Source: Desulforudis sp.
Lineage (GTDB): Bacteria; Bacillota; Desulfotomaculia; Desulfotomaculales; Desulforudaceae
Direction of reading: 5' to 3'
Assembly (NCBI GenBank): GCA_019084485.1
Contig: JAHRFU010000079.1
Location: forward strand, 1-40,367
DNA length: 40,367 bases
The notes beneath the pieces are model-generated. The model made no database searches. It saw only the letters and a program-made list of their open reading frames with translations, and was not told the origin of the DNA. Shown here one piece after another: positions 1 through 40,367 of the stretch. Positions within the stretch are counted from its first letter, which is position 1, and every line of letters starts with the position of its first letter. The translations under genes were made by a program, and so were the position numbers.

Positions 1-356
1 CACTCGTCCGCGCCTTGGGGAACAAGGAGGACATCCGCCGGTTCGGGCACGCATTGATCCCGATGGACGAATCCCTGGTGCTGGTCGCCGTGGACCTCAG
101 CGGGCGCGGTTATCTGGCTTTTGATGGGCAACTGCCGATGGAACGCCTTGGGAACTTTGAGACGGAACTGGTGCCTGAATTCTTGCAGGCCTTGGCGATG
201 AACGGCCGGTTCAACCTGCACGTGCGGGTGCTGGCCGGCCGGAATACGCACCACATCATCGAGGCGATCTTTAAGGGTCTCGGCCGAGCCCTGGGTGACG
301 CGGTGGCGCTTAACCAGGGGAAAGGGATACCGTCCACCAAGGGTGTCATCAACTAG
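1..356 (+). CDS. hisB: Imidazoleglycerol-phosphate dehydratase, C-terminal part
   Basis: This is the 3' part of hisB; the frame is open from the left edge, so the real start lies outside the window. The enzyme dehydrates imidazole glycerol phosphate to imidazole acetol phosphate in histidine synthesis (cytosol, manganese dependent). Family features seen are a DLSGRGY segment, ending a strand of the IGPD fold, and the metal-binding stretch GRNTHHIIEAIFKGLGRAL, followed by the usual short tail ending in GIPSTKGVIN. It is the first visible gene of a his run in the order B-H-A-F-IE. The next gene starts about 140 bp downstream, after a spacer holding a dispersed palindromic repeat. Identification is firm; only the length is unknown. 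Confidence 0.95.
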   Translation, partial: LVRALGNKEDIRRFGHALIPMDESLVLVAVDLSGRGYLAFDGQLPMERLGNFETELVPEFLQALAMNGRFNLHVRVLAGRNTHHIIEAIFKGLGRALGDAVALNQGKGIPSTKGVIN

Positions 357-410
357 GAACAGGAGTCAGGATTCAGAATGAAAGAACGGTTTATTGTCTT
401 GAATTATTCT

Positions 411-433
411 GAATTCTGACTACTGAATTCTGA
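411..433. repeat. Dispersed EcoRI-site-rich repeat, copy 1
   Basis: This 23-base string contains two GAATTC sites and occurs again, identically, at 19146-19168. It sits in the hisB-hisH spacer (357-496), where related half-sites (GATTCAGAAT near 371-379, ATTCTGAATTC near 406-415) suggest a degenerate cluster of the same unit. The unit is largely self-complementary, so transcripts could fold. No coding role is seen here. Confidence 0.7.
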
Positions 434-496
434 ATACCTGGATAGTAACGGTAGGTGCCTGGCACCTGTTAATACACTACTGGATAGGTGACATAT

Positions 497-1111
497 TTGT
501 ATATCGCAATTATCGACTATGGGATGGGCAATCTGCGCAGCGTGCAGAAAGGCTTGGAGTCGCTGGGCTGGCAGGCCGAGATTGTCGGCGCGCCGGAAGG
601 GGTGGACCAGGCGGCCGGGGTGATTTTGCCTGGAGTCGGGGCCTTTGCGGACGCGATGCGCAACCTGCACGAGACCGGGATGGCGGACGCCATCTACCGG
701 GCAGTGGACAGCGGTAAGCCCTTCCTGGGGATTTGCCTGGGCCAACAGCTGCTGTTTGAGCACAGCGAGGAGTTTGGGCGGACGAAGGGGCTGGGGCTGT
801 TCCCCGGAACGGTTCGGCGGCTACCGCCTAGTCTGATCGTGCCGCACATGGGCTGGAATGAGATCGATATCCGGCAACCGGTACCGCTTCTAAGCGGGGT
901 GACGGAAGGGTCACGGTTTTACTTTGTGCACTCTTACTACGTACACCCGGTTGATGCGGATGTCGTTGTGGCGGAGACCGATTACGGGATCCGTTTTGCC
1001 TCTGTCGTAGGGCGCGGAAATGTTTTCGGTATCCAGTTTCACCCCGAGAAAAGTAGTATGCTTGGGTTGAACATTCTCAATAACTTTGGTAAGTGGGTGG
1101 CAAAATGCTGA
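497..1111 (+). CDS. hisH: Imidazole glycerol phosphate synthase, glutaminase subunit
   Basis: HisH is the class I glutamine amidotransferase that hydrolyses glutamine and channels ammonia to HisF for closure of the imidazole ring. The translation shows the nucleophile Cys80 in GICLGQQ and the His182/Glu184 pair in FHPEK, completing the Cys-His-Glu triad; the 204-residue length is normal. I chose the TTG at 497 because AGGTG (486-490) lies about six bases upstream and the product then begins MYIAIIDYGMGNL, as in the family. A GTG at 488 is an in-frame alternative adding three residues but would overlap the ribosome site. The stop overlaps the hisA start by 7 nt, implying translational coupling. 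Confidence 0.95.
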   Translation: MYIAIIDYGMGNLRSVQKGLESLGWQAEIVGAPEGVDQAAGVILPGVGAFADAMRNLHETGMADAIYRAVDSGKPFLGICLGQQLLFEHSEEFGRTKGLGLFPGTVRRLPPSLIVPHMGWNEIDIRQPVPLLSGVTEGSRFYFVHSYYVHPVDADVVVAETDYGIRFASVVGRGNVFGIQFHPEKSSMLGLNILNNFGKWVAKC

Positions 1112-1821
1112 TACTTCCGGCTATTGACCTTCGCCAAGGGCGTTGCGTACGTCTTTTTCAGGGGCGGGCCGACATGGAGACCGTTTACAGCAACGACCCG
1201 GTGTCGGTAGCCCGGCGCTGGGAGGCACAGGGTGCCAAGATGATCCACGTGGTCGACCTGGACGGAGCTTTCGGCGGCTCGCCTCAGAATGAAGCCGTGG
1301 TGCAGGCGATCGCTTCCGCCATAAGCATCCCGGTTCAACTGGGCGGCGGAATTCGGAACACAGAGACCATCGAGAAATACCTGGCCGCAGGCGTGAGCCG
1401 GGTGGTACTGGGGACGGCTGCAGTTACCGACCCCGATTTCCTCCGGCAGGCCGTGACCGAGTACGGGGAAGGCATCGTGCTCGGCCTGGACTGCAAGGAC
1501 GGGAAGGTATGCGTCAGCGGCTGGGAAGAGACGGCCACCCGCGACGGCCTGGATTTTCTGCGCGAAGCGGAGGGGATCGGCGTCCTGAGGGTAGTGTTTA
1601 CGGACATCCGGCGTGACGGGACACTACAGGGGCCGAACTTCGAGGCCATCGAAGAAGTCTGCCGGAACACCGGTTTGAAGGTGATCGCGTCCGGCGGCGT
1701 ATCCAGTCTGGAAGACTTGCGCGGCCTCAAGGCGCTGGAGCCGATTGGGGTGGAAGCGACGATCGTGGGTAAGGCACTGTACGCTGGGGCCTTCACCTTG
1801 GAAGAGGCCCTGCAGGTGTAA
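1105..1821 (+). CDS. hisA: ProFAR isomerase (phosphoribosylformimino-AICAR-phosphate isomerase)
   Basis: HisA catalyses the Amadori rearrangement of ProFAR to PRFAR in histidine synthesis. It is a (beta/alpha)8 barrel, and both expected catalytic aspartates are visible: Asp8 in LPAIDLRQG and Asp129 in LGLDCKDG. Phosphate-binding glycines appear in QLGGGIR and ASGGVSS. The length of 238 residues is typical. ATG 1105 is chosen because it gives the canonical MLILPAIDL start and sits inside the hisH stop (ATGCTGA); an in-frame GTG 12 bp earlier is less likely. It is followed by a 152-bp repeat-rich spacer before hisF. Confidence 0.96.
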   Translation: MLILPAIDLRQGRCVRLFQGRADMETVYSNDPVSVARRWEAQGAKMIHVVDLDGAFGGSPQNEAVVQAIASAISIPVQLGGGIRNTETIEKYLAAGVSRVVLGTAAVTDPDFLRQAVTEYGEGIVLGLDCKDGKVCVSGWEETATRDGLDFLREAEGIGVLRVVFTDIRRDGTLQGPNFEAIEEVCRNTGLKVIASGGVSSLEDLRGLKALEPIGVEATIVGKALYAGAFTLEEALQV

Positions 1822-1825
1822 ACCC

Positions 1826-1874
1826 GAGCGAAACAAAGGGGGAGCGAAACAAAGTGGGTCAGACCCCTTTGTTT
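1826..1874 (+). repeat. Direct repeat plus strong hairpin after hisA
   Basis: GAGCGAAACAAAG occurs twice in tandem (1826-1838 and 1842-1854). The second copy forms the left arm of a near-perfect inverted repeat: AAACAAAG (1847-1854), bulged T, GGGTC, one central A, GACCC, CTTTGTTT (1867-1874). The RNA would be a 13-bp hairpin with a tight apex. It could attenuate or terminate after hisA, although the U-tract is part of the stem, or it could be a mobile-type repeat; GGGTCAGACCC cores are common in dispersed repeats. Confidence 0.6.
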
Positions 1875-1889
1875 CCAGGTATAAAATGA

Positions 1890-1958
1890 GGGGACAGTCC
1901 TTCTTTTGGGGCGGAGTTATCCACATATCCACAAAAAGTAGCCTGTCCCCCTTTTCTT
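1890..1958 (+). repeat. Inverted-repeat element with DnaA-box core, copy 1
   Basis: GGGGACAG (1890-1897) and CTGTCCCC (1943-1950) are perfect inverted ends of a roughly 61-bp element. Its middle contains TTATCCACA (1917-1925), a perfect DnaA-box consensus, and a second partial ATCCACA. The right part (about 1927-1956) is nearly identical to 6986-7013 upstream of ligA. In both places the element ends just before the ribosome-binding site of the next gene. A role in replication initiation is unlikely at these loci; it looks like a dispersed repeat. Confidence 0.6.
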
Positions 1959-1973
1959 AAAGGAGAGGATTTT

Positions 1974-2732
1974 ATGCTGGCTAAGAGAATTATACCCTGC
2001 CTCGACGTAAACAAGGGACGGGTGGTCAAGGGCGTAAACTTCGTGAATCTGCGCGATGCCGGTGATCCGGTGGAACTGGCGGCGTTGTATGACCGGGAAG
2101 GTGCGGACGAGGTGGTCTTTCTGGACATCACCGCCTCGCATGAACAGCGGGATACGGTCGCGGACATGGTGCAGCGGACCGCGGAGAAGGTGTTCATCCC
2201 GTTCTGCGTGGGCGGCGGTATCCGCACCGTTGAGGACATCCGGACCATTCTTTCCGCAGGAGCGGATAAAATCGGCATGAATACGGCTGCCGTTAAGAAC
2301 CCAAAGGCTATTGCCGAAGCCGCTGAGAAGTTTGGCAGCCAGTGCATCGTGGTCGCCATCGATGCCAAGCAGGTGGAACCCGGACGTTGGGAAGTGTACA
2401 TCAACGGTGGACGGACTCCTACCGGGTTGGATTGCCTGGAGTGGGCTCGGCAGGTCGAGTCACTGGGTGCCGGGGAGATACTGCTCACCAGCATGGACCG
2501 GGACGGCACCAAAGACGGCTACGACATCCCCCTGACCCGGGCAGTGAGCGATGCCGTTAGAATCCCGGTGATCGCTTCAGGCGGAGTCGGCACCATGGAG
2601 CACATCGCCGAGGGTCTGACCGAGGGCGGTGCCAGCGCCGCGCTGGCCGCCTCCATCTTCCACTTTGGCGAGTACTCAATACGTCAGGTTAAGGAGTTCC
2701 TAAACGAGAGGGGCATTCCGGTAAGACTGTAG
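1974..2732 (+). CDS. hisF: Imidazole glycerol phosphate synthase, cyclase subunit
   Basis: HisF takes ammonia from HisH and converts PRFAR to imidazole glycerol phosphate plus AICAR. The protein is a 252-residue (beta/alpha)8 barrel of typical length. The catalytic aspartates are Asp11 (PCLDVNKG) and Asp130 (VVAIDAK), and the phosphate loops CVGGGIR and IASGGVG are present. The ATG at 1974 follows a clear AAAGGAGAGG ribosome site. Unlike the overlapping hisH-hisA junction, it is separated from hisA by a repeat element, so the operon may depend on readthrough here. Confidence 0.97.
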
Positions 2733-2745
2733 AAATCTCGGGTGT

Positions 2746-2768
2746 GGGTGACTTTTACCCTTTTCTTT
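2746..2768 (+). terminator. Weak intrinsic terminator candidate after hisF
   Basis: GGGTGA (2746-2751) pairs with TTACCC (2755-2760), including one G-U pair, across a three-base loop and is followed by TTTTCTTT. The stem is short, so termination would be partial. It may set a lower level for hisIE or mark a boundary. Confidence 0.35.
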
Positions 2769-2818
2769 GGTAGAGTCTTAGATAATTGATTGTATGGTAT
2801 GGGACAGGGGGTAGAGTT

Positions 2819-3556
2819 GTGGCTTTTAATGTAGTAGATCAAATCAAGTTTGGGCCTGATGGCTTAGTGCCGGCTATTGTTCAGGACGTACGTACGGGCA
2901 CAGTGATCATGCTCGCCTATATGAACACAACGGCTGTGGAAAAAACGCTTTCCAGCGGGGAAACCTGGTTTTGGAGCCGGAGCCGCCAGAAGCTTTGGCA
3001 TAAGGGCGAGACCTCCGGACACGTGCAGAAGGTCGATGAAATGTTTTACGATTGTGACGCGGACGCCCTGCTGATCCGGGTGGAGCAGACCAACGCCGGT
3101 TGCCACGAGGGATACTATAGCTGCTTCCACTACAAGATTAATCCCAAGGGTGGGGTCGCGATCGTGGGCGAGCTGGCTTTTGACCCGAACCAGGTCTACG
3201 GGAAGATGGCGCCGAAAGAGGAAGCAGCTACAACCGACATCAAGCCGGAGCGGCAATGCGATGTTTCATCAGCCTCCTGCGGAGTGCTGGAGGAACTGTT
3301 CTCGGTGATCCAGATGCGTAAGCAAATGCGTCCTCCCGGCGCCTACACCAGCTACCTGTTTGACAAGGGCATCGACAAGATTCTGAAGAAGGTCGGCGAG
3401 GAGACCGCCGAGGTAATCATCAGTGCCAAGAACAACAACCGCAGCGAGATTGTGTTTGAGGTTTCCGACCTGTTTTATCACGTCTTGGTGATGATGTGCG
3501 AGAAAAACGTCAACCTGCAGGACGTTTTGAACGAGTTGCAGAATCGGCGTAAATAG
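2819..3556 (+). CDS. hisI: Bifunctional phosphoribosyl-AMP cyclohydrolase / phosphoribosyl-ATP pyrophosphatase
   Basis: This fused HisIE protein performs steps 2 and 3 of histidine synthesis. The HisI half (residues 1 to about 110) has the metal site: Cys79 and Asp80/Asp82 in YDCDADALL, then Cys95 and Cys102 in AGCHEGYYSCF. The HisE half (from about residue 155) shows the MazG-like helical pattern with VGEETAEVI and the EVSDLFYH metal-binding segment. The GTG at 2819 gives 245 residues and lies about 8 bases after a GGGGG ribosome site; an earlier in-frame TTG at 2786 would add a non-conserved leader. It is the last gene of the visible his group and is followed by a strong terminator. Confidence 0.96.
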   Translation: MAFNVVDQIKFGPDGLVPAIVQDVRTGTVIMLAYMNTTAVEKTLSSGETWFWSRSRQKLWHKGETSGHVQKVDEMFYDCDADALLIRVEQTNAGCHEGYYSCFHYKINPKGGVAIVGELAFDPNQVYGKMAPKEEAATTDIKPERQCDVSSASCGVLEELFSVIQMRKQMRPPGAYTSYLFDKGIDKILKKVGEETAEVIISAKNNNRSEIVFEVSDLFYHVLVMMCEKNVNLQDVLNELQNRRK

Positions 3557-3563
3557 GGCACCG

Positions 3564-3592
3564 AAAAAGCCGCGGATCGACCCGCGGCTTTT
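3564..3592 (+). terminator. Intrinsic terminator of the his operon
   Basis: GCCGCGG (3569-3575) pairs perfectly with CCGCGGC (3582-3588) around a six-base loop; the stem is preceded by a run of A and followed by TTTT. It lies 13 bp past the hisI stop and 19 bp before pcrA, separating the two transcription units. Confidence 0.85.
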
Positions 3593-3610
3593 CAGTATAC
3601 GGAGGAAGCG

Positions 3611-5743
3611 ATGTATTTTTCCGATCAGCTGAACCCCGCACAGTCAGCCGCCGTGCACTACGGGGACGGACCGCTTTTGGTACTAGCCGGCGCGGGTAGC
3701 GGCAAGACCAGGGTCTTGACCTACCGGGTGGCTCATCTGTTGGAACACCAAAAAGTGGATCCGCGTCAGCTCCTGGCGATAACCTTTACGAATAAAGCGG
3801 CCCGGGAGATGCGGGATCGGATCGGGCGGTTGGCACCGGCCGCCGCACCGACTCTCTGGGTGTCCACCTTTCATGCGGCCTGCTTGCGTATCCTGCGGCG
3901 GGAGATCGAACTTCTGGGTTACAACCGCAGTTTCGGGATCTACGACGAAGGGGATCAGCAAACCGTCGTGAAGGGGTGTTTGAAGGATCTCTTCCTGGAT
4001 CCGAAGCGTTACCCGCCCAACACCTTCCTGGCGGCGATCTCCTGGCAGAAAAACCTCTTGGTTACGCCCGAAGCCTACGCCCGAACAGCCGACGGATATT
4101 TTGAGGAGAAGGTGGCGAGCGTCTACCGCGCCTATCAGGCCATGTTGGAGCGGAACAACGCCTTGGATTTTGATGATCTGCTGATGCTCACGGTCCGGCT
4201 GTTTCAGGAACAACCGGACATCTTGGCGTACTATCAGGAGCGGTTTCAGCACGTGCTGGTGGACGAATACCAGGACACCAACCATGCGCAGTACGTGTGG
4301 ATTCACCACCTCGCGGGCAAATACCGGAACCTTACCGTAGTCGGTGACCCGGACCAGGGTATTTACGGCTGGCGCGGGGCCGACATTAATAATATTTTGA
4401 ATTTCGAGTGTGATTACCCTGATGCCAAGGTGATCACGCTGGAACAGAACTACCGTTCCACCACCACCATCCTGGACGCAGCCAACAGTGTCATCCGGCA
4501 CAACAGCGAGCGCAAGGAAAAGCGACTGGTTTCCACGAAGGGCCTTGGGGTGCCGATAGTTTTGTTCAGGGCGGCGGATGAGATCCTGGAAGCCCGGTTT
4601 GTGGCCGAGAGTATCCGCCGGATCCACCGCGATGAAGATATTCCTTACCGTGGGATGGCCGTCTTGTACCGGACTAACGCCCAGTCCCGCGTACTCGAAG
4701 AAATTCTCCTGCAAAAAGGCATCTCCTACACCATTGTCGGTGGAACCCGTTTCTATGAGCGCAAGGAAATCAAGGATGTAATGGCCTATCTAAGGGCGAT
4801 CGTCAATCCGGCGGACACGGTGAGCCTCGCCAGGATTATCAACACTCCGCGCCGGGGGATCGGGAAGTCTTCCCTGCAGCGGTTCTTTGACTATATTCAG
4901 GAAACCGGGATCAGCCCGACGGATGCTTTGCTCCACGCTGCCGAGATCAATCTGATTTCTCCAAAGGCTCGGCGTGAGATGGTCAACCTGGGTGAGTTGT
5001 TCCAGCTCTGGCGTAGCCACGAAGGCAACGTGACCGAAATAGTGCGGGATGTGCTGGAGAGCACGGGCTATCGTCAGGAACTGATCGCGGAGAAGACGGT
5101 GGAAGCCCAGACCCGCATGGAGAACCTGGACGAGTTCCTCTCTGTGACCCGGGCCTTCGACGGCGGTACGGGAGGCACGCTGGACGAGTTCATGGGTGAG
5201 ATTGCGCTGTTTACTGATCTGGACAGCCTCGAGGACCGTTCCGACCAGGTGACCCTGATGACCCTGCACAGCGCCAAGGGACTGGAGTTTCCGGTCGTGT
5301 TCGTAGCAGGTTTGGAAGACGGGGTGTTTCCCCACTCCCGTGCCTTTTCCGAACCGGCACAACTGGAAGAGGAGCGCCGTCTTTGTTACGTTGGGATAAC
5401 ACGTGCCGAGGACCGGTTGCACCTGACTTACGCGACCAGGCGGACGATTTACGGGAACACGGTGTATAACCAGCCTTCGCGATTTCTGGCGGAGATTCCC
5501 AGGGATCTATTTGAGGGGCAAGTCGCGGAGAAAGGGGTTCAGACACCGGAACCATCCACTCCGACGGCGGTGGGAAGCTTTAAGCCCGGCGACAAGGTAT
5601 GGCATCGCAAGTGGGGACAGGGTACAGTGGTGATGCTGGAAGGGAAGGGCGACGATGCCCGGATTACGGTAGCCTTTCCCGAGCAGGGTGTCAAAACCCT
5701 GATGGTGATGTATGCGCCGCTGGAAAAGGCCGGCGAGAGGTGA
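3611..5743 (+). CDS. pcrA: ATP-dependent 3'-5' DNA helicase PcrA (UvrD/Rep family)
   Basis: PcrA is the essential superfamily 1A helicase of Firmicutes, acting in nucleotide excision repair, rolling-circle replication and removal of RecA filaments. The translation has Walker A AGAGSGKT (26-33), motif Ia TFTNKAAREM, motif II VDEYQDTN (about 217-224), motif III GDPDQGIYGWRGA, motif IV QNYRS, motif V TLMTLHSAKGLEFPVVF and motif VI YVGITRAEDRL. The last 60 residues form the Tudor-like RNA-polymerase-binding module (GDKVWHRKWGQGTV). The 710-residue length is normal. GGAGGAAG sits just upstream of ATG 3611. Low-complexity repeats begin right at its stop codon. Confidence 0.97.
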   Translation: MYFSDQLNPAQSAAVHYGDGPLLVLAGAGSGKTRVLTYRVAHLLEHQKVDPRQLLAITFTNKAAREMRDRIGRLAPAAAPTLWVSTFHAACLRILRREIELLGYNRSFGIYDEGDQQTVVKGCLKDLFLDPKRYPPNTFLAAISWQKNLLVTPEAYARTADGYFEEKVASVYRAYQAMLERNNALDFDDLLMLTVRLFQEQPDILAYYQERFQHVLVDEYQDTNHAQYVWIHHLAGKYRNLTVVGDPDQGIYGWRGADINNILNFECDYPDAKVITLEQNYRSTTTILDAANSVIRHNSERKEKRLVSTKGLGVPIVLFRAADEILEARFVAESIRRIHRDEDIPYRGMAVLYRTNAQSRVLEEILLQKGISYTIVGGTRFYERKEIKDVMAYLRAIVNPADTVSLARIINTPRRGIGKSSLQRFFDYIQETGISPTDALLHAAEINLISPKARREMVNLGELFQLWRSHEGNVTEIVRDVLESTGYRQELIAEKTVEAQTRMENLDEFLSVTRAFDGGTGGTLDEFMGEIALFTDLDSLEDRSDQVTLMTLHSAKGLEFPVVFVAGLEDGVFPHSRAFSEPAQLEEERRLCYVGITRAEDRLHLTYATRRTIYGNTVYNQPSRFLAEIPRDLFEGQVAEKGVQTPEPSTPTAVGSFKPGDKVWHRKWGQGTVVMLEGKGDDARITVAFPEQGVKTLMVMYAPLEKAGER

Positions 5744-5744
5744 G

Positions 5745-5810
5745 GTGAGAGGCGAGATGAGATGTGAGAGGCGAGATGAGATGTGAGAGGCGAGATGAGA
5801 TGTGAGAGGT
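5745..5810. repeat. 19-bp tandem repeat, three full copies plus a partial
   Basis: The unit GTGAGAGGCGAGATGAGAT is repeated exactly at 5745-5763, 5764-5782 and 5783-5801, followed by a diverged partial copy (5802-5810). It starts immediately at the end of pcrA. Exact identity of the copies suggests recent slippage or expansion. Confidence 0.95.
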
Positions 5811-5830
5811 GAGAGGTTGGAAGTGAGATG

Positions 5831-5896
5831 AGTAGAGAAGAGTAGAGTAGAGAAGAGAGAAGAGAGAAGAGAGAAGAGAGAAGAGAGAAGAGAAGT
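5831..5896. repeat. AGAGAAG heptanucleotide microsatellite
   Basis: After a few irregular AGTAGAG units, the heptamer AGAGAAG repeats about six times almost perfectly, giving a 66-base strand with no C and few T. Such homopurine tracts are prone to slippage and can form triplex DNA. There is no coding role. Confidence 0.9.
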
Positions 5897-6007
5897 GGGA
5901 ACTTGAGATGTTGGAAGTACGAGAGGAGCCGGTAGTCGGATGAATGGTTTCCCTGGATTGTTTCCCGCTGAACGTCGCCGGGAAGAATAGTAGTAGGCCG
6001 ATAGACT

Positions 6008-6030
6008 GATTCCACTGTCAGTACGTGTTT
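6008..6030. repeat. Dispersed repeat GATTCC...GTACGTGTTT, copy 1
   Basis: This 23-base stretch differs from 13757-13780 by one substitution and one missing C, which shortens the central palindrome (CACGTACGTG in copy 2). Flanking sequences are only loosely similar. Both copies lie in gene-free spacers upstream of envelope-related genes. The match is short and could be the edge of a larger diverged element. Confidence 0.5.
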
Positions 6031-6080
6031 CGTCAAGGAAGGCGAGGGAAGCGTACCGCGCAGAACGTTTGGGATGACAA

Positions 6081-6953
6081 ATGACCCGCTTACTGATTGT
6101 TATCGCGCTGACCAGCGTGATTCACCTGATCAATACCCTGATATACAGCGTCCGGCTCTCGGGCGTCAAAACTCAGCGCCTGGCTACGGCCATTTCACTC
6201 TTCAACGTCATTTTCCTGATTTCCAGCACTGCAAACATGATCCAGGCGCCGCTCTTGTCCGCCATTGTCGAGCGGTCGATCAACACTGCGCTCGGTGGGG
6301 TGGCTATGCCCGGCCGGCTCAACGACTTTGTGGATACACCAGCCTATCAGGTTCAACTGACCATGCTGGCCGAGGATATTCGCCTAGTGATCCTGGCGGC
6401 GACCCTCGGTACGGTGATCGGGGCCCTGATGATCCCAACCTTCGTCCGGGTATTCTCACGGCTGATACTGCTTTTTGACGAGATCGGATCAGTACCGAAA
6501 CTGGTGCTGATGATCCTATTTTCCCCCCGGCGACTGCGCAGGGGAATGGAATACGTCCAGGTCCCAAAGGTATCGGACATCCGCCGCACGGCACACGAAC
6601 GGATCGGCCTGCCGAAGGGATTTTTCATTTTCAATGTCGTGGTAACCGGGATTTACACCACCGGAGTGCTCTCGGCCCTGTACGCAGGGGCGCTCTTCCC
6701 AGACTTTCGCTCCACTGCGGTGTTACTCTCGGCGATCGTCAACGGGTTTGCCACAGTATTGCTGGCGACCATTGTGGATCCTACGGCAGCCCAGATTACG
6801 GATCAGACGATTAGAGGTGTCAGACCGGAGCGGGACGTGAAAATGATGGTCTTCTGGCTGGCCGTGAGCCGCCTGGCAGGGACGGTGCTGGCCCAGTTGC
6901 TGTTCATACCGGCAGCGCTCCTAATCCGATACGTGGCCCAGCTGATCGTGTAA
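6081..6953 (+). CDS. amj: Lipid II flippase Amj-family membrane protein
   Basis: The protein is a polytopic membrane protein of 290 residues. Hydrophobic segments lie near residues 1-22, 38-60, 100-125, 183-205, 210-232 and 262-288. The N-terminal pattern (LIVIALTSVIHLINTLIYSV, then GVKTQRLATAISLFNVIFL and STANMIQAPLLS) matches my memory of the Amj/YdaH (DUF2837) family. Amj is an alternative to MurJ that moves lipid II across the membrane for peptidoglycan synthesis. The ATG at 6081 lacks a strong ribosome site; an overlapping ATG at 6074 is in another frame. The gene stands alone between repeat-rich spacers. The family call is fairly confident; the flippase function is transferred from B. 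subtilis. Confidence 0.82.
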   Translation: MTRLLIVIALTSVIHLINTLIYSVRLSGVKTQRLATAISLFNVIFLISSTANMIQAPLLSAIVERSINTALGGVAMPGRLNDFVDTPAYQVQLTMLAEDIRLVILAATLGTVIGALMIPTFVRVFSRLILLFDEIGSVPKLVLMILFSPRRLRRGMEYVQVPKVSDIRRTAHERIGLPKGFFIFNVVVTGIYTTGVLSALYAGALFPDFRSTAVLLSAIVNGFATVLLATIVDPTAAQITDQTIRGVRPERDVKMMVFWLAVSRLAGTVLAQLLFIPAALLIRYVAQLIV

Positions 6954-9041
<2,088 letters not shown>

Positions 9042-9116
9042 CAACTATAAGAGTATTTACCTGACATAAAGGAAATATGCCCGGGGCACTCTGAGTTAAT
9101 AAGGGGGGGAGATAGA

Positions 9117-10472
9117 GTGCTTCGGATAGAAATAGCGAGAATACAACGCCTAGGAGCCATTTTTTTTGCCATTTTGCTCGTTTTTGCCTGCTTAAGCCCG
9201 GTGTCACGCAGCATCTACGGACTCCAACCGCGCCAGCACGTACTCGTCGGCGAATCCCTGGATCTATCCCTGAATCTTCCACCAAGTATCTCAAAATCGT
9301 TGATCATTCAGGCTGATCAGCCCAATGTCTTAAAGGTGGTACGTCCCGGCACGGCACCCGTTGTGCAGTCCACCGGGGAGTTCAATGTCAGTATTAAATT
9401 GTTTGGTGTTATCCCGCTTCGTCACGTTACGGTCACTGCTGTTCCGGAGATTAAGGTCGTACCCGGAGGCCAGTCCATCGGAGTCATGTTGAACAGCTCC
9501 GGGGTGATGGTCGTCGGTGAAGCCCCGGTGTTCGATCAATCGGGAAGAGAGTCAAGCCCAGCGCGCAGGGCCGGCCTGGCTCCCGGTGACTTGATTACCA
9601 AGATCAATGGTCGATCCGTCTCCAGCGAGGCCCAGATGCGTGAGAGTATTGAAGAACTGGGACGGAACCAGAAGCCGGTGGTACTTACGGTAAAAAGAAA
9701 CAACAAAACCTTTAAAACCGAGTTGAAGCCGATTTTCTGTCAGGAAACGGGTCGCCATCGCATCGGGATCATGATTCGGGACGGTGCTGCCGGTGTCGGT
9801 ACTCTCACCTTTTATGAGCCCAAATCCGAGTGCTACGGCGCTTTGGGTCATATGATCACTGACAGTCAGACCATGCATCCGATTGAACTGAGCGACGGTA
9901 AGATTGTGCTCGCCGAGATCCAGGGGATTCGACCGGGCCGGCGCGGCCAACCAGGTGAAAAACTGGGCAGCTTCGCCAATGATCTGATGCTGTCCGGTAA
10001 CATCAAGAGCAACGGAACCTACGGAATTTTCGGTGCCCTGGATGAACCGTTAAAGAATCCGCTTTTCGGACGACCGATTCCAGTTGGTTTGCTCCATCAG
10101 ACCAAGGTCGGACCGGCAAAAATGTTGACGGTACTCGACGGACAGCGTGTGGAATCTTTTGACTTGGTAATCGAAAAGGTTCGCCCCGAATCTGTGCACG
10201 ATGGCAAAGGTCTGGTTATCCGTATTGTTGACCAAAGGTTACTCGAAAAATCAGGTGGAATCATCCAAGGGATGAGTGGTAGTCCGATTATCCAAAATGG
10301 ATATTTGATTGGTGCTGTAACCCATGTTTTCGTAAATAATCCGGCTCGTGGTTATGGTGTTCCTGTGGAATGGATGCTCCGTGAGTGCGGTCTTTTGTCT
10401 GTACCTAACAAAACAGGTAACGTTGGACAATCGACAATAAACTTACTAAATCCGTGTCGAATTGTCGCGTAA
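9117..10472 (+). CDS. spoIVB: SpoIVB serine peptidase (stage IV sporulation)
   Basis: SpoIVB is made in the forespore, crosses the inner forespore membrane and cleaves SpoIVFA, triggering pro-sigma-K processing in the mother cell. The sequence has an N-terminal signal/anchor (about residues 14-34), a PDZ domain (about 125-205, with RRAGLAPGDLITKING) and a C-terminal S55 peptidase domain with the nucleophile region GMSGSP (386-390). The 451-residue length is typical. GTG 9117 follows a GGGGGGGAG ribosome site. The gene directly precedes spo0A, as in B. subtilis and most spore formers. A sigma-F/G promoter is expected in 9042-9116 but I cannot assign one with confidence. Confidence 0.97.
   Translation: MLRIEIARIQRLGAIFFAILLVFACLSPVSRSIYGLQPRQHVLVGESLDLSLNLPPSISKSLIIQADQPNVLKVVRPGTAPVVQSTGEFNVSIKLFGVIPLRHVTVTAVPEIKVVPGGQSIGVMLNSSGVMVVGEAPVFDQSGRESSPARRAGLAPGDLITKINGRSVSSEAQMRESIEELGRNQKPVVLTVKRNNKTFKTELKPIFCQETGRHRIGIMIRDGAAGVGTLTFYEPKSECYGALGHMITDSQTMHPIELSDGKIVLAEIQGIRPGRRGQPGEKLGSFANDLMLSGNIKSNGTYGIFGALDEPLKNPLFGRPIPVGLLHQTKVGPAKMLTVLDGQRVESFDLVIEKVRPESVHDGKGLVIRIVDQRLLEKSGGIIQGMSGSPIIQNGYLIGAVTHVFVNNPARGYGVPVEWMLRECGLLSVPNKTGNVGQSTINLLNPCRIVA
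10455..10461 (+). promoter_or_regulatory. Spo0A box (TGTCGAA)
   Basis: This is a perfect match to the 0A-box core TGTCGAA, located at the extreme 3' end of spoIVB and about 140 bp before spo0A. Two related heptamers, CGTCGAA (10543-10549) and AGTCGAA (10590-10596), follow. Autoregulation of spo0A through such boxes is known in Bacillus; activity here is inferred. Confidence 0.45.
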
Positions 10473-10525
10473 TGTGTAAAACGTTAGTAATTAATGTAAT
10501 GATCAAATTTCTTTAAGGTCTCAGC

Positions 10526-10551
10526 AGGAAATCATTCCCTCCCGTCGAAGT
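10526..10551 (+). promoter_or_regulatory. Candidate sigma-H promoter of spo0A
   Basis: AGGAAAT (10526-10532), a 14-base spacer and GAAGT (10547-10551) resemble the sigma-H pattern (AGGAWWT, then GAAT-like). The position, about 45 bp before the start codon, and overlap with a TCGAA motif fit sigma-H and Spo0A control, as for the B. subtilis spo0A Ps promoter. The -10 element deviates by one base. Confidence 0.4.
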
Positions 10552-10596
10552 TCTAGTTATGGGGAGTCTAATTAGAAGTGGAGGGCGGAAGTCGAA

Positions 10597-11367
10597 ATGC
10601 TGAGAGAAGAAATAAGGCTATTAATCGCCGATGATAACCGGGAGTTTTGTGAAACGCTAAAAGAGTTCATCCAGACTCAAGATGACTTTGAGCTTGTTGG
10701 TGTAGCCTACAACGGCGTGGAGGCCATTGAACATATTGAACAACATAGGCCGGATGTGGTTGTTTTAGATGTGATCATGCCGCACCTAGACGGAATTGGT
10801 GTGCTTGAAAAAATGGCCACGGGGTACATCAATCACCGTCCCAAGATTATCTTGCTAACCGCTTTCGGTCAGCAAAATATGACGCAGCGAGCGGTGGATC
10901 TGGGTGCCGATTACTATATTCTGAAGCCCTTTGACTTTTCGGTATTAGCCACTCGGGTGCGGCAACTGGCCGGGGGTGTAACTGTGACCCCGTATGTTTC
11001 CGCCGTAAAGGAAAAAAACCTGGACGTACTGGTTACCAATATTATCCACGAGATGGGTGTTCCGGCGCATATCAAAGGCTATCACTACCTGCGCGAAGCG
11101 ATTCTGATGGTCATTGAGGAGATTAATCTGCTTGGTGCCGTTACCAAAGAACTCTATCCAATGATTGCCACGAAATTCCAGACTACGCCAAGTCGTGTGG
11201 AACGGGCGATCCGCCATGCTATTGAGCTGGCCTGGGATCGGGGAAATGTAGAGATGATGAACAAATTCTTTGGTTACACGATCAACCTGGAGAGGGGCAA
11301 GCCCACTAATTCCGAGTTTATCGCCATGATTGCAGATAAACTGAGAATTGAAACAAAGGTCAGTTGA
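10597..11367 (+). CDS. spo0A: Sporulation master regulator Spo0A
   Basis: Spo0A is the response regulator that commits the cell to sporulation. The receiver domain (about 1-125) shows the acidic pair Asp12/Asp13 (IADDN), the phosphorylation site Asp58 (VVVLDVIMP) and the conserved Lys110 (YYILKPFD). The C-terminal Spo0A DNA-binding domain (about 145-256) contains the recognition region [17 protein letters not shown]. The 256-residue length is normal. ATG 10597 follows GGAGGGCGGAAG. It is directly downstream of spoIVB and followed by a strong terminator. The absence of a histidine kinase next door is usual. Confidence 0.98.
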
Positions 11368-11425
11368 TTTGGACTTGAACCGCGTTGTTTGTTGCCCTCA
11401 GTCCTAATTCATATTTGGTAGCACA

Positions 11426-11456
11426 AAAAGCCTGGCGTGGTTATAGCCAGGCTTTT
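11426..11456 (+). terminator. Intrinsic terminator after spo0A
   Basis: AAAAGCCTGGC (11426-11436) pairs with GCCAGGCTTTT (11446-11456) across a nine-base loop; the stem ends in a short U-run. It lies about 60 bp past the spo0A stop and about 40 bp before the next promoter. Confidence 0.85.
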
Positions 11457-11495
11457 CCCGTGAGATGGTGCTAAAACACAGTATATTATCCATTA

Positions 11496-11524
11496 TTGCC
11501 GGGCGCATTTAAACATACTATACT
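11496..11524 (+). promoter_or_regulatory. Sigma-A-type promoter of the steA-like gene
   Basis: TTGCCG (11496-11501), a 17-base spacer and TATACT (11519-11524) make a good vegetative promoter. Transcription would begin near 11531, which excludes translation starts upstream of that point and supports ATG 11565 for the next gene. Confidence 0.6.
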
Positions 11525-11564
11525 GGTGAGGGTGTGCATTGAAGAACAGGAAGGTTTTGGTACC

Positions 11565-12689
11565 ATGACCATCATCAAGGGTCGTGCCAGGGTGGACCGA
11601 CGAACCAAAAACCTGGTGAAGAGGCTTGACCCTCAAGATATCGCCGTCATCGCGCACGACGGCATTGATAAGCTCGCGGCGGAAGCCCTCGTCACCACAA
11701 GGGTACGCATCGTTATTAACTGCCTGAAGTCGGTAAGCAAAGACTACCCCAACAGTGGACCAGGGATCCTGTTGGATAGTGGTGTTTTGATTATTGATAA
11801 CGTCGGGCTGGACGTGCTGGAGCTGATCCAAGAAGGGGATGAAATCGACATCGTCGGTTCCCGCGTCTATAAAGATGGGGAGATTGTCGCGCAGGGCGCG
11901 ATCCTGGATCACGAGATCATCAGCGAACAGGAGGAACTGGCCCGGGCTCGGATGGATGAGGTACTGGCCGGATTTGTCGACAATACCCTGACCTATGCCC
12001 GGCAGGAGATTAGCCTGATTTCCGGTAGCCTACAATATCCGGAGATTAGTACGGTTTTCAACAACCGCCATACGTTAATCGTGGTACGCGGCAATAACTA
12101 CCGTGAAGACCTCCGTACGATCCAGTCTTACATCCGCGAGGTCAAGCCGGTTCTAATCGGAGTCGACGGAGGAGCCGATGTGCTGCGGGAATTCGGTCTA
12201 AGACCGGATATCATCATCGGGGATATGGACAGTGTAAGTGATGAAGCCCTGAAGGAAGCCAGAGAAATCATCGTGCACGCGTACAAGGATGGGCGTGCGC
12301 CTGGTCTGGATCGGATCAGGGAACTGGGGTTGGACGCGAAGACCTTTCCGGCGCCGGGGACTTCAGAGGATATTGCGATGCTTCTGGCATACGAGAATGG
12401 TGCGGATCTGATTGTAGCCGTGGGTACCCACTCCAATATGCTGGATTTCCTGGAGAAAGGCCGTAAGGGAATGGCCAGTACTTTTTTGGTTCGGTTAAAA
12501 GTCGGCTCGCTTCTGGTCGATGCGAAGGGTGTATCACAGTTATACAATGCACCGGTTCAGTCCAGGCATATCGCCAAAATATTCCTGGCGGCACTTTTGC
12601 CGGTCGCGGCCGTGGTCGGCCTGACCCCGGCCACCAGGGAAATTGTCTACCTAATGTACATCCAACTACGCGTATTACTAGGTATTTAA
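11565..12689 (+). CDS. steA: SteA-like protein with thiamin pyrophosphokinase-like fold
   Basis: The 374-residue protein begins MTIIKGRARVDRRTKNLVKRL, a signature of the SteA family. A central stretch (about 180-310) has thiamin-pyrophosphokinase-like motifs: IGVDGGADVL, DIIIGDMDSVSD and APGTSEDIAMLLAYENGAD. The C terminus carries a hydrophobic segment (about 339-358). In Corynebacterium, SteA with SteB acts in cell separation at the septum; in Firmicutes the role is not established to my knowledge. AGGAAGG (11548-11554) precedes ATG 11565, and a promoter lies at 11496-11524. The next gene encodes a SteB/MctB-like partner 28 bp downstream. The family is fairly sure, the function inferred. Confidence 0.8.
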   Translation: MTIIKGRARVDRRTKNLVKRLDPQDIAVIAHDGIDKLAAEALVTTRVRIVINCLKSVSKDYPNSGPGILLDSGVLIIDNVGLDVLELIQEGDEIDIVGSRVYKDGEIVAQGAILDHEIISEQEELARARMDEVLAGFVDNTLTYARQEISLISGSLQYPEISTVFNNRHTLIVVRGNNYREDLRTIQSYIREVKPVLIGVDGGADVLREFGLRPDIIIGDMDSVSDEALKEAREIIVHAYKDGRAPGLDRIRELGLDAKTFPAPGTSEDIAMLLAYENGADLIVAVGTHSNMLDFLEKGRKGMASTFLVRLKVGSLLVDAKGVSQLYNAPVQSRHIAKIFLAALLPVAAVVGLTPATREIVYLMYIQLRVLLGI

Positions 12690-12717
12690 GGAAATTCTAG
12701 ATTTGAGGGAATTTTAG

Positions 12718-13587
12718 ATGATTATTGACTTTCGTTATCATATCGCGTCTCTTGTAGCTGTCTTCCTGGCCCTTGGCATTGGAATGCTGATCGGGAGCAC
12801 AATGCTGGACGAGAGTGTTTTTACCGACCGGCAGGATCAAATCGCGGAAAAGCTGGAGCAACACCTCACCGAGTTGCGTCAGGAGAATGAGGAAGTCCGC
12901 GTCCAACTCAGCGTTCTAGAGAGCGAAAATTTGCTTCAACGGCAGGTTAACCGTGATTTCTTACCCTACCTGGTGGCTGGCCGGTTGGAGGGCGTGAAGG
13001 TGGCCCTCATCGAGACCAGCACCTATCCGCACGAACAGGACTTGAGGCCTCTGCTCGAGTTGGCTGGCGTGGAGATCCAATCGGTAACCACGGTAAACAA
13101 CAGTTTTCAGATCACCGGACGTAAGGGCGAAGTCCTGGCCCACGCGCAATGGGTGGACATGCCCGACCACCAGTTGGTAAAAAAGCTGGCGGTGACCACG
13201 GCGGAGACGATCCTGGCGGGGCCAACGGAGTTTACGGACTACATGATCCACGAGGACTTCGTGACCGTCACCGGTGAGTATGGGTTACCCGTTGATGCGG
13301 TGATCTTCCTCGGGGGCAGTCATGACCGTGAGTTCCTTTCGGTGGCTGATGTGGATTTGCCGATGCTGGAGTATTTTGCAGCCAGGGGGATTACCACCTT
13401 TGGGGTCGAAGAAAGCATCTCGGCCGGATCCTATATGAAGGAGTACCAGCGTAAATGCCGGGCCACGGTGGACAACATCGAGACGGCCGCCGGGCAGTTC
13501 GCCTTAATCATGGCGATGGCCGGTCGTGAAGGCCATTTCGGGGTAAAGGAGACCGCCCAACGCCTGCTCCCCGTCTTCGAACATTAA
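12718..13587 (+). CDS. SteB/MctB-like membrane-anchored coiled-coil protein (copper transporter family, PF11382-like)
   Basis: The 289-residue product starts MIIDFRYHIASLVAVFLALG, a hallmark of the MctB/SteB family, with one N-terminal transmembrane helix (about 8-27). A coiled coil follows (about 38-76, rich in E, Q and L heptads), then a globular domain presumably outside the membrane. MctB of Mycobacterium has been linked to copper export, whereas SteB of Corynebacterium pairs with SteA at the division site. Pairing with the upstream SteA-like gene favours the SteB reading. GAGGGAATTTT precedes ATG 12718. No metal-binding motif is obvious, so a copper role is not supported by sequence here. 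Confidence 0.75.
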   Translation: MIIDFRYHIASLVAVFLALGIGMLIGSTMLDESVFTDRQDQIAEKLEQHLTELRQENEEVRVQLSVLESENLLQRQVNRDFLPYLVAGRLEGVKVALIETSTYPHEQDLRPLLELAGVEIQSVTTVNNSFQITGRKGEVLAHAQWVDMPDHQLVKKLAVTTAETILAGPTEFTDYMIHEDFVTVTGEYGLPVDAVIFLGGSHDREFLSVADVDLPMLEYFAARGITTFGVEESISAGSYMKEYQRKCRATVDNIETAAGQFALIMAMAGREGHFGVKETAQRLLPVFEH

Positions 13588-13680
13588 TATTGAAAACACT
13601 AACACCTGGAAGGTGCAGGGCGCGCTGAGGGATTACCGGAACAAACGATTAGGGAGTATAGATCAAAAATGCGCAGTGGA

Positions 13681-13746
13681 GCCGCGGATCAGCGTCGGCC
13701 GCCTGTCTGAGGGAGCGTAGCGAGCGAGTTCGGCGACGCCCGCGGC
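13681..13746. repeat. Large imperfect hairpin
   Basis: GCCGCGG (13681-13687) is the exact inverse of CCGCGGC (13740-13746), and inside it GCGTCG (13692-13697) pairs with CGACGC (13734-13739); three further pairs extend the stem (13699-13701 with 13731-13733). An ATCA bulge interrupts the left arm. The apex contains GGGAGCGTAGCGAGCGAG, a purine-rich string of a kind I associate with dispersed repeats in clostridial genomes. It may be a mobile repeat or a structured RNA. Confidence 0.6.
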
Positions 13747-13756
13747 GGAATGAGCA

Positions 13757-13780
13757 GATTCCTCTGTCACGTACGTGTTT
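13757..13780. repeat. Dispersed repeat GATTCC...GTACGTGTTT, copy 2
   Basis: This copy matches 6008-6030 with one substitution and one extra C, which makes a perfect 10-base palindrome CACGTACGTG (13769-13778). It follows directly on the hairpin at 13681-13746. Confidence 0.5.
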
Positions 13781-13825
13781 GTGGAGGCAATCCCTCAGGA
13801 AAGCGCACAGCACCTCACAACAATT

Positions 13826-13840
13826 TTCATCATTGGTGGT
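13826..13840. repeat. TTCATCATTGGTGGT repeat, copy 1
   Basis: Fifteen bases identical to 20363-20377; similarity continues weakly (TACGGTCGTT here, GCCGATCGTT there). Both lie in spacers 55-80 bp before a gene start. It may be part of a longer diverged repeat. Confidence 0.5.
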
Positions 13841-13907
13841 TACGGTCGTTGGACCAGAGTGGGCGACTGTCGCGTTTTCACCTTAGCCTTACTAGGGAGA
13901 AGATAGT

Positions 13908-14612
13908 GTGAACCAGAGAGTGAGTATCGTGATTCCGGCCTATAACGAGGCCGACACCATTGCAGCCACCGTCGAGGCGGTCCTTTCTATTCCCGAGGTG
14001 GACGAGGTGTTGGTTGTGGACGATTGTTCCGGTGACGGTACGGCGGAGGCGGCTGGTGCCGCGGGGGCGCGTGTGGTGTCGCTGCCGCGTAACAGTGGCA
14101 AGGGGGCCGCGCTCAACTACGGCATTCGCCAGGCTCGGGGCGAGGTGGTGGCGCTCCTCGATGCCGACCTCGGGGCGAGCGCCAGCGAGGCGCGTAGCCT
14201 GTTGTTGCCCATTCTGGCCGGAGAAGCCGATGTCTCCATTGCCTGTTTCCCCCAGGCCCGGCGCAAGGGCGGTTTCGGCCTGGTGAAGGGTCTGGCCCGT
14301 AACGGAATCCGGTATTTCACCGGGCTTGAGATGCAAAGCCCCATCTCTGGGCAGCGGGCATTACGCCGGGAGGTTCTGGAGAAGCTCATCCCGCTGGCAA
14401 GTGGATACGGGGTGGAAGTCGGGATGACGGTGGATGCCGCCCGGTACGGCTACCGGTTGCAGGAGATCCCCGTGCAGATGACTCACAAGGAAACCGGACG
14501 CAATATTCAGGGGTTTCGGCACAGGGGGAAACAGTTTCGTGATATTGCCTTCACCCTTCTGAAGTGCTATGTTAAGTACCATGGAAAAAACCGAAGTCGA
14601 ATGGTAAGGTGA
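13908..14612 (+). CDS. Family 2 glycosyltransferase
   Basis: This 234-residue GT-A-fold enzyme shows the nucleotide-sugar binding start SIVIPAYNEADTIAATVEAV, the VVDDCSGDGTAE loop (Asp residues near 41-46), and the metal-binding region ALLDADLG (about 82-89). No transmembrane helix is obvious, unlike DPM-type enzymes with membrane tails. The substrate cannot be told from sequence; the adjacent MraY-like transferase and SteAB-like pair suggest synthesis of a cell-envelope polymer or lipid-linked sugar. GTG 13908 follows GGGAGAAG, and the stop overlaps the next start by 4 nt, indicating coupling. Confidence 0.88.
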   Translation: MNQRVSIVIPAYNEADTIAATVEAVLSIPEVDEVLVVDDCSGDGTAEAAGAAGARVVSLPRNSGKGAALNYGIRQARGEVVALLDADLGASASEARSLLLPILAGEADVSIACFPQARRKGGFGLVKGLARNGIRYFTGLEMQSPISGQRALRREVLEKLIPLASGYGVEVGMTVDAARYGYRLQEIPVQMTHKETGRNIQGFRHRGKQFRDIAFTLLKCYVKYHGKNRSRMVR

Positions 14613-15454
14613 CCACGGTGGAAAATGCCCTGTTTCTGTTATTGGGTTTGGTAACTGCGTTTGTGATTCTCCCTTTGCTGATGGAAATCATCACCCGTTC
14701 CGGCTTTGTCCGCCCCAACTACCGCGGTATTCAGATCCCGGTGGCGGTAGGTCTGCTGTTCTTTCTGGTGCCTCTTTTGATCCTGAGCGTCACATATCTG
14801 ATCGCGGATCTGGCACAGTTCCGGACGCAGATAGTGGTGTTCCTCTTTGTAATCGGCAGTATGGCCATCCTTGGCCTGATCGATGATGCCTTCGGCTCCC
14901 GCCGGGCGAGCGGCCTAAAGGGACACTTTCGGCGGCTGTTGCGCGGCGAACTGACCACTGGCGCACTCAAAGCCATCGGCGGTCTGACGGTGGCCTTTCT
15001 GGCCAGTCTGACTACCGCGCCTTTGAACCACATCGTGGTCAATACCCTGATCATCGCTCTGGCGGCAAACGCTTTGAACCTGATGGATCTGCGTCCGGGG
15101 CGGGCCGCGAAGGGGTACCTGCTGGCTGCGGCTCTGCTCTTTGCGGTGGCCTGGACGAACCCCCTGCTGTTCTTACCGGCGGTAATGACCGGGGCAGTCT
15201 TAGCCTATTTCCCCTTTGACCTCAGAGCAAGGGCCATGATGGGGGACAGCGGCTCAAATATCCTGGGTGCTTCGCTGGGTCTCGCCGCCGTATGGGTGCT
15301 GGCTCTCCCGGTAAAAATCGGAATCCTGGTCTTTCTGATCGGGTTTCATCTCCTCACCGAACGCTACTCGCTCACCGAAATCATCTCCCGGAACCGCGTC
15401 CTGCATTTTCTGGATCGTCTCGGCCGAAAAAGAGAGGAATTCAGCGAAAAGTAG
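14609..15454 (+). CDS. MraY/WecA-like phospho-sugar transferase (GT4 family)
   Basis: The 281-residue product is an integral membrane protein with about eight hydrophobic segments. Polyprenyl-phosphate sugar-1-phosphate transferase signatures are visible: GLIDDAFG (catalytic DD motif, about 89-96), NLMDLRPGRAAK (about 153-164) and MMGDSGSN (about 211-218). It is shorter than MraY (about 320) and diverges from it, so the real MraY is probably elsewhere; a role in transferring a sugar phosphate to undecaprenyl phosphate for another envelope polymer is inferred. GTG 14609 overlaps the GT2 stop; GTG 14618 is an alternative start. Confidence 0.83.
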   Translation: MTTVENALFLLLGLVTAFVILPLLMEIITRSGFVRPNYRGIQIPVAVGLLFFLVPLLILSVTYLIADLAQFRTQIVVFLFVIGSMAILGLIDDAFGSRRASGLKGHFRRLLRGELTTGALKAIGGLTVAFLASLTTAPLNHIVVNTLIIALAANALNLMDLRPGRAAKGYLLAAALLFAVAWTNPLLFLPAVMTGAVLAYFPFDLRARAMMGDSGSNILGASLGLAAVWVLALPVKIGILVFLIGFHLLTERYSLTEIISRNRVLHFLDRLGRKREEFSEK

Positions 15455-15471
15455 CGAAGAGATTAAGGTTA

Positions 15472-16171
15472 ATGGCTAATTTCCCACCTGTACGCAGGAT
15501 TAGTATCTTTGTCGGAAACCTCGGCAGCGGGAAGACCGAGCTGGCGATTAACTACACCCTGGGTCTGGCCGGTAAGGGACACCGGGTGGCACTTGTCGAC
15601 CTAGACGTATCAACCCTTACTACCGCACCCGCTACGTGAAGCAGCGACTGGAATCCCTGGCCCCGTTGGAAGTGGTATGCCCGGTCGGCGAACTCTTGCA
15701 GGCTGATGTTCCGGCACTCTCGCCGGCGATCTACGGGGTGTTTGAGGACTCAAACCGCTGGGGTGTGTTCGATGTGGGCGGCGACGACGTGGGGGCCACT
15801 GTGCTCGGCCGGTTCCGACCGCATCTTCCGGTCGGTTACAGTGCCGTCTTTTTTGTCGTAAACGCTTTTCGCCCGCGCACAGACACGGTGGAAAAGGTTA
15901 TCAAGATGGTCCGGGATATCGAGCAAGGGCGGCCCGGGTGCCGATTAACTATCTGGTGAATAATGCGAACTTGGGCTCGGAGACGGAGCCGGTGATGGTG
16001 GCCGAGGGGCACCGGCTGGTCTTGGCGGCAGCGCAGGAAATCGGCTGCCCAATCGCTTTTGCGGCCGCCCGCAAGGACTTGGCGGCCGGTGTGCGGGAAG
16101 TATTGCCGGAGGTGCCGGTAATGCCGCTCGAGCGGTTTATGCTCCCGCCCTGGGAAAAAAACGTGGATTAG
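15472..16171 (+). pseudogene. P-loop ATPase (MinD/CobQ-like), broken by two frameshifts
   Basis: Three consecutive frames together encode one protein of about 233 residues. Frame 1 (from ATG 15472) has Walker A VGNLGSGKTELAINY and ends in VDLDV. Frame 2 resumes as NPYYRTRYVKQRL from about 15612, where TC stands in place of a three-base codon, and runs through the Walker-B-like VFDVGGDD. Frame 3 resumes as VPINYLVNNANL at about 15938. Each change equals loss of one base. Such ATPases often neighbour kor-type ferredoxin oxidoreductase operons, the next genes here. Sequencing error is possible, but the adjoining operon is also damaged, so genuine decay is favoured. The original function is unknown. 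Confidence 0.85.
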
Positions 16172-16194
16172 ACGGGGGACAGGAGGCAAACGAC

Positions 16195-16270
16195 TTGGCG
16201 TTAGTAGCATTTGATCAAGAACACTGCAAGGGATGCTCCCTTTGTATTGAGTTCTGTCCCAAGAAGATAG
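16195..16270 (+). pseudogene. KorD-like ferredoxin subunit, N-terminal fragment
   Basis: From TTG 16195 (after an AGGAGGC ribosome site) the frame encodes MALVAFDQEHCKGCSLCIEF then CPKKI, the first [4Fe-4S] motif of the delta subunit of 2-oxoacid:ferredoxin oxidoreductase. A full KorD is about 70 residues with two cluster motifs; here similarity stops after the first and the sequence runs into korB in another frame. Translation would continue as unrelated residues to a TAG at 16342-16344 (49 codons in all). It is a remnant created by an internal deletion. Confidence 0.8.
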
Positions 16271-16608
16271 AAGACGACGACCACCCCCTATGGGCGGGAA
16301 CAGCGCGCGAATGGATTCCCGCTACGCATTGCGGAGATGCTTAGTACCGTAGAGGGAGCACAGTATACGTGGCCCGGGTCTCGACGCATAGCCCGGTGCA
16401 TGTGGGAAGGGCTAAAAAGGCGATCCGGAAGGCCTTTGAGATACAGCTCAAGGGATTGGGGTTCAGTCTGGTTGAGATACTGTCAACCTGCCCCACAAAC
16501 TGGGGGATGACCCCGGTGGAAGCGCTGGGGTGGCTGGAGCAGAACTTGCTCCCGTACTTTCCGCTCGGCGAATTCTGCACACCTGATACCGGGGAGGCGG
16601 GAAGATGA
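16271..16608 (+). pseudogene. KorB-like beta subunit, C-terminal remnant
   Basis: One frame from about 16271 reads KTTTTPYGREQRANGFPLRI then AEMLSTVEGAQY, typical of the region after the TPP-binding site in the beta subunit of 2-oxoacid:ferredoxin oxidoreductase. A one-base loss near 16365 shifts the frame; it resumes as VARVSTHSPVHVGRAKKAI and LVEILSTCPTNWGMTPVEAL to a stop overlapping korC. The N-terminal half, including the TPP motif, is gone. The junction with korD at about 16264-16275 implies a deletion removing the rest of korD, all of korA and the start of korB, roughly 1.7 kb by usual family sizes. Confidence 0.85.
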
Positions 16609-17168
16609 TCGAGCAGGTTCTAATCGCCGGTTTTGGTGGCCAGGGGATTCTCTCTACCGGGCAGTTGCTGGCCTACGCTGGGATGATGGAAGGCAAACAT
16701 GTCGCCTGGATTCCTGCCTATGGTCCGGAAATGCGCGGTGGGACAGCCAACTGTGGGGTGACGGTTTCAGATACAGAGATCAGTTCACCGCTCGTCACCG
16801 AACCCAATGCCCTGATGGTAATGAACCAGCCTTCACTGGCAAAGTTTGAGAATGCCGTGCTGGCAGGAGGCATCATTATCACGAACAGTTCCCTGGTCGA
16901 ACTGCCGCCAAAGCGCAGTGACCTCGGTTATTTGCCGGTACCGGCCAACGCCATCGCGGAGGAACTGGGTAACGTGCGCATCGCGGCGAATGTGGCGCTG
17001 GGTGCTTTCCTCGGATACAGCGGAGCGGTGAGTATCGAGGCGGCGGTGGCCGCCCTGGAGAAGGTCTTGCCCGTCCGCCGGCACAAATTGATTCCGGTGA
17101 ACAAGGTTGCCCTAGAACGTAGAGTGGCCCTAGGGCTCACTTTCCGCGAAAGGGCAGCGGCAGGTTAG
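16605..17168 (+). CDS. korC: 2-oxoacid:ferredoxin oxidoreductase, gamma subunit (KorC-like), orphaned
   Basis: The 187-residue frame is intact. It begins MIEQVLIAGFGGQGILSTGQ, the family signature, with YGPEMRGGTANC near residues 43-54. The gamma subunit works with KorA, KorB and KorD to oxidise 2-oxoglutarate or another 2-oxoacid with coenzyme A and ferredoxin. Because korA and most of korB are deleted upstream, this copy lacks its partners in cis and may be non-functional or serve a paralogous complex. ATG 16605 overlaps the korB stop by 4 nt, the normal operon coupling. Substrate specificity cannot be told. Confidence 0.88.
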   Translation: MIEQVLIAGFGGQGILSTGQLLAYAGMMEGKHVAWIPAYGPEMRGGTANCGVTVSDTEISSPLVTEPNALMVMNQPSLAKFENAVLAGGIIITNSSLVELPPKRSDLGYLPVPANAIAEELGNVRIAANVALGAFLGYSGAVSIEAAVAALEKVLPVRRHKLIPVNKVALERRVALGLTFRERAAAG

Positions 17169-17183
17169 TTAGGGGGACACTTA

Positions 17184-18308
17184 ATGATTAACAGGCGACG
17201 CCTGGTGGATACCTTCATGACGTTGGCCAAGACCGACAGCGTCTCCCGCCGGGAGCGGGGTGTGGTGGATCACTTGGCCGGGCTGTTGGCTGATATAGGT
17301 CTGGAGTATTTTGAGGACGAAGCGGGCCAGGCGATTAACGGCACCGCCGGTAATCTCATTGCTAAAGTACCCGGCACCACAGCGGGTCCGCCACTGCTCT
17401 TCTGTACGCATCTGGATACCGTCGAGCCGGGAAACGGAGTTAAACCGCGGGTTGACGGCCACGTGATTCGTAGCGCGGGCGAAACCATCCTTGGTGCTGA
17501 CGACAAAGCCGGCATTGCTGCCGTACTGGAAGCGGTCAGGGTGCTGAAGGAACAGGAATTACCGCATCCACCCCTGGAACTGGTTTTCACGGTGGCGGAA
17601 GAGATCGGTCTGCTGGGAATCAGGGAACTGGATTTTAGCCTGGTGAAGGCCCGGATGGGTTTCGTGTTGGACAGTGACGGCACGCCCGGCAAGGTGATTA
17701 CACGCGCTCCGTCACAGGATCGGATTGTGGCCACCGTCATCGGGCGGGCGGCTCACGCCGGGATCAACCCGGAGGATGGGGTCAATGCGATCCAGGCGGC
17801 GGCGAAGGCGATTGCCAACCTGCCCTTGGGGCGAATCGACGAGGAGACGACCGCCAACATTGGCGTGATCCGGGGTGGCCAGGCCACCAACATCGTCCCG
17901 GAACGGGTATATCTGGAGGGCGAAACCAGGAGTCTGGATAACAATAAACGGCGCTCCCTCACCGAGCACATCTGCCAGAAGATGACCGAGCAGGTGGAAC
18001 TGGCGGGGGCCCGTATCAAGATTGAAGTAGAGCAAATCTATTCTTCCTTTGTACTGGAGCCCGATGCTATACCAGTACAACTCGCCCTGCAAGCCGCAGC
18101 CAACGTTGGTTTGATAGCCTTAACTGATCAAACGGGCGGGGGTAGCGATGCCAACGTCCTGAACGAACACGGCATCCCGACCGTCAACATTTCCACCGGG
18201 ATGCGTAAGGTGCATAGTACAGAAGAATACATCCTGATCGAAGATCTGGTCAATACCACCCGACACGTCCTTGAAATCATCCGCCTGACGACTCTGAACG
18301 AGGGGTGA
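17184..18308 (+). CDS. M20-family metallopeptidase, tripeptidase T-like
   Basis: This 374-residue protein has the two-zinc M20 peptidase pattern: His76 and Asp78 in [11 protein letters not shown], bridging Asp106 in GADDKAG, Glu139/Glu140 in VAEEIG, Asp163 in LDSDG, and a late histidine in VHSTEE. A dimerisation domain lies between (about 178-290, starting [19 protein letters not shown]). Overall it resembles the PepT-like group more than succinyl-diaminopimelate desuccinylase. dapF follows immediately, but this organism has dapL, which bypasses desuccinylation, so a general peptidase role is favoured. GTTAGGGGGAC precedes ATG 17184. Confidence 0.88.
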
Positions 18309-18313
18309 ACGAC

Positions 18314-19168
18314 GTGCAGTTTACCAAAATGCACGGGCTCGGCAACGACTTCATCATTGTAAACGCCCTGAACGGCTTTTCAAACCACAACCCCGCAGCC
18401 CTAGCTAAAAATCTCTGCAATCGCCGGACGGGAATCGGTGCCGACGGTCTAGTTCTGGTGCGTCCCTCGACTGAGGCGGATGTCCGGATGCAGGTCTTCA
18501 ATTCCGACGGCAGTGAACCGGAGATGTGCGGAAACGCCATCCGCTGTGTGGCCAAGTACCTCTTTGAACGGAACTTGGTGAACAAGACGGCGATTACCGT
18601 GGAGACCTTGGCTGGACTGATTGTGCCCGAGGTTTTGCTCGGTGCCGACGGCATTGTGACCGGGGTGCGGGTCGATATGGGCGAACCCCGCCTGGAGCGT
18701 GCGGAGATTCCGATGGTCGGATCTGACGGCAGAGTGGTTCTGGAACCACTGGAGTTGGAAGACACTGAGTTCCCGGTCACCATGGTCTCGATGGGAAACC
18801 CGCACTGTGTTATCTTCGTGCCGGACTTGGAACAGGTTGATTTTGAACGTCTCGGGCCAGCGATTGAGAAGCTCGCGGTTTTCCCGGCACGGACGAATGT
18901 GGAGTTCGTAAAGGTCTCGGAGCCGGGACGGGTCGAGGTGAAGGTCTGGGAACGGGGTGCGGGGCCGACTATGGCTTGCGGTACCGGTGCCTGTGCGGTG
19001 GCTGTGGCCGGTGTGCTGGCGCGGTTCACCGACCGCCGAGTCGCGGTTTCCCTGCCTGGCGGCGTACTCGATATCGAATGGGCTGAGAACAACCACGTGT
19101 ATATGACCGGACCCGCCGAGGAAGTGTTCGAAGGGACAGTAGTCAGAATTCTGACTACTGAATTCTGA
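18314..19168 (+). CDS. dapF: Diaminopimelate epimerase
   Basis: DapF converts LL- to meso-diaminopimelate, the last step before lysine and peptidoglycan precursors. Both catalytic cysteines are present: Cys72 in [11 protein letters not shown] and Cys222 in MACGTGAC. The start [13 protein letters not shown] is canonical; GTG 18314 has AGGGG about eight bases upstream, while an in-frame GTG at 18305 would overlap the upstream stop. At 284 residues the length is normal. Oddly, the final residues (about RILTTEF and the stop) are encoded by a dispersed 23-base repeat (19146-19168), so the native C-terminus has been replaced or extended. dapL follows 16 bp downstream. Confidence 0.96.
19146..19168. 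repeat. Dispersed EcoRI-site-rich repeat, copy 2 (inside dapF end)
   Basis: Identical over 23 bases to 411-433. It begins in the dapF coding frame and ends exactly with the dapF stop codon, so it contributes the last codons. An inverted arm (AGTAGTCAGAATT from 19138) precedes it, so the RNA can form a hairpin across the end of dapF. Confidence 0.75.
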
Positions 19169-19184
19169 CGTAAGGAGTGATCTA

Positions 19185-20351
19185 ATGAAGTTTATGGAAG
19201 CGGAACGGGTGCGCAATCTGCCTCCCTACCTGTTCGCTCGTATTGAACAGCTGATCGAACAGAAGCGGGCCGAGGGAGTGGATGTGATCAGTCTGGGTAT
19301 CGGTGATCCGGACTTGCCCACACCAAAGTTTATCATCGACGCCGCTGCGAAAGAGCTTTACAACCCGGCGAACCACCAGTATCCTTCATCGGCCGGAATG
19401 CTGAGCTATCGCGAGGCGGTGGCATCCTGGTACAGCCGCCGGTTCGGCGTTGAGTTAGACCCCAAACGGGAGATTGTTTCCCTGATCGGTTCGAAGGAAG
19501 GCATTGCCCACATCCCTTGGTGCTATTGTAACCCCGGTGACGTAGTGCTGGTACCTGATCCCGGATACCCAGTTTACGGTCAGGGTACCATCCTGGCTGG
19601 GGGCCTCCCGTTTTCACTGTCCGTCACACCGGAGCGCGGCTACAAGCCGGATTTCAGTACCGTCCCCGATGACGTGGCGACGAAAGCGAAGATCCTGTTC
19701 ATCAACTACCCGAACAATCCAACCGGGGCCACGGCAGACTTGGACTTCTTTGAAGAGGTCGTCGCTTTCGCCCGGAAGTACCAGCTCCTGGTTTGTCACG
19801 ACGCGGCCTATTCTGAAATTGCCTATGAAGGCTACAGACCGCCGAGCTTCCTGGAGACGCCGGGGGCCAAGGATGTGGGCATTGAATTCCACTCCGTCTC
19901 CAAGGCCTACAATATGACCGGGTGGCGTGTCGGCTGGGCGGTCGGCAACCCCGACGCCGTACAGGCGCTGGGACGGCTGAAGACGAATATCGACTCGGGA
20001 GTTTTTCAGGCGGTGCAGTATGCGGCGATCCATGCCCTTACCAACCCGCAGGGTGATTCCGCCGAACTATGCGCCATCTACCAGGCCAGACGCGACTTGG
20101 TCGTGGACACCTTGAACGAAATCGGCTGGAGTCTGGAGAAATCGAAGGCCACCTTCTACATCTGGGCACCGGTGCCGGCTGGTCATACTTCAGCCACTTT
20201 CGCCGAGTTGGTGCTGGATAACGCCGGTGTGGTGATCACACCGGGAACCGGGTACGGTGCCGGGGGCGAGGGTTACTTCCGAATTTCCCTAACCGTCTCG
20301 AATGAACGCCTCCGGGAGGCAATGGAACGCCTGCGGCGCGCTTTGAAGTAG
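19185..20351 (+). CDS. dapL: LL-diaminopimelate aminotransferase
   Basis: DapL makes LL-diaminopimelate from tetrahydrodipicolinate and glutamate in one step, bypassing the succinylase or acetylase routes. It is a 388-residue fold-type I PLP enzyme. The N-terminal pattern [20 protein letters not shown] with [21 protein letters not shown] near 180 and the PLP lysine Lys240 in [12 protein letters not shown] match the DapL2 subgroup from memory. Location next to dapF supports the lysine/cell-wall role. Start ATG 19185 follows TAAGGAG. A general aspartate aminotransferase is the alternative, but one is encoded by the next gene. Confidence 0.93.
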
Positions 20352-20362
20352 GTAGATTAATC

Positions 20363-20377
20363 TTCATCATTGGTGGT
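20363..20377. repeat. TTCATCATTGGTGGT repeat, copy 2
   Basis: Identical to 13826-13840, in the 80-bp spacer between dapL and the aminotransferase gene. Function unknown. Confidence 0.5.
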
Positions 20378-20431
20378 GCCGATCGTTAGAGGAATGAGCA
20401 AAGTCTTTCTAAATATTAGGAGGTGGTAATC

Positions 20432-21625
20432 TTGGAACTGGTGAGACGAGCCCAGGGGATCAGCCCCTCTCCGACACTGACCATAGACAGCCGGGCGAAA
20501 GCAATGAAGGCCGCTGGGGCCAACGTGATCAATTTTGGAGTAGGCGAACCTGACTTTGACACACCCGAGCACATCAAAGCGGCAGCGGTTGCGGCCATCC
20601 AAAGCGGAATGACCAAATACACAGCCGTAGGTGGCATAATAGAACTAAGAAGGGTTATTGCCGACAAACTGCGGGCCGAAAACGGTTTGGACTACAAGCC
20701 GGAAGAGATCATCGTATCCGCCGGAGCGAAGCACTCCCTTTACAACGCCTTTCAGGTGCTGTGTCAGGAGGGTGACGAGGTAATCCTGCCAGAACCCTAC
20801 TGGGTCAGCTATCTAGAGCAGATCAAGTTGACCGGTGCCCGTCCGGTACTGGTGAAAACAACCTTGGAAAGCGGCTTTAAGCTGACGCCGGAACAATTGC
20901 GCAGTGCCATCACACCGCGGAGCAAGGTACTGGTTCTGAACAGCCCGTCCAATCCCACCGGGGCTGTGTACAGCCGCCGGGAACTGGAAGGATTAGCCGA
21001 GGTTGTTTTGGGCAGCAACATCGGAGTGATTTCGGACGAGATCTACGAAAAGCTGCTCTATGACGGCGAAGAACACATCAGCATCGCCTCGCTCGACACT
21101 AGGCTTAAAGAGCGTACTGTAGTCATCAACGGCGTGTCGAAGGCCTATGCCATGACCGGCTGGCGCATTGGATACGCGGCCGCTCCTTTAGCTGTCACTA
21201 AGGCGATGACCGATCTGCAAAGCCACAGTACCTCTAATCCCACGTCTATTGCTCAGGCAGCGACGGTTGCTGCGCTGGCGGGGGACCAGAGTGCACTGCA
21301 GGAAATGCTCCGCCAGTTTACGGAGCGGAGAGAGTACATCCTGGGTAGACTGGCCGGAATCGACGGCGTACGCTGCACGCGCCCCGGTGGGGCCTTCTAC
21401 GCGTACCCGCACATGGGTGCCTTCTGGGGCCGGAAGTACGGTGACAACGAGGTTAATAGCGGAACCGATCTGGCTAAACTGTTACTTGAAGAGCAGCAGG
21501 TGGCCCTGGTTCCCGGGATCACCTTCGGTGACGACGACTACATCAGGCTTTCCTATGCCGCCGGTCTGGACACCATCCGGGAAGGATTAGACCGGATTGA
21601 AGCATGGCTAAAGGCGCTACGGTAG
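20432..21625 (+). CDS. Pyridoxal-phosphate aminotransferase, aspartate aminotransferase type
   Basis: The 397-residue protein is a class I aminotransferase of the AspC/AatA Ib subgroup. It shows NFGVGEPDFDTPEHI near residue 35, the NSPSNPTGAVYS loop near 172, and the PLP Schiff-base Lys237 in NGVSKAYAMTGWRIGY. It interconverts aspartate and 2-oxoglutarate with oxaloacetate and glutamate; some homologues also handle aromatic substrates or prephenate. TTG 20432 is chosen because AGGAGGTGG (20419-20427) lies at ideal spacing; an in-frame GTG at 20423 lies within that ribosome site. Confidence 0.93.
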   Translation: MELVRRAQGISPSPTLTIDSRAKAMKAAGANVINFGVGEPDFDTPEHIKAAAVAAIQSGMTKYTAVGGIIELRRVIADKLRAENGLDYKPEEIIVSAGAKHSLYNAFQVLCQEGDEVILPEPYWVSYLEQIKLTGARPVLVKTTLESGFKLTPEQLRSAITPRSKVLVLNSPSNPTGAVYSRRELEGLAEVVLGSNIGVISDEIYEKLLYDGEEHISIASLDTRLKERTVVINGVSKAYAMTGWRIGYAAAPLAVTKAMTDLQSHSTSNPTSIAQAATVAALAGDQSALQEMLRQFTERREYILGRLAGIDGVRCTRPGGAFYAYPHMGAFWGRKYGDNEVNSGTDLAKLLLEEQQVALVPGITFGDDDYIRLSYAAGLDTIREGLDRIEAWLKALR

Positions 21626-21626
21626 T

Positions 21627-21654
21627 TTGCCTGAACTATCGCCCGGAATATAGA
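21627..21654 (+). promoter_or_regulatory. Possible promoter of the yicC-remA-gmk-rpoZ run
   Basis: TTGCCT (21627-21632), a 16-base spacer and TATAGA (21649-21654) resemble a vegetative promoter, placed about 50 bp before the yicC-family gene. The match is moderate. Confidence 0.35.
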
Positions 21655-21707
21655 GGGATTTCAATATTTTGCTAGAAACATGGTGTGTGTGAATTGGAGG
21701 TTTTTGA

Positions 21708-22589
21708 TTGCTGAAGAGTATGACCGGCTACGGCTGGGGAGAAGCACTGGCCGGGAACAAGAAGTTCACTATTGAACTACGGGCGGTAAACCACCGCTAC
21801 AGTGAGGTGGTGATGCGGTTGCCTCGGTTTATGATGGTGCTGGAGGACAGAATGCGGCGACGCATCCAGTCTTACGTTTCCCGGGGCCGGGTCGACGCCT
21901 ATCTGACGATTGAAGATGGTACGGATCGCAGACGAACGGTAAAAGTTGACAAAACTCTGGCCCTGGCTTATTATAGGGCAATAAACGATATCCAGAAGGA
22001 TTTGGGGCTCTCTGGTCAGATTAGCATCGAGCATATCATTTCTCAGCCGGAAGTGTTTAGCCCTGAGGAATCCAGGGAGGATCCCGAGGAATGGTGGCCG
22101 ACGCTGGAAGTCGCCCTTAATGCAGCTTGTGACGACCTCGTTGGAATGCGTGAGACTGAGGGCGGGACACTTCAGGCAGACCTGGAAGCCCGGCTGGACC
22201 GGCTGGGGGCTTGGGCCGCAGGTATCCGCGAACGGGCTCCCGAGGTGGTGAATAACTATCAGGCGCGGTTGGCTCAACGGATTCAGGAGTTGGTTCGCGG
22301 CATTGATGTCGACCAGGCCCGTCTCGCTCAGGAGGTCGCCTACTTTGCCGAACGTTCTGATATCAGCGAGGAATTGGTACGGCTGGAAAGCCATTTCGGA
22401 CAAGTACGTGGTTGTTTGAACGGTGCCGGAGAACCCGTGGGCCGTCGTTTGGACTTTCTGGCACAGGAGATGTTCCGCGAGATCAATACCATCGGTTCCA
22501 AGGCGCAAGACGAAGTGATTATGGCGCTGGTTGTGGATTTTAAGAGTGAACTGGAGAAGACCCGGGAGCAGATTCAGAACATTGAGTAA
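21708..22589 (+). CDS. YicC-family endoribonuclease
   Basis: The 293-residue product begins MLKSMTGYG, the YicC hallmark, and contains the AVNHRYSEVVMRLPR segment and a C-terminal DUF1732 region with GRRLDFLAQEMFREINTIGSKAQD. YicC proteins were recently recognised as endoribonucleases; the founding E. coli member is linked to stationary-phase survival. Start TTG 21708 is seven bases after GGAGG. The gene heads the conserved Firmicute run yicC-remA-gmk-rpoZ-coaBC-priA. Specific RNA targets here are unknown. Confidence 0.93.
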   Translation: MLKSMTGYGWGEALAGNKKFTIELRAVNHRYSEVVMRLPRFMMVLEDRMRRRIQSYVSRGRVDAYLTIEDGTDRRRTVKVDKTLALAYYRAINDIQKDLGLSGQISIEHIISQPEVFSPEESREDPEEWWPTLEVALNAACDDLVGMRETEGGTLQADLEARLDRLGAWAAGIRERAPEVVNNYQARLAQRIQELVRGIDVDQARLAQEVAYFAERSDISEELVRLESHFGQVRGCLNGAGEPVGRRLDFLAQEMFREINTIGSKAQDEVIMALVVDFKSELEKTREQIQNIE

Positions 22590-22604
22590 GGGAGGATCTT
22601 ACTA

Positions 22605-22874
22605 ATGGATATCAGACTAATCAATATCGGTTTTGGGAACATAGTGTCGGCTAACCGCATTGTGGCCATCGTCAGTCCCGAGTCGGCTCCGATTAAGCGG
22701 ATCATCACCGAGACCCGTGACCGGGGGATGCTGATTGATGCCACCTACGGGCGCCGCACCAGGGCTGTGATCATTACCGACTCCGATCACGTGATTCTAT
22801 CGGCTGTCCAGCCGGAGACCGTGGCGCACCGTTTGGTGAGCAAGTTGGAGCAGAACCAGCAGGCGGATGAATAG
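22605..22874 (+). CDS. remA: RemA-like regulator (DUF370)
   Basis: This 89-residue protein matches the RemA family: [20 protein letters not shown], then [20 protein letters not shown] and [20 protein letters not shown]. In B. subtilis RemA is a DNA-binding activator of biofilm matrix and osmoprotection genes and forms ring-like assemblies. In Clostridia the gene sits before gmk, as here, but its targets are unknown. ATG 22605 follows GGGAGG 16 bp after the yicC-family stop; gmk follows after 18 bp. Confidence 0.95.
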
Positions 22875-22892
22875 ACACGGGAGGGGCGGTTT

Positions 22893-23492
22893 GTGCGGGG
22901 TATCCTATTTGTAGTATCCGGCCCGTCCGGTGCCGGTAAGGGTACCGTGTGTCGGGCCCTAACCGAACGGTTGCCAAGTATTCACCTCTCGGTGTCGGCT
23001 ACCACCCGCCCGGCGCGATCGGGCGAAATCGACCAGGTGCACTACTATTTCATATCACGAACAGATTTTCAGGAACGGATCGCCCGTTTGGAAATGCTGG
23101 AATGGGCAGACGTTTATGGTGATTATTACGGTACTCCCCGCGAACCAGTGGATCGAATCCTGGACCAGGGTCGGGATGTGATTCTGGAAATCGATGTTCA
23201 GGGGGCCTTGCAGGTTCGGGGACGAATGCCGGAGGCTGTATTGCTGTTTCTGAGTCCACCCTCGTTTGCGGAACTGGAGAGGCGGCTCCGAAACAGAGGC
23301 ACCGACACGGAAGAGAAAATTGAAAAGCGCCTGAACTGGGCGCACCGGGAACTTAACTCGTTTCCCTCGTATGATTACGTGGTAATCAACGACCGTGTGG
23401 AAGCTGCGGTGGAAAAAATATTGGCAGTAATGGTGGCAGAGCGATGTCGTACGAAACGATTTCAACTTATGGACTTGAACCCAAACAGCTAG
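22893..23492 (+). CDS. gmk: Guanylate kinase
   Basis: Gmk phosphorylates GMP or dGMP to the diphosphate using ATP. The P-loop is SGPSGAGKGT (9-18), followed by the GMP-binding SVSATTRPARSGEIDQVHYYF (about 34-54) and EWADVYGDYYGTP. The lid region RLRNRGTDTEEKIEKRL is present. The length of 199 residues is typical. GTG 22893 follows GGGAGGGG. It sits between remA and rpoZ in a conserved cluster. Confidence 0.97.
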   Translation: MRGILFVVSGPSGAGKGTVCRALTERLPSIHLSVSATTRPARSGEIDQVHYYFISRTDFQERIARLEMLEWADVYGDYYGTPREPVDRILDQGRDVILEIDVQGALQVRGRMPEAVLLFLSPPSFAELERRLRNRGTDTEEKIEKRLNWAHRELNSFPSYDYVVINDRVEAAVEKILAVMVAERCRTKRFQLMDLNPNS

Positions 23493-23527
23493 AGGGTTCG
23501 GCCATGGCTTCGATGCAGGGGGATAAA

Positions 23528-23743
23528 ATGATGATGAATCGTCCATCACTCGATGACCTGATGAAGAAGGCTGACAGCCGATATACTCTGGTTGTCGTAG
23601 CCGCAAAGAGAGCGCGTATCCTTATGGAGAAGGACACTGAAGGAATCACTCCGGAGGCAGCAGGAAAGCCCGTTACCCGGGCTTTGAAGGAAATAGCGGA
23701 CGAAGAGATCCGTTTCCGTCCGACCAAAGAGGGTATTAAGTAA
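23528..23743 (+). CDS. rpoZ: RNA polymerase omega subunit
   Basis: RpoZ supports assembly and stability of RNA polymerase by binding the beta-prime subunit. The 71-residue product reads MMMNRPSLDDLMKKADSRYT, then the conserved LVVVAAKRARIL and PVTRALKEIADEEI. ATG 23528 lies five bases after AGGGGG; the two following ATG codons are equally spaced alternatives, and a longer frame from 23444 would overlap gmk and add a non-conserved leader. A hairpin (GAGGGT/ACCCTC, 23729-23748) spans the stop codon but lacks a U-tract. Confidence 0.95.
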   Translation: MMMNRPSLDDLMKKADSRYTLVVVAAKRARILMEKDTEGITPEAAGKPVTRALKEIADEEIRFRPTKEGIK

Positions 23744-23771
23744 CCCTCTCCCAGAAAAGGTGATGGTGACT

Positions 23772-24980
23772 GTGATTTTGGCGGGTAGACGGGTGATCCT
23801 GGGAGTCGCAGGGGGCATCGCCGCCTACAAGGCCGCTGAGATCGCCGGGACTCTGGTAAAGCAGGGGGTTGAGGTAAGGGTCATCATGACCCGGGCGGCT
23901 CAGGAGTTCATTACCCCTTTGACCCTGCAGACGATTACCAGCCACGAAGTGGCATCAGATATGTTCACTCCCCGATCCGGCGGGGTGGCCCACATCGAAG
24001 CAGCCCGCTGGGGTGAGGCTTTTTTGATCGCCCCGGCAACGGCCAATATCATCGGCAAGATGGCGGCCGGAATCGGCGATGACCTGCTAAGCACCATAGT
24101 TCTGGCCTTTGACAGGCCTGTTCTGGTGTGTCCGGCGATGAATGTGACCATGTACAAAAACCCGGTAGTTCAGCGTAATATCCAGGCGCTGAGCGCACTG
24201 GGTTATTATTTTATTGAGCCTGGTTCCGGTCGTCTGGCCTGCGGTGAGGAGGGACCGGGTCGCCTGGCCCCAACGGCGGAGATTGTGGCCCGGTTGGAGA
24301 GCATTCTTGGGGGGTCAGGGGATCTCGGTGGACTAAAGATGCTGATTACGGCCGGACCGACCAGGGAGCCTTTGGATTCGGTTCGCTACATCTCGAACCG
24401 CAGTTCAGGGAAAATGGGCTATGCCGTGGCCAAAGCAGCAGCGGAGCGTGGAGCGGATGTGGTTTTGGTCAGCGGTCCGGTGGCGCTCAGCCCGCCAGAC
24501 GGGGTAAATGTGGTGTTTGTGGAGACCGCGCAAGAAATGCACCTGGCCGTGAACCGGCATTTCGAGTGGTGTGACGTGGTCGTTAAGGCTGCTGCCGTTG
24601 CGGATTACCGGGTTCAGGCCCAACCCGGCAAAATCAAGAAAGGGGCGACGCCCCTGACGCTGACTCTGGAGCCGAATCCGGACATCCTCCGCGACTTGGG
24701 AGAACGCAAGGGGCGGAGGGTAATCATTGGCTTTGCAGCCGAAACGGAACAGTTGGAGACCCGTGCCGTTGAAAAGGCCCGTAACAAGGGGGCGGACCTG
24801 ATCGTGGCCAATGATGTCACCAGGCCCGGAGCAGGGTTTGATGTTGACACCAACATCGCGGTGTTCGCCTACCCCGATGGGCGTACCGTGCCCCTTCCGC
24901 TGATGACGAAATCGGCACTGGCGCACCGCATCCTGGATCAGGTTTTGGACCTACGGGAGGATGGGGCGGACAATGGATGA
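23772..24980 (+). CDS. coaBC: Bifunctional phosphopantothenoylcysteine decarboxylase / phosphopantothenate-cysteine ligase
   Basis: CoaBC carries out two steps of coenzyme A synthesis. The N-terminal FMN-binding CoaC half (about 1-185) has LGVAGGIAAYKAAEI, the TRAAQEFITPLTLQ loop, the HIEAARW motif and PAMNVTMYKNP. The C-terminal CoaB half (about 190-402) shows ITAGPTREPLDSVRYISNRS, KAAAVADYR and the nucleotide-binding ANDVTRPGAGF. The total of 402 residues is normal. GTG 23772 is chosen because GGTGAT at 23759-23764 fits the ribosome site; GTG 23760 and ATG 23763 overlap that site. The stop overlaps priA by 8 nt. Confidence 0.96.
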   Translation: MILAGRRVILGVAGGIAAYKAAEIAGTLVKQGVEVRVIMTRAAQEFITPLTLQTITSHEVASDMFTPRSGGVAHIEAARWGEAFLIAPATANIIGKMAAGIGDDLLSTIVLAFDRPVLVCPAMNVTMYKNPVVQRNIQALSALGYYFIEPGSGRLACGEEGPGRLAPTAEIVARLESILGGSGDLGGLKMLITAGPTREPLDSVRYISNRSSGKMGYAVAKAAAERGADVVLVSGPVALSPPDGVNVVFVETAQEMHLAVNRHFEWCDVVVKAAAVADYRVQAQPGKIKKGATPLTLTLEPNPDILRDLGERKGRRVIIGFAAETEQLETRAVEKARNKGADLIVANDVTRPGAGFDVDTNIAVFAYPDGRTVPLPLMTKSALAHRILDQVLDLREDGADNG

Positions 24981-27192
24981 ACGCGCCTATGCGGAGGTCA
25001 TCGTCGACCTTCCCGTAGCCAACACGGATAAAGTCTTTCACTACCACGTGCCCCCACATTTACGCCCTATCCTGCAGCAGGGGGTAAGGGTACAGGTTCC
25101 CTTCGGCAATAAGCGTCTCACCGGTTTCGTAGTCGGCTTTTCCCCGAGACCCGCCGTCTCACCGACCAAGGATATCCTGTCGGTGGTCGACAAGCAACCC
25201 GCTTTCACGCCTGAACTATACGCATTGGCCCGCTGGCTTTCACAACGTTGCCTTTGTACGCTGGCCAGAGCGTTGCGTACTATCGCCGCACCCAGCCATT
25301 CCGGATCGGCCCGTTTTGCGGATCAGGTGTTCCCGGTGGACTCCCCCGTGGATGACCAGCGTCTGCTGGAAAAGGCCCCGAAGCAGGCCGTAGCTTGGCG
25401 GGTGTCTCGTGAGTTCCCGGGACTGACGCGCAGTCAGCTGGCCGCTCAGGCCGGGGTTTCACTGCAGGTGGTCAACGCGCTGATCGGGAAAGGGGTGCTC
25501 ACCCTGTCCCGCCATGCCGTAAACCGCAGACCATACGCGGCCATCGGTGACGGAATTATCCCAAACGAAGGGTTGCCGGTGCTGACCGAGGAGCAGATTA
25601 CGGCCCTGGATGCGATCACCGGCGGCTTAGAGTCCGGTGAACGACAGGTCTATCTGCTGCACGGGGTAACCGGGAGTGGTAAGACCGAGGTCTATATCCG
25701 TTCCGTGGTCAGTACACTCAGCCGAGGGCGCCAGGCCCTGGTGCTGGTACCGGAAATCGCCTTGACCGGTCAGATGGTGGAGCGGTTCAGGGAACGTTTC
25801 GGTGACCGGATCGCTGTCCTCCACTCACGCCTAGGTAGCGGCGAGCGCTACGATGAGTGGCGGCGCATTTACAATGGTAAGGCCTCCGTAGTGCTGGGGG
25901 CACGCTCCGCCGTGTTCGCACCCCTGCCTGATGTCGGGCTGATTATTATCGACGAGGAACACGAGCCGTCCTACAAGCAGGAAGAGGATCCAAAGTACCA
26001 CACCCGGGACGTGGCCTTTGCCCGCGCCACCATGCAAAAAGCCGTGGTTGTGCTGGGAACGGCTACACCTTCTCTTAAGACCTTCGCCCGGACGATCAGG
26101 GGCGGGGCCGAGTTACTAAAACTGGATCACCGTATAGACAATCGGCCTATGCCGAGGGTCTCACTGGTGGACCTGCGTGACGAGTACCGGGCCGGGAACC
26201 GGCGGGTGTTCAGCCGGTATCTGGCCGCAAAAGTCAATGAGAAGCTCGCCCAGAAGGAACAAGTGATCTTGTTCCTTAACCGGCGGGGCTACAGCTCCGT
26301 CGTCCTGTGCCGCGAATGCGGTCTGGTCATGCGCTGTCCACACTGTGCCATCAGCCTGACGCACCATCGTGATGGGCTCCTCCGTTGTCACTACTGCAAC
26401 CACCAGTCCTGGCTGCCGGGGCAGTGTCCGACCTGCCGCAGTACCTACCTGAGCACCCTCGGAACGGGAACGCAGAAGGTGGAGGAAGAGGTCGAGCAGC
26501 TGTTTCCCCGGGCCAGGGTAGTGCGGATGGACAGTGATACCGTTAGCCGAAAAAATTCACACGAGCGGATTCTGCGCACCTTCAGCAGCGGGCAGGCCGA
26601 TATCCTAATCGGCACCCAGATGGTGGCCAAGGGATTGGACATCCCCGGGGTCACTCTGGTCGGAGTGATCAATGCCGACACCAGCCTGCTCCTGCCGGAC
26701 TTCCGGGCTGCCGAGCGTACCTTTCAGCTGATCACCCAGGTTGCCGGCCGCGCCGGGAGAGGGGATCTGACGGGGGAAGTGGTGGTCCAGACCTATTGTC
26801 CGGATCACTATTCCATTCTGACTGCCAAGGAGCACAACTATGAGCAGTTCTTTATCCGGGAGATGGGTATCCGGCGAAAGCTGCAGTACCCACCGTTTAG
26901 TTCCTTGGCCCGGGTGATCATCCGGGGTTCCGACGAAAACGAGGTGCGGGAGTCGGCCCAGATGTTCAAGCGGAACCTGATGCCGTCCTCCAATGACCAT
27001 GTCCAAATCATGGGTCCGGCCCCGGCCCCGGTGTCCCGCATCAAAGACCAGTACCGGTGGCATCTGGTGCTGAAGGCACCTCAGGCTCGGATATTGCGCC
27101 TCCTGCTGCGCGACGCGTTGGAGCGTTTCCAGCGTCTTTCCCGGAAACGGGTTGTCGTAAGCATCGATATCGAACCGGAATATATAAACTAG
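24973..27192 (+). CDS. priA: Primosomal replication restart helicase PriA
   Basis: PriA recognises stalled forks and reloads the replisome. The N-terminal 3'BD domain (AEVIVDLPVANTDKVFHYHV) and a winged helix precede the helicase core: Walker A GVTGSGKT (about 233-240), DEEH (about 327-330), GTATPS and the motif V-VI region TQMVAKGLD and QVAGRAGRG. Eight zinc-binding cysteines lie at about 447-488 (CRECG, CPHC, CHYC, CPTC). ATG 24973 gives 739 residues and the usual start; ATG 24961 is an in-frame alternative but is too close to GGGAGG (24956-24961). Confidence 0.97.
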   Translation: MDERAYAEVIVDLPVANTDKVFHYHVPPHLRPILQQGVRVQVPFGNKRLTGFVVGFSPRPAVSPTKDILSVVDKQPAFTPELYALARWLSQRCLCTLARALRTIAAPSHSGSARFADQVFPVDSPVDDQRLLEKAPKQAVAWRVSREFPGLTRSQLAAQAGVSLQVVNALIGKGVLTLSRHAVNRRPYAAIGDGIIPNEGLPVLTEEQITALDAITGGLESGERQVYLLHGVTGSGKTEVYIRSVVSTLSRGRQALVLVPEIALTGQMVERFRERFGDRIAVLHSRLGSGERYDEWRRIYNGKASVVLGARSAVFAPLPDVGLIIIDEEHEPSYKQEEDPKYHTRDVAFARATMQKAVVVLGTATPSLKTFARTIRGGAELLKLDHRIDNRPMPRVSLVDLRDEYRAGNRRVFSRYLAAKVNEKLAQKEQVILFLNRRGYSSVVLCRECGLVMRCPHCAISLTHHRDGLLRCHYCNHQSWLPGQCPTCRSTYLSTLGTGTQKVEEEVEQLFPRARVVRMDSDTVSRKNSHERILRTFSSGQADILIGTQMVAKGLDIPGVTLVGVINADTSLLLPDFRAAERTFQLITQVAGRAGRGDLTGEVVVQTYCPDHYSILTAKEHNYEQFFIREMGIRRKLQYPPFSSLARVIIRGSDENEVRESAQMFKRNLMPSSNDHVQIMGPAPAPVSRIKDQYRWHLVLKAPQARILRLLLRDALERFQRLSRKRVVVSIDIEPEYIN

Positions 27193-27320
27193 TGAGGGGG
27201 GGACCTCTCACTTCGCACTTCCCAGCGGTCTGTGGTAAGCTATTGTTCGGAAATACTTCCTTACGTGAGTCAGAAGTGACTTATTAAGGTTGACTGTTGA
27301 GTACTGGGGGAGGGATAACT
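27193..27320. other. priA-def spacer with small inverted repeats
   Basis: GTGAGGGG and CCTCTCAC (about 27192-27211) form an eight-base stem with one G-U pair directly after the priA stop. AGTCA-GAAG-TGACT (about 27269-27282) is a second small palindrome. ACCTCTCACTTC is the reverse complement of purine-rich strings resembling those after pcrA (5802-5826). No coding sequence is seen, and no U-tract follows the first stem. Confidence 0.5.
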
Positions 27321-27773
27321 TTGGCGGTTTATCAAGTTGTGACTTATCCCGATCCGGTGCTACGGGAAAAGGCAAAGGAAATCACCAAAATCACACCGAG
27401 TATTAATCGCCTGATCGAAAATATGGCGGACACTATGTACGCCTCAGGTGGGATTGGTTTGGCTGCGCCCCAGATCGGGGTTTCGAAGAGAGCGGTGGTG
27501 GTGGACCTAGGGGACGGATTGATGGTCCTGATCAACCCCGAGATCACCAAGGCCGAAGGGCGCGAACGGGGCAAGGAAGGCTGCCTTAGCTTCCCCGACA
27601 TGTGGGGGGAAGTGGATCGGGCTCTTTCGGTAAAGGTTCGTGCGTTTAACCTGAAGGGTGAGGAGATATTCATCTCCGCTGAGGGATTCCTGGCCCGTGC
27701 CCTGCAGCACGAAATCGACCACTTGGACGGGATCGTGTTCATTGACCGTGCTGTTAAGATTGAAAAGGACTAG
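27321..27773 (+). CDS. def: Peptide deformylase
   Basis: Def removes the N-formyl group from nascent proteins with an Fe2+ (or Zn2+) site. All three motifs are present: GGIGLAAPQIG (43-53), EGCLSFP with metal ligand Cys88, and QHEIDHLDG with His130, Glu131 and His134. The 150-residue product is a typical type 1 enzyme. TTG 27321 is chosen because GGGGGAGGG (27305-27313) lies at good spacing and the product begins MAVYQVVTYPDPVLR; a TTG at 27297 would place the ribosome site inside the gene. It pairs with fmt 6 bp downstream. Confidence 0.96.
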   Translation: MAVYQVVTYPDPVLREKAKEITKITPSINRLIENMADTMYASGGIGLAAPQIGVSKRAVVVDLGDGLMVLINPEITKAEGRERGKEGCLSFPDMWGEVDRALSVKVRAFNLKGEEIFISAEGFLARALQHEIDHLDGIVFIDRAVKIEKD

Positions 27774-27779
27774 GGCAGA

Positions 27780-28715
27780 ATGAGTATCGTGTTCATGGGC
27801 ACACCCGAATTTGCGGTGGCCTCCCTGCAGGCCGTACTGGACGCCGGTTTGGACGTTACCCGGGTGGTGACGCAGCCTGACCGGCCCCGCGGAAGAGGGA
27901 GAAAGCTGACTGCATCCCCGGTGAAGGATTATGCACTCCGTGCTGGGATCGAGGTGTGGCAGCCGGGGCGGATTCGCGAACCGGGGTTTGTGGATCTGCT
28001 TAGAGAACTGGCTCCGGAAGTGATTGTGGTGGTGGCCTTCGGCCAAATCCTGCCGCGGTCGATCCTGGAAATCCCCAGATTCGGCTGCATTAATGTGCAC
28101 GCTTCACTTCTACCGTGGTTCCGCGGGGCGGCACCGATCCATCGGGCGCTCATTGAAGGCGAGGAGACCACCGGGATCACCACAATGTATATGGACGAGG
28201 GCATGGATACCGGGGATATGATCATTCGGGCTCCGGTGTCGATCGGTAATGATGACACCGTCGGTACCCTGCACGACCGCTTGGCGGCCGTGGGCGGGGT
28301 ACTGCTGGTTCGGACTCTGGATCTGGTGTTTCAGGGCCAGGCTCCCCGTGAGCCGCAGGACCACGAACAGGCTACCTACGCTCCGATGCTGACCGGAGAT
28401 GACGAGGTTATCCGCTGGAACCTTCCGGCCGAGCAGATTCGCAACCACGTTCGGGGAATGGATCCTTGGCCGGGTGCCTGCGCGCGGTTCAGTGGAGAAA
28501 CGGTGAAAGTATGGCGTGTTGAGACCGTACCGTCGGTGGCTGACGAATCCGAACCCGGTATGGTGCTATCGATTGACCCCGATTACGGTATAATAGTACA
28601 GGCGGGAAAGAACTGCGTGGTAATCAAGGAACTACAGCCGGCCGGCGGAAGGCGCATGCCCGTGGATGCCTTTCTGAGAGGAAGGCGGCTCACCCCAGGC
28701 ACCTTATTAAAGTAG
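27780..28715 (+). CDS. fmt: Methionyl-tRNA formyltransferase
   Basis: Fmt transfers a formyl group from 10-formyltetrahydrofolate to initiator Met-tRNA, the reverse counterpart to Def. The Rossmann domain starts MSIVFMGTPEFAVASL, and the catalytic region is INVHASLLPWFRGAAPIH (about 104-121) with an Asp in DEGMDTGDM. The C-terminal OB-like domain (about 205-311) binds tRNA. At 311 residues the length is normal. It follows def directly and is followed by rsmB, a standard Firmicute order. Confidence 0.97.
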   Translation: MSIVFMGTPEFAVASLQAVLDAGLDVTRVVTQPDRPRGRGRKLTASPVKDYALRAGIEVWQPGRIREPGFVDLLRELAPEVIVVVAFGQILPRSILEIPRFGCINVHASLLPWFRGAAPIHRALIEGEETTGITTMYMDEGMDTGDMIIRAPVSIGNDDTVGTLHDRLAAVGGVLLVRTLDLVFQGQAPREPQDHEQATYAPMLTGDDEVIRWNLPAEQIRNHVRGMDPWPGACARFSGETVKVWRVETVPSVADESEPGMVLSIDPDYGIIVQAGKNCVVIKELQPAGGRRMPVDAFLRGRRLTPGTLLK

Positions 28716-28745
28716 TTTATGTGTAAAAAAGAGGGGAATGGACTG

Positions 28746-30101
28746 TTGTCGAAGATCCCGGCGAGAGAGATCGCCCTGCACATTCTTAAGGCCGTTGAAG
28801 CTGATGGCGCATACGCAAACCTGGCCCTGAACAGGACCCTCGAGCAACACCAGCCTGAAAAGCAGGACCGTGCCTTTGCCACCGAGTTGGCCTACGGTAC
28901 GCTCAGAACGCTGAATACTTTGGACTGGATCATCTCCCGGTTCTTACAGAAACCGCTGGGCGCCCAGTCCGTTTGGGTGCGGAACATCCTGCGCACGGGT
29001 GTGTACCAGATCTTTTACATGGACAGGGTTCCGCCCGCCGCAGCATGCAATGAGGCAGTGGAACTGACCAAGAAATTCGGGACGCCCGGCGCCGTCGGGT
29101 TTGTGAACGGTGTGCTGCGTAATATTGTCCGAAAAAAGGACGAGCTGGTTTTTCCGAGTCCTGAGACTGATCTGGTCAGCCATATCAGCCTGCGCTATTC
29201 TCATCCAACGTGGATGGTGGAACGCTGGCTGCGGGAGTTCAGCGTGGAAGAAACTGTAGCGATCTGTAAAGCTAACAACAATACGCCGCCGAACAGTATC
29301 CGGACCAATACGCTTCGGATCAGCCCGGAAGAGCTCAAGGTGCTCCTTGAGCAGGAAGGCCTGAGTGCGCGCCCGAGCAGGCTGGCCCCCGAGGGACTGG
29401 AGATTAAGGGCTTTCTTTCCCTGCGCATGCTGCAGAGCTTCAGGGACGGTCTTTTTCAGATCCAGGATGAGAGTTCAATGCTGGTGGCGCACGCCGTGAA
29501 CCCCGCACCCAGGACTAGGGTTATTGACGCTTGCAGCGCTCCCGGAGGGAAGACGACACACCTGGCTCAGGTAATGGATAATGAGGGATCGGTGCGGGCT
29601 TTTGACCTGCACCCGCACAAGCTGGATTTGGTCCGGGAAAACTGTTCCCGGCTGGGAATCACTTGTGTGGAAACGATGATATTGGACGCCCGCGAACTGC
29701 CCGGAGACATGGCCGGGTGGGCGGACTACGTGCTGGTGGATACTCCGTGTTCCGGATTGGGAGTGCTACGAAGGCGTCCTGATGCCCGCTGGCGGAAGGA
29801 ACCGGGACAGATTGCGGGGCTGGTAAAACTCCAAGACGAGATTTTGCAGAGTGCCGCCGGGTGCGTACGCCCGGGAGGGATCCTGGTTTACAGCACCTGC
29901 ACAATTACAAGGGAAGAGAACCAAGACCGGGTTGAATACTTCTTGTCCAGAAACCCCGATTTTGTGCTGGAGGACCTCAGCCCCTTTTTACCGGCGGTGC
30001 TCGAAGACACCGGTTTAAGCCGAGGTTACATCCAGTTAATGCCGCATGTGCACCAGATGGACGGTTTTTTTATCGCGCGGATGCGTAAGAGGCATATGTA
30101 A
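28746..30101 (+). CDS. rsmB: 16S rRNA m5C967 methyltransferase RsmB
   Basis: RsmB methylates C967 of 16S rRNA with S-adenosylmethionine. An N-terminal NusB-like RNA-binding domain (about 1-140) precedes the methyltransferase: SAM motif DACSAPGGKTTHL (about 261-273), DTPCSGLGVLRRRPD with a catalytic-site cysteine near 332, and the nucleophile motif STCTITREENQ near 382. The 451-residue length is typical. TTG 28746 follows GAGGGG by nine bases; ATG 28719 is in frame but has no ribosome site. It lies between fmt and rlmN. Confidence 0.95.
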   Translation: MSKIPAREIALHILKAVEADGAYANLALNRTLEQHQPEKQDRAFATELAYGTLRTLNTLDWIISRFLQKPLGAQSVWVRNILRTGVYQIFYMDRVPPAAACNEAVELTKKFGTPGAVGFVNGVLRNIVRKKDELVFPSPETDLVSHISLRYSHPTWMVERWLREFSVEETVAICKANNNTPPNSIRTNTLRISPEELKVLLEQEGLSARPSRLAPEGLEIKGFLSLRMLQSFRDGLFQIQDESSMLVAHAVNPAPRTRVIDACSAPGGKTTHLAQVMDNEGSVRAFDLHPHKLDLVRENCSRLGITCVETMILDARELPGDMAGWADYVLVDTPCSGLGVLRRRPDARWRKEPGQIAGLVKLQDEILQSAAGCVRPGGILVYSTCTITREENQDRVEYFLSRNPDFVLEDLSPFLPAVLEDTGLSRGYIQLMPHVHQMDGFFIARMRKRHM

Positions 30102-30132
30102 CATTAGATAATCGGGATAGAAGGGAACGGAT

Positions 30133-31368
30133 TTGAACAAAACCAATCTAAAAGACCTCTCGCTCGAAGGGCTCCAGAAGCTGGTCATCGATTACGGTCA
30201 GCCGTCTTATCGGGCCCGCCAGTTGGCGGAATGGCTTTTCCAAAAAGACGCTGCCACGTTTGAGGACATGCTTAACCTTCCGGCAACGCTGAGAGAGGCA
30301 CTGGAGAAGAAGCATACGGTCGACCGATTGCGTCAGCTTAAAAGGCTGGTATCGAGCGAAGGTACGACTAGAAAATACCTTTTTGAGCTTTCGGACGGCA
30401 ATACTGTGGAAAGTGTCCTGATGCAGCACGACTACGGTGCCTCGGTCTGCGTCTCCACGCAGGTGGGGTGCCGGATGGGATGTGCGTTATGTGCGTCTAC
30501 GCTGGGGGGTTGGGTGCGTAACCTGACTCCCGGTGAGATTTATGAACAGGTTCTGGCGATACGCCGTAACCAAGGCCGTGGTGTCCAGCGGATTGTGATA
30601 ATGGGTACGGGCGAACCGCTGGACAACCTGAATCACACCCTGGTTTTTGTCCGGAACATTACCGCGGATTACGGTTTGGGGATCAGCACCCGCCGCATCA
30701 CCCTGTCCACTTGCGGATTGGTACCCAAGATTAAAGAACTGGCCGCTAGCGGCCTTGGGATTACGCTTGCGGTATCCCTGCACGCGCCGGACGATGACCT
30801 CAGGAACCGCATTGTGCCGGTGAACCGCCGCTACCCGCTCGCAGAACTGATTCCGGCCTGCGCGGAGTACATCAAGCAGACCGGCCGCCGGGTTACCTTT
30901 GAGTATGCCCTGATACGGGGTGTAAATGATGCTCCGGAACAGGCGAAGGCGCTGGCGGCGCTGGTGCGGGGACTGAATTGCCACGTAAACCTGATTCCGG
31001 TGAACACCGTCCAAGAACGCGGTGCAAAACCACCCGGCGCTTCTACCGTCAGGTGGTTTCAAGAGTTACTGGAAACTAGGGGGATCCCGGTCACGGTTCG
31101 CCGAGAAATGGGTGCCGATATTAACGCGGCCTGTGGTCAACTCCGGGCTGTGGATCTGAGAAACACTGCCGCTACGTCTTCACCCTCGCCAGGGATGTCT
31201 TCGAATAGGGTACCTTCGCCGAAGTCATCACCGCCGGAGCCAGTCCGGAAGGAGCCAGTCCGGAAGGAGCCAGCCCGAAAGGAGCCGGTCCGAAAGGAGC
31301 CGGTCCGAAAGGAGCCGGTCCGGAAGAAATCATCCCGGAAGGGGCCGTCCCGGAAGGGGCCGTCCTGA
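30133..31368 (+). CDS. rlmN: Dual-specificity RNA methyltransferase RlmN with repetitive C-terminal tail
   Basis: RlmN is a radical-SAM enzyme that methylates A2503 of 23S rRNA and A37 of some tRNAs. The CxxxCxxC cluster motif is Cys113, Cys117 and Cys120 (GCRMGCALC), and the methyl-carrying cysteine is Cys334 in NAACGQL. The usual enzyme ends about residue 345; here an extra 65-residue tail follows, rich in Ser, Pro, Lys, Arg and Glu, with six near-identical PVRKE pentapeptides encoded by a 15-bp minisatellite. The tail is very basic and probably disordered. TTG 30133 gives the normal N-terminus, with GGGAACGGA upstream. Confidence 0.95.
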   Translation: MNKTNLKDLSLEGLQKLVIDYGQPSYRARQLAEWLFQKDAATFEDMLNLPATLREALEKKHTVDRLRQLKRLVSSEGTTRKYLFELSDGNTVESVLMQHDYGASVCVSTQVGCRMGCALCASTLGGWVRNLTPGEIYEQVLAIRRNQGRGVQRIVIMGTGEPLDNLNHTLVFVRNITADYGLGISTRRITLSTCGLVPKIKELAASGLGITLAVSLHAPDDDLRNRIVPVNRRYPLAELIPACAEYIKQTGRRVTFEYALIRGVNDAPEQAKALAALVRGLNCHVNLIPVNTVQERGAKPPGASTVRWFQELLETRGIPVTVRREMGADINAACGQLRAVDLRNTAATSSPSPGMSSNRVPSPKSSPPEPVRKEPVRKEPARKEPVRKEPVRKEPVRKKSSRKGPSRKGPS

Positions 31369-31374
31369 AGGAGC
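31240..31374 (+). repeat. 15-bp minisatellite in the rlmN 3' end
   Basis: About nine 15-base units run head to tail from 31240, with variants such as CCAGTCCGGAAGGAG, CCGGTCCGAAAGGAG and CCGTCCCGGAAGGGG. The first eight units stay in frame with rlmN and encode (P/S)-(V/A/S)-R-K-(E/G/K). Shorter ACCGGAAAG units continue to about 31402 past the stop. Copies are diverged stepwise, suggesting expansion by slippage or unequal exchange. Confidence 0.9.
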
Positions 31375-31460
31375 CATCATCCCCGGAAAGACCGGAAAGA
31401 CCGGGTACCTCGGAGAAGAAGGCAGCAGGACGGCGTATCAGGGGGGAGTGAGAGATACCG

Positions 31461-32183
31461 GTGAAGTGGGATGCGACATCAAACGTTGGACTGGTCAGGC
31501 CCAACAACGAGGACGCTTTTTGTGTCAATGAGCAGTACCGGTTGTTTGCGGTAGCCGACGGGATGGGAGGGCACAAAGCGGGCGAAGTGGCCAGCAGGCT
31601 GGCCCTTGGTACGCTCGAAGCCGAGTATGTCAGGCTGCTGCAGGAGGGAGAATCCCCGGCAGGGGCTCTTTATCGTGCGGTGATTGCAGCCAACAACCAG
31701 GTATTTGACGAATCGCGTCGAAGTGAGAGCCATAAGGGAATGGGAACCACGCTGACTGCCTGTATCCTGCAGACCGGCAAAATGGTGTTTGTCCACGTCG
31801 GTGACAGCCGGATCTACTTGATCCGAGACGGCAACGCCGTACGGCTTACCGAGGATCATTCGGTGGTGCAGGAGTTGATCAAACAGGGGAAACTCACGGA
31901 CGAAGAAGCGGAGAGCCACCCCTATCGCAATATGTTGAGCCGTGCCCTAGGGACTGAGGGAGGGGTGCAGGTGGATGTCCAGGACTATGTCCTGAATGAT
32001 GGGGATCAAATCCTGCTTTGCACTGACGGATTAACTGGATTGGTTCAGGATGAAGAGATTGCGCAGGCGGTAAGCACTGCCGGGCAGCCGGCCGAATCGG
32101 TCGGTGAACTCCTGAACTGCGCCCTGAAACGTGGCGGTAAGGATAACATTACTCTAGTCTTGGTGGAGTTTGAGAAATCATGA
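31461..32183 (+). CDS. prpC: PP2C-family serine/threonine phosphatase
   Basis: This 240-residue Stp/PrpC phosphatase dephosphorylates targets of the adjacent kinase. PPM metal-binding motifs are present: SNVGLVRPNNEDAF (Asp18), VADGMGGHKAGEVAS, HVGDSRIYL, LCTDGLTGLV and GGKDNITLV. Manganese-dependent activity in the cytosol is expected. GTG 31461 follows GGGGGGAG. The stop overlaps the kinase ATG by 4 nt (ATGA), coupling phosphatase and kinase as in most Firmicutes. Confidence 0.96.
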   Translation: MKWDATSNVGLVRPNNEDAFCVNEQYRLFAVADGMGGHKAGEVASRLALGTLEAEYVRLLQEGESPAGALYRAVIAANNQVFDESRRSESHKGMGTTLTACILQTGKMVFVHVGDSRIYLIRDGNAVRLTEDHSVVQELIKQGKLTDEEAESHPYRNMLSRALGTEGGVQVDVQDYVLNDGDQILLCTDGLTGLVQDEEIAQAVSTAGQPAESVGELLNCALKRGGKDNITLVLVEFEKS

Positions 32184-33988
32184 TCGGAAAAACTTTAGGG
32201 ACCCGATATGAGATAGTTGAGCATCTGGGTGAAGGCGGTATGGCCGTTGTGTACAAGGGTCGAGATACCCTATTGCAGCGGCCGGTGACCGTAAAGGTGT
32301 TGCGCTCTGAGTTCAGTGCGGATCAGGAGTTTGTGTCCCGTTTCCACCGCGAGGCCCAGTCGGTGGCCAGCCTGTCCCACCGGAATATCGTGAACGTGTT
32401 CGATGTCGGCCGGGAGGGTGACGTACACTATCTGGTGATGGAATACATCGACGGTGAAAACCTGAAGACAAGGATCAAGCGTGAGGGGCTTTTCGCTCCA
32501 GCGCAGGCCGCAGCGATAGTCCGCCAGGTGGCTGAGGCCTTGGCGCATGCTCACCAACAGCAGATTATTCACCGGGACGTCAAACCGCATAACATCTTGA
32601 TTACCACCGACGGTCAGGCCAAACTGGCCGACTTCGGGATCGCCCGGGAAGCCTCGGGTACGACCTTGGCTCAAACCCAGACGCTGGTCGGATCAGTGCA
32701 CTACATTTCTCCCGAGCAGGCCCGGGGAGACACCGCCGATGCCCAGTCGGACATTTACGCCCTCGGTGTGGTTCTATATGAATTGTTAACCGGCCGGGTT
32801 CCGTTCAGCGGTTCGAATCCGGTGACCGTGGCCTTAAAGCATATTCAGGATGCTCCCCCGTCCATTCGGGAGTTAAATCCGGGGCTGAGCCGGGAGTTGG
32901 AGCGGATTGTCCAGAAGGCCATGGCTAAGAAGAAGGCCGACCGCTACCGGAGTGCCCGGGACTTGTCGATCGACCTGCGAATGACGTTGCCTGAGGGGAA
33001 GGCCGATGAGGAAATAACCCGGGAGTTCATGCCGGTTCAGGTGTCAAGATGGCGTTGGAATCGGGCCGTTTTGGCAGGTGTGGGTCTGGTCTTTCTGGCT
33101 TTGATGGTTGGATGCTATTTCGGGCTGCGGTCTTACATCTATGTGCCGGATGTGGTTGTTCCGGAGTTGCGGGGGCTGTCCATCGAGGAAGCTGAAGCGA
33201 CCCTTGGCGAGCGAGGCTTGCGGACGTCGCTGACTCTAGACCATAGTGATGATGTTGAAAAAGGTTTCGTGATGGATCAGGACATTGAACCGAATACTAA
33301 GGTTAAGAAGAAACGGACCATTTTCCTTACGGTCAGTCAGGGACAAGAAATGATTCGTGTGCCTGACGCAACCGGCCAACCGGTGGCCGACGCGCAGGAG
33401 TTGCTCCAGCGGAACGGTTTTGCCACGGGTGAGCGGGAGGATGTAACCGATGAATCGGTGCCGGCGGGGACTGTTGTAAGGCAGGCACCGACGGCGAATT
33501 CCAATCATCCGCGCGGAACGCCGGTGAAGCTCTATGTAAGCAAAGGGCCGACCACTTTGGGTGAGATGCCGGATCTGACCGGCCTGACCCTGAACGAAGC
33601 CCGCCGGGAGATTGTAGCCGCTGGATTGGAACTGGATGAGGCCGTAGTCAGAGAGGACAGCTTTGTCCAACCCGAGGGTCGGGTGATCGGTCAAAACCCG
33701 GCACCTAGAGCTGGGGTGGCGGACGGGGTAAGGGTGAAGCTGACCATCAGTACGGGACCCGGACCGGGCCAGGCGGTCTCCCGTCAGATGCTCTATGTGA
33801 ATATGCCCAACGATGGGCGAACCCACGTGTTGCACATCATTGTACGTGATGCCGTTGGGGAATCGGACGCCTATATCGGAGTACACCAGCCTGGTGAGCG
33901 GGTGGCCCAGGAAATCCGGTACAGAGGCCAGGCGTTAATAAAGGTGTTCATTGATGATCACCTGGTGGATCAGAAGACCGTTGGTTAA
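32180..33988 (+). CDS. prkC: PASTA-domain serine/threonine protein kinase (PrkC/PknB)
   Basis: PrkC senses muropeptides or lipid II through external PASTA repeats and phosphorylates division, translation and germination proteins. The kinase domain (about 10-270) has LGEGGMAVVYKG, the ATP lysine Lys39, HRDVKPHN with catalytic Asp133, DFG and an activation loop with several Thr residues. One transmembrane helix lies at about 297-317. Three PASTA domains follow (about 320-525, starting VPELRGLSIEEAEATL, then VPDATGQPVADAQELL and MPDLTGLTLNEARREI). A final segment of about 75 residues has no clear family. Length is 602 residues; rsgA follows, a frequent neighbour. Confidence 0.96.
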   Translation: MIGKTLGTRYEIVEHLGEGGMAVVYKGRDTLLQRPVTVKVLRSEFSADQEFVSRFHREAQSVASLSHRNIVNVFDVGREGDVHYLVMEYIDGENLKTRIKREGLFAPAQAAAIVRQVAEALAHAHQQQIIHRDVKPHNILITTDGQAKLADFGIAREASGTTLAQTQTLVGSVHYISPEQARGDTADAQSDIYALGVVLYELLTGRVPFSGSNPVTVALKHIQDAPPSIRELNPGLSRELERIVQKAMAKKKADRYRSARDLSIDLRMTLPEGKADEEITREFMPVQVSRWRWNRAVLAGVGLVFLALMVGCYFGLRSYIYVPDVVVPELRGLSIEEAEATLGERGLRTSLTLDHSDDVEKGFVMDQDIEPNTKVKKKRTIFLTVSQGQEMIRVPDATGQPVADAQELLQRNGFATGEREDVTDESVPAGTVVRQAPTANSNHPRGTPVKLYVSKGPTTLGEMPDLTGLTLNEARREIVAAGLELDEAVVREDSFVQPEGRVIGQNPAPRAGVADGVRVKLTISTGPGPGQAVSRQMLYVNMPNDGRTHVLHIIVRDAVGESDAYIGVHQPGERVAQEIRYRGQALIKVFIDDHLVDQKTVG

Positions 33989-34000
33989 GGGCGGTTGTTG

Positions 34001-34870
34001 ATGGGCGAAGGCTTAGTAGTGAAGGCCTACGGGGGCTACTGTTTCGTCGATGACGGACGCGAAGTCACCCGGTGCACGCTGCGGGGGCGCCTGAGGGCCG
34101 AGGGGATGGTTATCGCGGGGGATCGCGTCCGGTTCAGCATCACCCAGCAAGGTAGAGGGGTGGTTGAAGATGTCCTGCCCCGGACCAGTATGCTGTACCG
34201 ACCCAATGTCGCTAACTTAGACCAGATCATCATCGTCGTTGCCTTCCACGATCCGGCCCCGGTGCTCAACCTGATCGACCGGATGCTGGTGTTGAGCGAA
34301 GCCTCCGAAGTCGCTCCCCGGATTTGCCTCAACAAGACCGACCTACCCCACGGAGAAAACACCGAATGGCTGGATGTGTATGGAGCAGCCGGGTACCAGG
34401 TGCTGTTAACCAGCGCCGTTGCGGGAAGTGGGATCAGGGAACTGGCCGATGTGCTGCAGGGCCTGATCTCGGTCTTTGCCGGTCAATCGGGGGTCGGGAA
34501 ATCCAGTCTGATTAACCGGCTCATCCCTGGGTTGGAACTGCCCACGGGAACGGTCAGCCGCAAGCTTAAAAGAGGCCGGCACGTAACCCGGCACGTGGAA
34601 CTGCTCACGTTCAACAAAGAGACCTGGGTGGCTGACGCACCGGGTTTTTCAAGCCTTAGACTCCCGGACATCTCCCGCGAGATGTTGTCTGATCTGTTTC
34701 CGGAAATGCGTGTATTACGGGGACAATGTCGTTTTCACAGCTGCCTTCACGACCAAGAACCCAACTGTGCGGTCAAGAGTGCGGTTGCCGATAACAGTAT
34801 TGCGGAGTTTCGTTACCGAAATTACATTGGGTTCTTACACGAGGTTATTGCTGCTGAGAGGAGATATTGA
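34001..34870 (+). CDS. rsgA: Ribosome small-subunit-dependent GTPase RsgA
   Basis: RsgA is a circularly permuted GTPase that helps 30S maturation. The OB fold is at the N-terminus, the G4-like motif NKTD is near residue 110, and the Walker A GQSGVGKSS (about 161-169) follows it, as expected for the permuted order. G3 is ADAPGFSS. The C-terminal zinc motif is CRFHSCLHDQEPNC (about 243-256). ATG 34001 gives 289 residues with AAGGGCGG at suitable spacing; two TTG codons just upstream are less likely. It lies between prkC and rpe, a classical order. Confidence 0.96.
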   Translation: MGEGLVVKAYGGYCFVDDGREVTRCTLRGRLRAEGMVIAGDRVRFSITQQGRGVVEDVLPRTSMLYRPNVANLDQIIIVVAFHDPAPVLNLIDRMLVLSEASEVAPRICLNKTDLPHGENTEWLDVYGAAGYQVLLTSAVAGSGIRELADVLQGLISVFAGQSGVGKSSLINRLIPGLELPTGTVSRKLKRGRHVTRHVELLTFNKETWVADAPGFSSLRLPDISREMLSDLFPEMRVLRGQCRFHSCLHDQEPNCAVKSAVADNSIAEFRYRNYIGFLHEVIAAERRY

Positions 34871-34873
34871 CAG

Positions 34874-35551
34874 ATGATCAAAATTGCACCGTCCATCCTT
34901 TCCGCCGACTTCGCGAGGCTCGCCGAAGACGTCCGGCGGGTGGAGGTGGGGGGCGCGGACTACCTGCACATCGACGTTATGGACGGTCATTTTGTTCCGA
35001 CCATCACAATTGGGCCGTTGGTTGTGGCGGCCTTGCGGCCGCATAGCGGTCTGTTTTTTGATGTCCATCTGATGATCGAACACCCGGACCGCTATGTAGA
35101 CGATTTTGTTAAGGCTGGGGCCGACATGCTGACCGTAAGCCTAGAGGCCGTAAGACATCTCGACCGCACCTTGCGGTTAATCCGCGCGCGGGGGGTGCGT
35201 TGTGGGCTGGCCTTAAACCCAGCTACGCCTCTGACCGGTATCGAATATGTGCTGCCGCTGTTGGATCAGGTACTGTTGATGACTGTCAATCCGGGGTTCG
35301 GGGGTCAGAGGTTTATTGAGGAGGTCGTACCAAAGATCACAAGTCTGCGGGTTCTGCTTACACGTAAGCAGATGGACGTGGACATCCAGGTGGATGGGGG
35401 TATTTGTGCCGAAAACGTAAGCCGGGTGGTGTCTGCGGGGGCCAACGTGCTGGTGGCCGGCTCCGCCGTGTTTGGTGCTTCCGATCCAGGTCTGGCGGTA
35501 CAGAAGCTGCGGCGAATCGCAAATGAAAGTGATTTCTTTAACGAAAAGTAA
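34874..35551 (+). CDS. rpe: Ribulose-phosphate 3-epimerase
   Basis: Rpe interconverts ribulose 5-phosphate and xylulose 5-phosphate in the pentose phosphate pathway. It is a TIM barrel of 225 residues. Metal ligands and catalytic residues are visible: His32 and Asp34 in LHIDVMDGHF, His65 in FDVHLMI, and an aspartate in IQVDGGI. The phosphate loop is MTVNPGFGGQRF. ATG 34874 follows GAGAGGAGA at modest spacing. It closes the housekeeping run; rex has its own promoter right after. Confidence 0.96.
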   Translation: MIKIAPSILSADFARLAEDVRRVEVGGADYLHIDVMDGHFVPTITIGPLVVAALRPHSGLFFDVHLMIEHPDRYVDDFVKAGADMLTVSLEAVRHLDRTLRLIRARGVRCGLALNPATPLTGIEYVLPLLDQVLLMTVNPGFGGQRFIEEVVPKITSLRVLLTRKQMDVDIQVDGGICAENVSRVVSAGANVLVAGSAVFGASDPGLAVQKLRRIANESDFFNEK

Positions 35552-35581
35552 TTGACTGGTTCCGCCGGAACAAGGTATAAT
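35552..35581 (+). promoter_or_regulatory. Promoter of rex with palindrome in the spacer
   Basis: TTGACT (35552-35557) and TATAAT (35576-35581), 18 bases apart, make a strong vegetative promoter directly after the rpe stop. The spacer contains the perfect 13-base palindrome GTTCCGCCGGAAC (35559-35571), an ideal operator position. It does not match the Rex consensus TTGTGAA-N4-TTCACAA, so autoregulation by Rex through this site is not supported. Alternatively it is a short transcript hairpin at the end of rpe. Confidence 0.6.
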
Positions 35582-35638
35582 TTTTCTGATTAAGAGTAAA
35601 TATTTGATTATTTTATTTGAGGATGAGGAGGGCACCGG

Positions 35639-36283
35639 GTGAAAGCTCTCAGAATTCCTGAAGCGACCATCTCCAGACTGTCCCATTATTCGCGTTTCCT
35701 GGAGCGCCTGGAAAAACGCGGCATCATTACCGTGTCATCCGGAGAGATCGCCAAGGGTGTAGGTGTTAGTCCGGCCCAAGTGCGCAAGGATCTGGCCTAC
35801 TTCGGCGAGTTCGGCACGCGTGGCGTTGGGTATAATGTCAAGGATCTCATCCACTATATAATGAAAATTCTAGGTCTCACCCAAAACTGGCCGGTGATCC
35901 TGGTTGGTGCCGGTAATCTGGGTACCGCTTTGTGCACATACCGCGGTTTCACGGATCGTGGTTTTAATATTGTGGGCGTCTTTGATAACGACCTGACCAA
36001 GATCGGCAAGCGGATTGTTGAACTCGAGGTCTATCCTCTGGAGAGAATGGCGGAGGTCGTCGCCGAGCATAACGTCAAGATCGGGATTATCGCGGTGCCC
36101 ATTAGCGCCGTTCCAGATATCGCGAAGGTAATGGTGGACGCCGGGATCCACGCCATCCTGACTTTTGGGCCGGTGGTTCTGGACGTACCGGAAAGGGTCA
36201 TCGTACGCAACGTGGATCTGACGGTTAAACTGGAAATCCTGACCTTCAACCTTAATTTCAGGGATCTGCATTCGATCCTTTAA
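35639..36283 (+). CDS. rex: Redox-sensing transcriptional repressor Rex
   Basis: Rex senses the NADH/NAD+ ratio and represses fermentation, hydrogenase and respiratory genes when NAD+ is high. The 214-residue protein has an N-terminal winged helix (about 1-80, with [20 protein letters not shown] and [15 protein letters not shown]) and a C-terminal Rossmann domain (GAGNLGTAL at about 92-100) with a domain-swapped final helix. GTG 35639 follows GAGGAGGG. It sits just upstream of the hydrogenase operon, suggesting but not proving that this operon is a target; no good Rex box is seen in the spacer. Confidence 0.97.
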
Positions 36284-36413
36284 TCATCCAGCCCGGCATT
36301 TTTTTGGCGAACGCATTAGTGGCCGCTATTTTATAATACCGATTGTGAAAATGTATCATAGTGTGTCCAGATATTCTGTTGGTGCAATGTCGAATGCTTA
36401 AAGTAGAGATTTG

Positions 36414-36442
36414 TTGACATTGCGCGAATGGTCGTATATATT
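36414..36442 (+). promoter_or_regulatory. Promoter of the hydrogenase operon
   Basis: TTGACA (36414-36419), exactly 17 bases, TATATT (36437-36442): a perfect -35, near-perfect -10 and optimal spacing. The start of transcription would be near 36449, giving a leader of about 355 nt before the small-subunit gene. Confidence 0.65.
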
Positions 36443-36448
36443 GGTGGC

Positions 36449-36804
36449 ATTGGAGCCCCTATAGACAAGCTTCCCTTGTGCCATCTCTCACGAGGTTGTT
36501 TGGGACGGGGGGATTGGTCTGTTTTCATATAGTGCCTGAATAGGGCCTGGAAGGGGGTTAGATATGGCTTAACGTCTGCGGGCCCGGTCTTGGATGTGTT
36601 TGGCGCGGGTTATTTGCAGTTATAATCCTGAGCATTCATAGTTATTAACTAACTGAAATGGGATATGAAATTTTAACATTTCTATCCAAGAAGTATCCGT
36701 GATTTCTGGTGCGCCAGCACTTGAACGCAGTTTTTCCACAGATCGTGGCCCGCTCCTGATCGTTTGGTTGTTCCCACTTGACGCAGTGAAAAGGAGGGAG
36801 TAAA
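36449..36804 (+). ncRNA. Candidate structured 5' leader of the hydrogenase mRNA
   Basis: Within the predicted leader, ACAAG (36465-36469) pairs with CTTGT (36475-36479) around the loop CTTCC (36470-36474). A flanking helix CCCTAT (36457-36462) with ATAGGG (36540-36545) encloses it, and the loop is complementary to GGAAG (36549-36553), allowing a pseudoknot. I do not recognise a known riboswitch class. Structure by eye only; a chance origin remains quite possible. Confidence 0.3.
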
Positions 36805-37755
36805 TTGCGCAAGATTTCGCGGCGGGAATTCGTCAGGCTCTGCGGTATGTCTACGGCAGGATTGGGTCTGATGTCCGTGCTTGGTCCGCAAATCAGCCAG
36901 ACCCTGGTCGAGGCGGCGGAGAGCAAGGTTCCTGTGATCTGGATCCAGGCTTCGAGCTGCACGGGCTGTTCAGTATCCTTGTTAAACAGCGTGGAACCGG
37001 GCATTGCCACGGTGCTGCTGGATGTGATTAGTATGCGTTACCATCCCAACGTAATGGCGGCGTCCGGTGAACTTGGCATGGAAACGATGTACAAAGCGGC
37101 CGACCGCTATGCTGGAGAATTCATCCTGGTCGTTGAGGGTGGAGTACCGACTGCCGAGAAGGGCCGGTACTGTATCATCGGTGATCTGAACCATAAGGAA
37201 ATCACCGCTGTGGAGGCGGTCAAACACCTCGGCAGCCGCGCCAAACTAGTGGTAGCAGCCGGACAGTGCGCATCGTTCGGCGGCATTCCGGCTGCCCAGC
37301 CCAATCCCACCGGTGTACTGGGCGTGGATCAGATCCTGAATCCGCGTCCTTATCCGCGTAAACACACCGTGGTCAACATCTCCAACTGTCCGATACACCC
37401 CGATCACCTGATCGGATCCCTGGTTTACATTCTCACCTACAATGAGCTTCCCGAACTCGACCAGTACTACCGGCCCAAGCTGTTCTACGGGCCTACGATC
37501 CACGATACCTGCTTCCGCCGGCCCGCTTTCGATGAGGGTGTGTTTGCGAAGCAGATCGGCGATTATGGTTGCCTGGCGAACCTGGGATGCAAAGGTTTCA
37601 TCGCCCGTTCCGACTGCCAGAAGCGCGGTTGGAACAACAATGTTAGCTGGTGTATTGCTGCCGGAGCGCCCTGTCAGGCCTGCTCTGAACCAATCTTCCC
37701 GGACGGCTGTTCGCCCCTGTACGGGCACATGCCGGTGACCGGAAACCGCAAATAG
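36805..37755 (+). CDS. Periplasmic-type [NiFe] hydrogenase small subunit, Tat exported
   Basis: The small subunit carries electrons through three iron-sulfur clusters between the Ni-Fe site and the membrane partner. A Tat signal is evident: SRREFVRL followed by a hydrophobic stretch (about 5-38). The mature part has the proximal cluster region with Cys52/Cys55 (SSCTGC), GQCASFGGI, NISNCPIHPDHL, and the medial/distal ligands in CFRRPAFDEG, CLANLGCKG and PCQACSEPIFPD. Length 316 residues fits group 1. TTG 36805 follows AAGGAGGGAG. It is the first gene of the operon, ahead of the large subunit by 21 bp. No C-terminal membrane anchor is seen. Confidence 0.95.
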   Translation: MRKISRREFVRLCGMSTAGLGLMSVLGPQISQTLVEAAESKVPVIWIQASSCTGCSVSLLNSVEPGIATVLLDVISMRYHPNVMAASGELGMETMYKAADRYAGEFILVVEGGVPTAEKGRYCIIGDLNHKEITAVEAVKHLGSRAKLVVAAGQCASFGGIPAAQPNPTGVLGVDQILNPRPYPRKHTVVNISNCPIHPDHLIGSLVYILTYNELPELDQYYRPKLFYGPTIHDTCFRRPAFDEGVFAKQIGDYGCLANLGCKGFIARSDCQKRGWNNNVSWCIAAGAPCQACSEPIFPDGCSPLYGHMPVTGNRK

Positions 37756-37776
37756 TTTTAAGGAGGTGAGCGTTAG

Positions 37777-39240
37777 ATGAGTGGAGGAGCAAACAAAATC
37801 GTAATCGACCCCGTAACCAGGATTGAAGGCCACCTCAAGATCGAAGTCGAACTAGATCACGGCAAGGTCGTCGATGCCAAGACCAGCGGGATGCTGTATC
37901 GTGGTCTGGAAACGATCTGTACCGGTCGGGACCCCCGCGACGCGCAGCACATTATGCAGCGCATCTGCGGTGTCTGACCGATCTCTCACGGCATCAGTTC
38001 GGTGCTAAATTTGGACGACGCCTTTGGAATCACTCCGCCGCCCAACGGCCGGATTATCAGGAACCTGGTTCAGGGTGCGAACTATGTTCAGTCCCATATC
38101 CTGCACTTCTTCCACCTCGCAGCCCTTGATTTCGTAAAGGGTCCGGAAACGGCACCCTTCATTCCGCGTTACGATAACGGGGACACCTACCGTCTGCCGA
38201 AGGAAGTTAACGATGCGGTGGTCGGGCACTACATTACCGCTCTGGACATGCGCCGCAAGGCACACGAGATGGGTGTCGTGTTCGGTGGCAAGATGCCCCA
38301 TACCACCGTTTACACGCCGGGTGGTGTTACCGATACCCCGACACCGGAGAAAATCGCACTCTTTAAGCAGTACCTCACGGAGTTGACGGACTTCATCACC
38401 AACGTGTACATTCCGGTCGCCCTGGCGGTGGTCGATGTGTACAGTGACAATTTCGAGGTCGGAGTCGGTTGCAAGAACTTCCTGGCCTACGGCGTATTCC
38501 CGCTGACCGACCGGAAGGATCCCAAGGGCGGCAACCAGTTCCTGCCGCGCGGCGCCTTCATCAACGGTAAGCTCCAGCCGATGGACGCCGACAAGATCAA
38601 GGAAGAGGTCCGGTACTCCTGGTACGCGAACGAAACAGGCGGACTGCACCCGTCCGAGGGCAAGACCGTTCCGGAATTGGATAAAAAGAACGGATACTCC
38701 TGGGTTAAGTCCCCGCGTTACGACGGTTACGCGATGGAAGTCGGCCCACTGGCCCGTCTCGTGGTGGCCCGCGACCCGGAAGTCGTGAAGTTGGGGGACA
38801 AGGCCTACTCGGTTCTGGGCCGTCACTTCGCCCGCGCTTTGGAGTGTCTGTATGTCGCTCAGGCCATGGCCGAGTGGGTGGACCAGATCGTCATCGGCGA
38901 GCCTGCTTTCCTGCCGTACGATGTTTGCAAGGAAGGCCGCGGCATGGGACTGACCGAAGCTCCCCGTGGCGCTCTCGGACACTGGATCGAGATCGAGAAC
39001 TACCGGATCAAGAACTACCAGGCCGTGGTACCCAGCACCTGGAACCTCTGCCCGCGTGATGCCCAAGGTCAGTTGGGTCCGGTAGAGCAGGCCCTGGTCG
39101 GTACCGCAGTCAAGGACCCGGACAACCCGGTGGAACTCGTGCGGATCGTAAGATCCTTCGATCCGTGCCTGGCTTGCGCGATTCACGTTCTGGAAGTGAA
39201 GGGAGCCTCCAAAGACCTTAAGCGCTTCCGCGTGGTGTAG
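37777..39240 (+). CDS. [NiFe]-type hydrogenase large subunit read through in-frame UGA (putative selenoprotein)
   Basis: The catalytic large subunit oxidises or evolves H2. Read through the single TGA at 37975-37977 the frame encodes 487 residues, a normal length. The N-terminal motif is RICGV-U-PISHG: Cys64 is kept, and residue 67, normally the bridging cysteine, is encoded by TGA. The C-terminal motif DPCLACAIH has Cys464 and Cys467, with a 17-residue tail after His470 for maturation-protease cleavage. The proton-gate glutamate is Glu17 in RIEGHL. Similarity continues unbroken on both sides of TGA. A SECIS-like hairpin follows. Alternatives are a point mutation making a pseudogene, or a sequence error. 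ATG 37777 has AAGGAGGTGAG upstream. Confidence 0.88.
37975..38005 (+). promoter_or_regulatory. UGA codon and SECIS-like hairpin
   Basis: After UGA (37975-37977), GCATC (37991-37995) pairs with GGTGC (38001-38005), with one G-U pair, around the loop AGTTC. Counting the U of UGA as 1, the loop is 22-26 and its G and U are at 23 and 24, with the 3' arm at 27-31. This is the geometry I recall for the E. coli fdhF element (loop G23 and U24, arm 27-31). The bulged U of fdhF is absent. A weaker alternative stem is ACCGA with TCGGT. Confidence 0.65.
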
Positions 39241-39295
39241 TGACAATGCGGATTTCGGATGACTTACCTGACTCTGATAGAGGAGGTGTAATCTG

Positions 39296-40090
39296 GTGGC
39301 AACAAAACTAAGCCCCGATCGCGTAGGCGTCCTGGTCGACCTGACCCGCTGCATCGGTTGTCGGGCATGTCAGAGCGCCTGCTATGAATGGAATAAAGAA
39401 GACCTTGTACCGCCCCGGTCGGAGATGACTTGGGACAACATCAAGATGACGGGTGAGACCTTCACAGTGGTGAACCCGCACCTGGTAGAGATGAAGAACG
39501 GCCATATGGAGTGGCAGCACGTCAAGGAACAGTGCCTGCATTGTGAGGAGCCGGCCTGTGAGTCGTCCTGCTTCGTCCATGCCTTCTACAAGACTCCGGA
39601 AGGTCCGGTCCTGTACAACCCGGTGATTTGCGTCGGCTGCCGGTACTGTATGCTGGCCTGCCCCTTCCAGATTCCGAAGTACGAATGGGAAAAGCTCTTC
39701 CCGGAGGTCAAGAAGTGCACCTTCTGCGATGACCGCCAGGCCCAGGGCTTGAAACCGGCCTGCGTAACGGAGTGTCCGACTCACGTTCTGGAGTTTGGGA
39801 AACGCTCGAACCTGTTGGAGGAAGCACGCAGCCGGATCAAGTCGAACCCTGACAAGTACGTGGATCACATCTACGGCGAAACAGAGGTGGGTGGTACTTC
39901 CTGGATTTATGTTTCCAGCGTGCCCTTTGAAAACCTCGGTTTCCGGACGGATGTCACGAAGCGTGGTGTACCGAACTACACCTGGGATGTCCTAAAATGG
40001 ACCCCGCATATTGCCATCGGCTGGACCGCCGTGCTCACCGCACTGTATATGACCACCAAGCGGCGTTCCGAGAACGATGAAGAACACTAG
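39296..40090 (+). CDS. Four-cluster ferredoxin-type hydrogenase subunit (HybA-like)
   Basis: This 264-residue protein shuttles electrons between the hydrogenase small subunit and a membrane quinone-linked subunit. Four cysteine groups are seen: CIGCRACQSAC (about 21-31), CLHCEEPACESSC (about 81-93), CVGCRYCMLAC (about 113-123) and CTFC...CVTEC (about 141-162), fitting four [4Fe-4S] clusters. A single C-terminal helix (about 240-254) could anchor it. There is no N-terminal export signal, so it probably travels with the Tat-carrying small subunit, as the beta subunit of formate dehydrogenase-N does. GTG 39296 follows AGGAGGTG. Confidence 0.93.
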   Translation: MATKLSPDRVGVLVDLTRCIGCRACQSACYEWNKEDLVPPRSEMTWDNIKMTGETFTVVNPHLVEMKNGHMEWQHVKEQCLHCEEPACESSCFVHAFYKTPEGPVLYNPVICVGCRYCMLACPFQIPKYEWEKLFPEVKKCTFCDDRQAQGLKPACVTECPTHVLEFGKRSNLLEEARSRIKSNPDKYVDHIYGETEVGGTSWIYVSSVPFENLGFRTDVTKRGVPNYTWDVLKWTPHIAIGWTAVLTALYMTTKRRSENDEEH

Positions 40091-40109
40091 GCGATAGGAG
40101 GTAATGGGT

Positions 40110-40367
40110 ATGCAAAAGGACAGATGGACTTTTAAGATGACCCCGACCAGAATAGTTCTGTTCGCCATCGTCGCAGTGTTCCTCGGAGTAGCCGCCTACC
40201 GTCTGCTGTACGGTCTGGGAGTGGCAACCAACCTGAGCGATGAATGGCCCTGGGGTCTCTGGATCGGATTCGACGTTCTGACCGGCGTGGCGATCGCCGG
40301 CGGCGGTTTCTCAACCGCCTTTATCGTGCACATCCTGCACAAACACAAGTACGAACCCATTGCGCGG
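40110..40367 (+). CDS. HybB/NrfD-type integral membrane subunit, N-terminal part
   Basis: The frame runs off the right edge after 86 codons. It begins MQKDRWTFKMTPTRIVLFAI, with one transmembrane helix (about 14-31), then LSDEWPWGLWIGFDVLTGVA and a second helix, a pattern typical of the HybB/NrfD family that passes electrons to menaquinone. TAGGAGGT (40095-40102) is better spaced for ATG 40110 than for ATG 40104. It completes the order small-large-ferredoxin-membrane subunit, like a Hyd-2-type complex. Maturation genes, such as the large-subunit protease, are expected beyond the edge. Confidence 0.9.
   Translation, partial: MQKDRWTFKMTPTRIVLFAIVAVFLGVAAYRLLYGLGVATNLSDEWPWGLWIGFDVLTGVAIAGGGFSTAFIVHILHKHKYEPIAR

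Follow-up and report, generated by a model that had tools for sequence, protein, structure and literature searches.

A 15-bp minisatellite encodes a lineage-specific C-terminal tail on RlmN of Desulforudis sp.

Introduction

The RlmN protein encoded on a contig of Desulforudis sp. continues well past the end of its catalytic part, and the added stretch is largely the translation of a tandem array. The locus thus raises the question of whether this tail is a new functional part of the enzyme or a product of repeat growth at the 3' end of the gene. A preliminary description, made from the letters of the DNA, had proposed a basic, disordered tail that could bind RNA and whose repeat number could vary without disrupting the gene. 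If the tail is neutral, the locus would show clearly, against dated neighbours, how a 3'-end minisatellite makes new protein sequence, and would also illustrate how a closely packed next gene limits such growth. If it is functional, RlmN would be an rRNA/tRNA methylase whose RNA-binding tail varies in length. We here use "the window" for the whole stretch of DNA that was analysed (contig JAHRFU010000079.1 of assembly GCA_019084485.1, 40,367 nucleotides).

Results and discussion

An intact RlmN core is followed by a basic tail

The rlmN open reading frame occupies positions 30133-31368 on the plus strand, starts with TTG and encodes 411 residues. Its product matched TIGR00048 with 395 bits against a cut-off of 290, over residues 2-346 and profile positions 5-351 of 355, and the homology stops at residue 346. 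The gene is the only rlmN in this genome and is located in the order rsmB - rlmN - prpC - pknB/prkC type kinase. In a 25-row alignment of RlmN sequences, C106, C113, C117, C120 and C334 were found in conserved columns, and C113, C117, C120 and C334 were invariant, indicating that the expected core cysteines are present. We take C113, C117 and C120 to be the radical-SAM cysteines of the CxxxCxxC motif and C334 to be the cysteine of the ACGQL motif, presumably the methyl-carrying one of RlmN; the tail starts after this catalytic cysteine loop. The AlphaFold model showed a well-folded core with a helix up to residue 348. As the core is intact, RlmN bearing the repeat tail probably retains a working core enzyme.

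Beyond CGQL the protein continues for 74 residues, 66 of which lie beyond residue 345, in agreement with the approximately 65 added residues proposed earlier. This tail contains 21 Lys and Arg residues against 7 Asp and Glu, together with 14 Pro and 12 Ser, and its computed pI is 11.6. Residues 349-411 were predicted to be disordered, with an AlphaFold pLDDT of about 45-50 over residues 351-411. The basic and disordered character stated in the preliminary description was thus reproduced, the disorder as a prediction. The interval that it had assigned to the tail (31165-31374) does cover tail sequence, but its end lies 6 bases beyond the stop codon (Table 1). The tail matched neither a Pfam nor an NCBIfam family, and a gene fusion as its origin was rejected on this basis.

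Table 1. Features of the rlmN-prpC region, in positions of the window
Feature	Position	Strand	Basis
Catalytic part of RlmN, residues 1-337, up to ACGQL	30133..31143	+	TIGR00048; Pfam Radical_SAM, RlmN_N
Start of tail, Ser/Pro-rich linker; relatives match only its first 2-3 residues	31144..31235	+	Alignment
Tandem array of 15-bp units, eight of them full and in frame with rlmN, the ninth of 14 bases	31236..31376	+	Tandem Repeats Finder, unit table
Present rlmN stop TGA, inside the shortened ninth unit	31366..31368	+	Unit table
31 more codons open in the rlmN frame, to the TGA at 31462-31464 overlapping the prpC GTG	31369..31461	+	Frame reading
GGGGAGTGA, ribosome-binding stretch of prpC, not in frame with rlmN in the window	31443..31451	+	Comparison of related loci
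prpC, Stp1-type PP2C phosphatase, next gene	31461..32183	+	NF033484, 267 bits against a cut-off of 230

The tail is encoded by a single-copy array whose ninth unit breaks the frame

Tandem Repeats Finder described the array with a period of 15, 9.5 copies, 82% matches, 3% indels and a score of 154, the highest among the tandem repeats of the window, and a separate repeat search recovered it as family D1 with a spacing of 15. When read in the rlmN frame after the Ser/Pro-rich linker, the array gives EPVRK five times and EPARK once, followed by KSSRK and GPSRK, that is, eight full 15-bp units in tandem with a period that is a multiple of three. The PVRKE-type units noticed in the preliminary description, and its view that a minisatellite encodes the tail, were accordingly confirmed. 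The first six units are most similar to one another, and the edges of the array are degenerate. The ninth unit has 14 bases, not 15 (GGGCCGTCCCGGAAG then GGGCCGTCCTGAAG), and being one base shorter than its neighbours reads CCG TCC TGA, so that the array is not frame-keeping throughout. The statement that the 15-bp period preserves the frame therefore applies to the eight full units and fails at the ninth, which breaks the frame and sets the stop.

The array is single-copy in its own genome. The next best match elsewhere is just 17 bases, which rules out a mobile or dispersed repeat, and the absence of a second copy from the genome indicates that the array grew in place. The units are not all alike, and exact repeats within the array reach at most 33 bases, shorter than the usual read length, making a miscounted copy number unlikely.

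The array is open in each of the three forward frames, and the open rlmN frame is therefore no evidence of selection. A codon-usage score was set against five neighbouring genes including the RlmN core, a measure that is weak on short repetitive sequence; in the rlmN frame it was 0.24 for the core, -0.32 for the linker and -0.10 for the repeat, and it was higher in the +2 frame (0.14 and 0.37 for linker and repeat, respectively). Among the first six units three columns vary, two of them being synonymous third positions; weak coding constraint would give such a share, but the number is too small to decide.

A tail of this length is confined to one genome of the class

An RlmN match was detected in 94 of the 113 genomes of the class that were searched, and a tail of at least 60 residues after CGQL was found only in that of the window. 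The survey parsed 86 of 105 loci, the other 19 either not fitting the motif used or reaching the locus end without a stop, and counted the identical genes of the pairs L003/L032 and L004/L033 twice each. Apart from the window's, the tails had 5-29 residues with a median of 10 (85 rows; 18 of 20 more loci). The class genomes with an open frame long enough for a 60-residue tail gave 10 (G008), 13 (G012), 22 (G043) and 5 (G015); five further genomes (G021, G052, G064, G078 and G109) had only split or partial RlmN matches, in open frames too short for such a tail. In most relatives the protein stops some 10 residues past CGQL, at around residue 347, close to the normal end at about residue 345 assumed at the outset. 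The tail is thus lineage-specific, with no conservation of a long basic tail among the class genomes that matched RlmN, and the survey rules out an ancient RlmN domain.

Two minor observations were made in this survey. RlmN was found in none of the nine genomes of one family of the class, several of them more than 90% complete, which suggests loss or strong divergence of RlmN there. In a Peptococcaceae MAG (L070:3001-4821), RlmN is fused in frame, with no intervening stop, to a PHP domain (PF02811, E 5.6e-9), and the frame continues to the contig end.

The genus was represented by two genomes, that of the window and Desulforudis sp. SURF_60, whose RlmN (L003 and L032, one gene) is 79% identical to the window's. 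Its tail after CGQL, RTVASSQRAASSRHRHHRHSRGSEWYR, has 27 residues and is basic, free of repeats and unrelated to the tail in the window; the preliminary description had named a relative with the same tail lacking repeats as evidence for an ancient domain, and this shorter, non-alignable tail is not such a case. At the DNA level, the two genomes are 79% identical in the rlmN core and 82% in prpC, and the tail between them does not align. In five family mates, the RlmN tails have 10-11 residues and the gene terminates in the GAGTGA belonging to the ribosome-binding site of prpC. RlmN commonly has a short basic end (RRR...), such as RRRHRTKAVEE in genome G002, so that the basic start of the tail is not special.

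The stop register at the junction with prpC was lost in the genus

Seven related loci from outside the genus were compared, and in six of them (L004 and L006-L010; not L005, with a tail of 13 read by eye) rlmN ends in GAG-TGA, which doubles as the ribosome-binding stretch of the next gene. GGGGAGTGA is kept in both the window and SURF_60 and is out of the rlmN frame in both, indicating that the stop register was lost in the genus. This loss may have been a single event in the ancestor of the genus, or may have recurred through the one-base loss in the window. The rlmN stop of SURF_60 is a TGA overlapping the prpC ATG, equivalent to the TGA that overlaps prpC in the window. The window's rlmN ends 92 bases before prpC; as prpC keeps its own ribosome-binding stretch, it should be translated despite this gap.

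CGQL and the prpC start are 317 bases apart in the window versus 80 in SURF_60. Measured up to the overlapping stop, the net difference in length is 237 bases and thus divisible by three, as expected in one case of three by chance. Past the present stop the window reads SGGSERYR, resembling SRGSEWYR of SURF_60. The ribosome-binding site can suffice for this likeness, and protein constraint need not follow.

Repeat growth with tolerated translation is the preferred origin

On these grounds we consider it likely that a minisatellite expanded between the catalytic C-terminus of RlmN and the start of prpC and that its translation is tolerated. In this course of events, tandem duplication through slippage or unequal exchange would have multiplied a 15-bp unit located at the rlmN 3' end, within the spacer that separates the catalytic C-terminus from the prpC ribosome-binding site. 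With the old stop register lost and the GC-rich units free of stops, the array would have come to be read as the basic disordered tail. The core enzyme would fold without the tail and tolerate it, and the array may now be decaying, the loss of one base in the ninth unit having set the present stop. The single-copy state of the array, the difference between the two spacers and the unalignable tail between conserved flanks count for such an expansion, as do the short tails of the family mates and of the class at large, the openness of every forward frame, the codon-usage score, the low pLDDT of the tail and two further 3'-end arrays in the genome; the share of synonymous columns, the multiple-of-three length difference and the RNA fold described below count against it. 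The tail is real and made by the repeat, and it is probably near-neutral; most likely it represents ordinary lineage-specific drift, not a new functional part. The event is of an ordinary kind in an unusual host gene.

A functional tail or array is less probable

It is unlikely that selection maintains the basic disordered tail as an accessory element for RNA binding, with repeat number tuning its strength. For RNA binding itself, the charge of the tail is the only evidence; the reading would also fit its attachment to an RNA-modifying enzyme, the presence of a basic tail, though an unrelated one, in SURF_60 and the Arg/Lys-rich low-complexity regions of prokaryotic nucleic-acid-binding proteins described in PMC6821194. 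However, neither the sequence nor the length of the tail is conserved, the base lost from the ninth unit placed a frame break and a stop within the array, and the codon score is not coding-like in a region open in all three forward frames. In addition, the ribosome-binding stretch of prpC survives, yet rlmN no longer ends there as it does in the family mates. The fuller proposal, that the tail is a recently born, copy-number-tunable and putatively RNA-binding appendage of a single-copy RlmN with its length set by the frame-breaking ninth unit, is very doubtful; were it true, the RNA affinity of RlmN would shift as 15-bp units come or go.

We hold it to be similarly improbable that the array has a role at the DNA or RNA level between rlmN and prpC, through spacing, mRNA structure or control of prpC-prkC, with translation being incidental. 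The array directly precedes the conserved ribosome-binding stretch of prpC, and its strand folds as RNA somewhat better than shuffled sequences (z -2.39, with 4 of 200 shuffles equally good), a modestly stable fold by which the RNA may have a role of its own. On the other hand, no Rfam family was found in the window, and neither a promoter nor a plus-strand terminator was found in the array, the two terminator-like sites (against 0.8 expected in shuffles) both lying on the minus strand. No inverted repeats were found in the array region, and the array is absent from SURF_60.

Tandem repeats are known to cause errors in assembly, and this genome is assembled in 137 contigs. If the ninth unit regained its register, the frame would moreover end, through the +2 frame, at the GAGTGA (31446-31451) used by the family mates. 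An error in copy number or in the ninth-unit base is nevertheless most improbable, since the units differ, the longest exact repeat is short, and the tail and repeat remain even with the base restored.

Comparison with known systems

A literature search, done mostly without full texts, returned no paper on a repeat tail of RlmN and none on an RNA-binding tail of variable length in an rRNA/tRNA methylase. Topoisomerase I of Streptomyces reportedly carries C-terminal lysine repeats. PMC6821194 describes Lys/Arg-rich low-complexity tails that are conserved and functional in nucleic-acid-binding proteins. The RlmN tail resembles these as a basic low-complexity C-terminus on a nucleic-acid enzyme, but differs in being confined to one genome of those compared and in that any function of it is putative. 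Bacterial intragenic minisatellites (VNTRs) include those of the M. tuberculosis ppe and pe_pgrs genes (PMC12817950). Like them, the rlmN array consists of head-to-tail units inside a gene, with a unit length divisible by three, and a change of its length can spare the upstream frame, whereas it is located at the extreme 3' end, has one unit short of a base and is known here from one genome. A further parallel is found in the de novo C-terminal additions of yeast proteins by stop loss or frameshift, mostly the latter (PMC4494051). In both cases translation comes to extend into formerly non-coding sequence on the 3' side of a gene; in contrast to the yeast additions, that of rlmN is largely a tandem array, is bacterial and lies upstream of a closely packed next gene.

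Other arrays in the genome and its relatives

In 588 kb of the window's genome (25%, the window included), three of the five arrays detected lie at gene 3' ends, namely those of rlmN, pcrA/uvrD and an rsgI-like anti-sigma gene, compared with none of three in 386 kb of SURF_60 and none of six in 400 kb of G002, where four of the six have a common CRISPR-like 66-bp unit. These counts are small, include the rlmN array itself and were obtained with cut-offs set after a first look, and they are suggestive at most of a genome-wide habit of 3'-end arrays.

The pcrA/uvrD gene (3611-5743) is overlapped by GA-rich arrays of a 19-bp unit (4.4 copies) and a 7-bp unit at 5732-5895, which start 12 bases before its end; no array was found after pcrA in SURF_60. 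A small ORF (L128:118-624) with no Pfam match has near its start a 12-bp array that encodes a Lys/Asp/Glu-rich stretch. The RsgI-like anti-sigma gene, on the minus strand of contig C1 of the window's genome (L116:45-1127), has a C-terminus made of a 24-bp minisatellite, with two TPPGLKDG units in one frame followed by the same unit read in another (WYTTRSQG). The rsgI-like gene of SURF_60 has four in-frame units at the equivalent place, and this 24-bp repeat, unlike the rlmN array, is common to both genomes.
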